Origin: Gemmata massiliana
GTDB lineage: Bacteria; Planctomycetota; Planctomycetia; Gemmatales; Gemmataceae
Reading direction: 5' to 3'
DNA length: 52,469 nt
Assembly (NCBI GenBank): GCA_000531095.1
Contig: HG799462.1
Span: 1,103,965 to 1,156,433 of the forward strand
Shown here: in pieces, positions 1-52,469 of the stretch
Layout: each line of letters begins with the position of its first letter
Numbering within the stretch: position 1 is the first letter of the stretch
Program-made: the position numbers and the translations under genes
Notes under the pieces: model-generated
Seen by the model: only the letters and a program-made list of their open reading frames with translations
Database searches by the model: none
Told to the model about the DNA's origin: nothing

Positions 1-224
1 AACCCGGGTCTTTCCGCCGCTTGCGGGACGCGTAAGATGTGCAAGGTCCGCTGAACCGTGGACCGGGACACGTTGGCGAGTTCGGCGATGCGCCCGTGCG
101 ACTCGTTCTTGCTCTTGAGCCACAGGATCTCCATGCGCTCCTGAACGCGCGGGTCCGGGTGCCCGTACCGATCGCGCACAATCGCTTCGACAACCGACTC
201 GGGGAACGAGTACGTGGGACGCAT
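1..224 (-). pseudogene. Truncated IS630-like transposase, N-terminal fragment
   Basis: Read on the minus strand from ATG at 224, this encodes about 64 residues (MRPTYSFPES..., ending ...TVQRTLHI) nearly identical to the start of the transposase at 52020. It covers the helix-turn-helix region with the RIAELANVSRSTVQRTL motif. The match stops at position 34; the last 33 bases differ from the other copy and stay open to the window edge. The catalytic part is absent, so this is a fragment or an assembly-end chimera. The same upstream leader is present in both copies, so the start codon choice is shared. Confidence 0.75.
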
Positions 225-325
225 GGAGCCTCTCCCGGTAACGGATTACGGTGAGCACCGATCTTCCGCTACAGCACCAGGCTCCTCAAGGATAAATTGT
301 GTCACTCCAGGGTACGCTGAGAATA
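34..325 (-). mobile_element. IS630-like element, left-end copy truncated
   Basis: Positions 34-325 are, on the minus strand, almost identical to 51919-52210. Both copies begin at a TA dinucleotide followed by TTCTCAGCGTACCCTGG; beyond it the flanks differ. That marks the element's outer boundary and fits the TA target preference of the IS630 family. The homology includes a leader of about 100 bp and the first 64 codons of the transposase. The family call rests on the TA boundary and the helix-turn-helix protein; the catalytic domain is not in the window. Confidence 0.7.
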
Positions 326-406
326 ACTATCGTGCCGGCGCAGTGGACGGTGCTTGGGCGGTCCTCCGACGTCTTGTCGCGCCGAAGGCCCGCTTAATCT
401 TTGGAG

Positions 407-892
407 CTACTTGAGGCACTTGACCATCCCAATTACGGCCCAGATGAACCCCCAATATTCGAGTGGAATAAAAAACATCGTGTGCCCGCCGCCGAACTGA
501 GCCTGAACGAGTTCCCCGCTTTGCAGGTCCGCGAGGGTGCGAGTCTCGCTTTTGTTCATCCAGCGCCCGAGCGGCCAGAGAACTACGGCCGATACCAAGC
601 CACCGATCAAGTACCCGACATCGTTGGCCCGTTTGGTCGCCTTCGCGCGCTCTTGTGCGCGCGCTGCGACTCGTTTGAGTTCGGTCGCCTTCACTTCCTC
701 GGGATCTTCCTCTGGCGGGGGCGTCTCCGCGTCGTCAGTATCGTTCTGGGTTTGTTTGACGGCTTTTCGCTCCGCGCTTAGCGCTCGTATCGCGCGCTGT
801 TTGGCAACTGCTTCCGCCCCGCCGATCGCGATCACGATAAGCACTGTTGGGATGAGGAGTCCGAGGATTCCCCACCGGGTCCAGATCACCAT
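407..892 (-). CDS. Small membrane protein of unknown function
   Basis: A 161-residue protein. The ATG at 892 is chosen because GGAGGAG lies about 7 bases upstream; the longer open frame to 1033 adds an arginine-rich stretch without a ribosome site. Hydrophobic segments are seen at roughly residues 7-25 (ILGLLIPTVLIVIAIGG) and 100-118 (VGYLIGGLVSAVVLWPLG), with another aromatic, hydrophobic stretch at the C terminus. Between the first two lies a charged, acidic/proline then Lys/Arg-rich segment likely to form a helix. I do not recognise the family. It stands downstream of dxs, beyond a very strong inverted repeat, so it is probably transcribed separately. Confidence 0.6.
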   Translation of the reverse strand: MVIWTRWGILGLLIPTVLIVIAIGGAEAVAKQRAIRALSAERKAVKQTQNDTDDAETPPPEEDPEEVKATELKRVAARAQERAKATKRANDVGYLIGGLVSAVVLWPLGRWMNKSETRTLADLQSGELVQAQFGGGHTMFFIPLEYWGFIWAVIGMVKCLK

Positions 893-1025
893 TGCTGCAC
901 TCCTCCGCCGAACAACCCAATTTACCTGTCCGGCCAACAGGCTGCGTATACGGGACCGCGCGGACACGCGATGCACACAACTGTATGCATTGCCCTTGTA
1001 AGTATTAAGACGATTTTTCGTAAGA

Positions 1026-1103
1026 AACTCCACCCGCTCGTTGTCACTCGCGGTTCGCCATACGACTCAGGCGAACCGCGAGTGACAACGAGCGGGTGGA
1101 GTT
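1026..1103. terminator. Perfect 34-bp inverted repeat (hairpin)
   Basis: Arms 1026-1059 and 1070-1103 are perfectly complementary over 34 bp, with a 10-base loop. The core ACTCGCGGTTCGCC recurs as an inverted repeat at 20993-21031. It lies 60 bp beyond the dxs stop and can act as the transcription end of the dxs operon. There is no clean T-tract on either side, so termination is inferred from position and stem strength. The length suggests a palindromic repeat element rather than a minimal terminator. Confidence 0.6.
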
Positions 1104-1121
1104 GTTGGCTGTCGGCGGATT

Positions 1122-1150
1122 ACCCGCCGCCCTTGCGGGCGGGGTTCACC
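1122..1150 (+). repeat. REP-like palindromic repeat, copy 1
   Basis: The segment ACCCGCCGCCCTTGCGGGCG followed by GGGTTCACC is self-complementary (GCCC TTG CGGGC core). Related copies lie at 3091-3120, 7685-7713 and 7729-7758. This copy sits between the dxs stop codon and the 34-bp inverted repeat. Confidence 0.65.
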
Positions 1151-1163
1151 TGTGGGCGGCTCA

Positions 1164-3077
1164 CTACCCGCACTTGGCGACTTCGGCCGAGCGGCTCGTG
1201 AGCACCAGTTCTACCAGGGCGTCCACGCTCAGCCCGATGTCCGCGAGCAGTTCGTTGCGCTCGCCGTGCTCGATGAACTTGTCCGGGATACCGCGGCGCA
1301 CCACGTTCCGGGCGTCGAGGCCGGCGGCGTTCGCGGCCTCTAGCACTGCGGAGCCGAACCCGCCCTCAATGGTCCCCTCCTCGACAGTCACCACCAGCGG
1401 GAGCGTTTCGACCGCTCGCAGGATGGTTTCCTTGTCGAGCGGCTTGACGAACCGGGCGTTGATGACGCCCATGTGAATGCCCTTGGCTTTCAGCTTCTTC
1501 GCGGCGGCGGTGCAGTTGGACAGCAGCGTGCCGAATGCGACGAAGCACCCGTCCTCGCCCCAATCGATGACTTCCGCCTTACCGAGTTCGATCGGCGTGG
1601 GGGCTTCCGTGCGCTCGACTTTCTCCAGGTTCGCCTTCGGGTAGCGGACGGAGATCGGCCCGGTGTGCTTGAGCGCGAACTTCAGCATCGGCTGGACGTC
1701 GGTCTCGTCGCCCGGGGCCATGCTCACCATGTTCGGGAACAGCCGCATGTACGGCACGTCGAACACGCCGTGGTGCGTCGGGCCGTCCGGCCCGGTCAGC
1801 CCGGCCCGGTCCATGAGGAACGTGACGTGCAGGTTCTGGAGGCACACTTCCTGGAAGATCTGGTCGAAGCTGCGCTGGAGGAACGTGCTGTAGATGTCCA
1901 CCACGGCGTTGGCGCCGGCCTTCGCCATGCCCGCAGCGAACGCGACCGCGTGGCTCTCGCAGATCCCCACATCGTAGAAGCGCTGCGGGAAGTCCTCGCG
2001 CACCTTTTCGAGCTTGTTCCCCTGGCACATCGCGGCCGTCATCACCGCGATCGTCGGGTCGTCCTGCATCGCCTGGTGCAGCGCGAAGCTGATCGCGTCC
2101 GTGTACCCCTTCGCCCCGCCCTTCTTGAAGGACACGATGGCGCGGTTCGGGCCGACCTGCTCGAACACCGGGGGCGTGTGGTAGGTGACCGGGTCTTCCG
2201 CCGCTTGCGGGACGCCGTGCCCCTTGTTCGTGAACACGTGCAGCAGGATCGGGCCTTCTTGCGACTTCAGGTCGCGGAGGATCTTACGCAGCCCCGGGAG
2301 GTCGTGCCCGTCTACCGGCCCGAAGTACCGGAACCCGAGTTCCTCGAAGAGCATGCCGTCCTTGAAAAACGCCTTCAGCCCGTCGCGGAACTGTTCCAGG
2401 GCGGAGTGGGCCATACCCCCTATTACCGGGATGTTGTTGAGGAGCTGGTTCAGCTTGCGCTTGCTCCCCTGGTACAGCCCGGTCATGCGGCACTGGTCGA
2501 AGTACTGTGCCAGCCCGCCGGTGCGGGGGCAAATGCTCATCTTGTTGTCGTTGAGGATGACCAGCGTGTTCTGCTTCATCCCGCCGATGTTGTTGAGCGC
2601 CTCGAACACGATCCCCGACGGGAACGCGCCGTCGCCGATGACCGCGACCGCGTGGTTGTCCTTGCGGCCCATCAGCTCGTCACCGGCCTTGAGGCCGGAG
2701 GCGGTCGACACGCTGCACCCCGCGTGCCCGGTCATGAACAGGTCGTACTCGCTCTCGCCGGGGTGCGGGAACCCCATCAACCCGCCCTTCGTGCGGATCG
2801 TGTGGAACTGCTCGTAGCGCCCGGTGATGAGCTTCTGCGGGTAGATCTGGTGGCCCGTGTCCCAGATGAGCCGGTCCTTGTCCTTCGAGAAGTCGAAGGA
2901 GAGGTGCAGGGCCAGGCACAACTCGACCACGCCGAGGTTACTGGCGAAGTGCGCCGGGCGGTTGGTGAGCACCCGGATCAGCTCGTCGCGGATCTCGTGG
3001 GAGAGGGTCTGCAGTTGCTCGTCCGAGAGCTTCTGCATGTCGGCCGGGGACTTGATCTGCGGTAGTAAGTTTGTCAT
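1164..3077 (-). CDS. dxs: 1-deoxy-D-xylulose-5-phosphate synthase
   Basis: This 637-residue protein has the normal length for DXS, the thiamine-diphosphate enzyme that condenses pyruvate and glyceraldehyde 3-phosphate in the first step of the MEP isoprenoid pathway. Visible landmarks are the N-terminal WDTGHQIYPQK motif, the thiamine-diphosphate/Mg motif VIGDGAFPSG...LNN, LNDNKMSI, the transketolase-type pyrimidine domain with DRAGLTGPDGPTHHG, and a C-terminal transketolase domain ending near EGGFG. The ATG at 3077 follows AAGGGGA; the longer frame to 3281 only adds antisense-like sequence from the neighbour. It lies 79 bp after the prenyl synthase gene, in the common xseA-xseB-ispA-dxs order, with a REP-like palindrome in the gap. 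Confidence 0.97.
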   Translation of the reverse strand: MTNLLPQIKSPADMQKLSDEQLQTLSHEIRDELIRVLTNRPAHFASNLGVVELCLALHLSFDFSKDKDRLIWDTGHQIYPQKLITGRYEQFHTIRTKGGLMGFPHPGESEYDLFMTGHAGCSVSTASGLKAGDELMGRKDNHAVAVIGDGAFPSGIVFEALNNIGGMKQNTLVILNDNKMSICPRTGGLAQYFDQCRMTGLYQGSKRKLNQLLNNIPVIGGMAHSALEQFRDGLKAFFKDGMLFEELGFRYFGPVDGHDLPGLRKILRDLKSQEGPILLHVFTNKGHGVPQAAEDPVTYHTPPVFEQVGPNRAIVSFKKGGAKGYTDAISFALHQAMQDDPTIAVMTAAMCQGNKLEKVREDFPQRFYDVGICESHAVAFAAGMAKAGANAVVDIYSTFLQRSFDQIFQEVCLQNLHVTFLMDRAGLTGPDGPTHHGVFDVPYMRLFPNMVSMAPGDETDVQPMLKFALKHTGPISVRYPKANLEKVERTEAPTPIELGKAEVIDWGEDGCFVAFGTLLSNCTAAAKKLKAKGIHMGVINARFVKPLDKETILRAVETLPLVVTVEEGTIEGGFGSAVLEAANAAGLDARNVVRRGIPDKFIEHGERNELLADIGLSVDALVELVLTSRSAEVAKCG

Positions 3078-3090
3078 GTCGTTCCCCTTG

Positions 3091-3120
3091 GGCGAACCCC
3101 GCCTGTTTCGGGCGGTGGGT
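3091..3120 (-). repeat. REP-like palindromic repeat, copy 2
   Basis: The segment GGCGAACCCCGCC-TGTTTC-GGGCGGTGGGT matches the 7685 copy except in the loop. It fills the short gap between the ispA-type stop codon (3157) and the dxs start (3077), directly upstream of the dxs ribosome-binding site, so it could affect coupling or mRNA processing between the two genes. Confidence 0.55.
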
Positions 3121-3156
3121 GGAGGTTTGAACCCGCTCGAACGAGTGGGTCGCGGC

Positions 3157-4191
3157 CTACCGGTCCCTCTGAACCACGTACCGGGCCAGATCCGCGAGCA
3201 GCGCGCTACCGAGTTGTTCGGCCGCCGCCACCGCTTGTTGGCCCAGTTCACCCGCCCGGCGCCGGGACTCCTCAACTCCAAGGAGCCCCGGGTAGGTCAG
3301 TTTGCCGCGAGCGGCGTCTTTGCCCACTCGCTTGCCTGTTTTGTCGGCTGTACTTTCAACGTCGAGCAGGTCGTCCGTTACCTGAAACGCCAGCCCGAAC
3401 GCCGCGGCGAAGTCGTCGGCCGCTTTCAGTGCCTTTGGATCGGCCCCCGCGGGCCGTTCGGCCTGCGCCGCGAACACCCCGAGCCGCAGTGACGAGCGGA
3501 ACAGCGCCCCGGTCTTGCGGCGGTGAATGTTTTCGAGGTGATCGACCCCTCGATCTTTTTCCGTGGGGGCGGGAGTCGCCCCCGACAATCGCCCTTCGGC
3601 TTCCAGGTCGAGCGTCTGACCGCCGACCATCCCCACCGCTCCGGAGCCGCGGGCAAGCTCTACACAACTAACCGCAGCCGTGCGCGCGGGGTAACCTGCT
3701 GCAATCACCTCGAACGCGCCCGTCAGGAGCGCGTCGCCCGCGAGGATGGCCAGCGCCTCGCCGAATTTCTTGTGGCACGTCGGCTGTCCGCGTCGCAGGT
3801 CGTCGTCGTCCATCGCCGGCAGATCGTCGTGGATCAGCGAGTACGTGTGAATCATCTCCACCGCACACGCCGATGGCAACGCCAACTCCAGCGAGCCCCC
3901 GGTCGCCTCGCACGCGAGCGCCACCAAGAGGGGTCGGAGCCGCTTGCCGGGCGAGAACAGGCTGTACGCCATCGCCTCGGCCAGAGCCGGCGGCGCGTCC
4001 CGCGTGACGTCCCGGAGCGCGGCGCGGAGGGCCTGATCCACTCGGTCCTGGCGCGATTTCAGATCGGCCATTAACCGGTCGCCCGCCGACGCGGACCCAC
4101 GGTCCGTTCCGGAGGAAGATGCAATGTTATCAACTTTACGTTGCAAAGCTAGGCGACTTTGAACGTCGTCTGTAATTGATCCCGGCGTCAT
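3157..4191 (-). CDS. ispA: Polyprenyl (farnesyl/geranylgeranyl) diphosphate synthase
   Basis: A class I trans-prenyltransferase that condenses dimethylallyl or allylic diphosphates with isopentenyl diphosphate. The two aspartate-rich metal-binding motifs are clear: DDLPAMDDDD (first) and DDLLD (second). GKRLRPLL, the IPP-binding motif, and HTYSLIHDD precede the first. Chain length (farnesyl or geranylgeranyl) cannot be settled from the motifs. The start at 4191 overlaps the xseB stop as ATGA, which suggests translational coupling but adds about 40 low-complexity residues; the alternative ATG at 4071 (MADLKSRQ) gives 304 residues, closer to the family length. It is followed by dxs, so the two isoprenoid genes sit together. 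Confidence 0.9.
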   Translation of the reverse strand: MTPGSITDDVQSRLALQRKVDNIASSSGTDRGSASAGDRLMADLKSRQDRVDQALRAALRDVTRDAPPALAEAMAYSLFSPGKRLRPLLVALACEATGGSLELALPSACAVEMIHTYSLIHDDLPAMDDDDLRRGQPTCHKKFGEALAILAGDALLTGAFEVIAAGYPARTAAVSCVELARGSGAVGMVGGQTLDLEAEGRLSGATPAPTEKDRGVDHLENIHRRKTGALFRSSLRLGVFAAQAERPAGADPKALKAADDFAAAFGLAFQVTDDLLDVESTADKTGKRVGKDAARGKLTYPGLLGVEESRRRAGELGQQAVAAAEQLGSALLADLARYVVQRDR

Positions 4192-4508
4192 TCGGATATT
4201 CCCGGGTCGCGTGCGGACTTGGGGGCGGGTTTGCGCACAGCGGCCTTCGCGGTTTCGATGGAGGCGACGTGGTCGAACGGCTTCAACTCGGCCCCACCTT
4301 CTTCGCTGACGCCCGCGAGCAGTTTCACCTTTTGCTCGGCGTCGCGGAGCTGGCCGTAACACTGGCGCAGGAGCGCCACCCCGCGCTCGTAGCGAGCGAG
4401 CGCGTCTTCGAGCGTGGTGGTGCCGTCTTCCAGTTCGCGCAGGATGCCGTCGAGTTCGGCGAGCGCTTCCTCGAAGCGCAGCGGTGCGGCCGGGGATGGG
4501 TCGGGCAT
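4188..4508 (-). CDS. xseB: Exodeoxyribonuclease VII small subunit
   Basis: A 106-residue protein with the XseB helical core: FEEALAELDGILRELEDGTTTLEDALARYERGVALLRQC and a following charged helix (the run is continuous from about residue 12 to 65). XseB binds the XseA nuclease, and together they degrade single-stranded DNA to oligonucleotides in the cytoplasm. The C-terminal 40 residues (KPFDHVASIETAKAAVRK...) extend beyond the conserved core. It lies 69 bp downstream of xseA and overlaps the next gene by four bases (ATGA), so the three genes are very likely cotranscribed. Confidence 0.93.
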   Translation of the reverse strand: MPDPSPAAPLRFEEALAELDGILRELEDGTTTLEDALARYERGVALLRQCYGQLRDAEQKVKLLAGVSEEGGAELKPFDHVASIETAKAAVRKPAPKSARDPGISE

Positions 4509-4577
4509 GTGCGCGTCCCGTGCGTGGAGCGAGGGGCCGTCCGTGGCGGCGAGCTTCGCCCGCGAGTGGGGCGAAAC

Positions 4578-5861
4578 TTACCCGGCACCGCGCGGTGCCG
4601 GTTCGCCGTGAGCCGTCGAGCGTTCGTGTTCCGTGCCTTGGGCGTCGGTGACGAGGGACCGGATAACTCCGGTGGCGACCCGCGTGACGAGCAGGTCGCC
4701 GGGGCGCAGGGCGCCCGCGTCGCGAACGAGTTGGCCGTCGTTCGTGTGCGTCAGACTATAACCACGGGCGAGAACCTGCAAGGGGCTGAGTGTTTCCAGT
4801 TGGGCGGAAAGGGCGGCGAGCTTCTCTCGTACCTGAACGAGCTTCTGGCGGGTAGCGCGTGCGAGACGCTCACTTGTGTCATCTAACCGCTGCCCGAGGT
4901 TCTCGATGCGCTGGAGCGGTAACCGAAACGCGGGGCGCGACGCGATCTGGTCGAGGTGCTGCTTGCCGAACCTGATCCGGCGCTCGACGGCGTCGCCCAT
5001 TCGGGTGCGCAAGTCGCGCAACGCGGCGAGCAGCTCCTGTCGATCGGGGGTGAGCGCAACAACTGCGGCCGTCGGCGTTTCGGCCCGGTGATCGGCGACG
5101 AGGTCGGCCACCGTGACGTCGATCTCGTGGCCCACCGCGGAAATGACGGGCACGTTCGAGTGGAAGATCGCGTCCGCGACGGCTTCCTCGTTGAACGCCC
5201 ACAAGTCTTCCGCACTACCGCCCCCGCGCCCGAGGATGATCGCGTCGAACGAGAGCTTGTTGTTCCGGTGCAACCAGTTCAGTTGCCGCACCGCGAGCGA
5301 GATGTCGTGTGCGGCCCCCTCACCCTGGACCCGAGACGGGCGCACGATCAGTTCCGTAAACGGCCACCGCTGCGCGAACACTTCGATCATGTCGCGTATC
5401 GCGGCACCTGTCGCACTGGCGACCAACCCCACGCGGCGCGGCGGGCGCGGAAGGGCGCGCTTGCGGGCCGGGCTGAAGTACCCCTTCGCGAGCAACTTTT
5501 CCTTGAGTTGACGCAGCGCGAGTTCCGCAGCGCCGACGCCCTTCGGCTGCAACTCTTCGACGATGAACTGGTACTCGCCGCGCGGGTCGTACACCGTGAG
5601 CCGACCGCGTGCGATGATCTCCATGCCGTCGCGTGGGTCGAACCGCAGGCGCAGGTTGATCCCGCGGAAGGCGACCGTCTTGATCTGGGCGTTCGTGTCC
5701 TTGAGAGTGAAGTACCAGTGCCCGCTCGCGGCCCGCGTGAAGTTCGACACTTCCCCCGCGACCCAGACAGAGAGGAACTTGGCTTCCAGTGTTCCGCGCA
5801 CTTGTGCCGTGAGCTGCGACACCGAGAGCGGCTGAACGGCAGTTTTTGGGACAGCGCTCAT
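4578..5861 (-). CDS. xseA: Exodeoxyribonuclease VII large subunit
   Basis: The 427-residue protein has the full XseA layout: an N-terminal OB-fold domain (about residues 12-110, with VAGEVSNFTRAASGHWYFTLKD) for single-stranded DNA binding, then the catalytic domain with GRGGGSAEDLWAFNEE and PVISAVGHEIDVTVADLVAD, then a helical region that binds the small subunit and a C-terminal segment with LARGYSLT. GAGGAACGA precedes the ATG at 5861. The C-terminal 20 residues (GTEHERSTAHGEP...) look like non-conserved tail. The position immediately upstream of xseB is typical. Confidence 0.96.
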   Translation of the reverse strand: MSAVPKTAVQPLSVSQLTAQVRGTLEAKFLSVWVAGEVSNFTRAASGHWYFTLKDTNAQIKTVAFRGINLRLRFDPRDGMEIIARGRLTVYDPRGEYQFIVEELQPKGVGAAELALRQLKEKLLAKGYFSPARKRALPRPPRRVGLVASATGAAIRDMIEVFAQRWPFTELIVRPSRVQGEGAAHDISLAVRQLNWLHRNNKLSFDAIILGRGGGSAEDLWAFNEEAVADAIFHSNVPVISAVGHEIDVTVADLVADHRAETPTAAVVALTPDRQELLAALRDLRTRMGDAVERRIRFGKQHLDQIASRPAFRLPLQRIENLGQRLDDTSERLARATRQKLVQVREKLAALSAQLETLSPLQVLARGYSLTHTNDGQLVRDAGALRPGDLLVTRVATGVIRSLVTDAQGTEHERSTAHGEPAPRGAG

Positions 5862-5900
5862 TCGTTCCTCGCGGCCCGGCGCGGCAGAATTGCTTTCCGA

Positions 5901-6461
5901 TCACTTCAGGGAGTTGCGCACAAGGTAAATCGGGTCACCCTGCTGATCGTTCATACACGATACCAATTCCAGGTGACCGAAAGCAGCCCGATCTTCCCAC
6001 TCCTGCCGGATGAGCACCGCGAACGCGCCCGGTGGTAACGCCCGCACGTCCGTCAGACGCGACGCGGGCCGGGCGTAATAGAACATGACGCCCTCGTCCT
6101 TGAGCTTGAGCACGAACAGCGGTTCGCCGATTGGGGCGTGCTCACGCAGCGCTGCACCGGTGGCTTCCGCATTGCGGCCGGCCGTGCGCTGCGGGATCAC
6201 CACTTCGACGAACACGACCTTCGCAACGACCCAACACAGGAGGAAGGCCAACAAGAACCTCTCTCTCCTGAAGGAAAGGGGGAAAGGTTGCAGAGAGGGG
6301 CGGTCGGAAGAACCTACCCCCCGGCCCCCCTCCCTGGAGGAAAGGGGGAACAGGCGCGCGAAACCACTGAGATTGAGCCCGCGCCCGGCGACCGTTCTTT
6401 CTCCCCTTCCCTTCAGGGAGGGGGGATGGGGGGGTAGGTTGTGGCTGTGACCCCTCCCCAA
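5901..6461 (-). pseudogene. ArnT-like glycosyltransferase, C-terminal part cut off by repeats
   Basis: Only the part from about 6258 downward looks native: RFLLAFLLCWVVAKVVFVEV (a membrane helix) and a short soluble C-terminal domain ending LVSCMNDQQGDPIYLVRNSLK. The upstream part of the open frame is translated palindromic repeat (proline, glycine, arginine and serine rich). Together with the open frame ending at 6556 it would form one protein of about 510 residues, the usual length of ArnT/PMT-type enzymes. The natural protein is therefore interrupted, unless the two parts are made separately. It lies 40 bp upstream of xseA. Confidence 0.75.
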
Positions 6462-6563
6462 CCCCTCCCCTTGGGGGAGAGGGGCTTAAAACCATCGCAG
6501 ATCGCGGGGTGCCTGCTGTATTTGGCTCTGTTCCCCTTCCTTCCTAGGGAAGGGGTTAGGGGT
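6257..6563. repeat. Array of about five palindromic repeats inside a gene
   Basis: Five related C/G-tract palindromes are seen near 6257-6300, 6313-6355, 6397-6440, 6450-6487 and 6530-6563. Each pairs a run like CCCCTTCCCTTC with AGGGAGGGGG and carries a GGGGGTAGG-like tail; successive copies are partly in opposite orientation. The array starts exactly where the glycosyltransferase frame breaks (after WLKR) and ends where its C-terminal part resumes (RFLLAF). It adds stop codons in the gene frame. Confidence 0.8.
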
Positions 6564-7797
6564 TAGGTCGCTTCAGCCACGCGATCAGCCCCATCACCCC
6601 CAGTCCCATCAGCCCCGCGCTCATGGGGAGCGCGTAGCGGACGTTGTGGTTCGGCACGAGCGTCCAGAACAGCAGGTTCGGCCAGGTCCAGCAGTGCAGG
6701 AGTTGGAGCAGGAGCTTTTCGCGTGCGTCCCACTGTGCCCAGAAACTGCGCCGGAACGTGAGCAGCGCGAACGCGGACACGGGTAAGTGCGCGGCGAACA
6801 CGGCGAGCGGGTACGTTGCGACGTCGGTCCACGGGTAGCCTTTGCTGGCCTTCGGCGCGAAGCGGTACGCGGCTTCCTTGCGGATCGTGTCGGCGAGCGC
6901 GTCCCAGCCGACTTCTTGCACCACCGCAGCGGCCCACAACGTACACGCCGCGCACGCGACCGACACCGCAAGCAGGTGCCGCCAGTTCCACAGGAGCGCG
7001 AGTTGCCGGCGCCACGCGAGTAGCGGAATCACGGTGAGGTAAAAGAACGCGGGGGCGGTCCACTTCGTGAGCGTTCCCCCCACGACGCAGAGCAGCGCCG
7101 CGACCGTAAACCACAGCGATTCACGCTCTTGGGATTCCAGCGCGCGGTGAAACAGTACGATCGCGGCCGTCACCCAACCCACGAGCGTCATGTCGATTTC
7201 CGCGCTCGGCACCTTATCGAGCCACAGCACCGAGCACGGTAACAGGACAGCCACGAGTAACGCCGCTCGCTCGCCCAGAACGCGCCGAAACATGCCGTGT
7301 ATGAGTACGACCGCGAGTGTCGCGGCCAATACCGACGGCAGTCGGGCGCTCGCGGCGGTCACTTCGCCGAACGGAAGGCTGCACAGTCCGATCGCGACGT
7401 AATGACCGGGCGGTTTCGTGAGGAACGGTTCGCCGTACAGAACGGGATAGAGCCAGTGCCCTTCGAGACACGATCGGCCAATAATCGCTCGCAGAGATTC
7501 GGTGCGGTAAACGGGACCGGCCGCGGCGCCGTATAGGAACAGGAACGCACACCACCCCGCGACGAGCACCGGTGTCAACCGCGGTGCGGGGAGCGCAAAG
7601 CGAACGCGAATCAGCGACGCGAGTCGAATTGGCGGCCTCCTTGCCTGGGACCGCGGGCATCCCGCCCGTTTGTGCCCGTGTCCCGGCGAACCCCGCCCGC
7701 AAGGGCGGCGGGTCGTTCTTTGGTACTTACCCGTCCGCCCTTGCGGGCGGGGTTCACCAAGCTGGCCACCACGCCCACGAGCGCGATCAGCCAGCAC
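6556..7797 (-). pseudogene. ArnT-like membrane glycosyltransferase, N-terminal part
   Basis: From about 7640 downward this resembles GT39/GT83 (PMT_2/ArnT) enzymes, which move a sugar from a polyprenyl-phosphate donor to an extracytoplasmic acceptor. Many hydrophobic helices are present, with the N-terminal loop motif GEPFLTKPPGHY and the acidic PSAEIDM loop. The frame ends in WLKRPNP just inside the repeat array. The true start is unclear: an AAGGAGG at about 7632 precedes no ATG, and the ATG at 7797 would add translated palindromic repeat. The gene overlaps the end of lnt. Acceptor and donor cannot be deduced. Confidence 0.75.
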
Positions 7798-9485
7798 CCG
7801 GCGGGCACCCAGTCACCGAGGCTCGCGTACAGCGGGCGGCGCGTGTCGATGGGTACGGTTGCGGTCATGACGCCATCAATTTTCTTGGCCTCGGACCACT
7901 CACCCTGGGGCTTTTCTTTCAGCGTGAGCTTGTCGTTGCTGTCGCGGGTGAGTTGCCGCGGTAAGGTGACCACGCGCCCGTCGGCGTCGATCAGCCCCGA
8001 AATGCCCATGTTCACGCTGCGCACCACGGCGCGCCGGGCTTCGATCGCGCGGAACCGACAAATCGCGAGGTGCTGCTCGTGCTCCTCGGTGCCATCGAAC
8101 CAGCCGTCGTTGGAGATGTTCACGAGGAAGTCCACCGGCTCGCTTGCGACGTACTGCCGCGCGAGGTACGGGTCGGAGTCTTCGTAGCAGATGAGACACC
8201 CGAACGTGAACGGACGCCCGTCGCGCGTGGTGAGCGGGAACCGCGTCCACTTTTCGCCGGGCCGACACTCGTAGCCCTTCTTGTAGGGCGTGAACCACGC
8301 CATGAACGGCAGTTGTTCACCGAGCGGCACGTACTCGCCGAACGGAACGAGGTGCATCTTGTCGTAGCGGTCCACGGGCGCGCTGGGGAAGAGAACCGGA
8401 TCGCCGGGCAGCCACCCTTCGGGCTTCGGAGCGGGCTTCACCATGAACGCGGAGTTGTACTTCCACACGCGCGCCCCGTCCCACTCCAAACCGTTCAGTC
8501 CGAACAGCACCGGCGTGTTCCAGTCGCGTTCCAAAAACTCTTTCCGTGAGATCAACCGCCAGCGCTGGAATTCCTCCGGTGCGTCTTCTCCCTTTGCTCC
8601 CGGTGCGACGCTGCACCAGTCCACCGGGCAACACGTTTCCGGCCAAATAATAAGATCCGGGCGCGGCTTCTCGTTGAAGGCCGTCATGTGCAACTGGCTG
8701 TACGAGCTAACGAGCTTGGCCGTGTCTCCCATCTTGTCGCCCTGCGACACGTTCCCCTGAATCGCCGCGACCAGTGGGCCGTCGGTAAACGCGGTGTGAT
8801 CGAAGCGCCAGTAGCCGTAGCCGATGCTCGTACCGACGAGCGCGAGAGCGAAGACGAGCCCTCCGGTTCGGGCGGCCTTCACTTGTGGCGCTGGCGAAGC
8901 CGCCGCTGTTCCTTCGGGGGTAGGTCTTCTGATCCACTCCGCCAGCGCGCCGTTCACTGCACCGACGACGAACGACACCACATACACGCCGCCGAAGTCC
9001 GCGATCTGAATCAGTTGCAGGAACGAGTGCTGCGTGTAGCCAAGATAGTACCAGCCGAAGCCGATCATCTGGTACGCGCCGATCTGCTTCATGAACGGGA
9101 AGCCGGTTGGGAAGTGCATCCGGAAGTATTCCATTGCCACCCACGCGACCGGCACCGAGAGCGCCATCGGCGCCCCAACGCGGTCGAGGCGCCGAATGAT
9201 CGCGAGTGCGGCCAGCCAGAACACCGGCATGACCACCGCGAGGCCGAACCACGACATGAACATGTTGGGGTGCGCGACGCGGACCCAGTTCGTCGCGAGC
9301 GTGAAAAACACGACCCCGCCGAGATAGGCCGCGAAGTAGCGCCGACGGTTCGAGACGGGTGCGCGCACGAGCGTCAGCCACGGAACGAGCGCGACGAAGC
9401 CGAGCACTCCCAGGTCGAGTGGGAAGAACGCGGCCCACAGCAGTGCGCCGGAGGCGATCGCGGGCAGGAACACGTGAGTCTTCAC
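7611..9485 (-). CDS. lnt: Apolipoprotein N-acyltransferase with repeat-coded tail
   Basis: Lnt transfers an acyl chain to the N-terminal cysteine of lipoproteins at the outer face of the inner membrane. The N-terminal third has several membrane helices (for example ALLWAAFFPLDLGVLGFVAL); the second half is a nitrilase-type domain with the expected active-site Glu in IIWPE, Lys candidate in DKMHLVPFGEYVP, and Cys in GCLICYED. GTG at 9485 is chosen because AAGGA precedes it and KTHVFLP starts the first helix; the longer frame upstream has a cysteine-rich shadow sequence. The final membrane helix (WLIALVGVVASL) is followed by about 45 residues read from palindromic repeats, so the native C terminus was replaced or extended. 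It lies 34 bp after moeA. Confidence 0.93.
   Translation of the reverse strand: MKTHVFLPAIASGALLWAAFFPLDLGVLGFVALVPWLTLVRAPVSNRRRYFAAYLGGVVFFTLATNWVRVAHPNMFMSWFGLAVVMPVFWLAALAIIRRLDRVGAPMALSVPVAWVAMEYFRMHFPTGFPFMKQIGAYQMIGFGWYYLGYTQHSFLQLIQIADFGGVYVVSFVVGAVNGALAEWIRRPTPEGTAAASPAPQVKAARTGGLVFALALVGTSIGYGYWRFDHTAFTDGPLVAAIQGNVSQGDKMGDTAKLVSSYSQLHMTAFNEKPRPDLIIWPETCCPVDWCSVAPGAKGEDAPEEFQRWRLISRKEFLERDWNTPVLFGLNGLEWDGARVWKYNSAFMVKPAPKPEGWLPGDPVLFPSAPVDRYDKMHLVPFGEYVPLGEQLPFMAWFTPYKKGYECRPGEKWTRFPLTTRDGRPFTFGCLICYEDSDPYLARQYVASEPVDFLVNISNDGWFDGTEEHEQHLAICRFRAIEARRAVVRSVNMGISGLIDADGRVVTLPRQLTRDSNDKLTLKEKPQGEWSEAKKIDGVMTATVPIDTRRPLYASLGDWVPAGCWLIALVGVVASLVNPARKGGRVSTKERPAALAGGVRRDTGTNGRDARGPRQGGRQFDSRR
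7685..7758. repeat. Inverted pair of REP-like palindromes
   Basis: Two copies of the GAACCCCGCCCGCAAGGGCG family face each other (7685-7713 and 7729-7758) with a 15-base spacer, so each forms a hairpin and the pair can form one long stem. They lie at the junction of lnt and the glycosyltransferase gene and are translated as the last part of Lnt (NPARKGG...PAALAGG). Confidence 0.75.
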
Positions 9486-9519
9486 GCGGAGTCCTTCCAA
9501 ATTCGGACGGGGGCGCCAG

Positions 9520-10725
9520 TTACAGCAGCACCACTTCCATGAGTGTACCGCGATCGACGCGGGCTTCGCCGGCGGGCAGCACGAGCAGCGCGTCGGCCGG
9601 TTGCAAGCCGGCCAGGTCCGGCGCACCGGAATTCGGCAGCGGCCGCACGCTCCAGCCCGTTTCGCCCGGCACCAACTGCGCCGGTTTGTACGTCGGGCGG
9701 TCGTTGCTCTCGGCCAGCCCCTCCGTCACCGGTAGACGGATTTTGCGCGGACCAGGGGCTTCGTGTCCACCCAGGATTCGGAGCGCGGGTCGCACGAAGA
9801 GTTCAAACCCCACGAACGAACTCACCGGATTGCCGGGCAATCCGAACACCAACACGCCGGTTTCGGTGGTGCCGAACAGCAGTGGTTTGCCCGGTTTCAT
9901 TCGTACTTGTTGCACGTGAAAGGAGACTCCGAGTTCCTTGAGCACGTTGGGAACGAGGTCAAAATCGCCAACCGACACTCCCCCTGCGATCAGCAACACG
10001 TGAGATTCGGCGAGTCCCTTTGCGATGAGCGCTTTTGTGACGGCGCGATCGTCCTTCGCGATACCGAGATACTGCGGAAACCCTCCGCCGCGAATGGTTT
10101 GGGCCGTGAGCATCGGCCCGTTCGAGTTGCGAATCTGGCCGGCGCTCGGCTTCTCGCTTGCTTCGACCAGTTCGTCGCCGGTAGCGATGATGCCGACACG
10201 CGGCCGCGGAAACACAGAGACTGTGGTTTGTCCGACGTTCGCCAGTACGCCCAACGCGGCCGGGTTAATCACCGTACCGACGGTCATAACCGGTTCGCCG
10301 GCCCGCATCTCCGTGCCGCGTGCGTACACGTACTGGCGCGGCTTCACGTCCGGATCAGTAACGCGAACGCGACCGCCTTCCAGTGTTTGGGTGTCCTCCT
10401 GCATTACGATCGCGTCCGCGCCGTCGGGGATCGGCGCTCCCGTGAAGATGCGGCTCGCTTCGCCGGCCCCAACCGATTTCGCGGGCATCTTCCCGGCGGG
10501 TACTTCTTCGATCACCCGCAGTTCCGTGTTCGGCGAAGCGCAATCCGCAGCCCGTACCGCGAATCCGTCGCGTAGCGACTTCGAGAACGGCGGCGAATCC
10601 GTGTCTGTAACGACATCGGCCGCGAGCACCTGCCCGAGTACGTCGGCCGCGAGTGTGGTCACTTCGGACTTCAGCGGCTTCACGTGCTCCAGCACAATGG
10701 CCAGCGCGTCGGCAACTTCGCGCAT
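9520..10725 (-). CDS. moeA: Molybdopterin molybdenumtransferase
   Basis: A 401-residue MoeA, which inserts molybdate into adenylated molybdopterin. Motifs in order are SPPFSKSLRDGFAVRAAD (domain with the conserved DG), IFTGAPIPDGADAIVMQED, the MoaB-like domain GIIATGDEL and NSNGPML, GGVSVGDFD, MKPGKPLLFG and GLPGNPVSSFV, then the C-terminal beta domain. GGGAGG stands before ATG 10725; the open frame further upstream lacks homology and a ribosome site. It starts the minus-strand run that continues through lnt. No other molybdenum cofactor gene is seen in the window. Confidence 0.95.
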   Translation of the reverse strand: MREVADALAIVLEHVKPLKSEVTTLAADVLGQVLAADVVTDTDSPPFSKSLRDGFAVRAADCASPNTELRVIEEVPAGKMPAKSVGAGEASRIFTGAPIPDGADAIVMQEDTQTLEGGRVRVTDPDVKPRQYVYARGTEMRAGEPVMTVGTVINPAALGVLANVGQTTVSVFPRPRVGIIATGDELVEASEKPSAGQIRNSNGPMLTAQTIRGGGFPQYLGIAKDDRAVTKALIAKGLAESHVLLIAGGVSVGDFDLVPNVLKELGVSFHVQQVRMKPGKPLLFGTTETGVLVFGLPGNPVSSFVGFELFVRPALRILGGHEAPGPRKIRLPVTEGLAESNDRPTYKPAQLVPGETGWSVRPLPNSGAPDLAGLQPADALLVLPAGEARVDRGTLMEVVLL

Positions 10726-10934
10726 CGGAACCTCCCGGGTGGATTCGGATGGTATACCGATACCGGAGAATTGAGCGATTTCGATTGCAGAAGCCATCTT
10801 AACGCAGCAAAGTGCGGACGTTCCACGCCCCCCACTGGGAGCATTCGTGACCGAAGAGAAATGACTGATAGGGGTTGTGAGGTGTCGAGAAAGGAAGGCT
10901 CGCCCGCAGATAAGTTCATCCGCGGGCGGTTAAA

Positions 10935-10956
10935 CGATGTACCTGAGCTTACATCG
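10935..10956 (-). terminator. Possible hairpin at the end of the stress-protein gene
   Basis: CGATGTA (10935-10941) pairs with TACATCG (10950-10956) across an 8-base loop, spanning the stop codon of the gene that ends at 10949, and is followed on the minus strand by TTTAAC. A second G/C stem (CGCCCGC...GCGGGCG, about 10903-10928) follows. Either could be the terminator; the T-tract is short. Confidence 0.35.
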
Positions 10957-11470
10957 CCCCAGGCTGCATTGTTGGTCCCGATGCCAGATCGTGTCCGTGT
11001 TGATGCAGGATCGACCACGCGCGGTCGCGTGCGTTACCCGAGTTCACTGCCAAGACGAACGGCCCGTCGCCGGGTGCGGGAGCGGGAGCATCTACGCCGC
11101 GTCGGTGCATGCTCATTCCGATCCATCCGCCGACGAAGCTGATGAACAGCGCCCCGAACACGGCACAGGTGATTTCCAGGTAGAATAAATCACTCGGGCC
11201 GGTCGGTGGGGACATCAGTCGGGCCAGTCCGGGCGCGATTGCGACACCGAGCGCCGCCCCGATGATTCCCCCCAAGGTCGCCCCGGCGAACGAGTGGTCA
11301 CGTTCCATCAGGTCCGTGGTGTGACCGTTCGCGAGCCGCCCTGTGTAACCGATTTGCTTGTCCCGGAACCCGGCGAGGCGCAACTGGAGCAGAGCCTCGT
11401 CCGCATCGTCTTGGTTGTCGAAGGCCGCAATCACGTCCGCGGTCGGCGACTTGTTATCATGCGCCCACAT
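10949..11470 (-). CDS. General-stress-protein-like membrane-associated protein
   Basis: A 173-residue protein starting at ATG 11470 (GAGGG about 7 bases upstream). Residues 9-48 (TADVIAAFDNQDDADEALLQLRLAGF and on) resemble the N-terminal domain of YflT/general stress protein 17M-type proteins. A glycine-rich hydrophobic segment follows (FAGATLGGIIGAALGVAIAPGLA), then a second membrane helix (ITCAVFGALFISFVGGWIGM), and a C-terminal soluble part. Function is not known beyond the domain resemblance. It stands alone between moeA and the divergent yaiI-like gene, whose start is 123 bp away, so both promoters lie in that gap. Confidence 0.7.
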   Translation of the reverse strand: MWAHDNKSPTADVIAAFDNQDDADEALLQLRLAGFRDKQIGYTGRLANGHTTDLMERDHSFAGATLGGIIGAALGVAIAPGLARLMSPPTGPSDLFYLEITCAVFGALFISFVGGWIGMSMHRRGVDAPAPAPGDGPFVLAVNSGNARDRAWSILHQHGHDLASGPTMQPGAM

Positions 11471-11593
11471 GACGTACCCTCGTTTGTACTCGGCTTGGGC
11501 TACTCGAAAACGCTGCAATTGGTGCGCCGAGAACGGTTCGCGGGGCGTCCCGAGTGTGTTTAATGTGACCGAGATCGATCTTTAAGGAGATGA

Positions 11594-12049
11594 ATGCTAA
11601 CGATTTACATCGATGCCGATGCGTGTCCGGTCAAGGACGAGGTGTACAAGGTCGCGCGACGCCACGCGATGAAAGTGCTCGTCGTTGCCAATAGTACGAT
11701 GCGCGTGCCCGTTGAGCCGTTGGTCGAACTAGTCGTGCGCACGGGGTTCGGTGCGGCCGACGACTGGATCGCGGGCGAAATCGGTCCGTGTGACATCTGC
11801 ATCACGGCCGACGTTCCGCTGGCCGCGCGCTGCGTCGCGAGCGGGGCCGTGGCTCTCGATCCGAAGGGCCGGTTACTCGACGCTAACAGCATCGGTGAAG
11901 CGGTCGCCACGCGCGACCTGATGGAAGAACTGCGGGCTATGGGACAAGCGGCCGGCGGACCGGCACCGATGACCCCAAAGGACCGCTCCCGGTTCCTGGC
12001 GAAACTCGATGAAGCGGTCAACGCCGCGCGCCGGGCCGCGTCGAGGTAA
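11594..12049 (+). CDS. YaiI/YqxD family (UPF0178, DUF188) protein
   Basis: A 151-residue protein with the family hallmarks: N-terminal IYIDADACPVKDEVYKVA, VVANSTMRVP, GFGAADDWIAG, ITADVPLAARCV, and a C-terminal PMTPKDRSRFLAKLD. The pattern of conserved aspartates resembles PIN-like nucleases, but the family has no firm biochemical role known to me. AAGGAGATGA sits directly before the ATG, a strong ribosome site. It is followed by about 60 bp and then the first IS4-like remnant. Confidence 0.93.
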   Translation: MLTIYIDADACPVKDEVYKVARRHAMKVLVVANSTMRVPVEPLVELVVRTGFGAADDWIAGEIGPCDICITADVPLAARCVASGAVALDPKGRLLDANSIGEAVATRDLMEELRAMGQAAGGPAPMTPKDRSRFLAKLDEAVNAARRAASR

Positions 12050-12145
12050 CGCGGTGCCGCGCGTCGAGCAAACGGGTGCTCGGTGGCTTTAACGGGTCGT
12101 TTGGGACGAGCCGCTCCCTTGCCAGTAGTTTCAAGGGATTTGGCA

Positions 12146-12211
12146 GTGCCGCATGGGAGCTCCTAAGTTCAAGGTTCTCAGGCACTTGAACGGGACGCTC
12201 CCATGCGGCAC
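12146..12211 (+). promoter_or_regulatory. Hairpin enclosing the transposase start codon
   Basis: GTGCCGCATGGGAG (12146-12159) pairs perfectly with CTCCCATGCGGCAC (12198-12211), which contains the transposase ATG at 12203. A nested stem GTTCAAG (12167-12173) with CTTGAAC (12185-12191) sits inside. Copy 2 keeps the inner stem and most of the outer one. In a transcript entering from outside, this would bury the start codon, a known way for insertion sequences to limit read-through expression; that role is inferred. Confidence 0.6.
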
Positions 12212-13434
12212 GGTTACTCTACGATCACCCCGGCAGCGGTCCACGCGGTGACGCGCCGGACCTTGGAACGGGTCCTCGGTTGGACCGACTACAAGGGGTC
12301 CGCCACCGGCCCCCAGTTACTCGACCTGGTGCTGCGGGTCGCGCGCACCACGCGCCCCCTGTTCGCGGTGGTCACCCGGTACTTCGGGTTCTCACACGAG
12401 ACCGCACGACAGGCCGTTCGTCCCGGTGCTGCGGGTCGCGCGCACCACGCGCCCCCTGTTCGCGGTGGTCACCCGGTACTTCGGGTTCTCACACGAGACC
12501 GCACGACAGGCCGTTCGTGCCAACCTGGGCTCCGGGGACCAACGCACGGCCCGGTTGGTCGATGCCCTTCACCCGGTGGCGGGGTTCACGCGCCGGGACC
12601 GGAAACGCCGGTGGACCGTCGCCATCGACCTGCATTACGTGCCCTTTTATGGGGACCGCACCACCCCGGGAATCCTCGGCGGACCCAAGAAGGCCGGAAC
12701 CGCGTTCTCCCACGCCTACGCCACGTGTGCTCGGATCCACACGCGCCGACGGTCGGGTTGTTGGCGCTCCGCAAGGGCGCCGAGCCGCACGATCCGGTGC
12801 GGCCCTTCTGGACCACGTGGCCTCGCGCGGGCGAACCGTCGGTGGAGTGGTTCCGGGCGCCGGGTTCGATCGTGAGGAGCCCCTGTTACTGTTACAGGAA
12901 CGGAACCGGAGCTACGCGGTCCCGATGCGCAAGAAGGCAAGGGTACGAACCGGCGCAACGCGCGCGACACGCACCCGTCGGGCACGATCGCCACGATGGA
13001 ATGGGTGACCGAGAAGAGCCGCAAGGCGGTGCCCACACGGGTGCTGGTGTGGGCACCGCACGGGTGAATCGCACGCGCGGGTGTATGCGTTCTCGGGTCG
13101 GGGCGACGCGGGGGCGGTGTCCGAGGCGACGCGCGCGCGGCTGGGACGGCGCCGGTACCGGGAGCGGTTCGGGATCGAAACGAGCTACCGGCAGAAGGAC
13201 CAGGCCCGAGCACCGGTTGCTGTTGGAAGGGTGGCGCTGCTGTTGCCCCAGGTGTGGGTGTGCTTGGCACTCCGGATCGCCCGCGCCTGGAACCGGAACC
13301 CGAATGCGTGGGCGCGCGAACTCCCGTTGGTCGAGGTGCTCGACTGGCTCACACAACGCATCCGCTCACGGTACCCACGCACGCGGTGTATCACCCTGAC
13401 CAACTATGCACTTACAAACGCGGCAATGCCTTGA
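12203..13434 (+). pseudogene. Broken IS4-like transposase, copy 1
   Basis: Pieces of one transposase are found in changing frames: MRHGYSTITPAAVHAVTRRT, TVAIDLHYVPFYG (with the likely first catalytic Asp), VGLLALRKGAEPHDPV, PGAGFDREEPLLLLQERN (likely second Asp), SGTIATMEWVTEK-like sequence, and RYRERFGIETSYRQK near the catalytic Glu. A 97-bp tandem duplication at 12328-12521 shifts the first part out of frame; further shifts follow, and about 26 bp present in copy 2 (encoding GWTTSTNPE) are missing near 13207. No active protein can be made. Confidence 0.85.
12328..12521 (+). repeat. 97-bp tandem duplication inside the transposase
   Basis: Units 12328-12424 and 12425-12521 are identical apart from their last bases. 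The unit length is not a multiple of three, so the duplication alone causes a frameshift. Copy 2 of the element has a single unit here, so the duplication arose in this copy. Confidence 0.9.
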
Positions 13435-13487
13435 AACTACTGGCAAGGGAGCGGCCCGTTCGATCGCAACGGGGAACTGAAACGGGC

Positions 13488-13534
13488 CTAACGCAACGAG
13501 TCGCGCCCACCAGGAGCGCGGCTCGTTGCGTTAG
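13488..13534 (-). terminator. Hairpin downstream of the HEAT-repeat gene
   Basis: CTAACGCAACGAG (13488-13500) pairs with CTCGTTGCGTTAG (13522-13534), with a further inner CGCGC/GCGCG stem. It lies 35 bp beyond the stop of the minus-strand gene ending at 13569 and just outside the IS copy. There is no T-tract, so the terminator role is inferred from position. Confidence 0.5.
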
Positions 13535-13568
13535 ACCCGATGATCCTGACGTGACTCAATCGCCAGCA

Positions 13569-14996
13569 CTACTGCTTCTTCGGTTCCGGCTGAGCGACCG
13601 CGGGGCTGGTGGACTTCGCGCTCTCGATGTGCTTGATCGCTCGTTCGACCAACTTCACGAGTTCCTCGTTGGTCCGCCGCTCGTGCTCCTTGACCTTCAG
13701 CATCTCCTCGGCGACGCGGCGCTCCTGGTCCTTCAGTTTGAGCAGCCCTTCGGCGGCTTTCCGCTCCTGGTCCTTCAGCGTGTCGATGACCTTCCCCGTG
13801 TCCGCCGCGAGCTTCTTCAGGTCCGGGATCGCGGGCTTCGCCCCGGCGCCCATCGCGGCGATCGTGTTGATCGCCGTAATGGTGAGTTGGAGCGGCTGAT
13901 CCTTGTCACCGAGCAAGCGCACCACCGCGTTCAGTTTCTTCGCGCCCGATTCGCCCATGAAACTGAGCGCCTGGAGCGCCTGGGCCTTGACACCCACTTC
14001 GGCCCCACTCAAGTGGCGGGCGAAGGCCTCCATGTTGTCATCGTTGATTTCCCGGGGATCGAACCGCATCAGGACGAGGCGCGCCCAGATCTCGACCTGC
14101 CGGTCCTTCTCCAGCCCCGGGGTCTTCGTCTTGGGCTCGCCGACCCGGTGCTTCATGTACGAGATGATGACCGCGGCCGATTTCGCGTTGATGGGCGGGT
14201 CCACTTTCGAGTCCGCTTTCTTCACTCCGTCCCAGGGCGGGCCGAGGAGCATGAGCGACTGGAGCGCCTCCATGCGCACGGGGGCGCTCACGTCTTTCGC
14301 GAGCACGTCGGCCAGGGCGGTGAGGGCCTTCATGTTCGGGCCGGTCGTCTCGCTGAACGCGACCCGGCCGAGCGCGCCCGCGATGGCCCGGCGCGTCTCG
14401 TAGGAGGCGTCCGTCATCGCGACCCCGGTGAGCTTCACGATCGTTTCGTAAGCCCGTGGGCCGAACATTGTGATCGTTTGGACCGCCTGGTAGCGCGAGG
14501 CGCCGCCGTTCACCCCCGTGTCCACCACGTCGGCCAGGATGCGGAGGGCCTCTTTGTTGTCGGCCTCCGCGTCGAACGCGATCGCCCCGACAGCGCCGTA
14601 CACGGCGAACCGCACGGTGGGGTCGCGCTCGGCGGTCATGCGCCGCAGGAGGAGCTTGCTCACGTCACCCTTCTGGGCGGGCGGGCCGAAGCTCGACAGC
14701 GTGCGTGCCGCGAACTCGCGGGTGGCCGGGTCCGGGTCTTCCATGTCCTTCATCACGGTCTTGAGATCCTTGCCGTTGATGTCGGTGGGCCACCGCGTTT
14801 CCAGTTTGGCCGGTTCCTTTTTCTCCGGCTCCTTTTGGTCCGGTTCCTTTTTCGGCTGGGCGGCGCCCGGAGCGGGCGGTTGCGCGCTCACGAGGGCCGC
14901 GACGAACACCGCGAGCAGAACTGCGAAGGTGCCGCGGAGCGCGACGACCCCGGCCCCACGACCGGGAGGGGTAACGGACGGCGAGGCGGGTTGCAT
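13569..14996 (-). CDS. Exported HEAT-repeat protein
   Basis: A 475-residue protein. Residues 20-38 form a signal peptide or anchor (ALRGTFAVLLAVFVAALVSA), followed by a Pro/Ala/Lys/Glu-rich linker with KKEPDQKEPEKKEP. From about residue 75 to 390 there are repeated helical pairs typical of HEAT/armadillo repeats, for example DPDPATREFAARTLSSFGP and AGALGRVAF, with DP/P-x-V-R turns. The C-terminal 80 residues form three near-identical heptad-like blocks (LKDQERKAAEGLLK, LKDQERRVAEEMLK, VKEHERRTNEELVK), likely a coiled coil. Such proteins usually act as scaffolds; the partner is unknown. GAGGTATCGAT precedes the ATG. The next gene is divergent, 158 bp away. Confidence 0.8.
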   Translation of the reverse strand: MQPASPSVTPPGRGAGVVALRGTFAVLLAVFVAALVSAQPPAPGAAQPKKEPDQKEPEKKEPAKLETRWPTDINGKDLKTVMKDMEDPDPATREFAARTLSSFGPPAQKGDVSKLLLRRMTAERDPTVRFAVYGAVGAIAFDAEADNKEALRILADVVDTGVNGGASRYQAVQTITMFGPRAYETIVKLTGVAMTDASYETRRAIAGALGRVAFSETTGPNMKALTALADVLAKDVSAPVRMEALQSLMLLGPPWDGVKKADSKVDPPINAKSAAVIISYMKHRVGEPKTKTPGLEKDRQVEIWARLVLMRFDPREINDDNMEAFARHLSGAEVGVKAQALQALSFMGESGAKKLNAVVRLLGDKDQPLQLTITAINTIAAMGAGAKPAIPDLKKLAADTGKVIDTLKDQERKAAEGLLKLKDQERRVAEEMLKVKEHERRTNEELVKLVERAIKHIESAKSTSPAVAQPEPKKQ

Positions 14997-15154
14997 ATCG
15001 ATACCTCGGTGACTCTTCCCCGATACGGACTAACGTTAAGCATACCCGCTTCGTTGGCGCGCCGGCAACGTCATGTGACCGGTCCATTTCGGTAGCCCAG
15101 GGCACAGGGAGGCCGCTAACATATCAAGCATTCGCGCCGCCCCGAGGACCGGAA

Positions 15155-18100
15155 ATGCCCATCGAGTTCGTTTGCCCCACGTGTAACGGCACGCTCCGCG
15201 TGGAGGACGACTTCGCGGGCCGCGTGATCCGGTGCGGGTCGTGCCAGACCATGTTGCGGGTGCCGAACGAACCGAACGCACCCGATTCCCCCACCCCTCA
15301 AGCAATTGTTCCGGTCGCGCCGCCCGATGCGACGGTTCCAAGCGCGAGCGAGGATGCGACCGATCCGAACCAGTCCCTGTTCCGCGACACCGACCCGTAT
15401 CACTCCCCGGACCGGCACCCGGACTTTGAACTGAGCCCCCGGCGCCGGAACCGCGACCGGGACGATTCTTACGACCGCCCGCGCGACCGGGACCGCGATC
15501 GTGATGACGAGGGCCCGCGGCGCCGGCGCCGACCACCGGCCCCGCAGCCAGGCCGCGGGGTGTTCTTTTGGCTGGTGGTGTGCGGCGGGCTGTTGGTGCT
15601 CCTCACGTTCGGGTGTTGCGGCGGGTTGTACCTGCTGCTCCCCGGCGCCAAGTGGCAGAAACACGAGTCCGTGAAGGGGGGCTTCAAAGTCGACCTGCCG
15701 GCCGCTCCGCGCGACGATTTGCCGAAATTGGCGGGGAAGGAGCGCGCCCCGGGCGTGCAAATGGAGGGCACGATTTTATTCAGCCGGGCCGAAGAGTTCG
15801 CGGTCGTTTACGGCGACGCCGGACCCGCCGGGCAGCAGTTCGGCGCCGACAAGCAACAGATCGATGAAGCCGTGAAGGGGATGCAGTCCACCGGGGACGT
15901 GCGCGCGGTGCTCAGCCAGAAGGACATCACCGTGGGCGGGTTCCCGGCCCGCGAGGTCGAGTTCAGCGCCAAGAGCGGCGGGTGGTACGTGGCCCGGATC
16001 GTCATCGCCGAGGGGCGCGCTTACGTGGTCATCGCGGGCGGCCGGTTCGCCCGGCCCGGCAACGAGAACGCGCGGCGGTTCCTCGACTCGTTCGAGATCA
16101 CGGACCCGCGCCTGAGAGCCATCGGCCAAAAGCGCGCGGAAGACGTGAAGCGCGCGGACGAGGAGGCCCGGCTCCAGAAGGAACGGACCGAGCGCGAACG
16201 GGTCGAGCAAGCCAAGCGCTTGGAGGAAGAAGCCCGCGCGGAAGCAGAACAGCAGAAAGAACGAGAGCGCTTAGCAACGGAGAGGCGCGAGGCCGAAGAG
16301 ATCCGCCGGCGCAAGGCCGAGGCGAAAGCGGCGCGGTTCCAGACCGCTCGCCCCGGTAAGGCGCCGCCCGACCCCAGCGAGCTGCCCGGTTTGCTGCTCC
16401 ACCTCCCGTGCGAGGCGTTTGAAAACCAGGGCACGCCCGTGCTCCCGAAAGGCGCGGCTACCGTGCCGATCGGGACAATACTCGGACCCGGGGTCCGCGG
16501 AAACGCCGTGTACCTGCCCGCGCGCCCGGGGGGCATTTCACCCGCACGCGAAATCGTCCCGCCCGAGTTGCTCGCGAGCGACAAAACGGTCACCGTCGCC
16601 GGGTGGATCAAGGTGCGGGACACGGCGTGCGAACTCGTCACCGTGCGCACAGCGAACTGGGGGGGCAGAGGGGTATCGCAATTTAGCGCGGGGGTGACAG
16701 ATACCCAGGTCCGCGCCTTCGACAGAATTATAACGAATATCTATTTATTTGATCGAATCGGACCTCAAAAGAGCGCCCCGCTGATTGCAGATTGGGCACC
16801 GGACGAATTGTGGCACCACCTCGCCGTGACCCGACGGGCCGACGGAGGACGGGTGACGATCACCCTGTACCTGGACGGAGCGCCGGTCGCATCGTACCCA
16901 TTCGGGACCGCGCGCGGGGAACGGGGCGAGCAGCGCGTGTTGGCCTTCGGCCACTCGGTTCCGGTACGGGCACTCGTGGGGGAACCCGATCCGTTCGTTC
17001 AAAACAACCTGAAAGACGGTGCCTACAATGTGCCTGATCCCGACCTACCGATCTCGGCCCTTGACGACGTGTGCGCGTTCGGGCGCGCGCTGACGGATTC
17101 GGAGATCCGGTACCTCGCGGGCGCCGGTACGCGCCCGAACGCGAGAACCGAACCCGTTCGACTCGTCCCGGAAGCCCCCATCGACGCGAACAACGGCGTC
17201 GCGTTCGATCCGGCCCGTGAAACGCTGTGGGTCGTGACCGCGGTCAACGAATACTGGCGCCCCGGTGAGGAGCGAAAAGGAGCCGCCGAGAAGCAATCGT
17301 ACATCCGCTCGTACTCGTACCCGGGCTTCCAGTCGGGGGCGCGCTACGCGCTCCCGGCGCAGCGTACCCGCGTCGAGCGCCCCGGGCGGGGCGGCTCTCC
17401 GCTTTTGGACCCGAAGAGCAACCGCTTGTATCTGTCGATCGATTACACCCCCGTCGGCAGCGCCCCCCTACAGTACAAACCCGACTCCACCGGGTTCCTC
17501 TACGCATTCGATCTCGGTGCGATACCGGAACCCGGCGGCGCGAGTTTGCGCCCCGTGGCACAAATGAAACCGACCCGCTCGGGTGCCACCGTGCAGGCCT
17601 ACGACGCCGCGTTCACACCAGACGGAAAGGTTCTGTACTACCTCGAATCGCGCGGGCCGTCCCAACTCGAACCGCTCCCGACGGGAATCGGCCGGCCCGC
17701 ACCGGGCGTGTGGGTGTGCCAGGTGGGGGCAGAACTGGACGCGGCCCCGCGTGGGGTACTGGCGCCAACCATCTCGTCGTGGACGGGGCCGCTCTGGGTG
17801 TCGCCCGACGGCAAAACACTGCGAACGATCACCTCCAGTCGCGGCGCGAACGTGCCCCAAGAGCAGGTCGGGGTGTTGGAAGTGGACGTGACGACCTGGA
17901 AGTCAAAAGTGCTCCCGCTGCCGATCGCCGACTGGCGCGCCCCTCAACCGGCCGCGTGGCACCCGGACGGCCGTCTGTTCGTTTCCGGTGGGCCGCTGGG
18001 GATCTGGGAATTTGACCTCGCCGCAAATACCAAACGCTACCGACCGGCGCCGGTCGGCGCCACATCGCACATGCGCGTTTCGGCCGACGGGCGCTACCTC

Positions 18101-18403
18101 GTGGTGTCCGATTCCGAGGAGCCAGCGAACGTGGCGGAACGAATCCGGAACCGCGTCGCAATCCTCGACGCGGCGCGCGAACCGGTTCAGTTGGGGGAAC
18201 TCGCGTCCCTTGAAGAATCGCCGGACTTGCGGATTGGTGGCCCGTGTTGGCCCAGTCCGGACGGGCGGTTCATCGTGTTCCGATCGGGTGTCGTGCTCCG
18301 GGTCGACGACGGGCGCCCACCGCTCCCGAAGCCGGCCCCGCGCCTCCCGGTGGCTCCAGCGCCGCGCGAGCGGAAGGCCAAAGCACCACCGATCGACGAA
18401 TGA
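15155..18403 (+). CDS. Zinc-ribbon, membrane-anchored LamG and beta-propeller protein
   Basis: This 1082-residue protein begins with a MJ0042-type zinc ribbon (Cys 7, 10, 27, 30), then a long Arg/Asp-rich linker (about 85-130), one membrane helix (about 136-162), a globular domain (about 165-310), a highly charged helical segment (about 320-400) likely to be a coiled coil, a LamG/concanavalin-like domain (about 410-640, with VTVAGWIKV and ELWHHLAVTR), and a C-terminal region with repeated FTPDGKVLYY, VSPDGKTLRT and VSADGRYLVV motifs typical of WD40/YVTN-like propellers. The order puts the zinc ribbon in the cytoplasm and the ligand-binding domains outside, suggesting a sensor or surface protein; no ligand can be named. 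Confidence 0.8.
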   Translation: MPIEFVCPTCNGTLRVEDDFAGRVIRCGSCQTMLRVPNEPNAPDSPTPQAIVPVAPPDATVPSASEDATDPNQSLFRDTDPYHSPDRHPDFELSPRRRNRDRDDSYDRPRDRDRDRDDEGPRRRRRPPAPQPGRGVFFWLVVCGGLLVLLTFGCCGGLYLLLPGAKWQKHESVKGGFKVDLPAAPRDDLPKLAGKERAPGVQMEGTILFSRAEEFAVVYGDAGPAGQQFGADKQQIDEAVKGMQSTGDVRAVLSQKDITVGGFPAREVEFSAKSGGWYVARIVIAEGRAYVVIAGGRFARPGNENARRFLDSFEITDPRLRAIGQKRAEDVKRADEEARLQKERTERERVEQAKRLEEEARAEAEQQKERERLATERREAEEIRRRKAEAKAARFQTARPGKAPPDPSELPGLLLHLPCEAFENQGTPVLPKGAATVPIGTILGPGVRGNAVYLPARPGGISPAREIVPPELLASDKTVTVAGWIKVRDTACELVTVRTANWGGRGVSQFSAGVTDTQVRAFDRIITNIYLFDRIGPQKSAPLIADWAPDELWHHLAVTRRADGGRVTITLYLDGAPVASYPFGTARGERGEQRVLAFGHSVPVRALVGEPDPFVQNNLKDGAYNVPDPDLPISALDDVCAFGRALTDSEIRYLAGAGTRPNARTEPVRLVPEAPIDANNGVAFDPARETLWVVTAVNEYWRPGEERKGAAEKQSYIRSYSYPGFQSGARYALPAQRTRVERPGRGGSPLLDPKSNRLYLSIDYTPVGSAPLQYKPDSTGFLYAFDLGAIPEPGGASLRPVAQMKPTRSGATVQAYDAAFTPDGKVLYYLESRGPSQLEPLPTGIGRPAPGVWVCQVGAELDAAPRGVLAPTISSWTGPLWVSPDGKTLRTITSSRGANVPQEQVGVLEVDVTTWKSKVLPLPIADWRAPQPAAWHPDGRLFVSGGPLGIWEFDLAANTKRYRPAPVGATSHMRVSADGRYLVVSDSEEPANVAERIRNRVAILDAAREPVQLGELASLEESPDLRIGGPCWPSPDGRFIVFRSGVVLRVDDGRPPLPKPAPRLPVAPAPRERKAKAPPIDE

Positions 18404-18438
18404 CGGCTTGGGACCGCACACCCACAGTCCGAGAGTGA

Positions 18439-19623
18439 CTACCCTTTGGCCGCGATGAGACCCGCGAGGAACCCGACGGCATCGTTGCGGGCTTTCGCGG
18501 CTTCGGCCATTGCGGTGAAGTCTCCCGTGCGCCGGGCGAGTTCGTTCACGCCGGGGCAGATCAAGTTGCGCTCGTCTTCCGCGAGCAGGAACCGCCGCGC
18601 GGCCGCCAGCGCTTCGCTCGGACGGTTCGCACGCAGGAGCAAATTCACGTACACCTGCGCCGCGTAGGTCGCACCCTCGGCGGCCTCGCGCGCGGCCTTC
18701 GCCTCGAACCGCGCCAGCCCCTCCTCGACCTGCTCCCCGGCGAGTACGTTTAGGTAGGCCAAATAGTCGTCGTAGTTCTCTTCAAAGGGGGCGTCGTTGT
18801 TGCCCTGGAGGTTCGGAGCGAGTTTGCGTCCGTAAACGCACAGGTCGCGCGCATAATTCAGCGCGGGGCCGGCGGGGAGATAAGTGCTCATCTGCACTAC
18901 ACTCGACAGGTGCGACGTGTCGATGTGGTACGCATCGTCTGCGAACAATTCCGGGTGCGAGTTCACGATCTGTGTAATACCCGCGCCGGCCGCCGCGGGG
19001 GTGTCGCGCCCGGCGAGATCACCCTTCAGGCGCTCGGTGAGCTGCTCGTGAAGCGCGGTCGCGAGTCGGCCGACGCAGTATTCACGCAACTCCGGGTTCG
19101 ACGCGAGGTCCGAACCGCCGACCATCGTGATGGCCGAACAGATGCCGTGCCGGTCCAGCACGAGGTCGAAGCCCTTTTGGGGCAGCACGCCGTTCTGCCA
19201 CGCGATCTCAATGACCGGGTACACGTCGTCGTCGGGACCGGGCGTGTACGCTTCAAGCGCCGCTCGCACCGGTTCGGGTTCGCCGAGCATCCGGTAGAAG
19301 GCCCACGCCTTCGCGTACTCCTTGCGCGCGAGGAGCAGTTCACCGACGTGCCGCCCGGCAGTGCGGATCGCTTCTTCGTAGGGCTCGTGCGTGTGAACCG
19401 GCAGTTCGTTCGCCGGCCCCGTGGGAAAGGGCGAGACGCCGAGTTCGATCCGCTTCTTCATGAGGAGCGCATAGAACAGGCCCTGAAAGTCTTCGGCCCG
19501 GCGCAGTTCGGCAACAAGCTCGTCCACCGCGGCGGTCGGCCCGCGCTCCGCGAGAGCGCCCTTCAATCGGTCGAACGCGGCGTCGCTGATCGCGGGCGCC
19601 TGCGGTTCAGCGGGATCGTACAT
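18439..19623 (-). CDS. Hypothetical helical-repeat protein
   Basis: A 394-residue soluble protein with no signal peptide. It is mostly alpha helical, with paired helices reminiscent of TPR-like solenoids, such as GELLLARKEYAKAWAFYRML and QVYVNLLLRANRPSEALAAAR. I do not recognise a catalytic motif; GICSAITMVGG and SSVVQMSTYLPAG are the least helical stretches. GGAG precedes the ATG at 19623. It converges with the zinc-ribbon/LamG gene (35 bp between stops) and is divergent from the PAAR gene. Function unknown. Confidence 0.75.
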   Translation of the reverse strand: MYDPAEPQAPAISDAAFDRLKGALAERGPTAAVDELVAELRRAEDFQGLFYALLMKKRIELGVSPFPTGPANELPVHTHEPYEEAIRTAGRHVGELLLARKEYAKAWAFYRMLGEPEPVRAALEAYTPGPDDDVYPVIEIAWQNGVLPQKGFDLVLDRHGICSAITMVGGSDLASNPELREYCVGRLATALHEQLTERLKGDLAGRDTPAAAGAGITQIVNSHPELFADDAYHIDTSHLSSVVQMSTYLPAGPALNYARDLCVYGRKLAPNLQGNNDAPFEENYDDYLAYLNVLAGEQVEEGLARFEAKAAREAAEGATYAAQVYVNLLLRANRPSEALAAARRFLLAEDERNLICPGVNELARRTGDFTAMAEAAKARNDAVGFLAGLIAAKG

Positions 19624-19782
19624 CGGAGGTGCTCCGGCGAATGCTCTGAGGGTGGGATGTCCTCAGTGTAGCACCGCCGCGCGCGAGCGTCGCGGGCCGG
19701 ATGGGTGGGGCATTTGGAGAACGGTGCAACTTCGTGCGCGGTTCTGGAGTATCATCTCAGGACCATTTATGGGAGCGTCGTT

Positions 19783-20076
19783 ATGGGAATGCCGGCCGCG
19801 CGCCTCACGGATATGCACACGTGCCCGATGGTCACGGGCATCATCCCCCACGTCGGCGGCCCGATTGCGGGACCGGGAGCACCCACGGTTCTTATCGCCT
19901 CGCTGCCGGCCTCGCACGTCGGCGACATGGCCGTGTGCGTCGGCCCGCCGGACAGCCTGGTAAAAGGGTCCGCCACGGTGATGATCGGCGGCACCCCGGC
20001 CGTGCGCCTCGGCGACAGCACCGCGCACGGGGGCGTGGTGGTTTTGGGGTGCCCGACCGTGTTGATCGGGGGATAG
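19783..20076 (+). CDS. PAAR-domain protein
   Basis: A 97-residue protein consisting only of a PAAR domain: MPAARLTDMHTCP near the start, PIAGPGAPTVLIA, HVGDMAVCVGPPDSLVKGSATVMIGG, PAVRLGDSTAHGG, and VLGCPTVLIGG. PAAR proteins sharpen the tip of the VgrG spike of type VI secretion and related contractile systems, with metal bound by His/Cys residues. The ATG at 19783 follows GGGAG; the open frame further upstream has no domain match. A ClpV-type ATPase lies 1.0 kb downstream on the other strand, the only other secretion component seen. Confidence 0.9.
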   Translation: MGMPAARLTDMHTCPMVTGIIPHVGGPIAGPGAPTVLIASLPASHVGDMAVCVGPPDSLVKGSATVMIGGTPAVRLGDSTAHGGVVVLGCPTVLIGG

Positions 20077-20202
20077 ACGAGCCGGCCGGTAGATTTCGTT
20101 GTGGCGTCCACTCGGTACGTGGCTCCAACAAATGCGGACGTGGTAGCGCGGGAGACGTGGGATAGGGTCGAATGTTTGGTTCCCGACAGCCGCGGGGCGC
20201 CG

Positions 20203-20970
20203 ATGGTCACACCTCTCGACCTGCTCTACGTGGCCCTGTTCGCGGTCGCCGTGCCGTTGTACGACTACGCCATTTCCTGGCCCGCGTACCGCCGCCAGTT
20301 GCAAGTCGACCCGGTTCGGGCGAAAACGCGGTTCTGGGCGCTGTCGATCGGTTGGTTATGGGCGCTGGTCGCAATCGGGTTCGTACTCTGGCTGTCCAAC
20401 GACCGATCCTGGACATCACTCGGGTTCTCGGCGCCCGCCGGCTGGCGGTTGTGGGTGTCCGTCGTCCTGATTCTGCTGCTGTTGGCTTACGTCGCCCAGA
20501 CAATCGTGGCAGTCGCACACACCTCCGCGGCCAGGGCGAGCGTGCGAGACCAAATCGGAGAATTCACCGCCGACATCATGCCGCGGACGCGGGCGGAACT
20601 GTACTGGTTCGGCGGTGTGGCGCTGACCGCGGGGTTCTGTGAAGAGTTCCTGTTCCGCGGATACTTCATCTGGGCTTTCGCGCCGTGGATCGGCTGGTGG
20701 GGCGCCGCTGCAGTGTCCGTTCTAGTGTTCGCGGTGCTGCACGCTTACCAGGGGTGGAGCGGCGTCCTGCGCGTTGGAATCCTCGGCGTGTTCTTCACTC
20801 TGGTCGTGGCGATTTTCGACTCCCTTTGGCCGGCGATTGTGCTGCACGTTCTTGTAGACCTCCACGGCGGGATTCTCGCGTGGCTGGCGCTGCGCGAGGA
20901 GCCGACAGGCGGCAACGAGACGGTGGCCGCAAAGCAACCCGAACCGCAATCGGGGTCGGACAGCCCGTGA
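20203..20970 (+). CDS. CPBP-family intramembrane metalloprotease
   Basis: About 255 residues with six or more hydrophobic helices. The CPBP/ABI (Rce1-like) motifs are present: GFCEEFLFRGYF (EExxxR motif), FAVLHAYQGW (second motif with His), and VLHVLVDLHGG (third). Such membrane proteases cut or hold substrate proteins; in bacteria some protect against bacteriocins, others have no known role. The ATG at 20203 places the first helix at the N terminus; a GTG at 20101 would add 34 residues without support. It is 126 bp after the PAAR gene on the same strand and may share its transcript. Confidence 0.88.
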   Translation: MVTPLDLLYVALFAVAVPLYDYAISWPAYRRQLQVDPVRAKTRFWALSIGWLWALVAIGFVLWLSNDRSWTSLGFSAPAGWRLWVSVVLILLLLAYVAQTIVAVAHTSAARASVRDQIGEFTADIMPRTRAELYWFGGVALTAGFCEEFLFRGYFIWAFAPWIGWWGAAAVSVLVFAVLHAYQGWSGVLRVGILGVFFTLVVAIFDSLWPAIVLHVLVDLHGGILAWLALREEPTGGNETVAAKQPEPQSGSDSP

Positions 20971-20992
20971 GGGGACCAGGGCCGACGTCTCG

Positions 20993-21031
20993 AACTCGCG
21001 GTTCGCCCATCGTTTTGGCGAACCGCGAGTT
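20993..21031. terminator. Inverted repeat between convergent genes
   Basis: AACTCGCGGTTCGCC (20993-21007) pairs perfectly with GGCGAACCGCGAGTT (21017-21031) across nine bases. It lies between the stops of the protease gene (20970) and clpV-like gene (21089), where a bidirectional terminator is expected. The stem shares the core ACTCGCGGTTCGCC with the 34-bp palindrome at 1026-1103. Confidence 0.65.
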
Positions 21032-21088
21032 AACAAGCGAGTGGGGCAATCACAGCACCAGCCGGCTCACGCCGGCCGTTCGCCCGGA

Positions 21089-23740
21089 TCACTCCACGGT
21101 GACCACGAACTGCGACTTGGCGTCCACGTCCACGGTCACCTTCGTCACCGGCTTACCTTCAGCGACACGGGTGAGCACTTCGGCCGAAATCATCGTGAGC
21201 ACGGTGCCGGTAATAATGTGGTCCGCGTTGCGGGCGCCGCTGTCCACGTCCTTGCAGCGTGCCGCGATCGTGTCCACCACCGCTGGCGTGCAGTTGAACG
21301 CGGCCTTGTAGTTCGTTTTGAGGCGATCCCCGATCTGCTTCAGCTTCAGTTCGATGATCTTCTTCAGCACCGAGTCGCCGAGCGGGTAGTACGGCACGAC
21401 CGTCATGCGGCCGAGCAGCGCCGGCTTGAACGCCTTCAGGAGATCGGGCTTCAGCATCTCGGCGAGACCTTCGGGTGAAGGCGCGGTGTCGGGATCGGCA
21501 CACGCCTTCATGATCGTGTCGGTACCGGCGTTGGACGTGAGCAGGATGATGGTGTTCTTGAAGTTCACGTCCTCGCCGTCGTCGTTCTGCAACACGCCCT
21601 TGTCGAACACCTGATAGAAGATTTCCTGCACGCTCTCGTGGGCCTTCTCCACTTCGTCGAGCAGCACCACGCTGTACGGCCGGTTCTTGACCGCGTTCGT
21701 GAGGACGCCGCCCTCGCCGTAGCCGACGTAGCCCTTGGACGTACCGACCAGGCGCGAGACCTTGTGCGACTCCTTGTACTCACTCATGTTCACGATGACC
21801 ATGTTCCGGTCGCCGCCGTAGAGCAGGTCGGCGAGTGCCATCGCCGTTTCAGTTTTGCCGACGCCGCTCGGCCCGGCGAGCAGGAACACCCCCTGCGGGC
21901 GCCGCGGGTCCGCGAGGTCCGCACGGGCGGTGCGAATGCGCTGGGCGATCGCTTCGAGCGCGTGCTTCTGACCGACGACGCGCTCTTCGAGTTTGTCCGC
22001 CAGCTTGAGAACGGTCTGTACCGCGTCGAGGACCATTTTGCCCATCGGGATGCCGGTCAGTCCGGACACGACTTGGGCCACCGCGCCGCCGTGAACCACG
22101 GGGTACACGAGCGGGTTTTCGCCCTGCACCTTCGTGAGAGTCGAGTTGAGTTCCGCGAGCGCGAGCTTTTCTGCTTCGGGCGCATCGGCCCCGGTCTTCT
22201 CGATCGCGGCGCGCTTGTCGCGGATCTGCGTAACGAGTTCTTTTTCCTTCTTGAGTTGTTCTTCGAGCGCGGCCTTCCGGCTCTCGGCTACTTCCTTGCG
22301 GCTCGTGAGATCCGCGACGCGCTCCGGGTTCCCGGTCGATACGCGGCCCTCGCGTTCGAGGAAGTCGATTTCCGTCTTGAGGTGCTGGAGTTCGCGGTTG
22401 GTGTCGTCGAGCGCGGGCGGGGTCGCGGACTGGCTCAGCGCGACGCGGGCGCACACCGTATCGATGAGGCTCACCGCCTTGTCGGGGAGCTGACGGTCCG
22501 GCATGTACCGCGTCGAGAGCCGCACGGCGTCGACAATGGCCTCGTCGAGAATGCGGACCTTGTGGTGCTTTTCGAGCATCGGCACCAGCCCGCGGAGCAT
22601 CCGGATCGCCTTCTGCTCGTCGGGCTCGTCCACCTTCACTTGCTGGAACCGGCGCTTGAGCGCGGCGTCCGTCTCGAAATACTTCTTGTACTCGGCGAAC
22701 GTGGTGGCCGCGATGGTGCGCAGCTCGCCGCGTGCGAGGGCCGGCTTGAGCAGGTTGGCCGCGTCGTTCTGCCCGGCCTGCCCGCCGGCACCGATGAGCG
22801 TGTGGGCCTCGTCGATGAACAGGATGATCGGCATTGGCGAGCGCTTGACCTCGTCGATGACCGACTTCAACCGGTTCTCGAACTCGCCCTTGACGCCCGC
22901 CCCGGCTTGAAGCAAGCCAAGGTCGAGCGTGTGGAGTTGCACGTTGCGAAGCGGCTCCGGCACATCGTCCGCCGCGATCCGCTGGGCCAACCCTTCTACG
23001 ACGGCCGTTTTGCCGACGCCGGCTTCACCCGTAAGGATCGGGTTGTTTTGCCGGCGCCGCGTGAGAATGTCGATCACTTGCCGGATCTCAGAGTCGCGCC
23101 CGATCACCGGGTCCATACCGGCTTTGGCCTTCGCGGTGAGGTTCACGGTGAACTGATCGAGCGCGGGCGTCTTCCCCCCCGCACGCGGTGCCCCGCTGCT
23201 CACACCACTTCCTCCGGCAGCCGCGGCGACTGCCGTCGCACTGGCTTCCTGAGCGGCTTCTTCGCTCTGCATGCTGGGCAGCAGGTCGTGAATATCGGAA
23301 GCGAGCTTCTCCTTCGAGATGCGGCCGAATTCCGCCGACGCGCGCTTCAGTTGTTCGCCCATGTTGTCGTCGGCGAGCATCGCGTACAGCAAGTGGGCCG
23401 AGCGGACCAGCGGCGCACCGAGTTCGAGCGAGCCGAACACCCAGGCTTCGCGAATGGCGTTGAGAATGTTGGTGGACAGCCCCGGCGCGCTGGTGTTGCC
23501 CGTTTTGAGCCGGTTCAGGGCCGCGTCGAGATCGCGTTTCACCTTGTTGGCGTCGATCGCGTACTGGCGGAGCAGGAACCCCACGTCGTTGTTCGGGTTC
23601 GCCAGGAGCGCGGCGAGCCAGTGCTCCAGTTCGACGTAGAAGTGCGTGCGCGTCATGCACAGGCGAATGGCCTCGTCCACGAGCGTGGTGCGGCACGTCG
23701 GGTCCAGTTTCTCGATCAGCGCGCGGGGGGAAACGGCCAT
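21089..23740 (-). CDS. clpV: Type VI secretion ATPase ClpV/TssH
   Basis: An 883-residue class I Clp/Hsp100 ATPase. An N-terminal Clp repeat domain (about 1-160) is followed by a Gly/Ala/Ser linker, AAA+ domain 1 (Walker A GEAGVGKT at about 238-245, Walker B ILFIDEAH), a middle coiled coil with [17 protein letters not shown], and AAA+ domain 2 ([19 protein letters not shown]). The N domain [17 protein letters not shown] and FEARLKGVxxEV-like [16 protein letters not shown], and the overall divergence from ClpB, match ClpV, which recycles the contracted TssB/TssC sheath. No other tss gene except a PAAR protein is in the window. The start follows GGAG at 23740. ClpB is the alternative but less likely. 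Confidence 0.88.
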
Positions 23741-24034
23741 CAGCGGCTCCGGGTACGTGAGGGAGTACGATGGTTACGGAACGGAACGCACGAATCTTTC
23801 TGGCGCGGAGCAACGAATGACTCGGCGGGGGAGTATAGACGTCGATTTGTTGGGATCGCCGGCCCGCTCCGCCCGTTCAAATGTGAAGACCGGAATTATT
23901 CGGTCGCCGGTTGTTTTCGGAACGATGGGTGTTCGCGGTGCGCCGCCCCTTTCTGTTCCGCGGTCGGTCAGTTAAGCTAACCCTGCTTACCGCACCGTGA
24001 GCAGCCGCTAAACTTTCGCCCCCGGAGCGTAGGG
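23741..24034. other. Divergent intergenic region between clpV and the sigma factor
   Basis: These 294 bases must hold the promoters of both divergent genes. The clpV ribosome site (GGAG) is at its left edge. One short dyad, GACCG-gaattatt-CGGTC (about 23889-23906), lies near the middle in an A/T-richer patch. No further gene or RNA is apparent. Confidence 0.4.
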
Positions 24035-24652
24035 ATGGGTGCCGACTCCGCCGACACCACGCGCGTGACGCTTCTCCACCGGCTGAACCAGGATCCGGCC
24101 GACCAGATCTCCTGGGGCGAGTTCTTCCGGCTCTACAGCCCGGCGATCCGGAGCTGGCTCATGCACTGGGGGTTGCAGGAGGCGGACGCCCAGGACGTAT
24201 CTCAAAACGTACTGATGCGGCTCACACAAAAGCTGCCGCAGTTCAAATACGACGCGACCCGGAGCTTCCGCGGGTGGCTGAAGACGCTCACGCATCACGC
24301 CTGGCACGACTTCGTGACCGAGGCCGGGTACCGCACCCGCGGGAGTGGTGACACCAGCATTTTTAATCAGCTCCAGTCGATCGAGGCGCGCGAAGACCTC
24401 GCGGCCCGGGTCGAAGCGACCTTCGACAAGGAACTGCTCGAAATGGCCCTCCTGCGTGCGCGGGAGCGGGTCGCGGAAGGCACCTGGATGGCGTTCAAGC
24501 TCGCCGCGCTCGACGGCGTGGCCCCGCAGACCGTCGCGGACCAGCTCGGGGTCCGCGTGTCACACGTGTACCTCGCCAAGCACCGTGTTCAGAAGCTCGT
24601 TCAGGAAGAGATCAAAGCGATCGAAAGCCCGGGCGCGAGCAGCGCAAGCTAA
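24035..24652 (+). CDS. ECF-type RNA polymerase sigma factor
   Basis: A 205-residue sigma-70 family protein. Region 2 is visible as FFRLYSPAIRSWLMHWGLQEADAQDVSQNVLMRL with FRGWLKTLTHHAWHDF (about residues 30-98), and region 4 as the helix-turn-helix APQTVADQLGVRVSHVYLAKHRVQKLVQEEI (about 160-195). The short length without regions 1 and 3 fits the extracytoplasmic-function group found next to kinases in planctomycetes. It lies 95 bp upstream of a kinase whose N terminus is a zinc-binding anti-sigma-like motif, which suggests that the kinase controls it. No anti-sigma gene of standard form is nearby. Confidence 0.9.
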   Translation: MGADSADTTRVTLLHRLNQDPADQISWGEFFRLYSPAIRSWLMHWGLQEADAQDVSQNVLMRLTQKLPQFKYDATRSFRGWLKTLTHHAWHDFVTEAGYRTRGSGDTSIFNQLQSIEAREDLAARVEATFDKELLEMALLRARERVAEGTWMAFKLAALDGVAPQTVADQLGVRVSHVYLAKHRVQKLVQEEIKAIESPGASSAS

Positions 24653-24747
24653 CCGGTGGTGGTTGATGAGTGCGGACCGGGGCGGCCAAACCCGCTCCGG
24701 TCGTTACTTGGCGCCCGGCACTCGTCACGCACCATTTTGGGTGTTCC

Positions 24748-27378
24748 ATGTCCGATTGCCCCGATGACACCGATCTGGCCGGGTTCCTGAACGACTCGCT
24801 CGGGGCCGACCGGCTCGCGCTCGTGTCCGGGCACGTGGACGGGTGCTCGGACTGCCAGGGCCGGCTCGACCGACTGACCGAACAGGCGAGCGGGGCCGTG
24901 GCTCGGTACAAGGAATTATCTTCCGGGGTGCTCCCAGACGCGCGCTCGGGCGGGGTCGCTTCGACGCCAGAAGACGCCACGCTGATCGTGGGCGGGAAGC
25001 CGGCGGCCCCGGTGTTCGTCGGGCTGCCGCGGGTACCCGGGTTCGAGGTGCTCCGGGAAATCGGGCGCGGCGGGATGGGGATCGTGTACAAGGCCCGGCA
25101 CCGGCGCCTGAACCGGCTCGTCGCGCTCAAAATGATCCTGGCCGGCGCCTCGGCCGACTCGCGCGTCGTTCAGCGGTTCCTGTTCGAGGGCGAGGTGCTC
25201 GCCCGCGCCCAGCATCCGCAAGTCGTTCAGGTGTTCGAGGTGGACACCTACGACGGACCGAACCACGTCCCGGTTCCCTATCTCGCGATGGAACTGCTGG
25301 AGGGCGGGTCACTCAGCCGCAAGCTTCGCGCGACCAACGACGGCACGGCCCCGCGCCTCACCCCGCGCGAAGCGGCCGAACTCATTGAGGGGATCACGCG
25401 AGCCGTTCACGCCGCGCACCTCCAGGGCATCATCCACCGCGACCTCAAGCCGGGCAACATCCTCTTCGCGAGCGCGGACTTCGGCACCCCGAACCCGGAC
25501 CTGAAGCCGGGCAGCGGGGACAAAAAAACGGTCGCCGCGTCCGGGGCGTCGCGCACCACGCTGCGCACCCCGAACCTCGCGCTCCCTAAAGTCACGGACT
25601 TCGGGCTCGCGAAGTTCACCCAAGAGTCCGGCGCGGACCTGACGCAGACCGGACAGATCGTCGGCACCCCGCACTACATGGCGCCGGAACAGGCGGCCGG
25701 GGACCGGCGCATCGGCCCCGCGGTGGACGTGTACGCGCTGGGAGCGATCCTGTTCGAGTGCCTCGCCGGGCGGCCCCCGTTTATCGGCACCGAGCCACTG
25801 AGCGTGATGATGAAGGTGGTGAACGAGCTGCCGCCGGACGTGCGATCGTTCCGCCCGGAGGTGCCACGCGACCTCGCCGCGGTCACGATGAAGTGCCTGG
25901 CGAAAGACCCGGCCCGGCGCTACGTCAGTGCCGAGGCCCTCGCGGACGACCTGCGCCGGTTCCTCGACGACCGCCCCACCAAGGCGCGCCCGGTCACCAA
26001 CTTCGAGCGCCTCTGGCTCTCCATCAAGCGGAACCCGTCCGTCGCGGGGCTGCTGACCCTACTCGCGATCGTGCTGTGTACCGCGTTCGTCACGTTCGGT
26101 TCGATGTGGGCACGCGCGGAAGAAAAGGCCCGGCGGGAAGAGAGTCTGAAACAGTTAGCTGAGGGCTCGACCATTCGCGCCAAGGACGCGATGACGGAGA
26201 CTCAGAAGCGGGAAGCGCAACTCGTCTTCCGCCGGGCCGTGAACTGGTGCGAAGAGGGGCGCCTGGACGAGGGGTTGGAACTGTTCGTGCGGGCCGCGGA
26301 ACTGGCCGTGGAACTCGGCGACGAGAACCTGGAGCGCGTCGTCCGGATCAACCTCGCCGCCTGGGAGCGCGACCTCCCGCTCCCGCGGCGCCGGTTCCCG
26401 CACACCGAGCAACCGCGTCTGGCCGCGTTCCACCCCGACGGCAAGCACATCGTAACCGCCGGGCGGTCGCGCGAACTGTACCTCTGGGACATTACCTCGC
26501 GGAAACGGGTACGAACCTACAAACCCACACTCCAACTCAGGCGAACGGCCCTCGGCTTCGCGCCCAAGCTCCTCACGTACTGGACCGTGGCCATCAGCCC
26601 CGACGGGCGGACGATCGCGGCCGGCGGAACGGATGCGTCCCTTACACTGTGGGAAACGAATCTGGACCGCCAGACCGAGGAAGTGGCCCCGATCGGCACG
26701 TTCGACGCGGACGACGCGGACGTGCGCAAGATCCAGGGCAACGACCTGAGCCTGTGGACGATGGCATTTTCGACCGACCGGGTGCTCTGGACCAGCGACG
26801 CGGCGAACGGAGTGAGGCGCTGGGACATCACGAATCCGCGCGCGCCCGTGACCAAGCGGTTCATCCCTAAATCCGGAGCGAACGGGGCGACGCTGCAAAT
26901 CATGGTCGCGTCGCCCGATGGCCAGAAATTGTACACGGGGGACCGCGCCGGGTGGGTGCGCGGGTGGGACGGAACCACGGGTGCGGAACTGGGCCGGTGG
27001 CCCACCAAGGGGTGGATCACCGACATCGCCCTGTCCCCGGACGGTCGGCGCGTGGCCGTGACCGGCCCGAACGGGTTCGTGCGCGTTCTCGACCTCGGGA
27101 CCGGCAAAGAGGTTCTCGAACTCAGCCTCGCGGGGGCCTACGGCAACGGGGTCGCGTTCACGCAGAAGCAACCGTTCCTGGTCGCGTCCGACGGGGACGG
27201 GAACGTGCGGTTCTGGCACCGCGACACCGGCCAGCCGATCGGCATCCCGCTCCGGTTCCACGGCGAGGTCATGCGGATGCGGTTCCGCCCGGGCACGGAC
27301 GAGTTCGCGGTCCCCGCGGGTAATTCCGTTTACCTGTGTACCGCACCGGACCCGCCGTGCGACCTGATCTCCGCATAA
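24748..27378 (+). CDS. Zinc-finger Ser/Thr kinase with WD40 repeats, 5' part
   Basis: From ATG 24748 the protein starts with an HxxxCxxC motif (His 29, Cys 33, Cys 36) like zinc-binding anti-sigma domains. A protein kinase domain follows at about 98-370, with GRGGMGIVYKA, the lysine in VALK, HRDLKPGN, DFGLAK and GTPHYMAPEQA, all key residues intact. After a membrane helix (about 434-454, AGLLTLLAIVLCTAFVTFG) come WD40 repeats with LAAFHPDGKHIVT, ISPDGRTIAAGG and LSPDGRRVAVTG. The frame ends at TAA in a loxP-like sequence; the WD40 series continues in another frame to 28322. The sigma factor gene lies just upstream. Likely one protein of about 1180 residues originally. Confidence 0.88.
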   Translation: MSDCPDDTDLAGFLNDSLGADRLALVSGHVDGCSDCQGRLDRLTEQASGAVARYKELSSGVLPDARSGGVASTPEDATLIVGGKPAAPVFVGLPRVPGFEVLREIGRGGMGIVYKARHRRLNRLVALKMILAGASADSRVVQRFLFEGEVLARAQHPQVVQVFEVDTYDGPNHVPVPYLAMELLEGGSLSRKLRATNDGTAPRLTPREAAELIEGITRAVHAAHLQGIIHRDLKPGNILFASADFGTPNPDLKPGSGDKKTVAASGASRTTLRTPNLALPKVTDFGLAKFTQESGADLTQTGQIVGTPHYMAPEQAAGDRRIGPAVDVYALGAILFECLAGRPPFIGTEPLSVMMKVVNELPPDVRSFRPEVPRDLAAVTMKCLAKDPARRYVSAEALADDLRRFLDDRPTKARPVTNFERLWLSIKRNPSVAGLLTLLAIVLCTAFVTFGSMWARAEEKARREESLKQLAEGSTIRAKDAMTETQKREAQLVFRRAVNWCEEGRLDEGLELFVRAAELAVELGDENLERVVRINLAAWERDLPLPRRRFPHTEQPRLAAFHPDGKHIVTAGRSRELYLWDITSRKRVRTYKPTLQLRRTALGFAPKLLTYWTVAISPDGRTIAAGGTDASLTLWETNLDRQTEEVAPIGTFDADDADVRKIQGNDLSLWTMAFSTDRVLWTSDAANGVRRWDITNPRAPVTKRFIPKSGANGATLQIMVASPDGQKLYTGDRAGWVRGWDGTTGAELGRWPTKGWITDIALSPDGRRVAVTGPNGFVRVLDLGTGKEVLELSLAGAYGNGVAFTQKQPFLVASDGDGNVRFWHRDTGQPIGIPLRFHGEVMRMRFRPGTDEFAVPAGNSVYLCTAPDPPCDLISA

Positions 27379-28322
27379 CTTCGTATAGCATACATTGGCT
27401 GGACTTTTCACCCACCGGGGACCGGCTCGCGGTGGCCGACGACCGGACGTTCGACCTGTTCGACCCGCGCACCCGCAAGCGCGTTCCGATCGCGCTCGAC
27501 CTCTACAACGACGCGCTCACGGTCCGGTTCGATGCGAGTGCCGAGCGCGCGCGCGTCTTCCAGGGAACGCGCGACGGGCTCGACTGGTTCGCGGTCCCCA
27601 ACGGGAAGAAGGTCGAACCCGTCCCGTCGCTCGGTTTGGGCCGGGTCCACCGACTGGAGCCCCTGCGCGACGGCACGGCGCTCTTCGTCATGGGTTCGAC
27701 GCTCGTCGCGCGGTACGATGCGGCCACGCTCAAAGCGTCCAAGTCCCGGCCACCGACCCAAGCGCTCCCGGCGGGGGTGGAACTGAGCGCGATCGCCGCT
27801 CGGCCGGACGGCAGAGAAGTATTCGTCGCGTTCGGGGACAGTGCCGCCGTCCTGGAGGGCGACGCGCTGACGCCGCTCCGCGAGTGGGCCATCGGCGACG
27901 AGGTACTCGACGCCCGTTACACCCCGACCGGAGACAAGATCCTGCTCGCCATGCGCTCGAACGCGGCCGAACTGCGCGACGCACAAACCGGTGCCCGGGT
28001 GGGGCCGCAAATGCCACACGAGCGAGCGGTCACAGGGGTCGCGATCAGCCCGAACGGGGCGCTGCTGGTGACCGCCAGCCGCGACGGGACCGCCCGGTTC
28101 TGGGACGCGGCCACCAACTTGCCGCTCGGCACGCCGTTGCGCCACGCGGGACCGGTCACGCACGTCGCGTTCGCCCCCGACGGCGGACACATCGCCACCG
28201 GCACCGGGACCGGTCACGTGACGCTCTGGGACATTCCTCCCAAGCCGCGGAAGGGCACGCTGGAAGAACTGCGCGAGACGTTCGGCAAGAAAGAACACAG
28301 GGAAAAGGCGCCCGCGCAATGA
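27336..28322 (+). pseudogene. Kinase/WD40 gene, 3' part out of frame
   Basis: Native sequence begins at about 27397 (WLDFSPTGDRLAVADD) and continues with WD40 repeats including VAISPNGALLVTASRDGTARFWD and VAFAPDGGHIATGTGTGHVTLWD, with a charged tail. It has no kinase domain, signal peptide or believable start of its own; the open frame opens at a GTG inside the upstream gene. It is best read as the C-terminal half of the gene starting at 24748, displaced by the loxP-like insertion. If so, the break may be an assembly error and the gene is intact in the organism. Confidence 0.85.
27375..27396 (+). other. 22 bp identical to part of the loxP site
   Basis: The bases are ATAACTTCGTATA (one full 13-bp loxP arm), then GCATACAT (the full 8-bp spacer), then T, the first base of the second arm. 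A match of this length is not expected by chance. It interrupts the kinase/WD40 gene; removing 23 bases (these plus one flanking base) rejoins the frame as ...DLIS-(A or G)-LDFSPTGD, a normal WD40 strand. A leftover mate-pair library linker, several of which carry loxP, is the simplest origin. With only one arm it would not be a working site. Confidence 0.9.
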
Positions 28323-28422
28323 GGGTGCTCCGTCGTCGTTATGGGCGAACGAGCCGCGACCGCGAGGGCGCGGGAGACACGCGGTTCCCGAGATTCGTAC
28401 CTAACACACGGGGTGTCTCGGC

Positions 28423-29318
28423 CCGCTCCCTTGCCAGTAGTTTCAAGGGGTTGGATGTGCCGCATGGGAGTTCCTAAGTTCAAGGTTCTCAAGCACTTGA
28501 ACGGGAACCTCCCATGCGACGTGGTTATTCTACGATTACTCCGGCGGTGATCCATGCGTTGGCCCGGCGAACGTTGGCCCGGGCACTCGGTTGGCCCGAC
28601 TACAAGACGTCCATCACGGGCACCCAGTTGGTCGATCTGGTGCTGCTAATCGCGGGCACCACCCGCACCCTGTTCGCGGTGGTGACCCGGTACTTCCACT
28701 TCTCGCACGAGACCGCTCGGCAGGGGGTGTACGCGAACCTGGGCTCTCGGGACCAACTCACGGCCCGGCTGGTCGATGCCCTTCACCAGGTGGCGAGGCA
28801 CGTATATGTAGCAACGAAGTGATACGTGCGCCGTCGAGTACGATCGCCACGATGGACTGGGTTGACCGAGAAGACGCGCCGGTCCGTGTCCACCCGGGTG
28901 CTCGTGTGGCGCCGCCCGGGTGAATCGCACGCGCGGGTATATGCGTTCTCGGGTTGGGGTGATGCGGGGCCGTATCCGAGGCGAAGCGCGCATGGCTCGG
29001 GCGGCGCCGGTACCGGGAGCGGTTCGGGATCGAAACGAGTTACCGGCAGAAGAACCAGGCCCGCGGGTGGACCACCAGCACTAACCCCGAGTACCGGTTG
29101 TTACTGGAGGGTGTGGCGCTGGTGTTGCGCCAGGTGTGGGTGTGCTTGGCACTCCAAATCGCACGCGCCCAGAACCGGAATGCGTGGGTGCGCGAACTCC
29201 CGTTGGTCGAGATGCTCGACTGGCTCACACTACGGATCCGCTCGCGATACCCACGCACACGATGTATCACACTGACCCACAATACACTTACACACGCGGC
29301 AGCGCCTTGAAACTACTG
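28423..29318 (+). mobile_element. Decayed IS4-like element, copy 2
   Basis: The left end (28423-28448, CCGCTCCCTTGCCAGTAG then TTTCAAGG) matches copy 1 at 12110. The right end keeps only CCTTGAAACTACTG (29305-29318); the outer bases differ from copy 1. The element is about 450 bp shorter than copy 1 because of an internal deletion at about 28800. Same orientation as copy 1. Confidence 0.85.
28514..29310 (+). pseudogene. Broken IS4-like transposase, copy 2
   Basis: The first 95 codons (MRRGYSTITPAVIHALARRT...) are intact up to VDALHQVA, then a deletion removes the part with the first catalytic Asp. The remainder is in other frames: VYAFSGWGDAG, RYRERFGIETSYRQK-like sequence, GWTTSTNPEYRLLLEGVALV and RELPLVEMLDWLTLRIRSRYP. 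It retains 26 bp missing from copy 1, so the two copies decayed independently. Confidence 0.85.
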
Positions 29319-29361
29319 TTGCGGTCGCGGCTCGTCGTGAGCCAGAGACCGCGCGGAAGTC

Positions 29362-29465
29362 CGCCAGGGGTTGCGCTAGCGCTTCACCCCTGGCTACTCG
29401 CCTACATCCCTACCGGGCTTAAAAGTACGTTGTTGTTTGATCCGTGTGATCTGCGTTATCCGCGA
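29362..29465 (+). repeat. Dispersed non-coding repeat, copy 1
   Basis: It holds CGCCAGGGGTTG...CACCCCTGGCTAC (a hairpin), then CGGGCTTAAAA, then, after a variable stretch, GATCTGCGTTATCCGCGA. The same three blocks in the same order occur at 41950-42109. The surrounding 29319-29533 stretch contains no gene that I can see. Confidence 0.7.
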
Positions 29466-29533
29466 CTCTTCCTTCTGCTTCTCACCCGCTGGGCATCTCC
29501 GCTCTCTCGCGGGCGCGACTCGTCAAAGCCAAA

Positions 29534-29573
29534 AAACAGACGGGGCGAGCCTGATGGCTCGCCCCGTCTGTTT
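29534..29573 (-). terminator. Strong intrinsic terminator after sucD
   Basis: Perfect 18-bp arms (29534-29551 and 29556-29573; AAACAGACGGGGCGAGCC and its complement) with a 4-base loop. On the minus strand the stem is followed by TTTTTT. It lies 18 bp beyond the sucD stop codon. Confidence 0.93.
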
Positions 29574-29591
29574 CAATGCCTCTGCGTAGCG

Positions 29592-30506
29592 TTATTTCTT
29601 CTTCGCGATCGCCTTTTGTACGGCGCTGCCCAGATCGGCGGGCGTGGGGGCGACCTCGATGCCGGCCTTCTCCAGTGCCGCGATCTTGTCGGCCGCGCTG
29701 CCGCTGCCGCCGGAGATGATCGCGCCCGCGTGGCCCATGCGCCGGCCCGGGGGAGCCGTCTGGCCCGCGATGAACGCCGCCACCGGCTTCTTCACGTGCT
29801 TCGCCACGAACTCGGCCGCGGCCTCTTCCGCGGTCCCGCCGATCTCACCGATCATCAGGATCGCGGACGTTTGCGGGTCGTTCTCGAACATTTCCAGCAG
29901 TTCGATCTGGTTCGTACCGATCACCGGGTCGCCGCCGATCCCGACGCAGGTGCTCTGCGGCAGCCCCAGGGCGGTGAGCTGGAACACGGCCTCGTAGGTG
30001 AGCGTCCCGGACCGGCTGATGACGCCGATGCCCTTTTCGCCCGCGCCGCAGGGCTTGTGGATGTGCCCCGGCATGATGCCGATCTTGCACTGGCCCGGGG
30101 TAATCACGCCGGGGCAGTTCGGCCCGATCAGGCGCACGCCGGGCTTCGTCTGCAGGTAGCGCTTCGCGCGGGCCATGTCCAGAACGGGAATGCCTTCGGT
30201 AATGGCGACGATGAGCGTGATGCCCGCGTCCGCGGCCTCCATGATCGCGTCGGCCGCGCCGCCGGGCGGGACGAAGATCATGCTCGCGGTCGCGCCGGTC
30301 GCCTTCACCGCCTCGGCCACGGTGTTGAACACCGGGAGCGATTTTCCCGACTTCTCGCCCTTCCACGTCGTGCCGCCCTTCTTGGGCGTGACCCCGCCGA
30401 CGAACTGCGACCCGTACAGCAGGCACTGGTCGGTGTGGAAGCTCCCGGCCGAGCCGGTGATGCCCTGGCAGATGACGCGGGTGGACTTGTCGACGAGGAT
30501 GCTCAT
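29592..30506 (-). CDS. sucD: Succinate-CoA ligase, alpha subunit
   Basis: This 304-residue subunit binds CoA and carries the phosphohistidine of the reaction succinyl-CoA + ADP (or GDP) + phosphate to succinate + CoA + NTP, in the citric acid cycle. Visible are the N-terminal Rossmann CoA-binding part with [69 protein letters not shown]-type sequence, and the active-site region [16 protein letters not shown] with the catalytic His in GHAGA. The start overlaps the stop of the small membrane gene (ATGA). It is separated from sucC by two extra genes. A strong terminator follows. Confidence 0.97.
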
Positions 30507-30820
30507 AGCAAGGGTCCGGATTTTTGTTGCGCGCGGATCAGGTCCGCCAAGTGCGCGGTGAGTCGGTTATTCGATTGATACAAGTGACTGCGGTGTCCGG
30601 CGAGCGCGAGGTAACCGCCGAGTGTGACGAGCAGCACCGGGCCGAGCCACGCCCACGGCGGGACTTCGACCTCGGGGCGATAGGCAAGTTTCACCCCGCC
30701 GAACAGCCCCGCGGCGACCACGAACAGGCCGAACACGATTTCCAATTTCGCCCAAAGCGGGTTGAGGCGCTTCAGGCCGAGGTCGCGGTGCAGGCGATCG
30801 AGTGAGTCGTCGGGCGCCAT
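30503..30820 (-). CDS. Small two-helix membrane protein
   Basis: A 105-residue protein with two clear membrane helices, about 29-45 ([16 protein letters not shown]) and 57-74 ([17 protein letters not shown]), and a charged C terminus. The N-terminal 25 residues ([20 protein letters not shown]) look like a cytoplasmic amphipathic stretch. Function is not recognised. The start follows GGGGAACGA; the stop overlaps the sucD start by ATGA, so translation of sucD is probably coupled to it. Its place inside the sucC-sucD transcript is unusual. Confidence 0.75.
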
Positions 30821-30907
30821 TCGTTCCCCGAAAGCACTGACCGGGTGAACAACACCGTAGTGCGGTACCCGCAGCGGAATCGGCTCCCGCTACGGGAAGA
30901 GTGCGGA

Positions 30908-31891
30908 TTACTTTCGCGCTTCGGACACTTCGCTCACGAGCCACTCGCCCGGGGTCGTCCCCTTCACGAGCTTCACGACGATCGTCTTCTTCCCGGAGGG
31001 CTTGGTGAGTTCCGCGCTGAACGTCAGGTCGGCGATCTTCGAGACGCTGAATTCTTTGGTTCCGCCGCCGAACTCGGTGGCTTTGACCGTCAGTTTGCCG
31101 GTACTGTAGTCGTACCCCTGTTTGGTATCTCCCTCGAACGGGGAGGCCCATGAGGTCCGGAGCGCGGGGACCATCGCGTGCGCGAGGGCCGGGGCGCGGT
31201 TCTTCGGCTCCATCCCGTTCGAGTCGGCCAGGAGCTCGACGAACGACGTCGCGGCGAATTCCTGGAGCGCGGCGTCCGCGGGGCCGACCGCGATGCGCCC
31301 CTTGAACTCCGCCGACGTGATGGCGAGCGCGTCCACCTTCCACGCGCCGGCGTCCTTAATCAGCCGCAGCGAGTACCCGCCACCGGTAGGCGGCAGTTGG
31401 CGCCCGTTGACCTGCCCGCGCCAGATCACCACGTCTCCGGCCTGCTGCCGGTCCAGGGCCAGCGAGAAGGCGTATCCTTCGCCGATGTACTTGAGCCACC
31501 GGGCCGCGGCGTCGGGGCTCACACCGTTCTTGATGTCGTCCGGCAGTTCGAGCGGCTTGCCCACGTCCTTGAGGAGCGCCGGCGAGAGCGCGTCCGCTTT
31601 CGCGGTCCCCTGGCCCAAGTCCTTCAAGAACGTGTCCGCCACCTTTTCGGCTGCCGGCTCGACCGGGCCGAGCATATTCTGCGGCCCGGCGCTGGGTGTA
31701 GAGCCTTTTTTGGGGTCCGCGTCGGAACCCTTCTTCGGGTCCGCGTCCGGCCCCTTCTTGGGGTCTTCTTTCTTGTCTTCCTTCTTCTCAGCTTGGGGCG
31801 TGGACCCGCCGCACCCGGGCAGCGCGGCCAGCCCCAACAGCACCGCGAGGAGCGCGGCCGCCGCGCGACGCGGCGTCAGGGGGACAATCAT
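30908..31891 (-). CDS. Lipoprotein of unknown function with Lys/Asp repeats
   Basis: A 327-residue protein with a lipoprotein signal sequence (ALLAVLLGLAALPGCGG, the Cys near residue 26). A tandem low-complexity segment follows: EKKEDKKEDPKKG, then two or three copies of DADPKKGS. The rest is a globular domain with WRGQVNGRQLPPTGGGYSLRL and a lone domain with EWLVSEVSEARK at the end; I do not recognise the family. The ATG at 31891 is preferred as the signal sequence begins there; the longer frame to 32326 runs antisense-like through sucC. It lies 32 bp downstream of sucC, so it is probably cotranscribed. Confidence 0.8.
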   Translation of the reverse strand: MIVPLTPRRAAAALLAVLLGLAALPGCGGSTPQAEKKEDKKEDPKKGPDADPKKGSDADPKKGSTPSAGPQNMLGPVEPAAEKVADTFLKDLGQGTAKADALSPALLKDVGKPLELPDDIKNGVSPDAAARWLKYIGEGYAFSLALDRQQAGDVVIWRGQVNGRQLPPTGGGYSLRLIKDAGAWKVDALAITSAEFKGRIAVGPADAALQEFAATSFVELLADSNGMEPKNRAPALAHAMVPALRTSWASPFEGDTKQGYDYSTGKLTVKATEFGGGTKEFSVSKIADLTFSAELTKPSGKKTIVVKLVKGTTPGEWLVSEVSEARK

Positions 31892-31923
31892 CTTCGGGTT
31901 CCTCTCCGGAAGAAGCGGGTAAG

Positions 31924-33135
31924 TCACTTGCTCAGCTCGACGATCAGCTTCGCGGCGCCCGTCAGGTCGGCGGCGGTCTTCAGAGTGGGGAGGTCGGCGG
32001 CCGCGGCCGCGAGAATCGCCCGCGCCTTTTCGACCTCGTTGCCCTCGAGCCGCACGACGACCGGCACCTTGAACCCGACCTCCTTGCCGGCCTTCACGAG
32101 CGCGTCGGCGATGGTCGCGCAGCTCGCGATCCCGCCGAACACGTTCACCAGAATGCCCTTCACCTTCGGATCGGAGAGGATGATGCGGAACGCCTCGACC
32201 GCCCCGGCCGCGGTCACGCTCCCGCCCACGTCCAGGAAGTTCGCCGGGCCGACGCCGTGGGCCTTCCCGTGGTAGTTGATGATGTCCATCGTGGCCATCG
32301 CCAGGCCCGCGCCGTTCACCAGGCACGCGATGGTCCCGTCCAACTGAATGAAGTTCAGGTTCGCCTTGCCCGCCCGCAGCTCGGCCGGGTTCTCCTCGCT
32401 CTCGTCCCGCAGGGCGGCGACGTCCTTGTGGCGGAACAGCGCGTTGTCATCGAAATCGAACTTCGCGTCGAGCACCACGACGTCGCCGGACTTCGTGACC
32501 GCGAGCGGGTTCACCTCGGCGAGGGTCGCGTCCTTCTCCAGGTAGACCTTCGAGAGCGCGAGCATGATCTTCTCGGCCTTAGCGACCTGGTCGCCGGTGA
32601 AGCCGAGTTCGTAGGCGAGGCGCCGGGCCTGGAACGGGAGCAGCCCGGTTTCCGGGCTGAACGGCACCTTGATGATCTTCTCGGGCGTGTCGTGCGCGAC
32701 CTTCTCGATGTCCATACCGCCGGCCGCGGACGCCATGAGCACCGGCAACCCGATCCCGCGGTCGAACACGACGGCAACGTAGAACTCCTTGTCCGGTTCC
32801 GCGTCGGCCTGGACGATCAGCGTGCGGATCGGTTGCCCCTGCGGGCCGGTCTGGAGCGTCTTCAGCGGGTGCTTCAGCATCGTCTCGGCGATCGTCCGCG
32901 CCTTTTCTTTGCTGTTACAGAATTTGACCCCGCCGAGCTTGTCGGCGAACCCGACGAGCTGCCCGGCCCCGCGCCCGCCGGCGTGGATCTGGGCCTTCAC
33001 CATGACCCCGCCGCCGTTGCTGAGCTGGTCGAACGCGGCGGCGGCCTCGTCGGGCGTCTTGCAGACGATGTGCTTGGGCACGTTCGCGCCCGCGGCGGCG
33101 AGCAGTTCTTTGGCTTGGTACTCGTGAACCTTCAT
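31924..33135 (-). CDS. sucC: Succinate-CoA ligase, beta subunit
   Basis: A 403-residue subunit with an N-terminal ATP-grasp domain and a C-terminal CoA-ligase domain. Typical are MKVHEYQAKELLAAAG at the start, VMVKAQIHAGGRGAGQLVG, EFYVAVVFDRGIGLPVLMAS, EVNPLAVTKSGDVVVLDAKF (metal-binding Glu/Asp), LDGTIACLVNGAGLAMATMD and ILVNVFGGIASCATIADALV. It pairs with SucD to form the citric-acid-cycle enzyme. GGAG stands 8 bases before the ATG. It is the first gene of the sucC, lipoprotein, membrane protein, sucD run. Confidence 0.97.
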   Translation of the reverse strand: MKVHEYQAKELLAAAGANVPKHIVCKTPDEAAAAFDQLSNGGGVMVKAQIHAGGRGAGQLVGFADKLGGVKFCNSKEKARTIAETMLKHPLKTLQTGPQGQPIRTLIVQADAEPDKEFYVAVVFDRGIGLPVLMASAAGGMDIEKVAHDTPEKIIKVPFSPETGLLPFQARRLAYELGFTGDQVAKAEKIMLALSKVYLEKDATLAEVNPLAVTKSGDVVVLDAKFDFDDNALFRHKDVAALRDESEENPAELRAGKANLNFIQLDGTIACLVNGAGLAMATMDIINYHGKAHGVGPANFLDVGGSVTAAGAVEAFRIILSDPKVKGILVNVFGGIASCATIADALVKAGKEVGFKVPVVVRLEGNEVEKARAILAAAAADLPTLKTAADLTGAAKLIVELSK

Positions 33136-33342
33136 CGTGCGGCTCCGGCTGTGAACGAGGGAGTTGTGCCGTTATAGCGGTAGTTGTTGATCGCTGAAAG
33201 AGGGACGAGCATAATGCTACCAACCCGCGTTGGCACACGCGCGCCCGCGGGGCGTTTCCTCGTGCAACGCAGTGCGACGGTCGATCCGCTTCTCCCCGTG
33301 GTCGCCCTTTGCGAACGCCGCCCCCCGGGTACACCAGACCTC

Positions 33343-34494
33343 ATGCTTCCACTGCCACAACTGCTCGCCGAACTCGTGCGGCTCCCGTCCATCAACTCGA
33401 TGGGGCGCACGGACCTCGATCCGACACTCGTGTACGAATCGCGCGTGACCGATTTCCTGGAAGCTCAGCTTCGTGCACTCGGAGGCGAGTTCTACCGCCA
33501 GCGCGTCGCCGACGGGCGCGAGAACCTCGTCGCCACGTACACCCCGCCCGGACCGGCGCCGGGCCACGTCCTGTTTGAAGCGCACCAGGACACGGTGCCC
33601 GTCGACGGGATGATCGTCGAACCGTTCGGCGCGCGGGTGGAGGGCGGGAAGCTGTACGGACGCGGGTCGTGTGACGTGAAAGGCGGCGGGGCGGTCATGC
33701 TCGCCGCGTTCGCACGGCTCATCCGGGAAAAACCGGCCAACTCCGCGAAAGTGACGCTCGCGTTCACCGTGGACGAGGAGCACGGGGGGGCGGGGATTCA
33801 GGAGCTAATGGCGTCCGGGTTCCGCGCGGACTGTGCCATCGTTGCCGAACCGACGCTGCTCAACATCGTGAACGCCCACAAAGGCGTCGCGCGGTGGATA
33901 CTCGAAACGACCGGACGCGCGTGTCACTCGTCGCGGCCCGAACAGGGTATCAACGCGGTGTACCGCATGGCCCGGCTCCTGCAAGGCATCGAGGAATACG
34001 CGCGCGTGTTACAGAGCGCGCCTCCGGACCCGATCCTGGGGCCGCGCACGATATCCGTGGGCCGCGTGACCGGTGGCGTGTCGCCGAACACCGTGCCGGA
34101 CTTCTGTCGCGCGGACCTGGACCGGCGCTTGCTGCCCGGCGAGACCTACGAGAGCGCGACCGCGGAACTCGAGACTGTTTTGAAGGCGCTACCCGGTGTG
34201 GATTTCCCGTTCACCCTCACGCGCAGTTCGGCCGGGTGCCTCCCCCTCAGCCCCGCACTCTCGGTGGACCTCGTGAAGCGCTTCGGCGCGACCATCGATT
34301 CCGTTACCGGGAGCCACACGGTTCACCCGGTTCCGTTCGGCACCGACGCCGCGACCGTTGCCGCCGCGGGCGTGCCGGTGATCGTGTTCGGCCCGGGCGA
34401 CATCGCACAGGCGCACACCAAGGACGAGTGGATCGACCTCGCACAGTTGGAGCCCGCGGCCGAGATCCTGTTCCGATTCGCCTGCGGAAAATGA
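33343..34494 (+). CDS. M20 family metallopeptidase (ArgE/DapE/ACY1-like)
   Basis: From ATG 33343 a 383-residue protein of the M20 zinc hydrolase family, which includes acetylornithine and succinyl-diaminopimelate deacetylases. Metal-ligand motifs are seen in order: LFEAHQDTVPVDG (His, Asp), GRGSCDVKGGGAVML (bridging Asp), FTVDEEHGGAG (catalytic Glu, metal Glu), VAEPT (Asp/Glu position), and a C-terminal His in GDIAQAHTKDEWI. The dimerisation domain begins near HKGVARWILETTGRACHSSRPEQGINA. The exact substrate cannot be set; no arginine or lysine gene is nearby. The longer open frame starts at a TTG without a ribosome site. Confidence 0.9.
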   Translation: MLPLPQLLAELVRLPSINSMGRTDLDPTLVYESRVTDFLEAQLRALGGEFYRQRVADGRENLVATYTPPGPAPGHVLFEAHQDTVPVDGMIVEPFGARVEGGKLYGRGSCDVKGGGAVMLAAFARLIREKPANSAKVTLAFTVDEEHGGAGIQELMASGFRADCAIVAEPTLLNIVNAHKGVARWILETTGRACHSSRPEQGINAVYRMARLLQGIEEYARVLQSAPPDPILGPRTISVGRVTGGVSPNTVPDFCRADLDRRLLPGETYESATAELETVLKALPGVDFPFTLTRSSAGCLPLSPALSVDLVKRFGATIDSVTGSHTVHPVPFGTDAATVAAAGVPVIVFGPGDIAQAHTKDEWIDLAQLEPAAEILFRFACGK

Positions 34495-34606
34495 GCACGA
34501 ACCACACTCAAAGGTACGGGCACCCGTGACAACGCGCCGAGTGTGACTTACACTAGTTCACGACGACCACCATTACTCGTACCACGTCGGGCTGATTCGT
34601 GACCTC

Positions 34607-34674
34607 CTGTAGCCGGCCCTTTGTGGGGCCGAGGCGCCCAACTAAGGGTGCCCGCCCCCGGAGGCCCGCGACAG
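34607..34674 (+). ncRNA. Possible multi-hairpin structured RNA or leader
   Basis: Within 68 bases are CGGCCC-tttgtg-GGGCCG (34614-34631) and GGCGCCC-aactaa-GGGTGCC (34633-34652), a weaker G/C stem to the right, and an enclosing CTGT/ACAG pair. The gap from 34495 to 34708 has no other feature. It is 35 bp upstream of the small Lys/Ala-rich gene, so it may be its leader. No known RNA family is recognised. Confidence 0.3.
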
Positions 34675-34708
34675 ACATCACCCCGACCGGTACCACACAG
34701 GGGCTGCC

Positions 34709-34882
34709 ATGAGCATCGTTCGGATGGGTATGTCGGAAGACAGTAAGTTCGGTGAAGGGTACGACGCGATTTTCGGTACGAAGAAGTCGGGCACCAAGAA
34801 GCCGGCCGCCAAAGCCGCGCCCGCCAAGAAGCCGGCCGCCAAAGCCGCGCCCGCCAAGAAGCCGGCCGCCAAGAAGAAGTAG
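34709..34882 (+). CDS. Short Lys/Ala-rich protein, histone H1-like tail
   Basis: A 57-residue protein (MSIVRMGMSEDSKFGEGYDAIFG, then a basic tail). The last 35 residues are built from KKPAAKAAPA units, coded by a 30-bp DNA repeat present about two and a half times. Such tails resemble eukaryotic H1 and bacterial H1-like DNA-binding proteins, so nucleic-acid or polyphosphate binding is plausible but not shown. AGGGG precedes the ATG by 6 bases. A strong bidirectional terminator follows 15 bp after the stop, supporting a real gene. The globular part is too short to classify. Confidence 0.75.
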   Translation: MSIVRMGMSEDSKFGEGYDAIFGTKKSGTKKPAAKAAPAKKPAAKAAPAKKPAAKKK

Positions 34883-34896
34883 TCCCCGAGCGGAAA

Positions 34897-34948
34897 CGAG
34901 AGCGGCCCGGGACCGGTGGATTCGACCACCGGTCCCGGGCCGCTCTCG
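34897..34948. terminator. Strong bidirectional terminator
   Basis: Arms of 23 bp (34897-34919 and 34926-34948, core AGCGGCCCGGGACCGGTGG) pair perfectly across 6 bases, followed on the plus strand by CTTTTAT. It separates the Lys/Ala-rich gene (+) from the large kinase gene (-) whose stop is at 34966. Confidence 0.9.
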
Positions 34949-34965
34949 CTTTTATATCTGCACCG

Positions 34966-37900
34966 TCACTCGAGGTCCGGTTTCATTTCGTCGGGCGCGG
35001 TCGGCAGTTCTTTCGGGTCGGCGCCCGCCTCGACCAGCTTCGAGCCGATCAGTTTCGAGTCGAGCGTAGCGGGGAAGTCGGCGTCCTTCACTGCGACGTC
35101 TGCCGGTTTGACGGCCGCGAGTTCCTTCACAGTTGGAGGGGCCGCGAGCGTCACTTTCCCGAGGCGCTTACCGGCCACGGAAGTCGGCTCGCCCACGTTA
35201 CCGATCCAGTCGTCCCAGCTCCATTCCTTCGCGGTACCCTCGCCGTGGAGCGGGCGGATCTGCGCGACCACGGCCGTTGCCTCGAAGTTCGCGTAGAGGT
35301 TGGGCTTCTTCACCTGCCAGTTCAACACGGATTTCCAGTCGGTCGGCTCGACGCCGTCGAGTTCCACGAGCGCGCGCCCGGCGAGCGGCACCCCGACGAA
35401 CAGGCACTCGTCCGCCTCCACGTCCAGTCTCATGAGGCCCGCGGTGCGCATCGTGTCAGCGGCCTTTGCGCCGCGCATCTCCACGATCGGCCCGGCCACC
35501 AGAGCCGTGACGCGAACGAACCGCGCCGCGCTCGCACTGGTCGCGACCGGCTTGCCGCCCGCTTCGGACAACAGCACCGGACCATCGAGCGCGGTGAGCG
35601 TGTCGGTCATTTCCAGGTTCAGCGGGCGGGTCACTTCGACCCACACGCCGCGCCCGCGCCCGCGGATCATGCAGTGGTCGAACACCACTCGAGGCACCGG
35701 TCGCGCGCCCGGGTCCATCTCCATCACCGGCTTGAGGTTCGGCAGGTACACGGCCGCGATCTGGGCGTCGTCCTTTTCGGAGAGCGTGAACGTGCAGTTC
35801 TTGAACGTGCAACTTCGGCCCCCGAGCACCGCGACCGCGGCCGTCACCTCGTTTTTCGGTCGGCTCGGTTTCAGGACGAAATGGATCCCGTCGAACGTCA
35901 CCTCGCCGGACTTCAACTTGAACAGGCTCTGATCGACGTCCTCGTCCTCCTGGCTCCCCAGGACAAACGCGCACCCGGGGTACGGCTTGAACGTGACGCG
36001 GAGTTCGCCCTCACTCGGCTTGGTCGCCGCCTTCAGCTCTTCACCGTCGACTTTCAGCGCGCCGTTGTGCCGGATCAGGATCGTATCCCCCGGGCGCACT
36101 TCCCGGAGGAGTGTGCGGAGGCTGGTGAACTCGCCCGGCGCGAGTTTCGTGCCCGCTTCCGCGGAAGGGTACCAGATCTTTTCCGCCAACTTGGAAGGTG
36201 CGATCGGTCGGGGCGGCGGCCAGAACGTGATGTCGGAGTACGCCAACCGGCGCGCACCAGCCAACGGCCCGTTCTTGCCGTCCTTGACGTGGAACACGGC
36301 GCCGAACGGTTCCGTCGTCTCCCCCTTGTTCTCCATGAACAGCGCGCGGTCGCTCTCCACCTGGAGCCGAAACGCTTTGTACGGGCTGTTCGAGACGACC
36401 GTGGCAATCGGGTTCTGGTCCGACCAGGGCGACTGCGTCAATTCGCTGCGGCTCTTCTCCGTGGTAGAGAAATCGGGTAGCCCCTTACATTCCTCGAAAG
36501 AGAACGAGCTTTTCAGTGTCCCGATCGGATGCACACGGTAGAAGGCGTTCGCGCGGCCGGGCTCAACCGAGAAACGCACATCTTTGAGTTTCTCCAAGCC
36601 CAGTCTCTCGCCGCGAACGCGGGTCACGGTTCCGTATTTGACGAGGTCCAGTGTCCCGAACGGGGGGCGGAGCTCCTTCCCACCGACCAGCGCGAACAGG
36701 CTGTCCGAGGCCGCAACCGACACGCCCGGCGCATCGGCCGGCACGACCGTCGCCGCTTCTACTTCAATAGCGGTCCCGCCGGGATTGAGCATGAACGACG
36801 ATCGCTTGATCGAAATTACGGACCGGACCGCGGGTTCGCTCCCACCGGCTTTGGTGACCTGTACGGCCGCGGTCGCGTGCGGGGCGAACCCGCTGTCAGT
36901 GATTGTTGCCTGCGAGCCCGCGGGGAGTTCCAACCCGACTACCCCGGGGGCAAACAGGCACCGCGTTACGGCGGTGGTGGTGGTGGCCCGTGTAACGACC
37001 ACCGCCCGGGTCTCGTGGTTATGACTCACCTGTGAACTATCCGGAATAAAGGCACAGTCGGTGAATTCGATCTTGGTTACTTCATCGATCTGGAGCCCTG
37101 CCGGGGCACTCGACGCAACAAGGGGAGGCTGCTCCTCGTCGTGGCGGAACTCGAACCAGACGTCGCTGATCGCAACGGATCCTGCACCCGCAATCCGCGC
37201 AGACGCTGAGCCAGGGGTCACAATAATCCGAGTCGTGCCGTTCCTCGCCCCAACGAGTTTCAGAGACGTCCCCCGGAACAAAATACCTTGGGGCAAGGCC
37301 TCCAAGTTGAAGTCGCGGGGACCGAGTTCCACCACTTCCGTGTTCGGGTCTTCGAGCTTCTTCGCTAACTCGTCGATCGTTTGCACCGGACCGGCTGCGG
37401 CCGGCAGTGTCACGGACGGAGTTGGTTGCGTACCCGAATCGGCGCCCTTCTTGTCTTTGCCTTGGTCCTTGTCTTTCGGTTGCGTGCTCACGAGGCCGGG
37501 AATACCGTGCGCGGGACCGGGATCGCCGGTGGAGACCAGAAACGCGACCACCGCCAGGGCTACCGCGACAACCGCCAGCACCCACCACGGGCGAATGCGA
37601 GGGGTTTGGGGCAGGAGCCGGAGTTCGGCGGGAACGGCTTTCGTCGCACTGTCGTGTGCGAGCGGGTCGGCGACGTGGAGGCGCTCTGCCAGACCCTTCA
37701 GGTGCGAGATCAGTTCGTTCGGCGTTTGGTAGCGGGCGCCCGGGCTTTTCATCATCATCCGAGCGAGGACCGCGGCCAGTTCGTCGGAAATGGCCGGGTT
37801 CAATTCGCGCGGGTCGAGGAAGTCGTCCTCCTGGTGCGCGCGGAGTTTCCGGGCCGCGGTCCCTTCGGGAACGGGGGGGCGCCCGGTGAGCGCGTGGTAG

Positions 37901-38832
37901 AAGGTGCAGCCGAGCGAGTAAATGTCGCTCCGCACGTCCGCGCGGCGCGGGTCAAGCGCCTGTTCCGGCGAAATGTAGTCGAACGTACCGAGCGTCACCC
38001 CGGACTGCGTGACGGTGCCGTTCACCAGTTCCGAGCCGAGGTACCGCGCGAGCCCCATATCGACGATCTTCGCGCGCCCGTCCGGGGTGATGAGAATGTT
38101 CGACGGTTTGATGTCGCGGTGAACGACGCCGCGCTCGCCCGCGTGGTTCAGCCCCGCGGCCACCTGCATCATGTAGCGCACGCACTCGCCGGGGGGCAGT
38201 TGCCCGCGCCGGTCGATGATGACCCGCAGGTTGTCCCCCTCGACGAACTCGAACGCGATGAAATTCAGCCCCTGGTCTTCCCCGCAGAAGTACACCCGCG
38301 CGATGTTCTCGTGGTCGAGTTTCGCGGCGGACCGGGCCTCTTGCTTGAACCGCGTGACACTTTCCGGGTCGCGTGCGGCTTCGGGGGGCAGAATTTTGAG
38401 CGCGACGATGCGCCCGAGTTCGAGGTCGCGGGCCTTCAACACGGCCGCCATCCCGCCGGAACCGATCGCCTCAATGAGTTCAAAGTGCCCCAGGCGTCGA
38501 CCCGCGATCGAGGGCGGCTCCCCGGTCACTGTGAGTGGAACCGTGGGGACGGGTTGAGGCGATTTCGCGTTGTGAGTGATGACCGTGGGTGCGTCGTCGG
38601 AATTCGCCGCGCCGCCCTGCGGGTGTGCGAGGAACTGCGCGATATCGGACTCGTTCGTGCGGGTCCGCGACGATCCGTTGCTCTGAATCAGTTCGGACAG
38701 GGAACTGGTCGGGCGGTGCGAATCCGTGGACCCCTCTTTTTTGGGGGGCGGTGCCGGCTCACCCGACGACGGTACCGGCCCAGCGATTTTCGCCGAGGAC
38801 GGACGGCCGGTCGGATCGGTCGGCGTTCCCAT
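34966..38832 (-). CDS. Ser/Thr kinase with C-terminal beta-helix domain
   Basis: About 1288 residues from ATG 38832. A Pro/Ser/Thr-rich N-terminal stretch leads to a kinase domain (about residues 112-385) with IGSGGMAAVLKA, VALKIL, HRDIKPSN, and DMGLAR in place of the usual DFG, followed by TLGTFDYISPEQAL. One membrane helix follows at about 415-436 (WWVLAVVAVALAVVAFLV), then a Lys/Asp-rich linker. The outside part of about 800 residues has repeated short strands such as IEFTDCAFI, CTFKNCTFTLSE and RVVFDHCMIRG, typical of right-handed parallel beta-helices (pectate-lyase-like). A surface sensor kinase is likely; the ligand, perhaps a carbohydrate, is inferred only. No ribosome site is strong. 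Confidence 0.9.
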   Translation of the reverse strand: MGTPTDPTGRPSSAKIAGPVPSSGEPAPPPKKEGSTDSHRPTSSLSELIQSNGSSRTRTNESDIAQFLAHPQGGAANSDDAPTVITHNAKSPQPVPTVPLTVTGEPPSIAGRRLGHFELIEAIGSGGMAAVLKARDLELGRIVALKILPPEAARDPESVTRFKQEARSAAKLDHENIARVYFCGEDQGLNFIAFEFVEGDNLRVIIDRRGQLPPGECVRYMMQVAAGLNHAGERGVVHRDIKPSNILITPDGRAKIVDMGLARYLGSELVNGTVTQSGVTLGTFDYISPEQALDPRRADVRSDIYSLGCTFYHALTGRPPVPEGTAARKLRAHQEDDFLDPRELNPAISDELAAVLARMMMKSPGARYQTPNELISHLKGLAERLHVADPLAHDSATKAVPAELRLLPQTPRIRPWWVLAVVAVALAVVAFLVSTGDPGPAHGIPGLVSTQPKDKDQGKDKKGADSGTQPTPSVTLPAAAGPVQTIDELAKKLEDPNTEVVELGPRDFNLEALPQGILFRGTSLKLVGARNGTTRIIVTPGSASARIAGAGSVAISDVWFEFRHDEEQPPLVASSAPAGLQIDEVTKIEFTDCAFIPDSSQVSHNHETRAVVVTRATTTTAVTRCLFAPGVVGLELPAGSQATITDSGFAPHATAAVQVTKAGGSEPAVRSVISIKRSSFMLNPGGTAIEVEAATVVPADAPGVSVAASDSLFALVGGKELRPPFGTLDLVKYGTVTRVRGERLGLEKLKDVRFSVEPGRANAFYRVHPIGTLKSSFSFEECKGLPDFSTTEKSRSELTQSPWSDQNPIATVVSNSPYKAFRLQVESDRALFMENKGETTEPFGAVFHVKDGKNGPLAGARRLAYSDITFWPPPRPIAPSKLAEKIWYPSAEAGTKLAPGEFTSLRTLLREVRPGDTILIRHNGALKVDGEELKAATKPSEGELRVTFKPYPGCAFVLGSQEDEDVDQSLFKLKSGEVTFDGIHFVLKPSRPKNEVTAAVAVLGGRSCTFKNCTFTLSEKDDAQIAAVYLPNLKPVMEMDPGARPVPRVVFDHCMIRGRGRGVWVEVTRPLNLEMTDTLTALDGPVLLSEAGGKPVATSASAARFVRVTALVAGPIVEMRGAKAADTMRTAGLMRLDVEADECLFVGVPLAGRALVELDGVEPTDWKSVLNWQVKKPNLYANFEATAVVAQIRPLHGEGTAKEWSWDDWIGNVGEPTSVAGKRLGKVTLAAPPTVKELAAVKPADVAVKDADFPATLDSKLIGSKLVEAGADPKELPTAPDEMKPDLE

Positions 38833-39078
38833 TTCGTTTCGTACCACGGTCGCGGGCGCGGCCCGCAAGAATTCCTATCGGCCGCCCCGACAGAAGGGAT
38901 TGGCGGCTCATTTGAACGGCTCCCCACAGACGGGAAACCAGCATCTTGCTCGCACGAGAGCGGACATCCGGCCCGCACGCAAAGACGCGATCACGAATTG
39001 AACGACTCAACTATAGCTTATTGCGCGCCCGGGTGTCAATTCGCACAAATTGTGGCGACCGGGCGAAGCGCGTAGCCA

Positions 39079-39116
39079 GCCCATTGTGTCGCACGCGGCG
39101 ACCGGACACAATGGGC
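39079..39116. promoter_or_regulatory. 12-bp inverted repeat upstream of the CAP gene
   Basis: GCCCATTGTGTC (39079-39090) and GACACAATGGGC (39105-39116) are perfect complements, 14 bases apart, and end 31 bp before the ATG at 39148. It could be an operator or a hairpin in the 5' leader; the sequence does not distinguish them. Confidence 0.45.
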
Positions 39117-39147
39117 CTCCAGAATTCTATCGCGCGGAGCAAGCCAA

Positions 39148-39630
39148 ATGAACCGGCTCGCTTGTTTACTGTTCGCGATCGCACTGAGTTTCTTTTCCGG
39201 CGCTCGCGCCTGCAACAAGAATGACGCCCCGCGTGAAGATTTGAAACTCACCGCGGACGAACAAGCCGTCGTCGATCTGACCAACGCGGAGCGGAAAAAA
39301 GCCGACCTGCAACCGCTGAAACCGAACCCGCAACTGATGGAAGCGGCCCGCGGTCACGCGCAAAACATGGCCAAACAGGACAAACTCGAACACGTATTGG
39401 ACGACAAAACGCCCGCCGACCGGACCAAGGCCGCGGGCTACAAGTCCGGCACCATCGGCGAGAACATCGCGTGGAACCAGAAGAGCGCGAAGGACGTCGT
39501 CGTGGGGTGGATGGGCTCGGAAATGCACCGCGACAACATTTTGAGGAAGGACTACACCGAGATCGGGGTTGCTGTGGCGAAGAACGAGAAGGGGGAACCG
39601 TACTGGGTACAGGTGTTCGGGAAGCCGTAA
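39148..39630 (+). CDS. Exported CAP/SCP-domain protein (YkwD-like)
   Basis: A 160-residue protein with a signal peptide (about 1-21, CLLFAIALSFFSGARA) ending near a Cys, which could be a lipoprotein site though the lipobox is not standard. The CAP domain fills the rest: LTNAERKKADLQPLKPNPQLMEAARGHAQNMA, LEHVL, GYKSGTIGENIAWNQ, VVVGWMGSEMHRDNILRKDYTEIGVAV and a C-terminal EPYWVQVFGKP. The usual CAP histidines are present in GHAQNMA and MHRDNIL. In bacteria, such proteins are secreted or cell-wall associated, with largely unknown roles. GGAG lies before the ATG. Confidence 0.9.
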   Translation: MNRLACLLFAIALSFFSGARACNKNDAPREDLKLTADEQAVVDLTNAERKKADLQPLKPNPQLMEAARGHAQNMAKQDKLEHVLDDKTPADRTKAAGYKSGTIGENIAWNQKSAKDVVVGWMGSEMHRDNILRKDYTEIGVAVAKNEKGEPYWVQVFGKP

Positions 39631-39693
39631 GAGCGTAACTCACACCAATACCCGCGGTTCATTTCACACTGTATTTCCCTTCTCGCGAAGGAC

Positions 39694-40389
39694 GTGAGCG
39701 AGGATCTCGTGAGCAAAACAATCGTCATTACAGGCGCGACGCGGGGATTGGGCCGGGCGCTCGTTTCGGCGTTCGTGGCGGCCGGGCACACTGTCATCGG
39801 GTGCGGGCGCAGCGACGGGCACGTGCGCGCCTTGCGCACCGAGTTCCCCACGCCGCACGACTTCAAGCAAGTCGACGTGACCGACGCGACCGCAGTGAGT
39901 TCGTGGGCGCACGAGGTACTTTCGCGGTTCAGCCCGCCGGACCTGCTCATCAACAACGCGGCACTCATGAACACCCCGGCCCCGCTGTGGAAGGTGCCCG
40001 CGGACGAGTTTCATTCGCTCCTTGATGTGAACGTGAAGGGCATTTTTCACGTGATCCGCGCGTTCGTTCCAGCGATGGTGGCACGAAAGACGGGCGTGAT
40101 CGTGAACCTTTCGAGCGGGTGGGGGCGCAGCACCGCACCGGACGTGGCTCCGTACTGCGCCACAAAGTACGCGGTAGAGGGGTTGACCCTCGCGCTCGCT
40201 CAGGAACTCCCGAACGGGATGGCCGCGGTGCCGCTAAACCCGGGGATCATTGACACGGACATGCTTCGACTGGCCTTTGCGGGCGGGGCGAGCAGTTACC
40301 CCAAGCCTGATGCGTGGGCAAAGCGCGCTGCGCCGTTCCTGCTGAACTTGAGCGCCAAGGACAACGGCCGACCGATGACGGTTTCGTAA
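39694..40389 (+). CDS. Short-chain dehydrogenase/reductase
   Basis: A 231-residue SDR. The NAD(P)-binding TGATRGLGRA motif begins at about residue 14, with DVTDATAV, the NNAAL motif, and the catalytic tetrad Asn (VNVKGIF), Ser (VNLSSGWG) and YxxxK (YCATKYAVEG). The classic PG motif follows (NPGIIDTDM). Substrate cannot be told. It starts at a GTG; a second GTG at 39709 has a better spaced GAGGA and would remove five residues. It lies 63 bp after the CAP gene and 30 bp before a secreted-protein gene, on the same strand. Confidence 0.93.
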   Translation: MSEDLVSKTIVITGATRGLGRALVSAFVAAGHTVIGCGRSDGHVRALRTEFPTPHDFKQVDVTDATAVSSWAHEVLSRFSPPDLLINNAALMNTPAPLWKVPADEFHSLLDVNVKGIFHVIRAFVPAMVARKTGVIVNLSSGWGRSTAPDVAPYCATKYAVEGLTLALAQELPNGMAAVPLNPGIIDTDMLRLAFAGGASSYPKPDAWAKRAAPFLLNLSAKDNGRPMTVS

Positions 40390-40419
40390 CGGTTCATGCT
40401 CCCAAGTAAGGAGGCTACC

Positions 40420-41016
40420 GTGTTGCACCTGCGGTTCGTGCGGTTCGTTCCGTGCGCGGCGCTCATATTTGCGTTCGCGTTCACTGCACCCACCGCGTCT
40501 CCGGCGCCGGTCCCCAAGCACCTGATGCCGAAGGACGAGCCGGTATGCTTCCCGACGCGGGTCGGGGACCGCATGGTGTCCCTGTGGCAGGGGAAAGAAC
40601 TCATCTGTGTCGTCACCAAGGTGGAGAAGACGGACGACGGGATCGCCGTGACGCAGGAGTTCGAGGACAAACAGGGCGCGCGGACGCACGATCAAACGGT
40701 GGTCGCGTCGGCCGCGGGGCTGAAAGTCGTGCGGTACTCCGACCGCGATCTCGACAAATCGGTGTGGTGGTTGAAACTCCCCCACGTCGACAACAACACC
40801 TGGACCGACAACTTACACGGGCAAGAAACCCGAACGCTCGGCTGGGAAGAGATCGAGGTCCCGGCCGGCAAGTTCAAAGCGATCCGCGTCGATCGAAACG
40901 ATAACCCCAACGGGACCGCGAAGACGTCCTACTGGTACGCGCCCGGACTCGGGTGTATCAAGTGGTCGGACGGAACCGCCTCGCGCGTTCTGACGGCGTT
41001 CAAACCGGGCAATTAA
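40420..41016 (+). CDS. Exported hypothetical protein
   Basis: A 198-residue protein with a signal peptide (FVPCAALIFAFAFTAPTASPAP). GTG 40420 is chosen because AAGGAGG lies 5 bases upstream, stronger than any site near the ATG at 40396. The mature part has beta-type segments (RMVSLWQGKELICVVTKVEK, GIAVTQEFED, LGWEEIEVPAGKFKAIRVDR, YWYAPGLGCIKWSDG). The EVPAGKFKAIRV and YAPGLG pattern is common in secreted bacterial proteins of the DUF3108-like type; I would not assign a function. It is 30 bp after the SDR gene and 34 bp before the isomerase gene. Confidence 0.75.
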   Translation: MLHLRFVRFVPCAALIFAFAFTAPTASPAPVPKHLMPKDEPVCFPTRVGDRMVSLWQGKELICVVTKVEKTDDGIAVTQEFEDKQGARTHDQTVVASAAGLKVVRYSDRDLDKSVWWLKLPHVDNNTWTDNLHGQETRTLGWEEIEVPAGKFKAIRVDRNDNPNGTAKTSYWYAPGLGCIKWSDGTASRVLTAFKPGN

Positions 41017-41050
41017 TCTCGCTGCACCATCCCTCTGGAGCCTCTCCCAA

Positions 41051-41938
41051 ATGACACCCAATCGCCGCACGTTCCTGTCCGCCGGCGCGGTAGCCGCGCT
41101 GGTTCCGTCGACCGGCCGGGCCGAACCCGAGTCGAAGGTCGCAAAACCGGGGCAGACCAAGAACACGAAGTTCGCCGTCAACATCGAGATGTGGTGGCGC
41201 AAGGAGCGGGATTATCTCAAGCGGCTCGAAGCCGCGGCCGCACTGGGCTTCAACGCGGTCGAGTTGTGGCCGTGGGAGAACAAGGATCAAAACGCGGTCG
41301 CCGAGACGTGCGAGCGGCTCGGGATCAAGATCGTGCAGTTCACCGCGTGGGGCTTCAAACCCGGCCTCAACGACCCCAAGAACCACAACCAGTTCGTGGA
41401 GAAGATCGAGAAAGGGTGCGAGGTCGCGAAAAAGTGGAAGTGCTCGATGATGTGCGTGGTGGCCGGCGACGACATCAAGGACGTGCCACAAGAGAAGATG
41501 CACGAGAACGTCATTGAGGGGCTGAAGAAAGGCGCGCCGATCGCGCAGAAGCACGGCATCACGCTCATCCTGGAGCCGATGAACATCCGCGTCGATCACA
41601 AGGGCCACTGCCTGTACGGGTCCGCACCGACTCTGAAGATCGTCAAGGAAGTCAACTCGAAGTACGTCAAGATTCTGTGGGACTTGTACCACATGCACAT
41701 CACCGAAGGCGACCTCTGCGGTCACCTGCGGGAGGGGTTCGCAGCAGACATGGTCGGCTACATCCAACTCGCCGACCACCCCGGGCGCAACGAACCGGGT
41801 ACGGGCGAGATCCACTACCCGCGCGTGCTGAAGGAACTGAAGGCCCTCGAGTACACCGGGTACGTCGGCCTCGAATGCACCCCACTGGGCACGGAAGAAG
41901 CCGCCGCACAAGCCGTTTACGCCGCCGATAACTGGTAA
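41051..41938 (+). CDS. Tat-exported sugar isomerase-like TIM-barrel protein
   Basis: A 295-residue protein. The N terminus NRRTFLSAGAVAALVPSTGRA is a twin-arginine signal. The rest is an AP-endonuclease-2/xylose-isomerase-like TIM barrel close to hydroxypyruvate isomerase: FAVNIEMWW, LGFNAVELWPWEN, IKIVQFTAWGFKPGL, ITLILEPMNIRVDHKG (metal-binding Glu), ILWDLYHMHITEGD (Asp and His), YIQLADHPGRNEPGTGEIHYP and GLECTP (last Glu). Metal ligands appear intact. Many planctomycete paralogues carry Tat signals. Substrate is not determined. GGAG stands about 13 bases before the ATG. Confidence 0.88.
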   Translation: MTPNRRTFLSAGAVAALVPSTGRAEPESKVAKPGQTKNTKFAVNIEMWWRKERDYLKRLEAAAALGFNAVELWPWENKDQNAVAETCERLGIKIVQFTAWGFKPGLNDPKNHNQFVEKIEKGCEVAKKWKCSMMCVVAGDDIKDVPQEKMHENVIEGLKKGAPIAQKHGITLILEPMNIRVDHKGHCLYGSAPTLKIVKEVNSKYVKILWDLYHMHITEGDLCGHLREGFAADMVGYIQLADHPGRNEPGTGEIHYPRVLKELKALEYTGYVGLECTPLGTEEAAAQAVYAADNW

Positions 41939-41949
41939 GTCAACTTGCC

Positions 41950-42109
41950 CGCCAGGGGTTGCACTCGCGTCGCTCGCTCCACCCCTGGCTACACGCTGCC
42001 GCCCCTATCGGGGCTTAAAACCGAACTCGCATCTGGTCTCTGCCTTCTGTTCTCTGCCCTCTGCTTTTGTGGCCAATCTGATTTGGTTTTGATCTGCGTT
42101 CATCCGCGA
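41950..42109 (+). repeat. Dispersed non-coding repeat, copy 2
   Basis: It contains CGCCAGGGGTTG...CACCCCTGGCTAC, CGGGGCTTAAAA, a pyrimidine-rich stretch with CTCTGCC repeats, and GATCTGCGTTCATCCGCGA, in the same order as at 29362-29465. It fills most of the gap between the isomerase-like gene and the next gene at 42156. Confidence 0.7.
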
Positions 42110-42155
42110 TTCCTTCCCTCCCCGTTCCCCGCCTCCCTCCTTCGAGCACATCCCC

Positions 42156-43331
42156 ATGCCCAAGAAAAAGATCGCTGCCATTGTTACCGAGTATCGCAAG
42201 TGGTCGCACGCGGACGTGATCCTGCGGAACCTCCTTGATGGGTACCCGGGCGGGGCCAAGCCCGATCTCGAACTCGTGTCGCTCGTCACCGATCAGGTGC
42301 CGAAGAACGACATGAGTCGTGATCTCGCCAAAAAGCACGGCTTCAAGATTTGCAACACCGTGGCCGAATCGCTCACGCTGGGTGGGAAAGGGCTCGCGGT
42401 GGACGGCGTGCTCTCCATCGGCGAGCACGGGCAGTACCCGACCAACGAGAAGGGGCAGCTCCTCTACCCGCGGCGCCGATTCTTCGACGCGATTTGCCAA
42501 GTGTTCGAGGACACGAAGAAGTCCGTTCCGGTGTTCAACGACAAGCACCTCGCGGCCACCTGGGACGACGCGAAAGCGATGTACGACCGGGCGCGGAAGT
42601 TGTTCGTGCCGATGCTCGCCGGATCGTCGATCCCAGTAACGTGGCGGAAACCGAACGTCGTGCTGCCAAAGGGGTGCGAGATCACCGGCGCGGTTCAAAT
42701 CGGGTACGGTCCGTTCGAGGCTTACGGGTTTCACGCGCTCGAAGGGTTGCAGTGCATGATCGAGCGACGCAAGGGCGGCGAAACCGGCGTTAAGGCCGTC
42801 ACGTGTCACACCGGGAAGGCGATGTGGGACGCGATCGACAAACACGAATGGACCAAGCCGTTACTCGAAGAGGCGCTGAAACTCGCCACCGCCCACGCAA
42901 ACGGCGACTTGCGTGCGCTCACGTCGAAAACCGCCGAAGCGGGTACGTTTGAGGTCGAGTACCGCGACGGGTTCCGGGCGTTCGTCGTGATCCCCAACGG
43001 CTGGGTCCACGAGAACGACGGCTCGCCGTTCATCTTCGCCGGCCAGCGCAAAGGGCAGGACAAGCCCGACGTGTGCCAGTTCTACTTGCAGCAGCCGGAC
43101 CCGTTCGCGCACTTCGCGGAACTCACGCGGGCAATCGAGTCACTCGTCACCACCGGGCACGCACCCTACCCCGTGGAGCGCACGCTGCTCACAACGGGCG
43201 CCCTCGACGCGGCGATGACGAGTAAGCACGAGAAGGGGACGCGGATCGAAACGCCGCACCTGGAGATCGCGTACAAGCCAACCGAGTGGGGACCGGCCAA
43301 AGGCGAGATTCCGAAGCCGGACAAGAAGTAA
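42156..43331 (+). CDS. Conserved-looking protein of unknown function
   Basis: A 391-residue soluble protein without a signal peptide. The N-terminal third looks like a Rossmann-type fold (KIAAIVTEYRKWSHADVILR, LVSLVTDQVP, DGVLSIGEHGQYPTNEKGQL), followed by FFDAICQVFEDTKKSVPVFNDKHL. The middle has GSSIPVTWRKP and GYGPFEAYGFHALEGLQCM, and the C-terminal part has PYPVERTLLTTGALD. The first part recalls NAD(P)-dependent Gfo/Idh-type proteins, but the glycine-rich nucleotide loop is not clear, so I do not name a function. It follows the sugar isomerase-like gene on the same strand across a repeat, hinting at a sugar-related role at most. Confidence 0.8.
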   Translation: MPKKKIAAIVTEYRKWSHADVILRNLLDGYPGGAKPDLELVSLVTDQVPKNDMSRDLAKKHGFKICNTVAESLTLGGKGLAVDGVLSIGEHGQYPTNEKGQLLYPRRRFFDAICQVFEDTKKSVPVFNDKHLAATWDDAKAMYDRARKLFVPMLAGSSIPVTWRKPNVVLPKGCEITGAVQIGYGPFEAYGFHALEGLQCMIERRKGGETGVKAVTCHTGKAMWDAIDKHEWTKPLLEEALKLATAHANGDLRALTSKTAEAGTFEVEYRDGFRAFVVIPNGWVHENDGSPFIFAGQRKGQDKPDVCQFYLQQPDPFAHFAELTRAIESLVTTGHAPYPVERTLLTTGALDAAMTSKHEKGTRIETPHLEIAYKPTEWGPAKGEIPKPDKK

Positions 43332-43458
43332 CCGCTCGTCTTCTGCTCGACCGAGCCATTCGATTCGGCACAGCGCTTGCATTACTTCGTATCGGCCAGT
43401 CACGGACGGCCGAACCAGGAATCATCGTCCCATTTCACTCCGCTGAGGAGATACCGAT

Positions 43459-43584
43459 ATGATGCCGCAAGAAGAATCCACGACGCGCTGGGGAAAGATC
43501 CGCTGGGGTTTGGCCGCACTGCTGCTCGGCTTACCACTTCCGGTGGTCCTCATCGCGTTCCTGGCCCCGGGCTGTGGCCGTTAA
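43459..43584 (+). CDS. 41-residue single-helix membrane protein
   Basis: MMPQEESTTRWGKIRWG, then a hydrophobic helix (LAALLLGLPLPVVLIAFLAP) and GCGR at the end. GAGGAG lies 8 bases upstream of the ATG, and a strong hairpin begins 10 bp after the stop, which together support a real gene. The function is unknown; the C-terminal position of the helix makes it a tail-anchored microprotein rather than a lipoprotein. Confidence 0.65.
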   Translation: MMPQEESTTRWGKIRWGLAALLLGLPLPVVLIAFLAPGCGR

Positions 43585-43593
43585 CGCGAGCGC

Positions 43594-43654
43594 AATGAAC
43601 GCGAGCGGGGCGGGGTGAGAACTTGTCTTCCCACCCGCCCCGCTCGCGTTCATT
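43594..43654. terminator. Long hairpin between convergent genes
   Basis: Arms of 21 bp (43594-43614 and 43634-43654; AATGAACGCGAGCGGGGCGG plus G and complement) with a 19-base loop. It separates the 41-residue gene (+) from the TPR kinase gene (-, stop at 43686) and can serve both. Confidence 0.8.
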
Positions 43655-43685
43655 CTCTGTGGATCGGTACAGATGCCGCAGCCTT

Positions 43686-46628
43686 TTACCGCTTCTTGGT
43701 TTCTCGCGGCGGCGGGGCAACGTGCTCGGCCTTTTCTTTCAGGCGGTCCGCGAGGTTGGCCTTCGCTGGCCCGTTATTGGGATTGAGCCGCAGCGCTTCG
43801 CGGAACTCGGCGATCGCACCATCCAAATCACCCGTATCCGCCAGGGCGTTACCCAATCCGTTGTGTCCGGCCGAGTGATTGGGGTTGAGTTCAAGAAGCT
43901 TCCGGTACGCGGCGATCGCACCGGGCACATCGCCACTCGCACGCAACACAATTCCCAAACCGTAGTAGGCACGTGCGTGCTTCGGGTCGAGGCGGATGGC
44001 TTCGCGGTATTCGGCGATCGCGCCGGGCGCATCGCCCTTTTCTTTAAGAAGAAGGCCCAGAGAGTAGTGCGCGCTGGTGAAATTCTTGTCGCTAGCGATG
44101 GCCTTGCGGAGGTACTCCTCTGCGCCGTCCAGGTCGCGCTTGTCCCATAGTGCATTGGCTAGCGTGTAAAGGAAATTGGGTTCGTCCGGTTGAAGGCGAA
44201 CGGCCTCGCGGAACTCGGCAATAGCGCCGTCCAGATCCCGCGACAGCAGCAACGCGGTTCCCAGATTGTGGTGAGCACCGGCGTGCTCCGGGGCGAGCCG
44301 GACCGCTTCACGAAGTTCCGCGATCGCGCCCGGCAAGTCACGGTCCATGCCGAGCGAGGTGCCGAGTAATTCGCGGATCAATGCTTCGCGCGGGGCGAGT
44401 CGAACGGCTTCACGGAGTTCCGCGATCGCGCCACGCACATCGCCACTGTCCCTTAGCGCCTTCGCCAGGTTGTAATGGCACCAGGCGTTCTCGGGACCGA
44501 GCCGGACCGCGTCGCGGAAGCACCGAATCGAATCACTTTGTTTCCCCTGTTCCCAGAGAGCGATACCCAAGCTCATCCGCGGAACGAACGACTGCGGGCG
44601 AACCGAAACCGCGGCCTGGCACCACCGCACTCGCTCGCCAATTGCAGCGGGCGAGGGATTGGGACGTGTCCCACCAAGCCCCATAAGGACGGCGAAATCG
44701 TTGGGAGTTCGAGCCGCGGCTTGCTCCAAGAGCGCCCGGCGCTGGTCCCAGGAGATTTCGGGAACGATACCCACGGCCGCGACGAAGCGGGTCGGTTGTT
44801 CGGGCGTTCCGGTTCCTCCGACGAGTTCCTTGACCTTCTGGTTCACTCGCGCCCAAGCCTTTTGGCGCGCGTCATTCCGAATTGTGTCACGGGCCGGGTC
44901 GGGATCGATCGCGTGAAGGGTTTCTGCCAATCCCGGCGGGGCGCCGAACAAGTGCCACAACTCCAGGGACGCGAGCACGCGCTCGCGAATGGGAGAGCCC
45001 TCCAAGAGCCGAACAACGTCCGCCGGTGCCGTAGTCCCAGGAATGATGCCGTAATCGTTAAACGCTCGCCCCCAATGCGGAACGGCGGCGGAGGGCGGCG
45101 GTAACGATCCGCGTGTCGGGGTCCAGCGCTGGTCGTCGATCCGGTTGAGGGTCACCAACATCGCGCGATCTTTGCGGCAGCGGTCGATGCGCGCGCGAAA
45201 ATCTTCCGCACCGGGTGCGTTCGCCCGGCGGTCGATGTCTGTCAGAGCCGCGCCCGCGGCGAGTTCGTCACTCGCGACAAGTGCTTCTTCGCACCGCTTC
45301 ACGAGTTCGGTGAGTGCTTGCCGGTTCTCGGCCGCGGCCTCGTTGTCCTTCGCCTGTTGACGCAGCGCGGCTTCCTGTTTTTCGCGTTCGGCCCGTTCGA
45401 TATCGGCCTTGTGCTCGGCGGCCAATCGGCTCGCTTCGAGCCGGCGCTCGGCCGCTTGCTGCATCTCCCACGCCGTGAACGCCGCAGCGCTGAAAAAGAG
45501 CAGCACAAGCGTGCCCGCCAGCGCGACCTGCACGCGGCGCCGTTTACGTAGCTCGATCGCTTTTGCCGCATCCGCGGCGCGCTGGCGCTCGGACGTGCGC
45601 AGCCGTTCTTCTACGCCCGCGCGGTACGCCGCGACCGCGTCGGCCACAGCCTTACCGTCGGCGGGGCGGTCGGCCGCGTTCAGCGATAAGCAGTGTTTCG
45701 CCAGCGCGACCAGTTCGGTATCCGCGCCGCACGCATTCAGCCGGTCGAGTACGTCGCCGATATCGTTGGCCGCGGTACACGCGACGACTTCGGCCGATGT
45801 CTTCCCGACGAACAGGCGCGCACCGGTGAGGATCTCGGACAGGATCGCTCCGAGGGCGAACACGTCCGCGCGGCTATCGACCAGTTCCCCGCGCGCTTGT
45901 TCTGGGGCCATGTACGCGGGCGTACCCATTACCTGCCCGGCCTGCGTTTCGTCACCGATTTCGGGCGCGGGCGCGTCCGGCTCGCGCTCGTCGGTCGCGG
46001 CCACCGACTTGGCCAGTCCCCAATCCATGACCTGCACTTCGCCGAACGCCCCGACCATGATATTCGACGGTTTCAGGTCACGGTGGATCACGCCCTGGGA
46101 GTGTGCGAACCCGACGGCCAGACACACCTGCTCGAACGTCCGCACGAACCGCGGGAGATCGTCGGTCGGCGCCGTTCGGCTCCGGAGTGCGTTCGTGAAA
46201 GTGGTGCCCGCGATCAGCTTCATTGCCAAGAAGGGCGAGCCGTCGGTGAGGGTACCGAGGGCGTACACGGGCGGGACGTTCGGGTGCGGGAGTCGCGCGG
46301 TGATTTTGGACTCGGTCACGAACCGCGACACGGTGTCGTGTATTGCGGTCCCCGGGAGCAGTACCTTGATGGCAACTTCGCGCCCGAGTTCGAGGTCGCG
46401 TGCAGCGAGCACGCGGCCCATCCCACCTCGAGCGATCTCCCGCAACACCTCATAGCCCGGAATCGTCGGGAGGCTAGATGCCGTGGGGCGCCCCGAGCGG
46501 AGCGTTGAATTGCCGAGGAGCGCATCGGTAGCGGGCAAATCGGCGGGGCGAACGACGGTCGGGGACGGTTCGGCGGCGGGCAGGCGGTCCGTGGCGGGTA
46601 CGCGCGTAACGTCCGGATCGTTTGGCAC
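43686..46628 (-). CDS. Ser/Thr kinase with C-terminal TPR repeats
   Basis: A 980-residue protein starting at GTG 46628 (GGAG, 9 bases upstream). The kinase domain spans about 58-330: IARGGMGRVLAA, the lysine in VAIKVL, HRDLKPSN, DWGLAK in place of DFG, and GTPAYMAPEQA. One membrane helix follows at about 368-388 (VQVALAGTLVLLFFSAAAF), then a charged coiled coil (AAERRLEASRLAAEHKADIERAE...). From about 640 there are eight or nine TPR units with the GDxxGAIAEyREAvRLxP pattern, ideal for binding partner proteins. The planctomycete kinase-TPR arrangement is well known; its target is not. It is followed by a terminator. Confidence 0.92.
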   Translation of the reverse strand: MPNDPDVTRVPATDRLPAAEPSPTVVRPADLPATDALLGNSTLRSGRPTASSLPTIPGYEVLREIARGGMGRVLAARDLELGREVAIKVLLPGTAIHDTVSRFVTESKITARLPHPNVPPVYALGTLTDGSPFLAMKLIAGTTFTNALRSRTAPTDDLPRFVRTFEQVCLAVGFAHSQGVIHRDLKPSNIMVGAFGEVQVMDWGLAKSVAATDEREPDAPAPEIGDETQAGQVMGTPAYMAPEQARGELVDSRADVFALGAILSEILTGARLFVGKTSAEVVACTAANDIGDVLDRLNACGADTELVALAKHCLSLNAADRPADGKAVADAVAAYRAGVEERLRTSERQRAADAAKAIELRKRRRVQVALAGTLVLLFFSAAAFTAWEMQQAAERRLEASRLAAEHKADIERAEREKQEAALRQQAKDNEAAAENRQALTELVKRCEEALVASDELAAGAALTDIDRRANAPGAEDFRARIDRCRKDRAMLVTLNRIDDQRWTPTRGSLPPPSAAVPHWGRAFNDYGIIPGTTAPADVVRLLEGSPIRERVLASLELWHLFGAPPGLAETLHAIDPDPARDTIRNDARQKAWARVNQKVKELVGGTGTPEQPTRFVAAVGIVPEISWDQRRALLEQAAARTPNDFAVLMGLGGTRPNPSPAAIGERVRWCQAAVSVRPQSFVPRMSLGIALWEQGKQSDSIRCFRDAVRLGPENAWCHYNLAKALRDSGDVRGAIAELREAVRLAPREALIRELLGTSLGMDRDLPGAIAELREAVRLAPEHAGAHHNLGTALLLSRDLDGAIAEFREAVRLQPDEPNFLYTLANALWDKRDLDGAEEYLRKAIASDKNFTSAHYSLGLLLKEKGDAPGAIAEYREAIRLDPKHARAYYGLGIVLRASGDVPGAIAAYRKLLELNPNHSAGHNGLGNALADTGDLDGAIAEFREALRLNPNNGPAKANLADRLKEKAEHVAPPPRETKKR

Positions 46629-46751
46629 GACAAATCTCCGGGGAGGGTCAGATTGATCTTATCTCCCTTCCCGGAGACCGGTTACACCCAACTTCCCCTT
46701 CTCATTTCTTCGCGAATCGTGCCAGATGGCGATTCTCATCGCGAAGAATTA

Positions 46752-48842
46752 TCACGTTCCGCCCTTCTTCCACTTCGACTTGCGTTTGGCGCCCGCCGGC
46801 TGGCTCACGGGAACGCTCTTGTTGCCCAGAACGCTCGGCGGTGCCGCGGCGCCGTGTTTCTTCTTGAGTTCGCCTTCAAGTTTCACAATCTGGTCGCGCA
46901 GCGCCTGAGCACGCTCGAAATCCAGTGTCTTCGCGGCTTCGAGCATCTCTTCGTAGAGGCTCTGCACGTACTCGACGGTCACGTAGTCTTCCGCCGCGGC
47001 AGTGCTACCGGTCGCGGCAGCCTGAGCCATTTGGTGCGCCTCGATCTCGTCCTCGATCTCGTTCTTGATCGCCGTTTTCACCGTTGTGGGCGTGATGCCG
47101 TGTTCCGCGTTGTACGCGAGTTGAATCACGCGCCGGCGGTTCGTTTCGTTCATCGCGCGACTCATCGAATCGGTCACGACGTCCGCGTACAGAATCACTT
47201 CCGCGTTCACGTTCCGGGCGGCGCGGCCCATCGTCTGAATCAGCGACTTATCAGACCGGAGGAATCCCTCCTTGTCCGCATCGAGAATCGCGACCAGCGA
47301 CACTTCGGGAAGGTCCAGCCCCTCACGCAACAGGTTCACGCCGACGAGTACATCAAACTGCCCCTCGCGCAGTTCGCGCAGCACCGTGATGCGTTCGATG
47401 GCGTCGAGTTCCGAGTGCAGCCACTTGCACCGCATCCCGGCGTCGCGGAAGTACGTCGTGAGGTCTTCGGCCATGCGCTTCGTCAGCACCGTGACGAGCG
47501 CCCGCTCGCCCTTCGCGGCGCGGGCGCGCACTTCCGCTTCCAAGTCCTTGACCTGTCCGCGGGCGGGCTTGACGTGAATGACCGGATCGACCAGCCCCGT
47601 CGGGCGAATGACCTGTTCGACGACCTCGCCGCCGACTTTCTCCAGTTCGTAAGGGCTGGGGGTGGCGGAGAGGCAGAGGCACTGCTTCATCCGGCCCTCG
47701 AACTCGTCGAACTTGAGCGGCCGGTTATCGAGTGCACTGGGGAGTCGGAAGCCGTGCTCGACGAGCGTTTCTTTGCGGCTACGGTCGCCGAAGTACATCC
47801 CGCGCACTTGGGGCAGCGTGACGTGCGATTCGTCTACGACGAGCAGGAAATCTTCCGGGAAGAAGTCGATGAGCGTGTACGGGGGCTCGCCCGGCGCGCG
47901 CCCGCTGAACCACCGGGCGTAGTTCTCGATGCCCGAGCAGTAGCCGACCTCGCGGAGCATGTCGAGGTCGTACCGGCAGCGCGCTTTGAGGCGCTCCATT
48001 TCGAGAATCTTACCCTCGTTCTTGAACTGTTCGAGCCGGGCGTTCAGTTCGTCTTCGATGCCCTTCACGGCCGCTTGCACGCGCTCTTCGGGCGTGACGA
48101 AGTGCTTGGCCGGGTAGATGTACAGTTCGTCGAGCGGTTTGATTGTTTCGCCCGTGAGCGGGTGAATCACCGAGAGCGTTTCGACCTCGTCGCCGAACAG
48201 TTCGATGCGGTACGCGAACTCTTCGGACGCGGGCCATACGTCGATGGTGTCGCCGCGCACGCGGACCGTCCCGCGCTCGAACGCGATGTCGTTGCGCTTG
48301 TACTGGACGTCGATGAGCCGCAGGAGCGTGTTGTCGCGATCGAGCGTCTCGCCCTTCTGGATGTAGACCATCATCCGCTTGTAATCGGACGGGCTACCGA
48401 GACCGTAAATACACGACACGCTCGCCACAATGATGACGTCCTCGCGGCTGACGAGCGCGGACGTCGCGGCGAGCCGGAGCCGGTCGATGTTCTCGTTGAT
48501 CGAGGAGTCTTTTTCGATGTAGATGTCGCGCTGCGGGATGTACGCTTCGGGCTGGTAGTAGTCGTAGTAGCTGACGAAGTAGTGGACCGCGTTGTTCTTG
48601 AAGAACCCCTTGAACTCCTTGTAGAGCTGCGCCGCGAGCGTCTTGTTGTGTGCGAGGACGAGCGTGGGCTTCTGGAGCTTCTCGATCATGCAGCTCGCGG
48701 TGAACGTCTTCCCGGTCCCGGTGGCGCCGAGGAGCACCTGCACCTTCTTGCCGTTGGCGAAGCCCTGCGTCAGTTGCTCGATGGCCTTGGGCTGGTCGCC
48801 CGCGGGGGCGTACTGACTGGTGAGCTGGAACTTGGCGGCCAT
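46752..48842 (-). CDS. uvrB: Excinuclease ABC subunit B
   Basis: A 696-residue UvrB, the damage-verifying helicase-like subunit of nucleotide excision repair, working with UvrA and UvrC. Motifs in order: Walker A GATGTGKT (about 39-46), the beta-hairpin YYDYYQPEAYIP, VASVSCIYGLG, DEAD-like VVDESHV, the UvrB interaction part around EYCSGIENY-like GYCSGIENYARW, LLREGLDLPEVSLVAILDADKEGFLRS, QTMGRAARN, and the C-terminal UVR domain (YEEMLEAAKTLDFERAQALRDQI) with a basic tail. GGAGGCGAGACG precedes the ATG. It stands alone, with the TPR kinase gene 123 bp downstream. Confidence 0.98.
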   Translation of the reverse strand: MAAKFQLTSQYAPAGDQPKAIEQLTQGFANGKKVQVLLGATGTGKTFTASCMIEKLQKPTLVLAHNKTLAAQLYKEFKGFFKNNAVHYFVSYYDYYQPEAYIPQRDIYIEKDSSINENIDRLRLAATSALVSREDVIIVASVSCIYGLGSPSDYKRMMVYIQKGETLDRDNTLLRLIDVQYKRNDIAFERGTVRVRGDTIDVWPASEEFAYRIELFGDEVETLSVIHPLTGETIKPLDELYIYPAKHFVTPEERVQAAVKGIEDELNARLEQFKNEGKILEMERLKARCRYDLDMLREVGYCSGIENYARWFSGRAPGEPPYTLIDFFPEDFLLVVDESHVTLPQVRGMYFGDRSRKETLVEHGFRLPSALDNRPLKFDEFEGRMKQCLCLSATPSPYELEKVGGEVVEQVIRPTGLVDPVIHVKPARGQVKDLEAEVRARAAKGERALVTVLTKRMAEDLTTYFRDAGMRCKWLHSELDAIERITVLRELREGQFDVLVGVNLLREGLDLPEVSLVAILDADKEGFLRSDKSLIQTMGRAARNVNAEVILYADVVTDSMSRAMNETNRRRVIQLAYNAEHGITPTTVKTAIKNEIEDEIEAHQMAQAAATGSTAAAEDYVTVEYVQSLYEEMLEAAKTLDFERAQALRDQIVKLEGELKKKHGAAAPPSVLGNKSVPVSQPAGAKRKSKWKKGGT

Positions 48843-48937
48843 CGTCTCGCCTCCGGCGGATCGCGCGAAAAGAATTGGTAGCGTAACGCTATTGGACCGG
48901 GAAACGGAAGGTCAGTAGAAGTTTTGCCCCTAGTGCG

Positions 48938-50646
48938 GGTGCAGGACCGCATTTGTGATAGCAAGTGCCTCGGCCCTCAGTTCGGAATAGGATTTCCTGC
49001 GGCGCCCGAGTCGGAACCTGTTGCCGGGAGGGAACATGGCCACGCACAAGCCGACACCCGAGGATCTGGAGCGGATCACCGAACTGGCCAAGCGGTGGGG
49101 CAAAATCATCGTCAAGGAGCACTGGGGCGAACACGGACCGGGGCTCGACATCAATCTCGACCAAATGGAACAAGTCGCTCTCGCCGCGGTTCGTGGCCTG
49201 CTGGCCGACACCCTCGAAGTGGCCACCCAACAGCAGGCTCACGCGCTGGGCCCACAACATCCCTGTCCCGACTGCGAACGGTCTTGTCCGTTGACCACCG
49301 AGGATCGGCTCCTCACCACCGGCGAGGGCTCCTTCGAGCACCACGAGCCCCAGGCCCACTGCCCGGACTGTCGCCGGGACTTTTTCCCCCCCCAACGGGT
49401 GCCGCTGGGGTTGAACAGCCACGCGTATAGCCCGCGTGCGACCCGCAAGATCGTGGACGCCGGCGAATTGAAGTCGTTCGCGGCCGCGGCACGGGTTCTG
49501 AAGAACCTGGCCGACCTCACCATCAGCGCCTCGCACATCCGGCGCCTGACCGAGGACGTGGGCCGGGAGTTGGCCACCCGACGAGATCGTGAGGTGGAGG
49601 ACTACGTCCACCACCGCCGCGTCGAGCGGGCCGCCCCCCGCGGGTGTGGTCGTGGCGGTGGACGGTGGTCGGATCCAGACCCGTGTGCCCCACCCGGGCA
49701 AAGGGCCGGGCGTCCACGAGCACGGGTGGAAGGAGGACAAGGTCGCCTGCCTGTACACCCTCGACGGGGCCGAACCGGGCACCGATCCGCCGCGCGTGTT
49801 CACCGACCGCAACCGCGTGGACGAGTTGGCCCGAGCGATCCACGCCCAACGGGGTACGAACCCGGATTGGCCGGCGCTCCCGGCGGAGGCCGGGTCCGCG
49901 CCCTTCCGGAGGCCGCGCCGGAAGCGGACGCGCGCCCCCGTGTGTGGCCGCCGGCGCGGGGCGAGCGGAGTTGCGTGGTGAGCATGCAGGACCGCGACCG
50001 GTTCGGGAAGGTGGTCGCGGCCGAGGCGTACGCGCGGAACTTCTACGGATCGGGACGTCGGGCGTTCTTGGGCGACGGGCCGCGGTACAACTGGGCGATC
50101 CGCGACAAGTGGTTCGCGGACTTCGAGCCGGTCGCCGACTTCGTCCATGTGCTGTCGCACCTGTACGCCGCGGCGACCGCCCTGTCGGCGGATGCGGAGG
50201 AGCGCTGGTGGTTGTACGTGGGCTGGATGACCTCGTGCTGGCAGGGCAAGGGCGGTGAGGTGGTGACCGCGATCCGAACCCGCGCCGAGGACCGGGGCTG
50301 GAGTCCGCCGGGTGCCGAGGTGTCGGAGGGCGATTGGCGGGTGGTGGTGGAGCGGACATTGACCTACGTGAGCAACAACGCGGGCCACATGGAGTACCCG
50401 CGGTACCGTCGGTTGGGCCTGCCGGTGACCAGGGCGGCGGTGGAGTCGCTGATCAAGGAGATCAACTACCGGGTCAAGGGGACGGAGAAGTTCTGGAACG
50501 AGTCCGGAGCGGAAAGCGTTCTCCAAGTTCGGGCAGCAGTGTTGAGCGAAGACGAACGACTCGCCAAGCACCTCGATGCTCGGCCGGGGTCAGTTGTCCG
50601 CAGGACGAGCACCCAGGCTGCTTGATTGCAAATGCGGTCCTACACC
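48938..50646 (+). mobile_element. ISKra4-like insertion sequence
   Basis: Terminal inverted repeats are seen: left GGTGCAGGACCGCATTTGTG (from 48938) and right, read inward, GGTGTAGGACCGCATTTGCA (ending at 50646). Between them is one transposase gene with two frameshifts. The right end abuts an IS3-type remnant, so the element inserted into an older insertion sequence. Exact ends are uncertain by a few bases. Confidence 0.8.
49036..50625 (+). pseudogene. ISKra4-family transposase with two frameshifts
   Basis: ATG 49036 follows GGGAGGGAAC. The N-terminal part has a CxxC zinc-type region (HPCPDCERSCP, AHCPDCRRDFF) and HTH-like ARVLKNLADLTISASHIRRLTED. The middle part, with the first catalytic Asp in VVVAVDGGRIQTR and EHGWKEDKVACLYTLDG, is in a different frame between about 49625 and 49960. 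The last part returns to the first frame with SMQDRDRFGKVVAAEAYARNFYG, RRAFLGDGPRYNWAI (second Asp) and RVKGTEKFWNESGAE (Glu). The two shifts cancel, so either the gene is inactive or two indels in the assembly are wrong. Confidence 0.85.
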
Positions 50647-50809
50647 CTGAACTGAGCGGCCACCTCATTGACCGTCTTGTCCCCCTTGAGGGCGGCCAGT
50701 GCGACCCGGGCCTTGAATGCCGCCGAGTGACTCTTTCGCTTGCCCGCCATCGGTTCCCCTTTCCTGGGCCGCCGGTGTAGCTTAACGGTGGTCCAGTTTT
50801 CGGGGTCCA
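50640..50809 (-). pseudogene. IS3-family orfA remnant and element end
   Basis: On the minus strand from ATG 50750 lies MAGKRKSHSAAFKARVALAA then LKGDKTVNEVAAQFRV, the start of an IS3-type OrfA (helix-turn-helix). It is cut after 36 residues by the ISKra4-like element. Upstream of its ATG, 50790-50809 reads TGGACCCCGAAAACTGGACC on the minus strand, the typical IS3-family terminal sequence. The other half of this element is not found on the far side. Confidence 0.8.
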
Positions 50810-50811
50810 CT

Positions 50812-51003
50812 ATATCAACCCCATCGAGTTGGCGTTATCCAAGCTCAAGGGGCTGCTTCGAGCCGCCGGCAAGCGAACCATCGACGGGTTGTGGGACTTC
50901 TTGGGTAGGTGTTGGATGAGTTCGCGCCGGACAAGTACCGGCGCTACATCCGGCACCGCGGATACAAAATTACCGATGCTACAACGATGCCGAAAAGAGG
51001 CTA
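50812..51003 (+). pseudogene. IS630-family transposase, C-terminal remnant
   Basis: The segment begins INPIELALSKLKGLLRAAGK, containing the NPIE motif with the last catalytic Glu of IS630-type DDE transposases. After a one-base frameshift near 50905 it continues VLDEFAPDKYRRYIRHRGYK to a stop at about 51003. The N-terminal part was lost where the IS3-type end begins. Whether it comes from the same element type as the window ends cannot be shown. Confidence 0.75.
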
Positions 51004-51079
51004 AATGTAGTTTCGAGTATATCGCTAGGATACTAGTTGCCGAGGACCAGCTTGAAAATACAGTAAATACAAGACCCCT

Positions 51080-51152
51080 GGCGGGGTAGCTCAGAGGTTA
51101 GAGCACTCGCTTCATAAGCGAGGAGTCGTGGGTTCAATTCCCACCCCCGCTA
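51080..51152 (+). tRNA. tRNA-Met (anticodon CAU)
   Basis: A full cloverleaf of 73 bases: acceptor GGCGGGG/CCCCGCT (with a G-U first pair), D arm GCTC...GAGC, anticodon arm CTCGC-TTCATAA-GCGAG, T arm GTGGG-TTCAATT-CCCAC. No CCA is encoded. The anticodon stem lacks the three G-C pairs of initiator tRNAs, so it is elongator Met or, if modified, Ile2. A good terminator follows. The pile of mobile elements ends just upstream of it. Confidence 0.96.
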
Positions 51153-51159
51153 CTCAACA

Positions 51160-51184
51160 CAACCCCTGGAAAAACCAGGGGTTG
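51160..51184 (+). terminator. tRNA gene terminator
   Basis: CAACCCCTGG (51160-51169), a 5-base A loop and CCAGGGGTTG (51175-51184), then CTTCATTTT. It is 7 bp beyond the tRNA. Confidence 0.88.
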
Positions 51185-51444
51185 CTTCATTTTCCGGAAG
51201 TCCCGTTTTCTGCCCCCATTAGGCCAAAATCCCCCACTAAACCCCACTAACCAGAAACACACGGGGAACAGCCCGGAACACGGGCGAGCTTTTGACCATG
51301 CGCGATGCTAGAAGCTGAAAAGATGTCGACAGAATTTTTCGTGCCAAATCTATCTTTTTCTTCTGTTTTCAGCTTCCGCCTCAAACGCGCATCCGCTACT
51401 GTTGACACATCTGACAAACAGTCGCCCAAGCAAGGGAACAACAC
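51185..51444. other. Lower-G+C non-coding stretch after the tRNA
   Basis: No convincing gene. There is a 10-bp dyad, AAGCTGAAAA (51312-51321) with TTTTCAGCTT (51366-51375), and a smaller ACTGTT/AACAGT dyad just before the reading frame at 51445. T-rich and A-rich runs contrast with the rest of the window. The tRNA-adjacent position and base composition fit imported DNA, but no integrase or clear att duplication is seen. Confidence 0.4.
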
Positions 51445-51645
51445 GTGTACGAATGCACGGTGGAAGAGATTCACGCGCCGATTCAAGAATCTCTAAACGG
51501 GGAACTGGTGCGCATGCCGAACGGCTACACGATTATCGGGTATCGGGGGTGTGGTGCGAGACCGGCGAACGGGGCGAAAAGTGAAGTCAATCCGCTCTTA
51601 CCGGACCGCGGGGGAAGCCGTCGAGAGTGCGGCTGCGTTCGCTAA
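51445..51645 (+). CDS. Possible small protein, unknown
   Basis: A 66-residue open frame starting at GTG (MYECTVEEIHAPIQESLNGE...), with AAGGGAA about 8 bases upstream. It has no hydrophobic segment and no family I recognise; GYTIIGYRGCG is the only beta-like stretch. It is in the lower-G+C stretch and may be cotranscribed with the frame at 51673. Coding is uncertain. Confidence 0.35.
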   Translation: MYECTVEEIHAPIQESLNGELVRMPNGYTIIGYRGCGARPANGAKSEVNPLLPDRGGSRRECGCVR

Positions 51646-51672
51646 TTCATGCTTGCGGCGAGGGTTCTAAGA

Positions 51673-51942
51673 ATGGAACACGATGTCCTCAGTGCCGTCA
51701 ACCCAACTGACGCTCAAACCGATGCTCTGTTGCCCTATCGCAACCAACTGGTTCAGGTAGACAACCGGCAGGGAACGCTATCGGTTGACGTAACACATAA
51801 TGTCCTTCCCCAAGGACGGCAAAACGTCGTGCTAGTCGATTTCCGGATGCCGAATGGTCAACCAGTGCCGCAAGCGATCCAGGACACAATCGACCAAATG
51901 ACCTTCGCGCCTCGGCACTATTCTCAGCGTACCCTGGAGTGA
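51673..51942 (+). CDS. Hypothetical protein truncated by the IS630-like element
   Basis: From ATG 51673 (GAGGG upstream) the frame reads MEHDVLSAVNPTDAQTDALL, then beta-type sequence with QNVVLVDFRMPNGQPVPQAI and DTIDQMTFAPRH. The element boundary is at 51919, so the last residues (YSQRTLE) come from the IS end and the original C terminus is lost. No function can be given. Confidence 0.45.
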   Translation: MEHDVLSAVNPTDAQTDALLPYRNQLVQVDNRQGTLSVDVTHNVLPQGRQNVVLVDFRMPNGQPVPQAIQDTIDQMTFAPRHYSQRTLE

Positions 51943-52469
51943 CACAATTTATCCTTGAGGAGCCTGGTGCTGTAGCGGAAGATCGGTGCTCACCGTAATC
52001 CGTTACCGGGAAAGGCTCCATGCGTCCCACGTACTCGTTCCCCGAGTCGGTTGTCGAAGCGATTGTGCGCGATCGGTACGGGCACCCGGACCCGCGCGTT
52101 CAGGAGCGCATGGAGATCCTGTGGCTCAAGAGCAAGAACGAGTCGCACGGGCGCATCGCCGAACTCGCCAACGTGTCCCGGTCCACGGTTCAGCGGACCT
52201 TGCACATCTTCGCGGCGAAGGGCCTCGATGGGATTCGGTCGTTCGGGTGGAAGGGACAACCCAGTGCCCTGACGCCACACGCGGCAACGATCGAACAGGA
52301 GTTCCGCAAGCACCCGCCTCACACGGCTCACGAGGCGGCGCGGCGGATCGAGGAGCTGACGGGCGTCCGACGAAAAGTGTCGCGGGTGCGCAAATTCCTC
52401 AAGGACGACCTGGGGATGAAGTGCTTGAAGGTGGCACCGATCCCGGTCCCGCCCAAGAAGACGATCGAG
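51919..52469 (+). mobile_element. IS630-like element, right-end copy
   Basis: It starts at TA then TTCTCAGCGTACCCTGG, the same boundary as in the left-end copy, and continues beyond the window. The leader and first part of the transposase match 34-325 with one or two differences. Its insertion cut the gene at 51673. Confidence 0.75.
52020..52469 (+). CDS. IS630-like transposase N-terminal part, runs off the window
   Basis: 150 codons are present. A helix-turn-helix region (RIAELANVSRSTVQRTLHIF, about residues 45-65) is followed by KGLDGIRSFGWKGQPSALTP, a second, winged-helix-like part (HTAHEAARRIEELTGVRRKVSRVRKFLKDDLGMKC) and PVPPKK at the linker. This matches the paired DNA-binding domains of IS630/Tc1-mariner-type transposases. 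The DDE domain would lie beyond position 52469. The ATG follows GGGAAAGGCTCC. Confidence 0.85.
   Translation, partial: MRPTYSFPESVVEAIVRDRYGHPDPRVQERMEILWLKSKNESHGRIAELANVSRSTVQRTLHIFAAKGLDGIRSFGWKGQPSALTPHAATIEQEFRKHPPHTAHEAARRIEELTGVRRKVSRVRKFLKDDLGMKCLKVAPIPVPPKKTIE

Follow-up and report, generated by a model that had tools for sequence, protein, structure and literature searches.

An untrimmed loxP linker remnant probably overwrites part of a kinase/WD40 gene in the draft genome of Gemmata massiliana

A stretch of 22 bases at positions 27375–27396 of the window (the whole DNA stretch analysed, 52 469 nt of the Gemmata massiliana draft, contig HG799462.1, positions 1 103 965–1 156 433 of the forward strand) is a laboratory artefact and not biology. 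It is almost certainly (probability about 0.97) a piece of loxP linker left untrimmed from a Cre/loxP mate-pair library, and it has overwritten genome sequence; the library was most likely the 454 Titanium 3-kb paired-end one made for strain IIL30. The first-pass annotation had proposed an untrimmed mate-pair linker of the 454 Titanium type; whole-genome evidence supports this, with the correction that the linker replaces genome bases and is not added to them.

Positions 27375–27396 (forward strand) comprise one full loxP arm (13 nt), the full spacer (8 nt) and a single base of the other arm, so that the partial loxP site described earlier is read directly from the window. The remnant is identical with positions 5–26 of the 42-nt linker and truncated at both outer ends, without the CGTA of one and the ACGA of the other. 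The exact arm occurs once in the window, and a second match with up to two mismatches was found at 43381 only; it was rejected because the whole-linker scan misses it and it lies outside any longer linker match. Two or more arm matches at this tolerance were obtained in one of 100 shuffles of the window. Scanning the window by local alignment with the 42-nt linker gave one piece (score 22) and a chance-like match at 28814 (score 10), and no match scoring 10 or more was obtained with the reversed window. About 1.3e-7 random exact linker 22-mers are expected in such a window.

Both 42-nt linker strings are given as mate-pair adapters in one source (PMC5199103) and one of the two in another (PMC5710592), and 454 Titanium paired-end libraries are described as using 42-bp loxP linkers in a third (PMC6992861), which bears out the earlier statement that such linkers are used in 454 Titanium mate-pair methods. 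According to its genome report, the IIL30 draft was built from a 3-kb paired-end library (454 Titanium) and an XL+ shotgun library with Newbler, the Roche assembler (90% identity, 40-bp overlap), to give 22 scaffolds and 9.249 Mb at 22.4-fold coverage (PMC4672568). The window remnant is a part of this type of linker and other pieces in the same assembly reach the full printed 42-nt string; the difference is that a part alone is present here, in place of genome bases rather than between two mates.

The remnant falsely splits a gene whose product combines a protein kinase domain with WD40 repeats. The left part (24670–27378, forward strand, start codon putative) encodes the kinase domain and WD40 repeats, and its frame ends at a stop codon at 27376–27378, within the remnant. 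The right part (27397–28322, forward strand) encodes further WD40 repeats and stays open, in a different frame, up to 28322; Pfam matches and the frames thus agree with the earlier description of WD40 repeats on both sides in different frames. An ORF called mechanically at 27336–28322 starts upstream in the wrong frame and runs through the linker. The interval between the halves in the window is 23 nt, 21 of them linker, with the 22nd linker base forming the final base of the left part.

For comparison, the site was aligned with relatives of the genus. The complete single-contig relative G008 shares 94% identity with the 800 bases that surround the site, with one gap base, and has both halves in a single open frame of 1203 aa; when the flanks were aligned one by one, the 22-nt piece stood opposite 23 other bases. 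Both gene halves were matched in 11 of 18 relatives, and the site was compared in 10 of these, G012 being left out because its copy is interrupted by several stops; among the 10, G018 carries a single TGA in the right half. All 10 have 21, 24 or 27 nt in frame between the halves, corresponding to 7–9 residues, of which the last two ahead of the following strand are RG each time. The apparent split of the gene is therefore read as false, as the first-pass annotation had proposed, both halves lying in one frame in G008; judged from its relatives, the organism probably has an intact kinase/WD40 gene. In G012, an assembly of three contigs (L077, L100), the kinase/WD40 copy with several internal stops is possibly a true pseudogene.

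These comparisons also bear on whether a linker of 22–23 bases could simply have been inserted into an otherwise complete gene. The frame arithmetic would allow it, since removal of 23 bases unites the left and right frames, and one piece elsewhere in the assembly (L045) looks inserted, with 21 nt against 1 in G008. Against this stand the 23 other bases of G008 at the window site and the 7–9 residues found there in all 10 relatives, and simple insertion was rejected for this site on that comparison, as very unlikely. The same data qualify the earlier claim that a normal WD40 strand returns once 23 bases are deleted: the frames would indeed come together, but the strand would be too short, with 7–8 codons missing from the gene. 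By alignment with relatives, the linker at the window site is thus read as standing in place of genome sequence. With 22 linker bases for about 23 genome bases, the exchange would shift the frame and introduce the stop.

Overwriting was then examined across the assembly by placing the flanks of the pieces on stretches of G008 with one query, an earlier placement by synteny on 20 G008 stretches, each 20 kb long, having located few sites. Both flanks were colinear for 20 pieces, and 10 of these were clean, defined as at most 5 unaligned bases in all at the joint; the 10 other colinear sites (gaps of −184 to 74) were left out. At the clean sites the lengths of linker piece and hidden stretch (nt) were 38/37, 22/23, 41/22, 19/20, 42/41, 37/30, 39/36, 41/41, 37/39 and 21/1, a difference of at most 3 nt at seven of the 10. 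Replacement was unequal at the other three (41 for 22, 37 for 30 and 21 for 1), which speak against the overwriting account but may be joins through linker or true length differences between the genomes. At nine of the 10 clean sites the open frame through the site, compared from stop to stop on either strand inside the stretches compared, was shorter in the own genome than in G008, L024 being the exception. Single changes within some linkers were compared by eye with the relative's base in register, and the few sites with data gave no support for their being the same base.

Linker sequence is widespread in this assembly (9 269 192 bases in 22 contigs, the window lying on contig C1). The search of the whole assembly for further arm fragments, suggested in the first-pass annotation, returned 96 exact arms (reversed-pattern control, 0), compared with one exact arm in total among 58 relatives (control, 2). 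With up to three mismatches allowed, the full-site core was matched 56 times, including one place that was matched on both strands, against no match in the control. Local alignment within 66 stretches around the matches yielded 72 pieces, of which 71 scored 15 or more; this is a lower bound, as two weaker full-site-core places (C3 and C14) lie outside the 66 stretches. The 71 pieces occur in both orientations and have ragged ends (26 start/end combinations); 23 span all 42 linker positions, nine of them unchanged, and most exact full loxP copies carry CGTA, ACGA or both as outer bases. An N run lies within 150 nt of 24 of the 71 pieces, against 41 of 3574 background positions (1.1%) in the same stretches. 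One linker that covers all 42 positions and has an additional base, at C1 1103787–1103829 (L016 1980–2022), ends 135 bases upstream of the window, and the intervening N run stops exactly at the window edge. Identity with a piece of the printed linker, linker-type outer bases on full copies, and many scattered ragged copies near scaffold gaps with a single arm in the relatives are the features observed for an untrimmed linker.

Several N-run lengths recur in the own stretches L009–L074 (58 six times, 24 and 114 three times each, and 271, 307 and 475 twice each). Direct repeats across the piece were found at three of the 71 (L026, L050 and L052), with an inverted repeat at L050, and were rejected as a general sign of misjoins for being so few. 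At L050 the linker piece lies between the copies of a direct repeat, about 45 nt long, which suggests a misjoin or a local duplication.

Two regularities were counted against the artefact account. A cut after linker position 37 recurs in 13 pieces, and GC precedes 12 of the 16 own-genome pieces starting at linker position 5, the remaining four being preceded by N then C (twice), TG and AC. From this second pattern the GC at 27373–27374 (forward strand), immediately before the window remnant, may be linker-derived and part of it; G008 also has GC at the corresponding place, and the two bases are possibly genome. Among the public-genome matches listed, GC precedes at least 11 exact loxP sites, for example in Sediminibacterium and Actinobacillus drafts.

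The flanks of the exact sites also distinguish a linker from natural loxP sites, such as a P1-like prophage or plasmid would carry and the cell's own Cre recombinase would use. The 34-nt core of the pieces is the natural loxP sequence, identical in arm and spacer to that of phage P1 and its relatives, and exact copies occur in viral contigs; the own genome moreover encodes three proteins distantly related to a P1-type Cre ORF (E 2e-16 to 5e-12). These are just 27–30% identical, and as the best matches obtained they mean that no close Cre was found in the own genome, whereas in the one viral contig examined a 343-aa ORF, presumably Cre, lies beside the loxP site. Of the 24 exact 34-nt sites in the own stretches, nine are preceded by CGTA and followed by ACGA and 13 have one of the two, so that at least one linker end is kept at 22; the two sites with neither were counted against the artefact account. 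By contrast, 68 of 74 exact sites in viral contigs have neither linker end (both ends at five, one end at one), and P1-type flanks were not what the own assembly shows. On these flanks, the raggedness of the pieces with their clustering at N runs, the single arm among 58 relatives and the lack of a close Cre, the natural-site explanation was rejected. It is extremely improbable, in keeping with the earlier judgement that a naturally acquired half-site is very unlikely.

LoxP scars are common in engineered strains, and engineering of the strain with loxP cassettes is another possible source. Against this stand the 71 pieces, partial or full and in either orientation, and at least nine of the 10 clean pieces cut a frame for which G008 has a longer counterpart. 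Engineering is untenable with pieces so numerous and so ragged, and it is extremely improbable. The published strain, moreover, is described as a hospital-water isolate in its report (PMC4672568).

Other genomes in the scanned public collection carry the linker, among the matches listed. For at least 130 exact loxP sites in public-genome loci among these matches, both linker ends were present at 102, one at 15 and neither at 10, with three at an edge. Among the matches listed (L103–L204), linker-type flanks were seen in Candidatus Paracaedibacter symbiosus PRA9, a Rickettsia MAG (Dallo3), Legionella tunisiensis LegM, Kitasatospora cheerisanensis and Litoribacter populi, and a P1-type flank at an exact loxP site in two Escherichia drafts. 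An Aeromicrobium contig (L177) and an Alicyclobacillus plasmid (L181) have the same eight bases on each side of an exact loxP, of neither linker nor P1 type, perhaps from a shared vector. Among the papers listed in a literature search for this kind of linker contamination, none appeared directly relevant.

The overwriting linker would have arisen as follows. In a Cre/loxP mate-pair library the loxP linker joins both ends of circularised fragments, and some paired-end reads would have ended in or just past the linker, so that they were not recognised as pairs and were left unsplit. Where such reads outnumbered true reads, the consensus would have followed the linker as far as the remnant extends and switched back to the true reads beyond it, with the linker thereby overwriting the genome in register. 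At the window site, 22 linker bases would have replaced about 23 genome bases in this way, with the frameshift and the stop as the outcome.

Remnants in this assembly probably overwrite in register for the most part, and adapter trimming would then produce small false deletions, here and possibly in other paired-end drafts with this linker; this generalisation is held with somewhat better than even confidence. Plain trimming of an overwriting linker would leave such deletions behind, and the correction from insertion to overwriting therefore matters for anyone cleaning this genome. For users of the draft there are at least 71 places with linker sequence, and any split gene, false frameshift or small false deletion found there should be masked and not interpreted.
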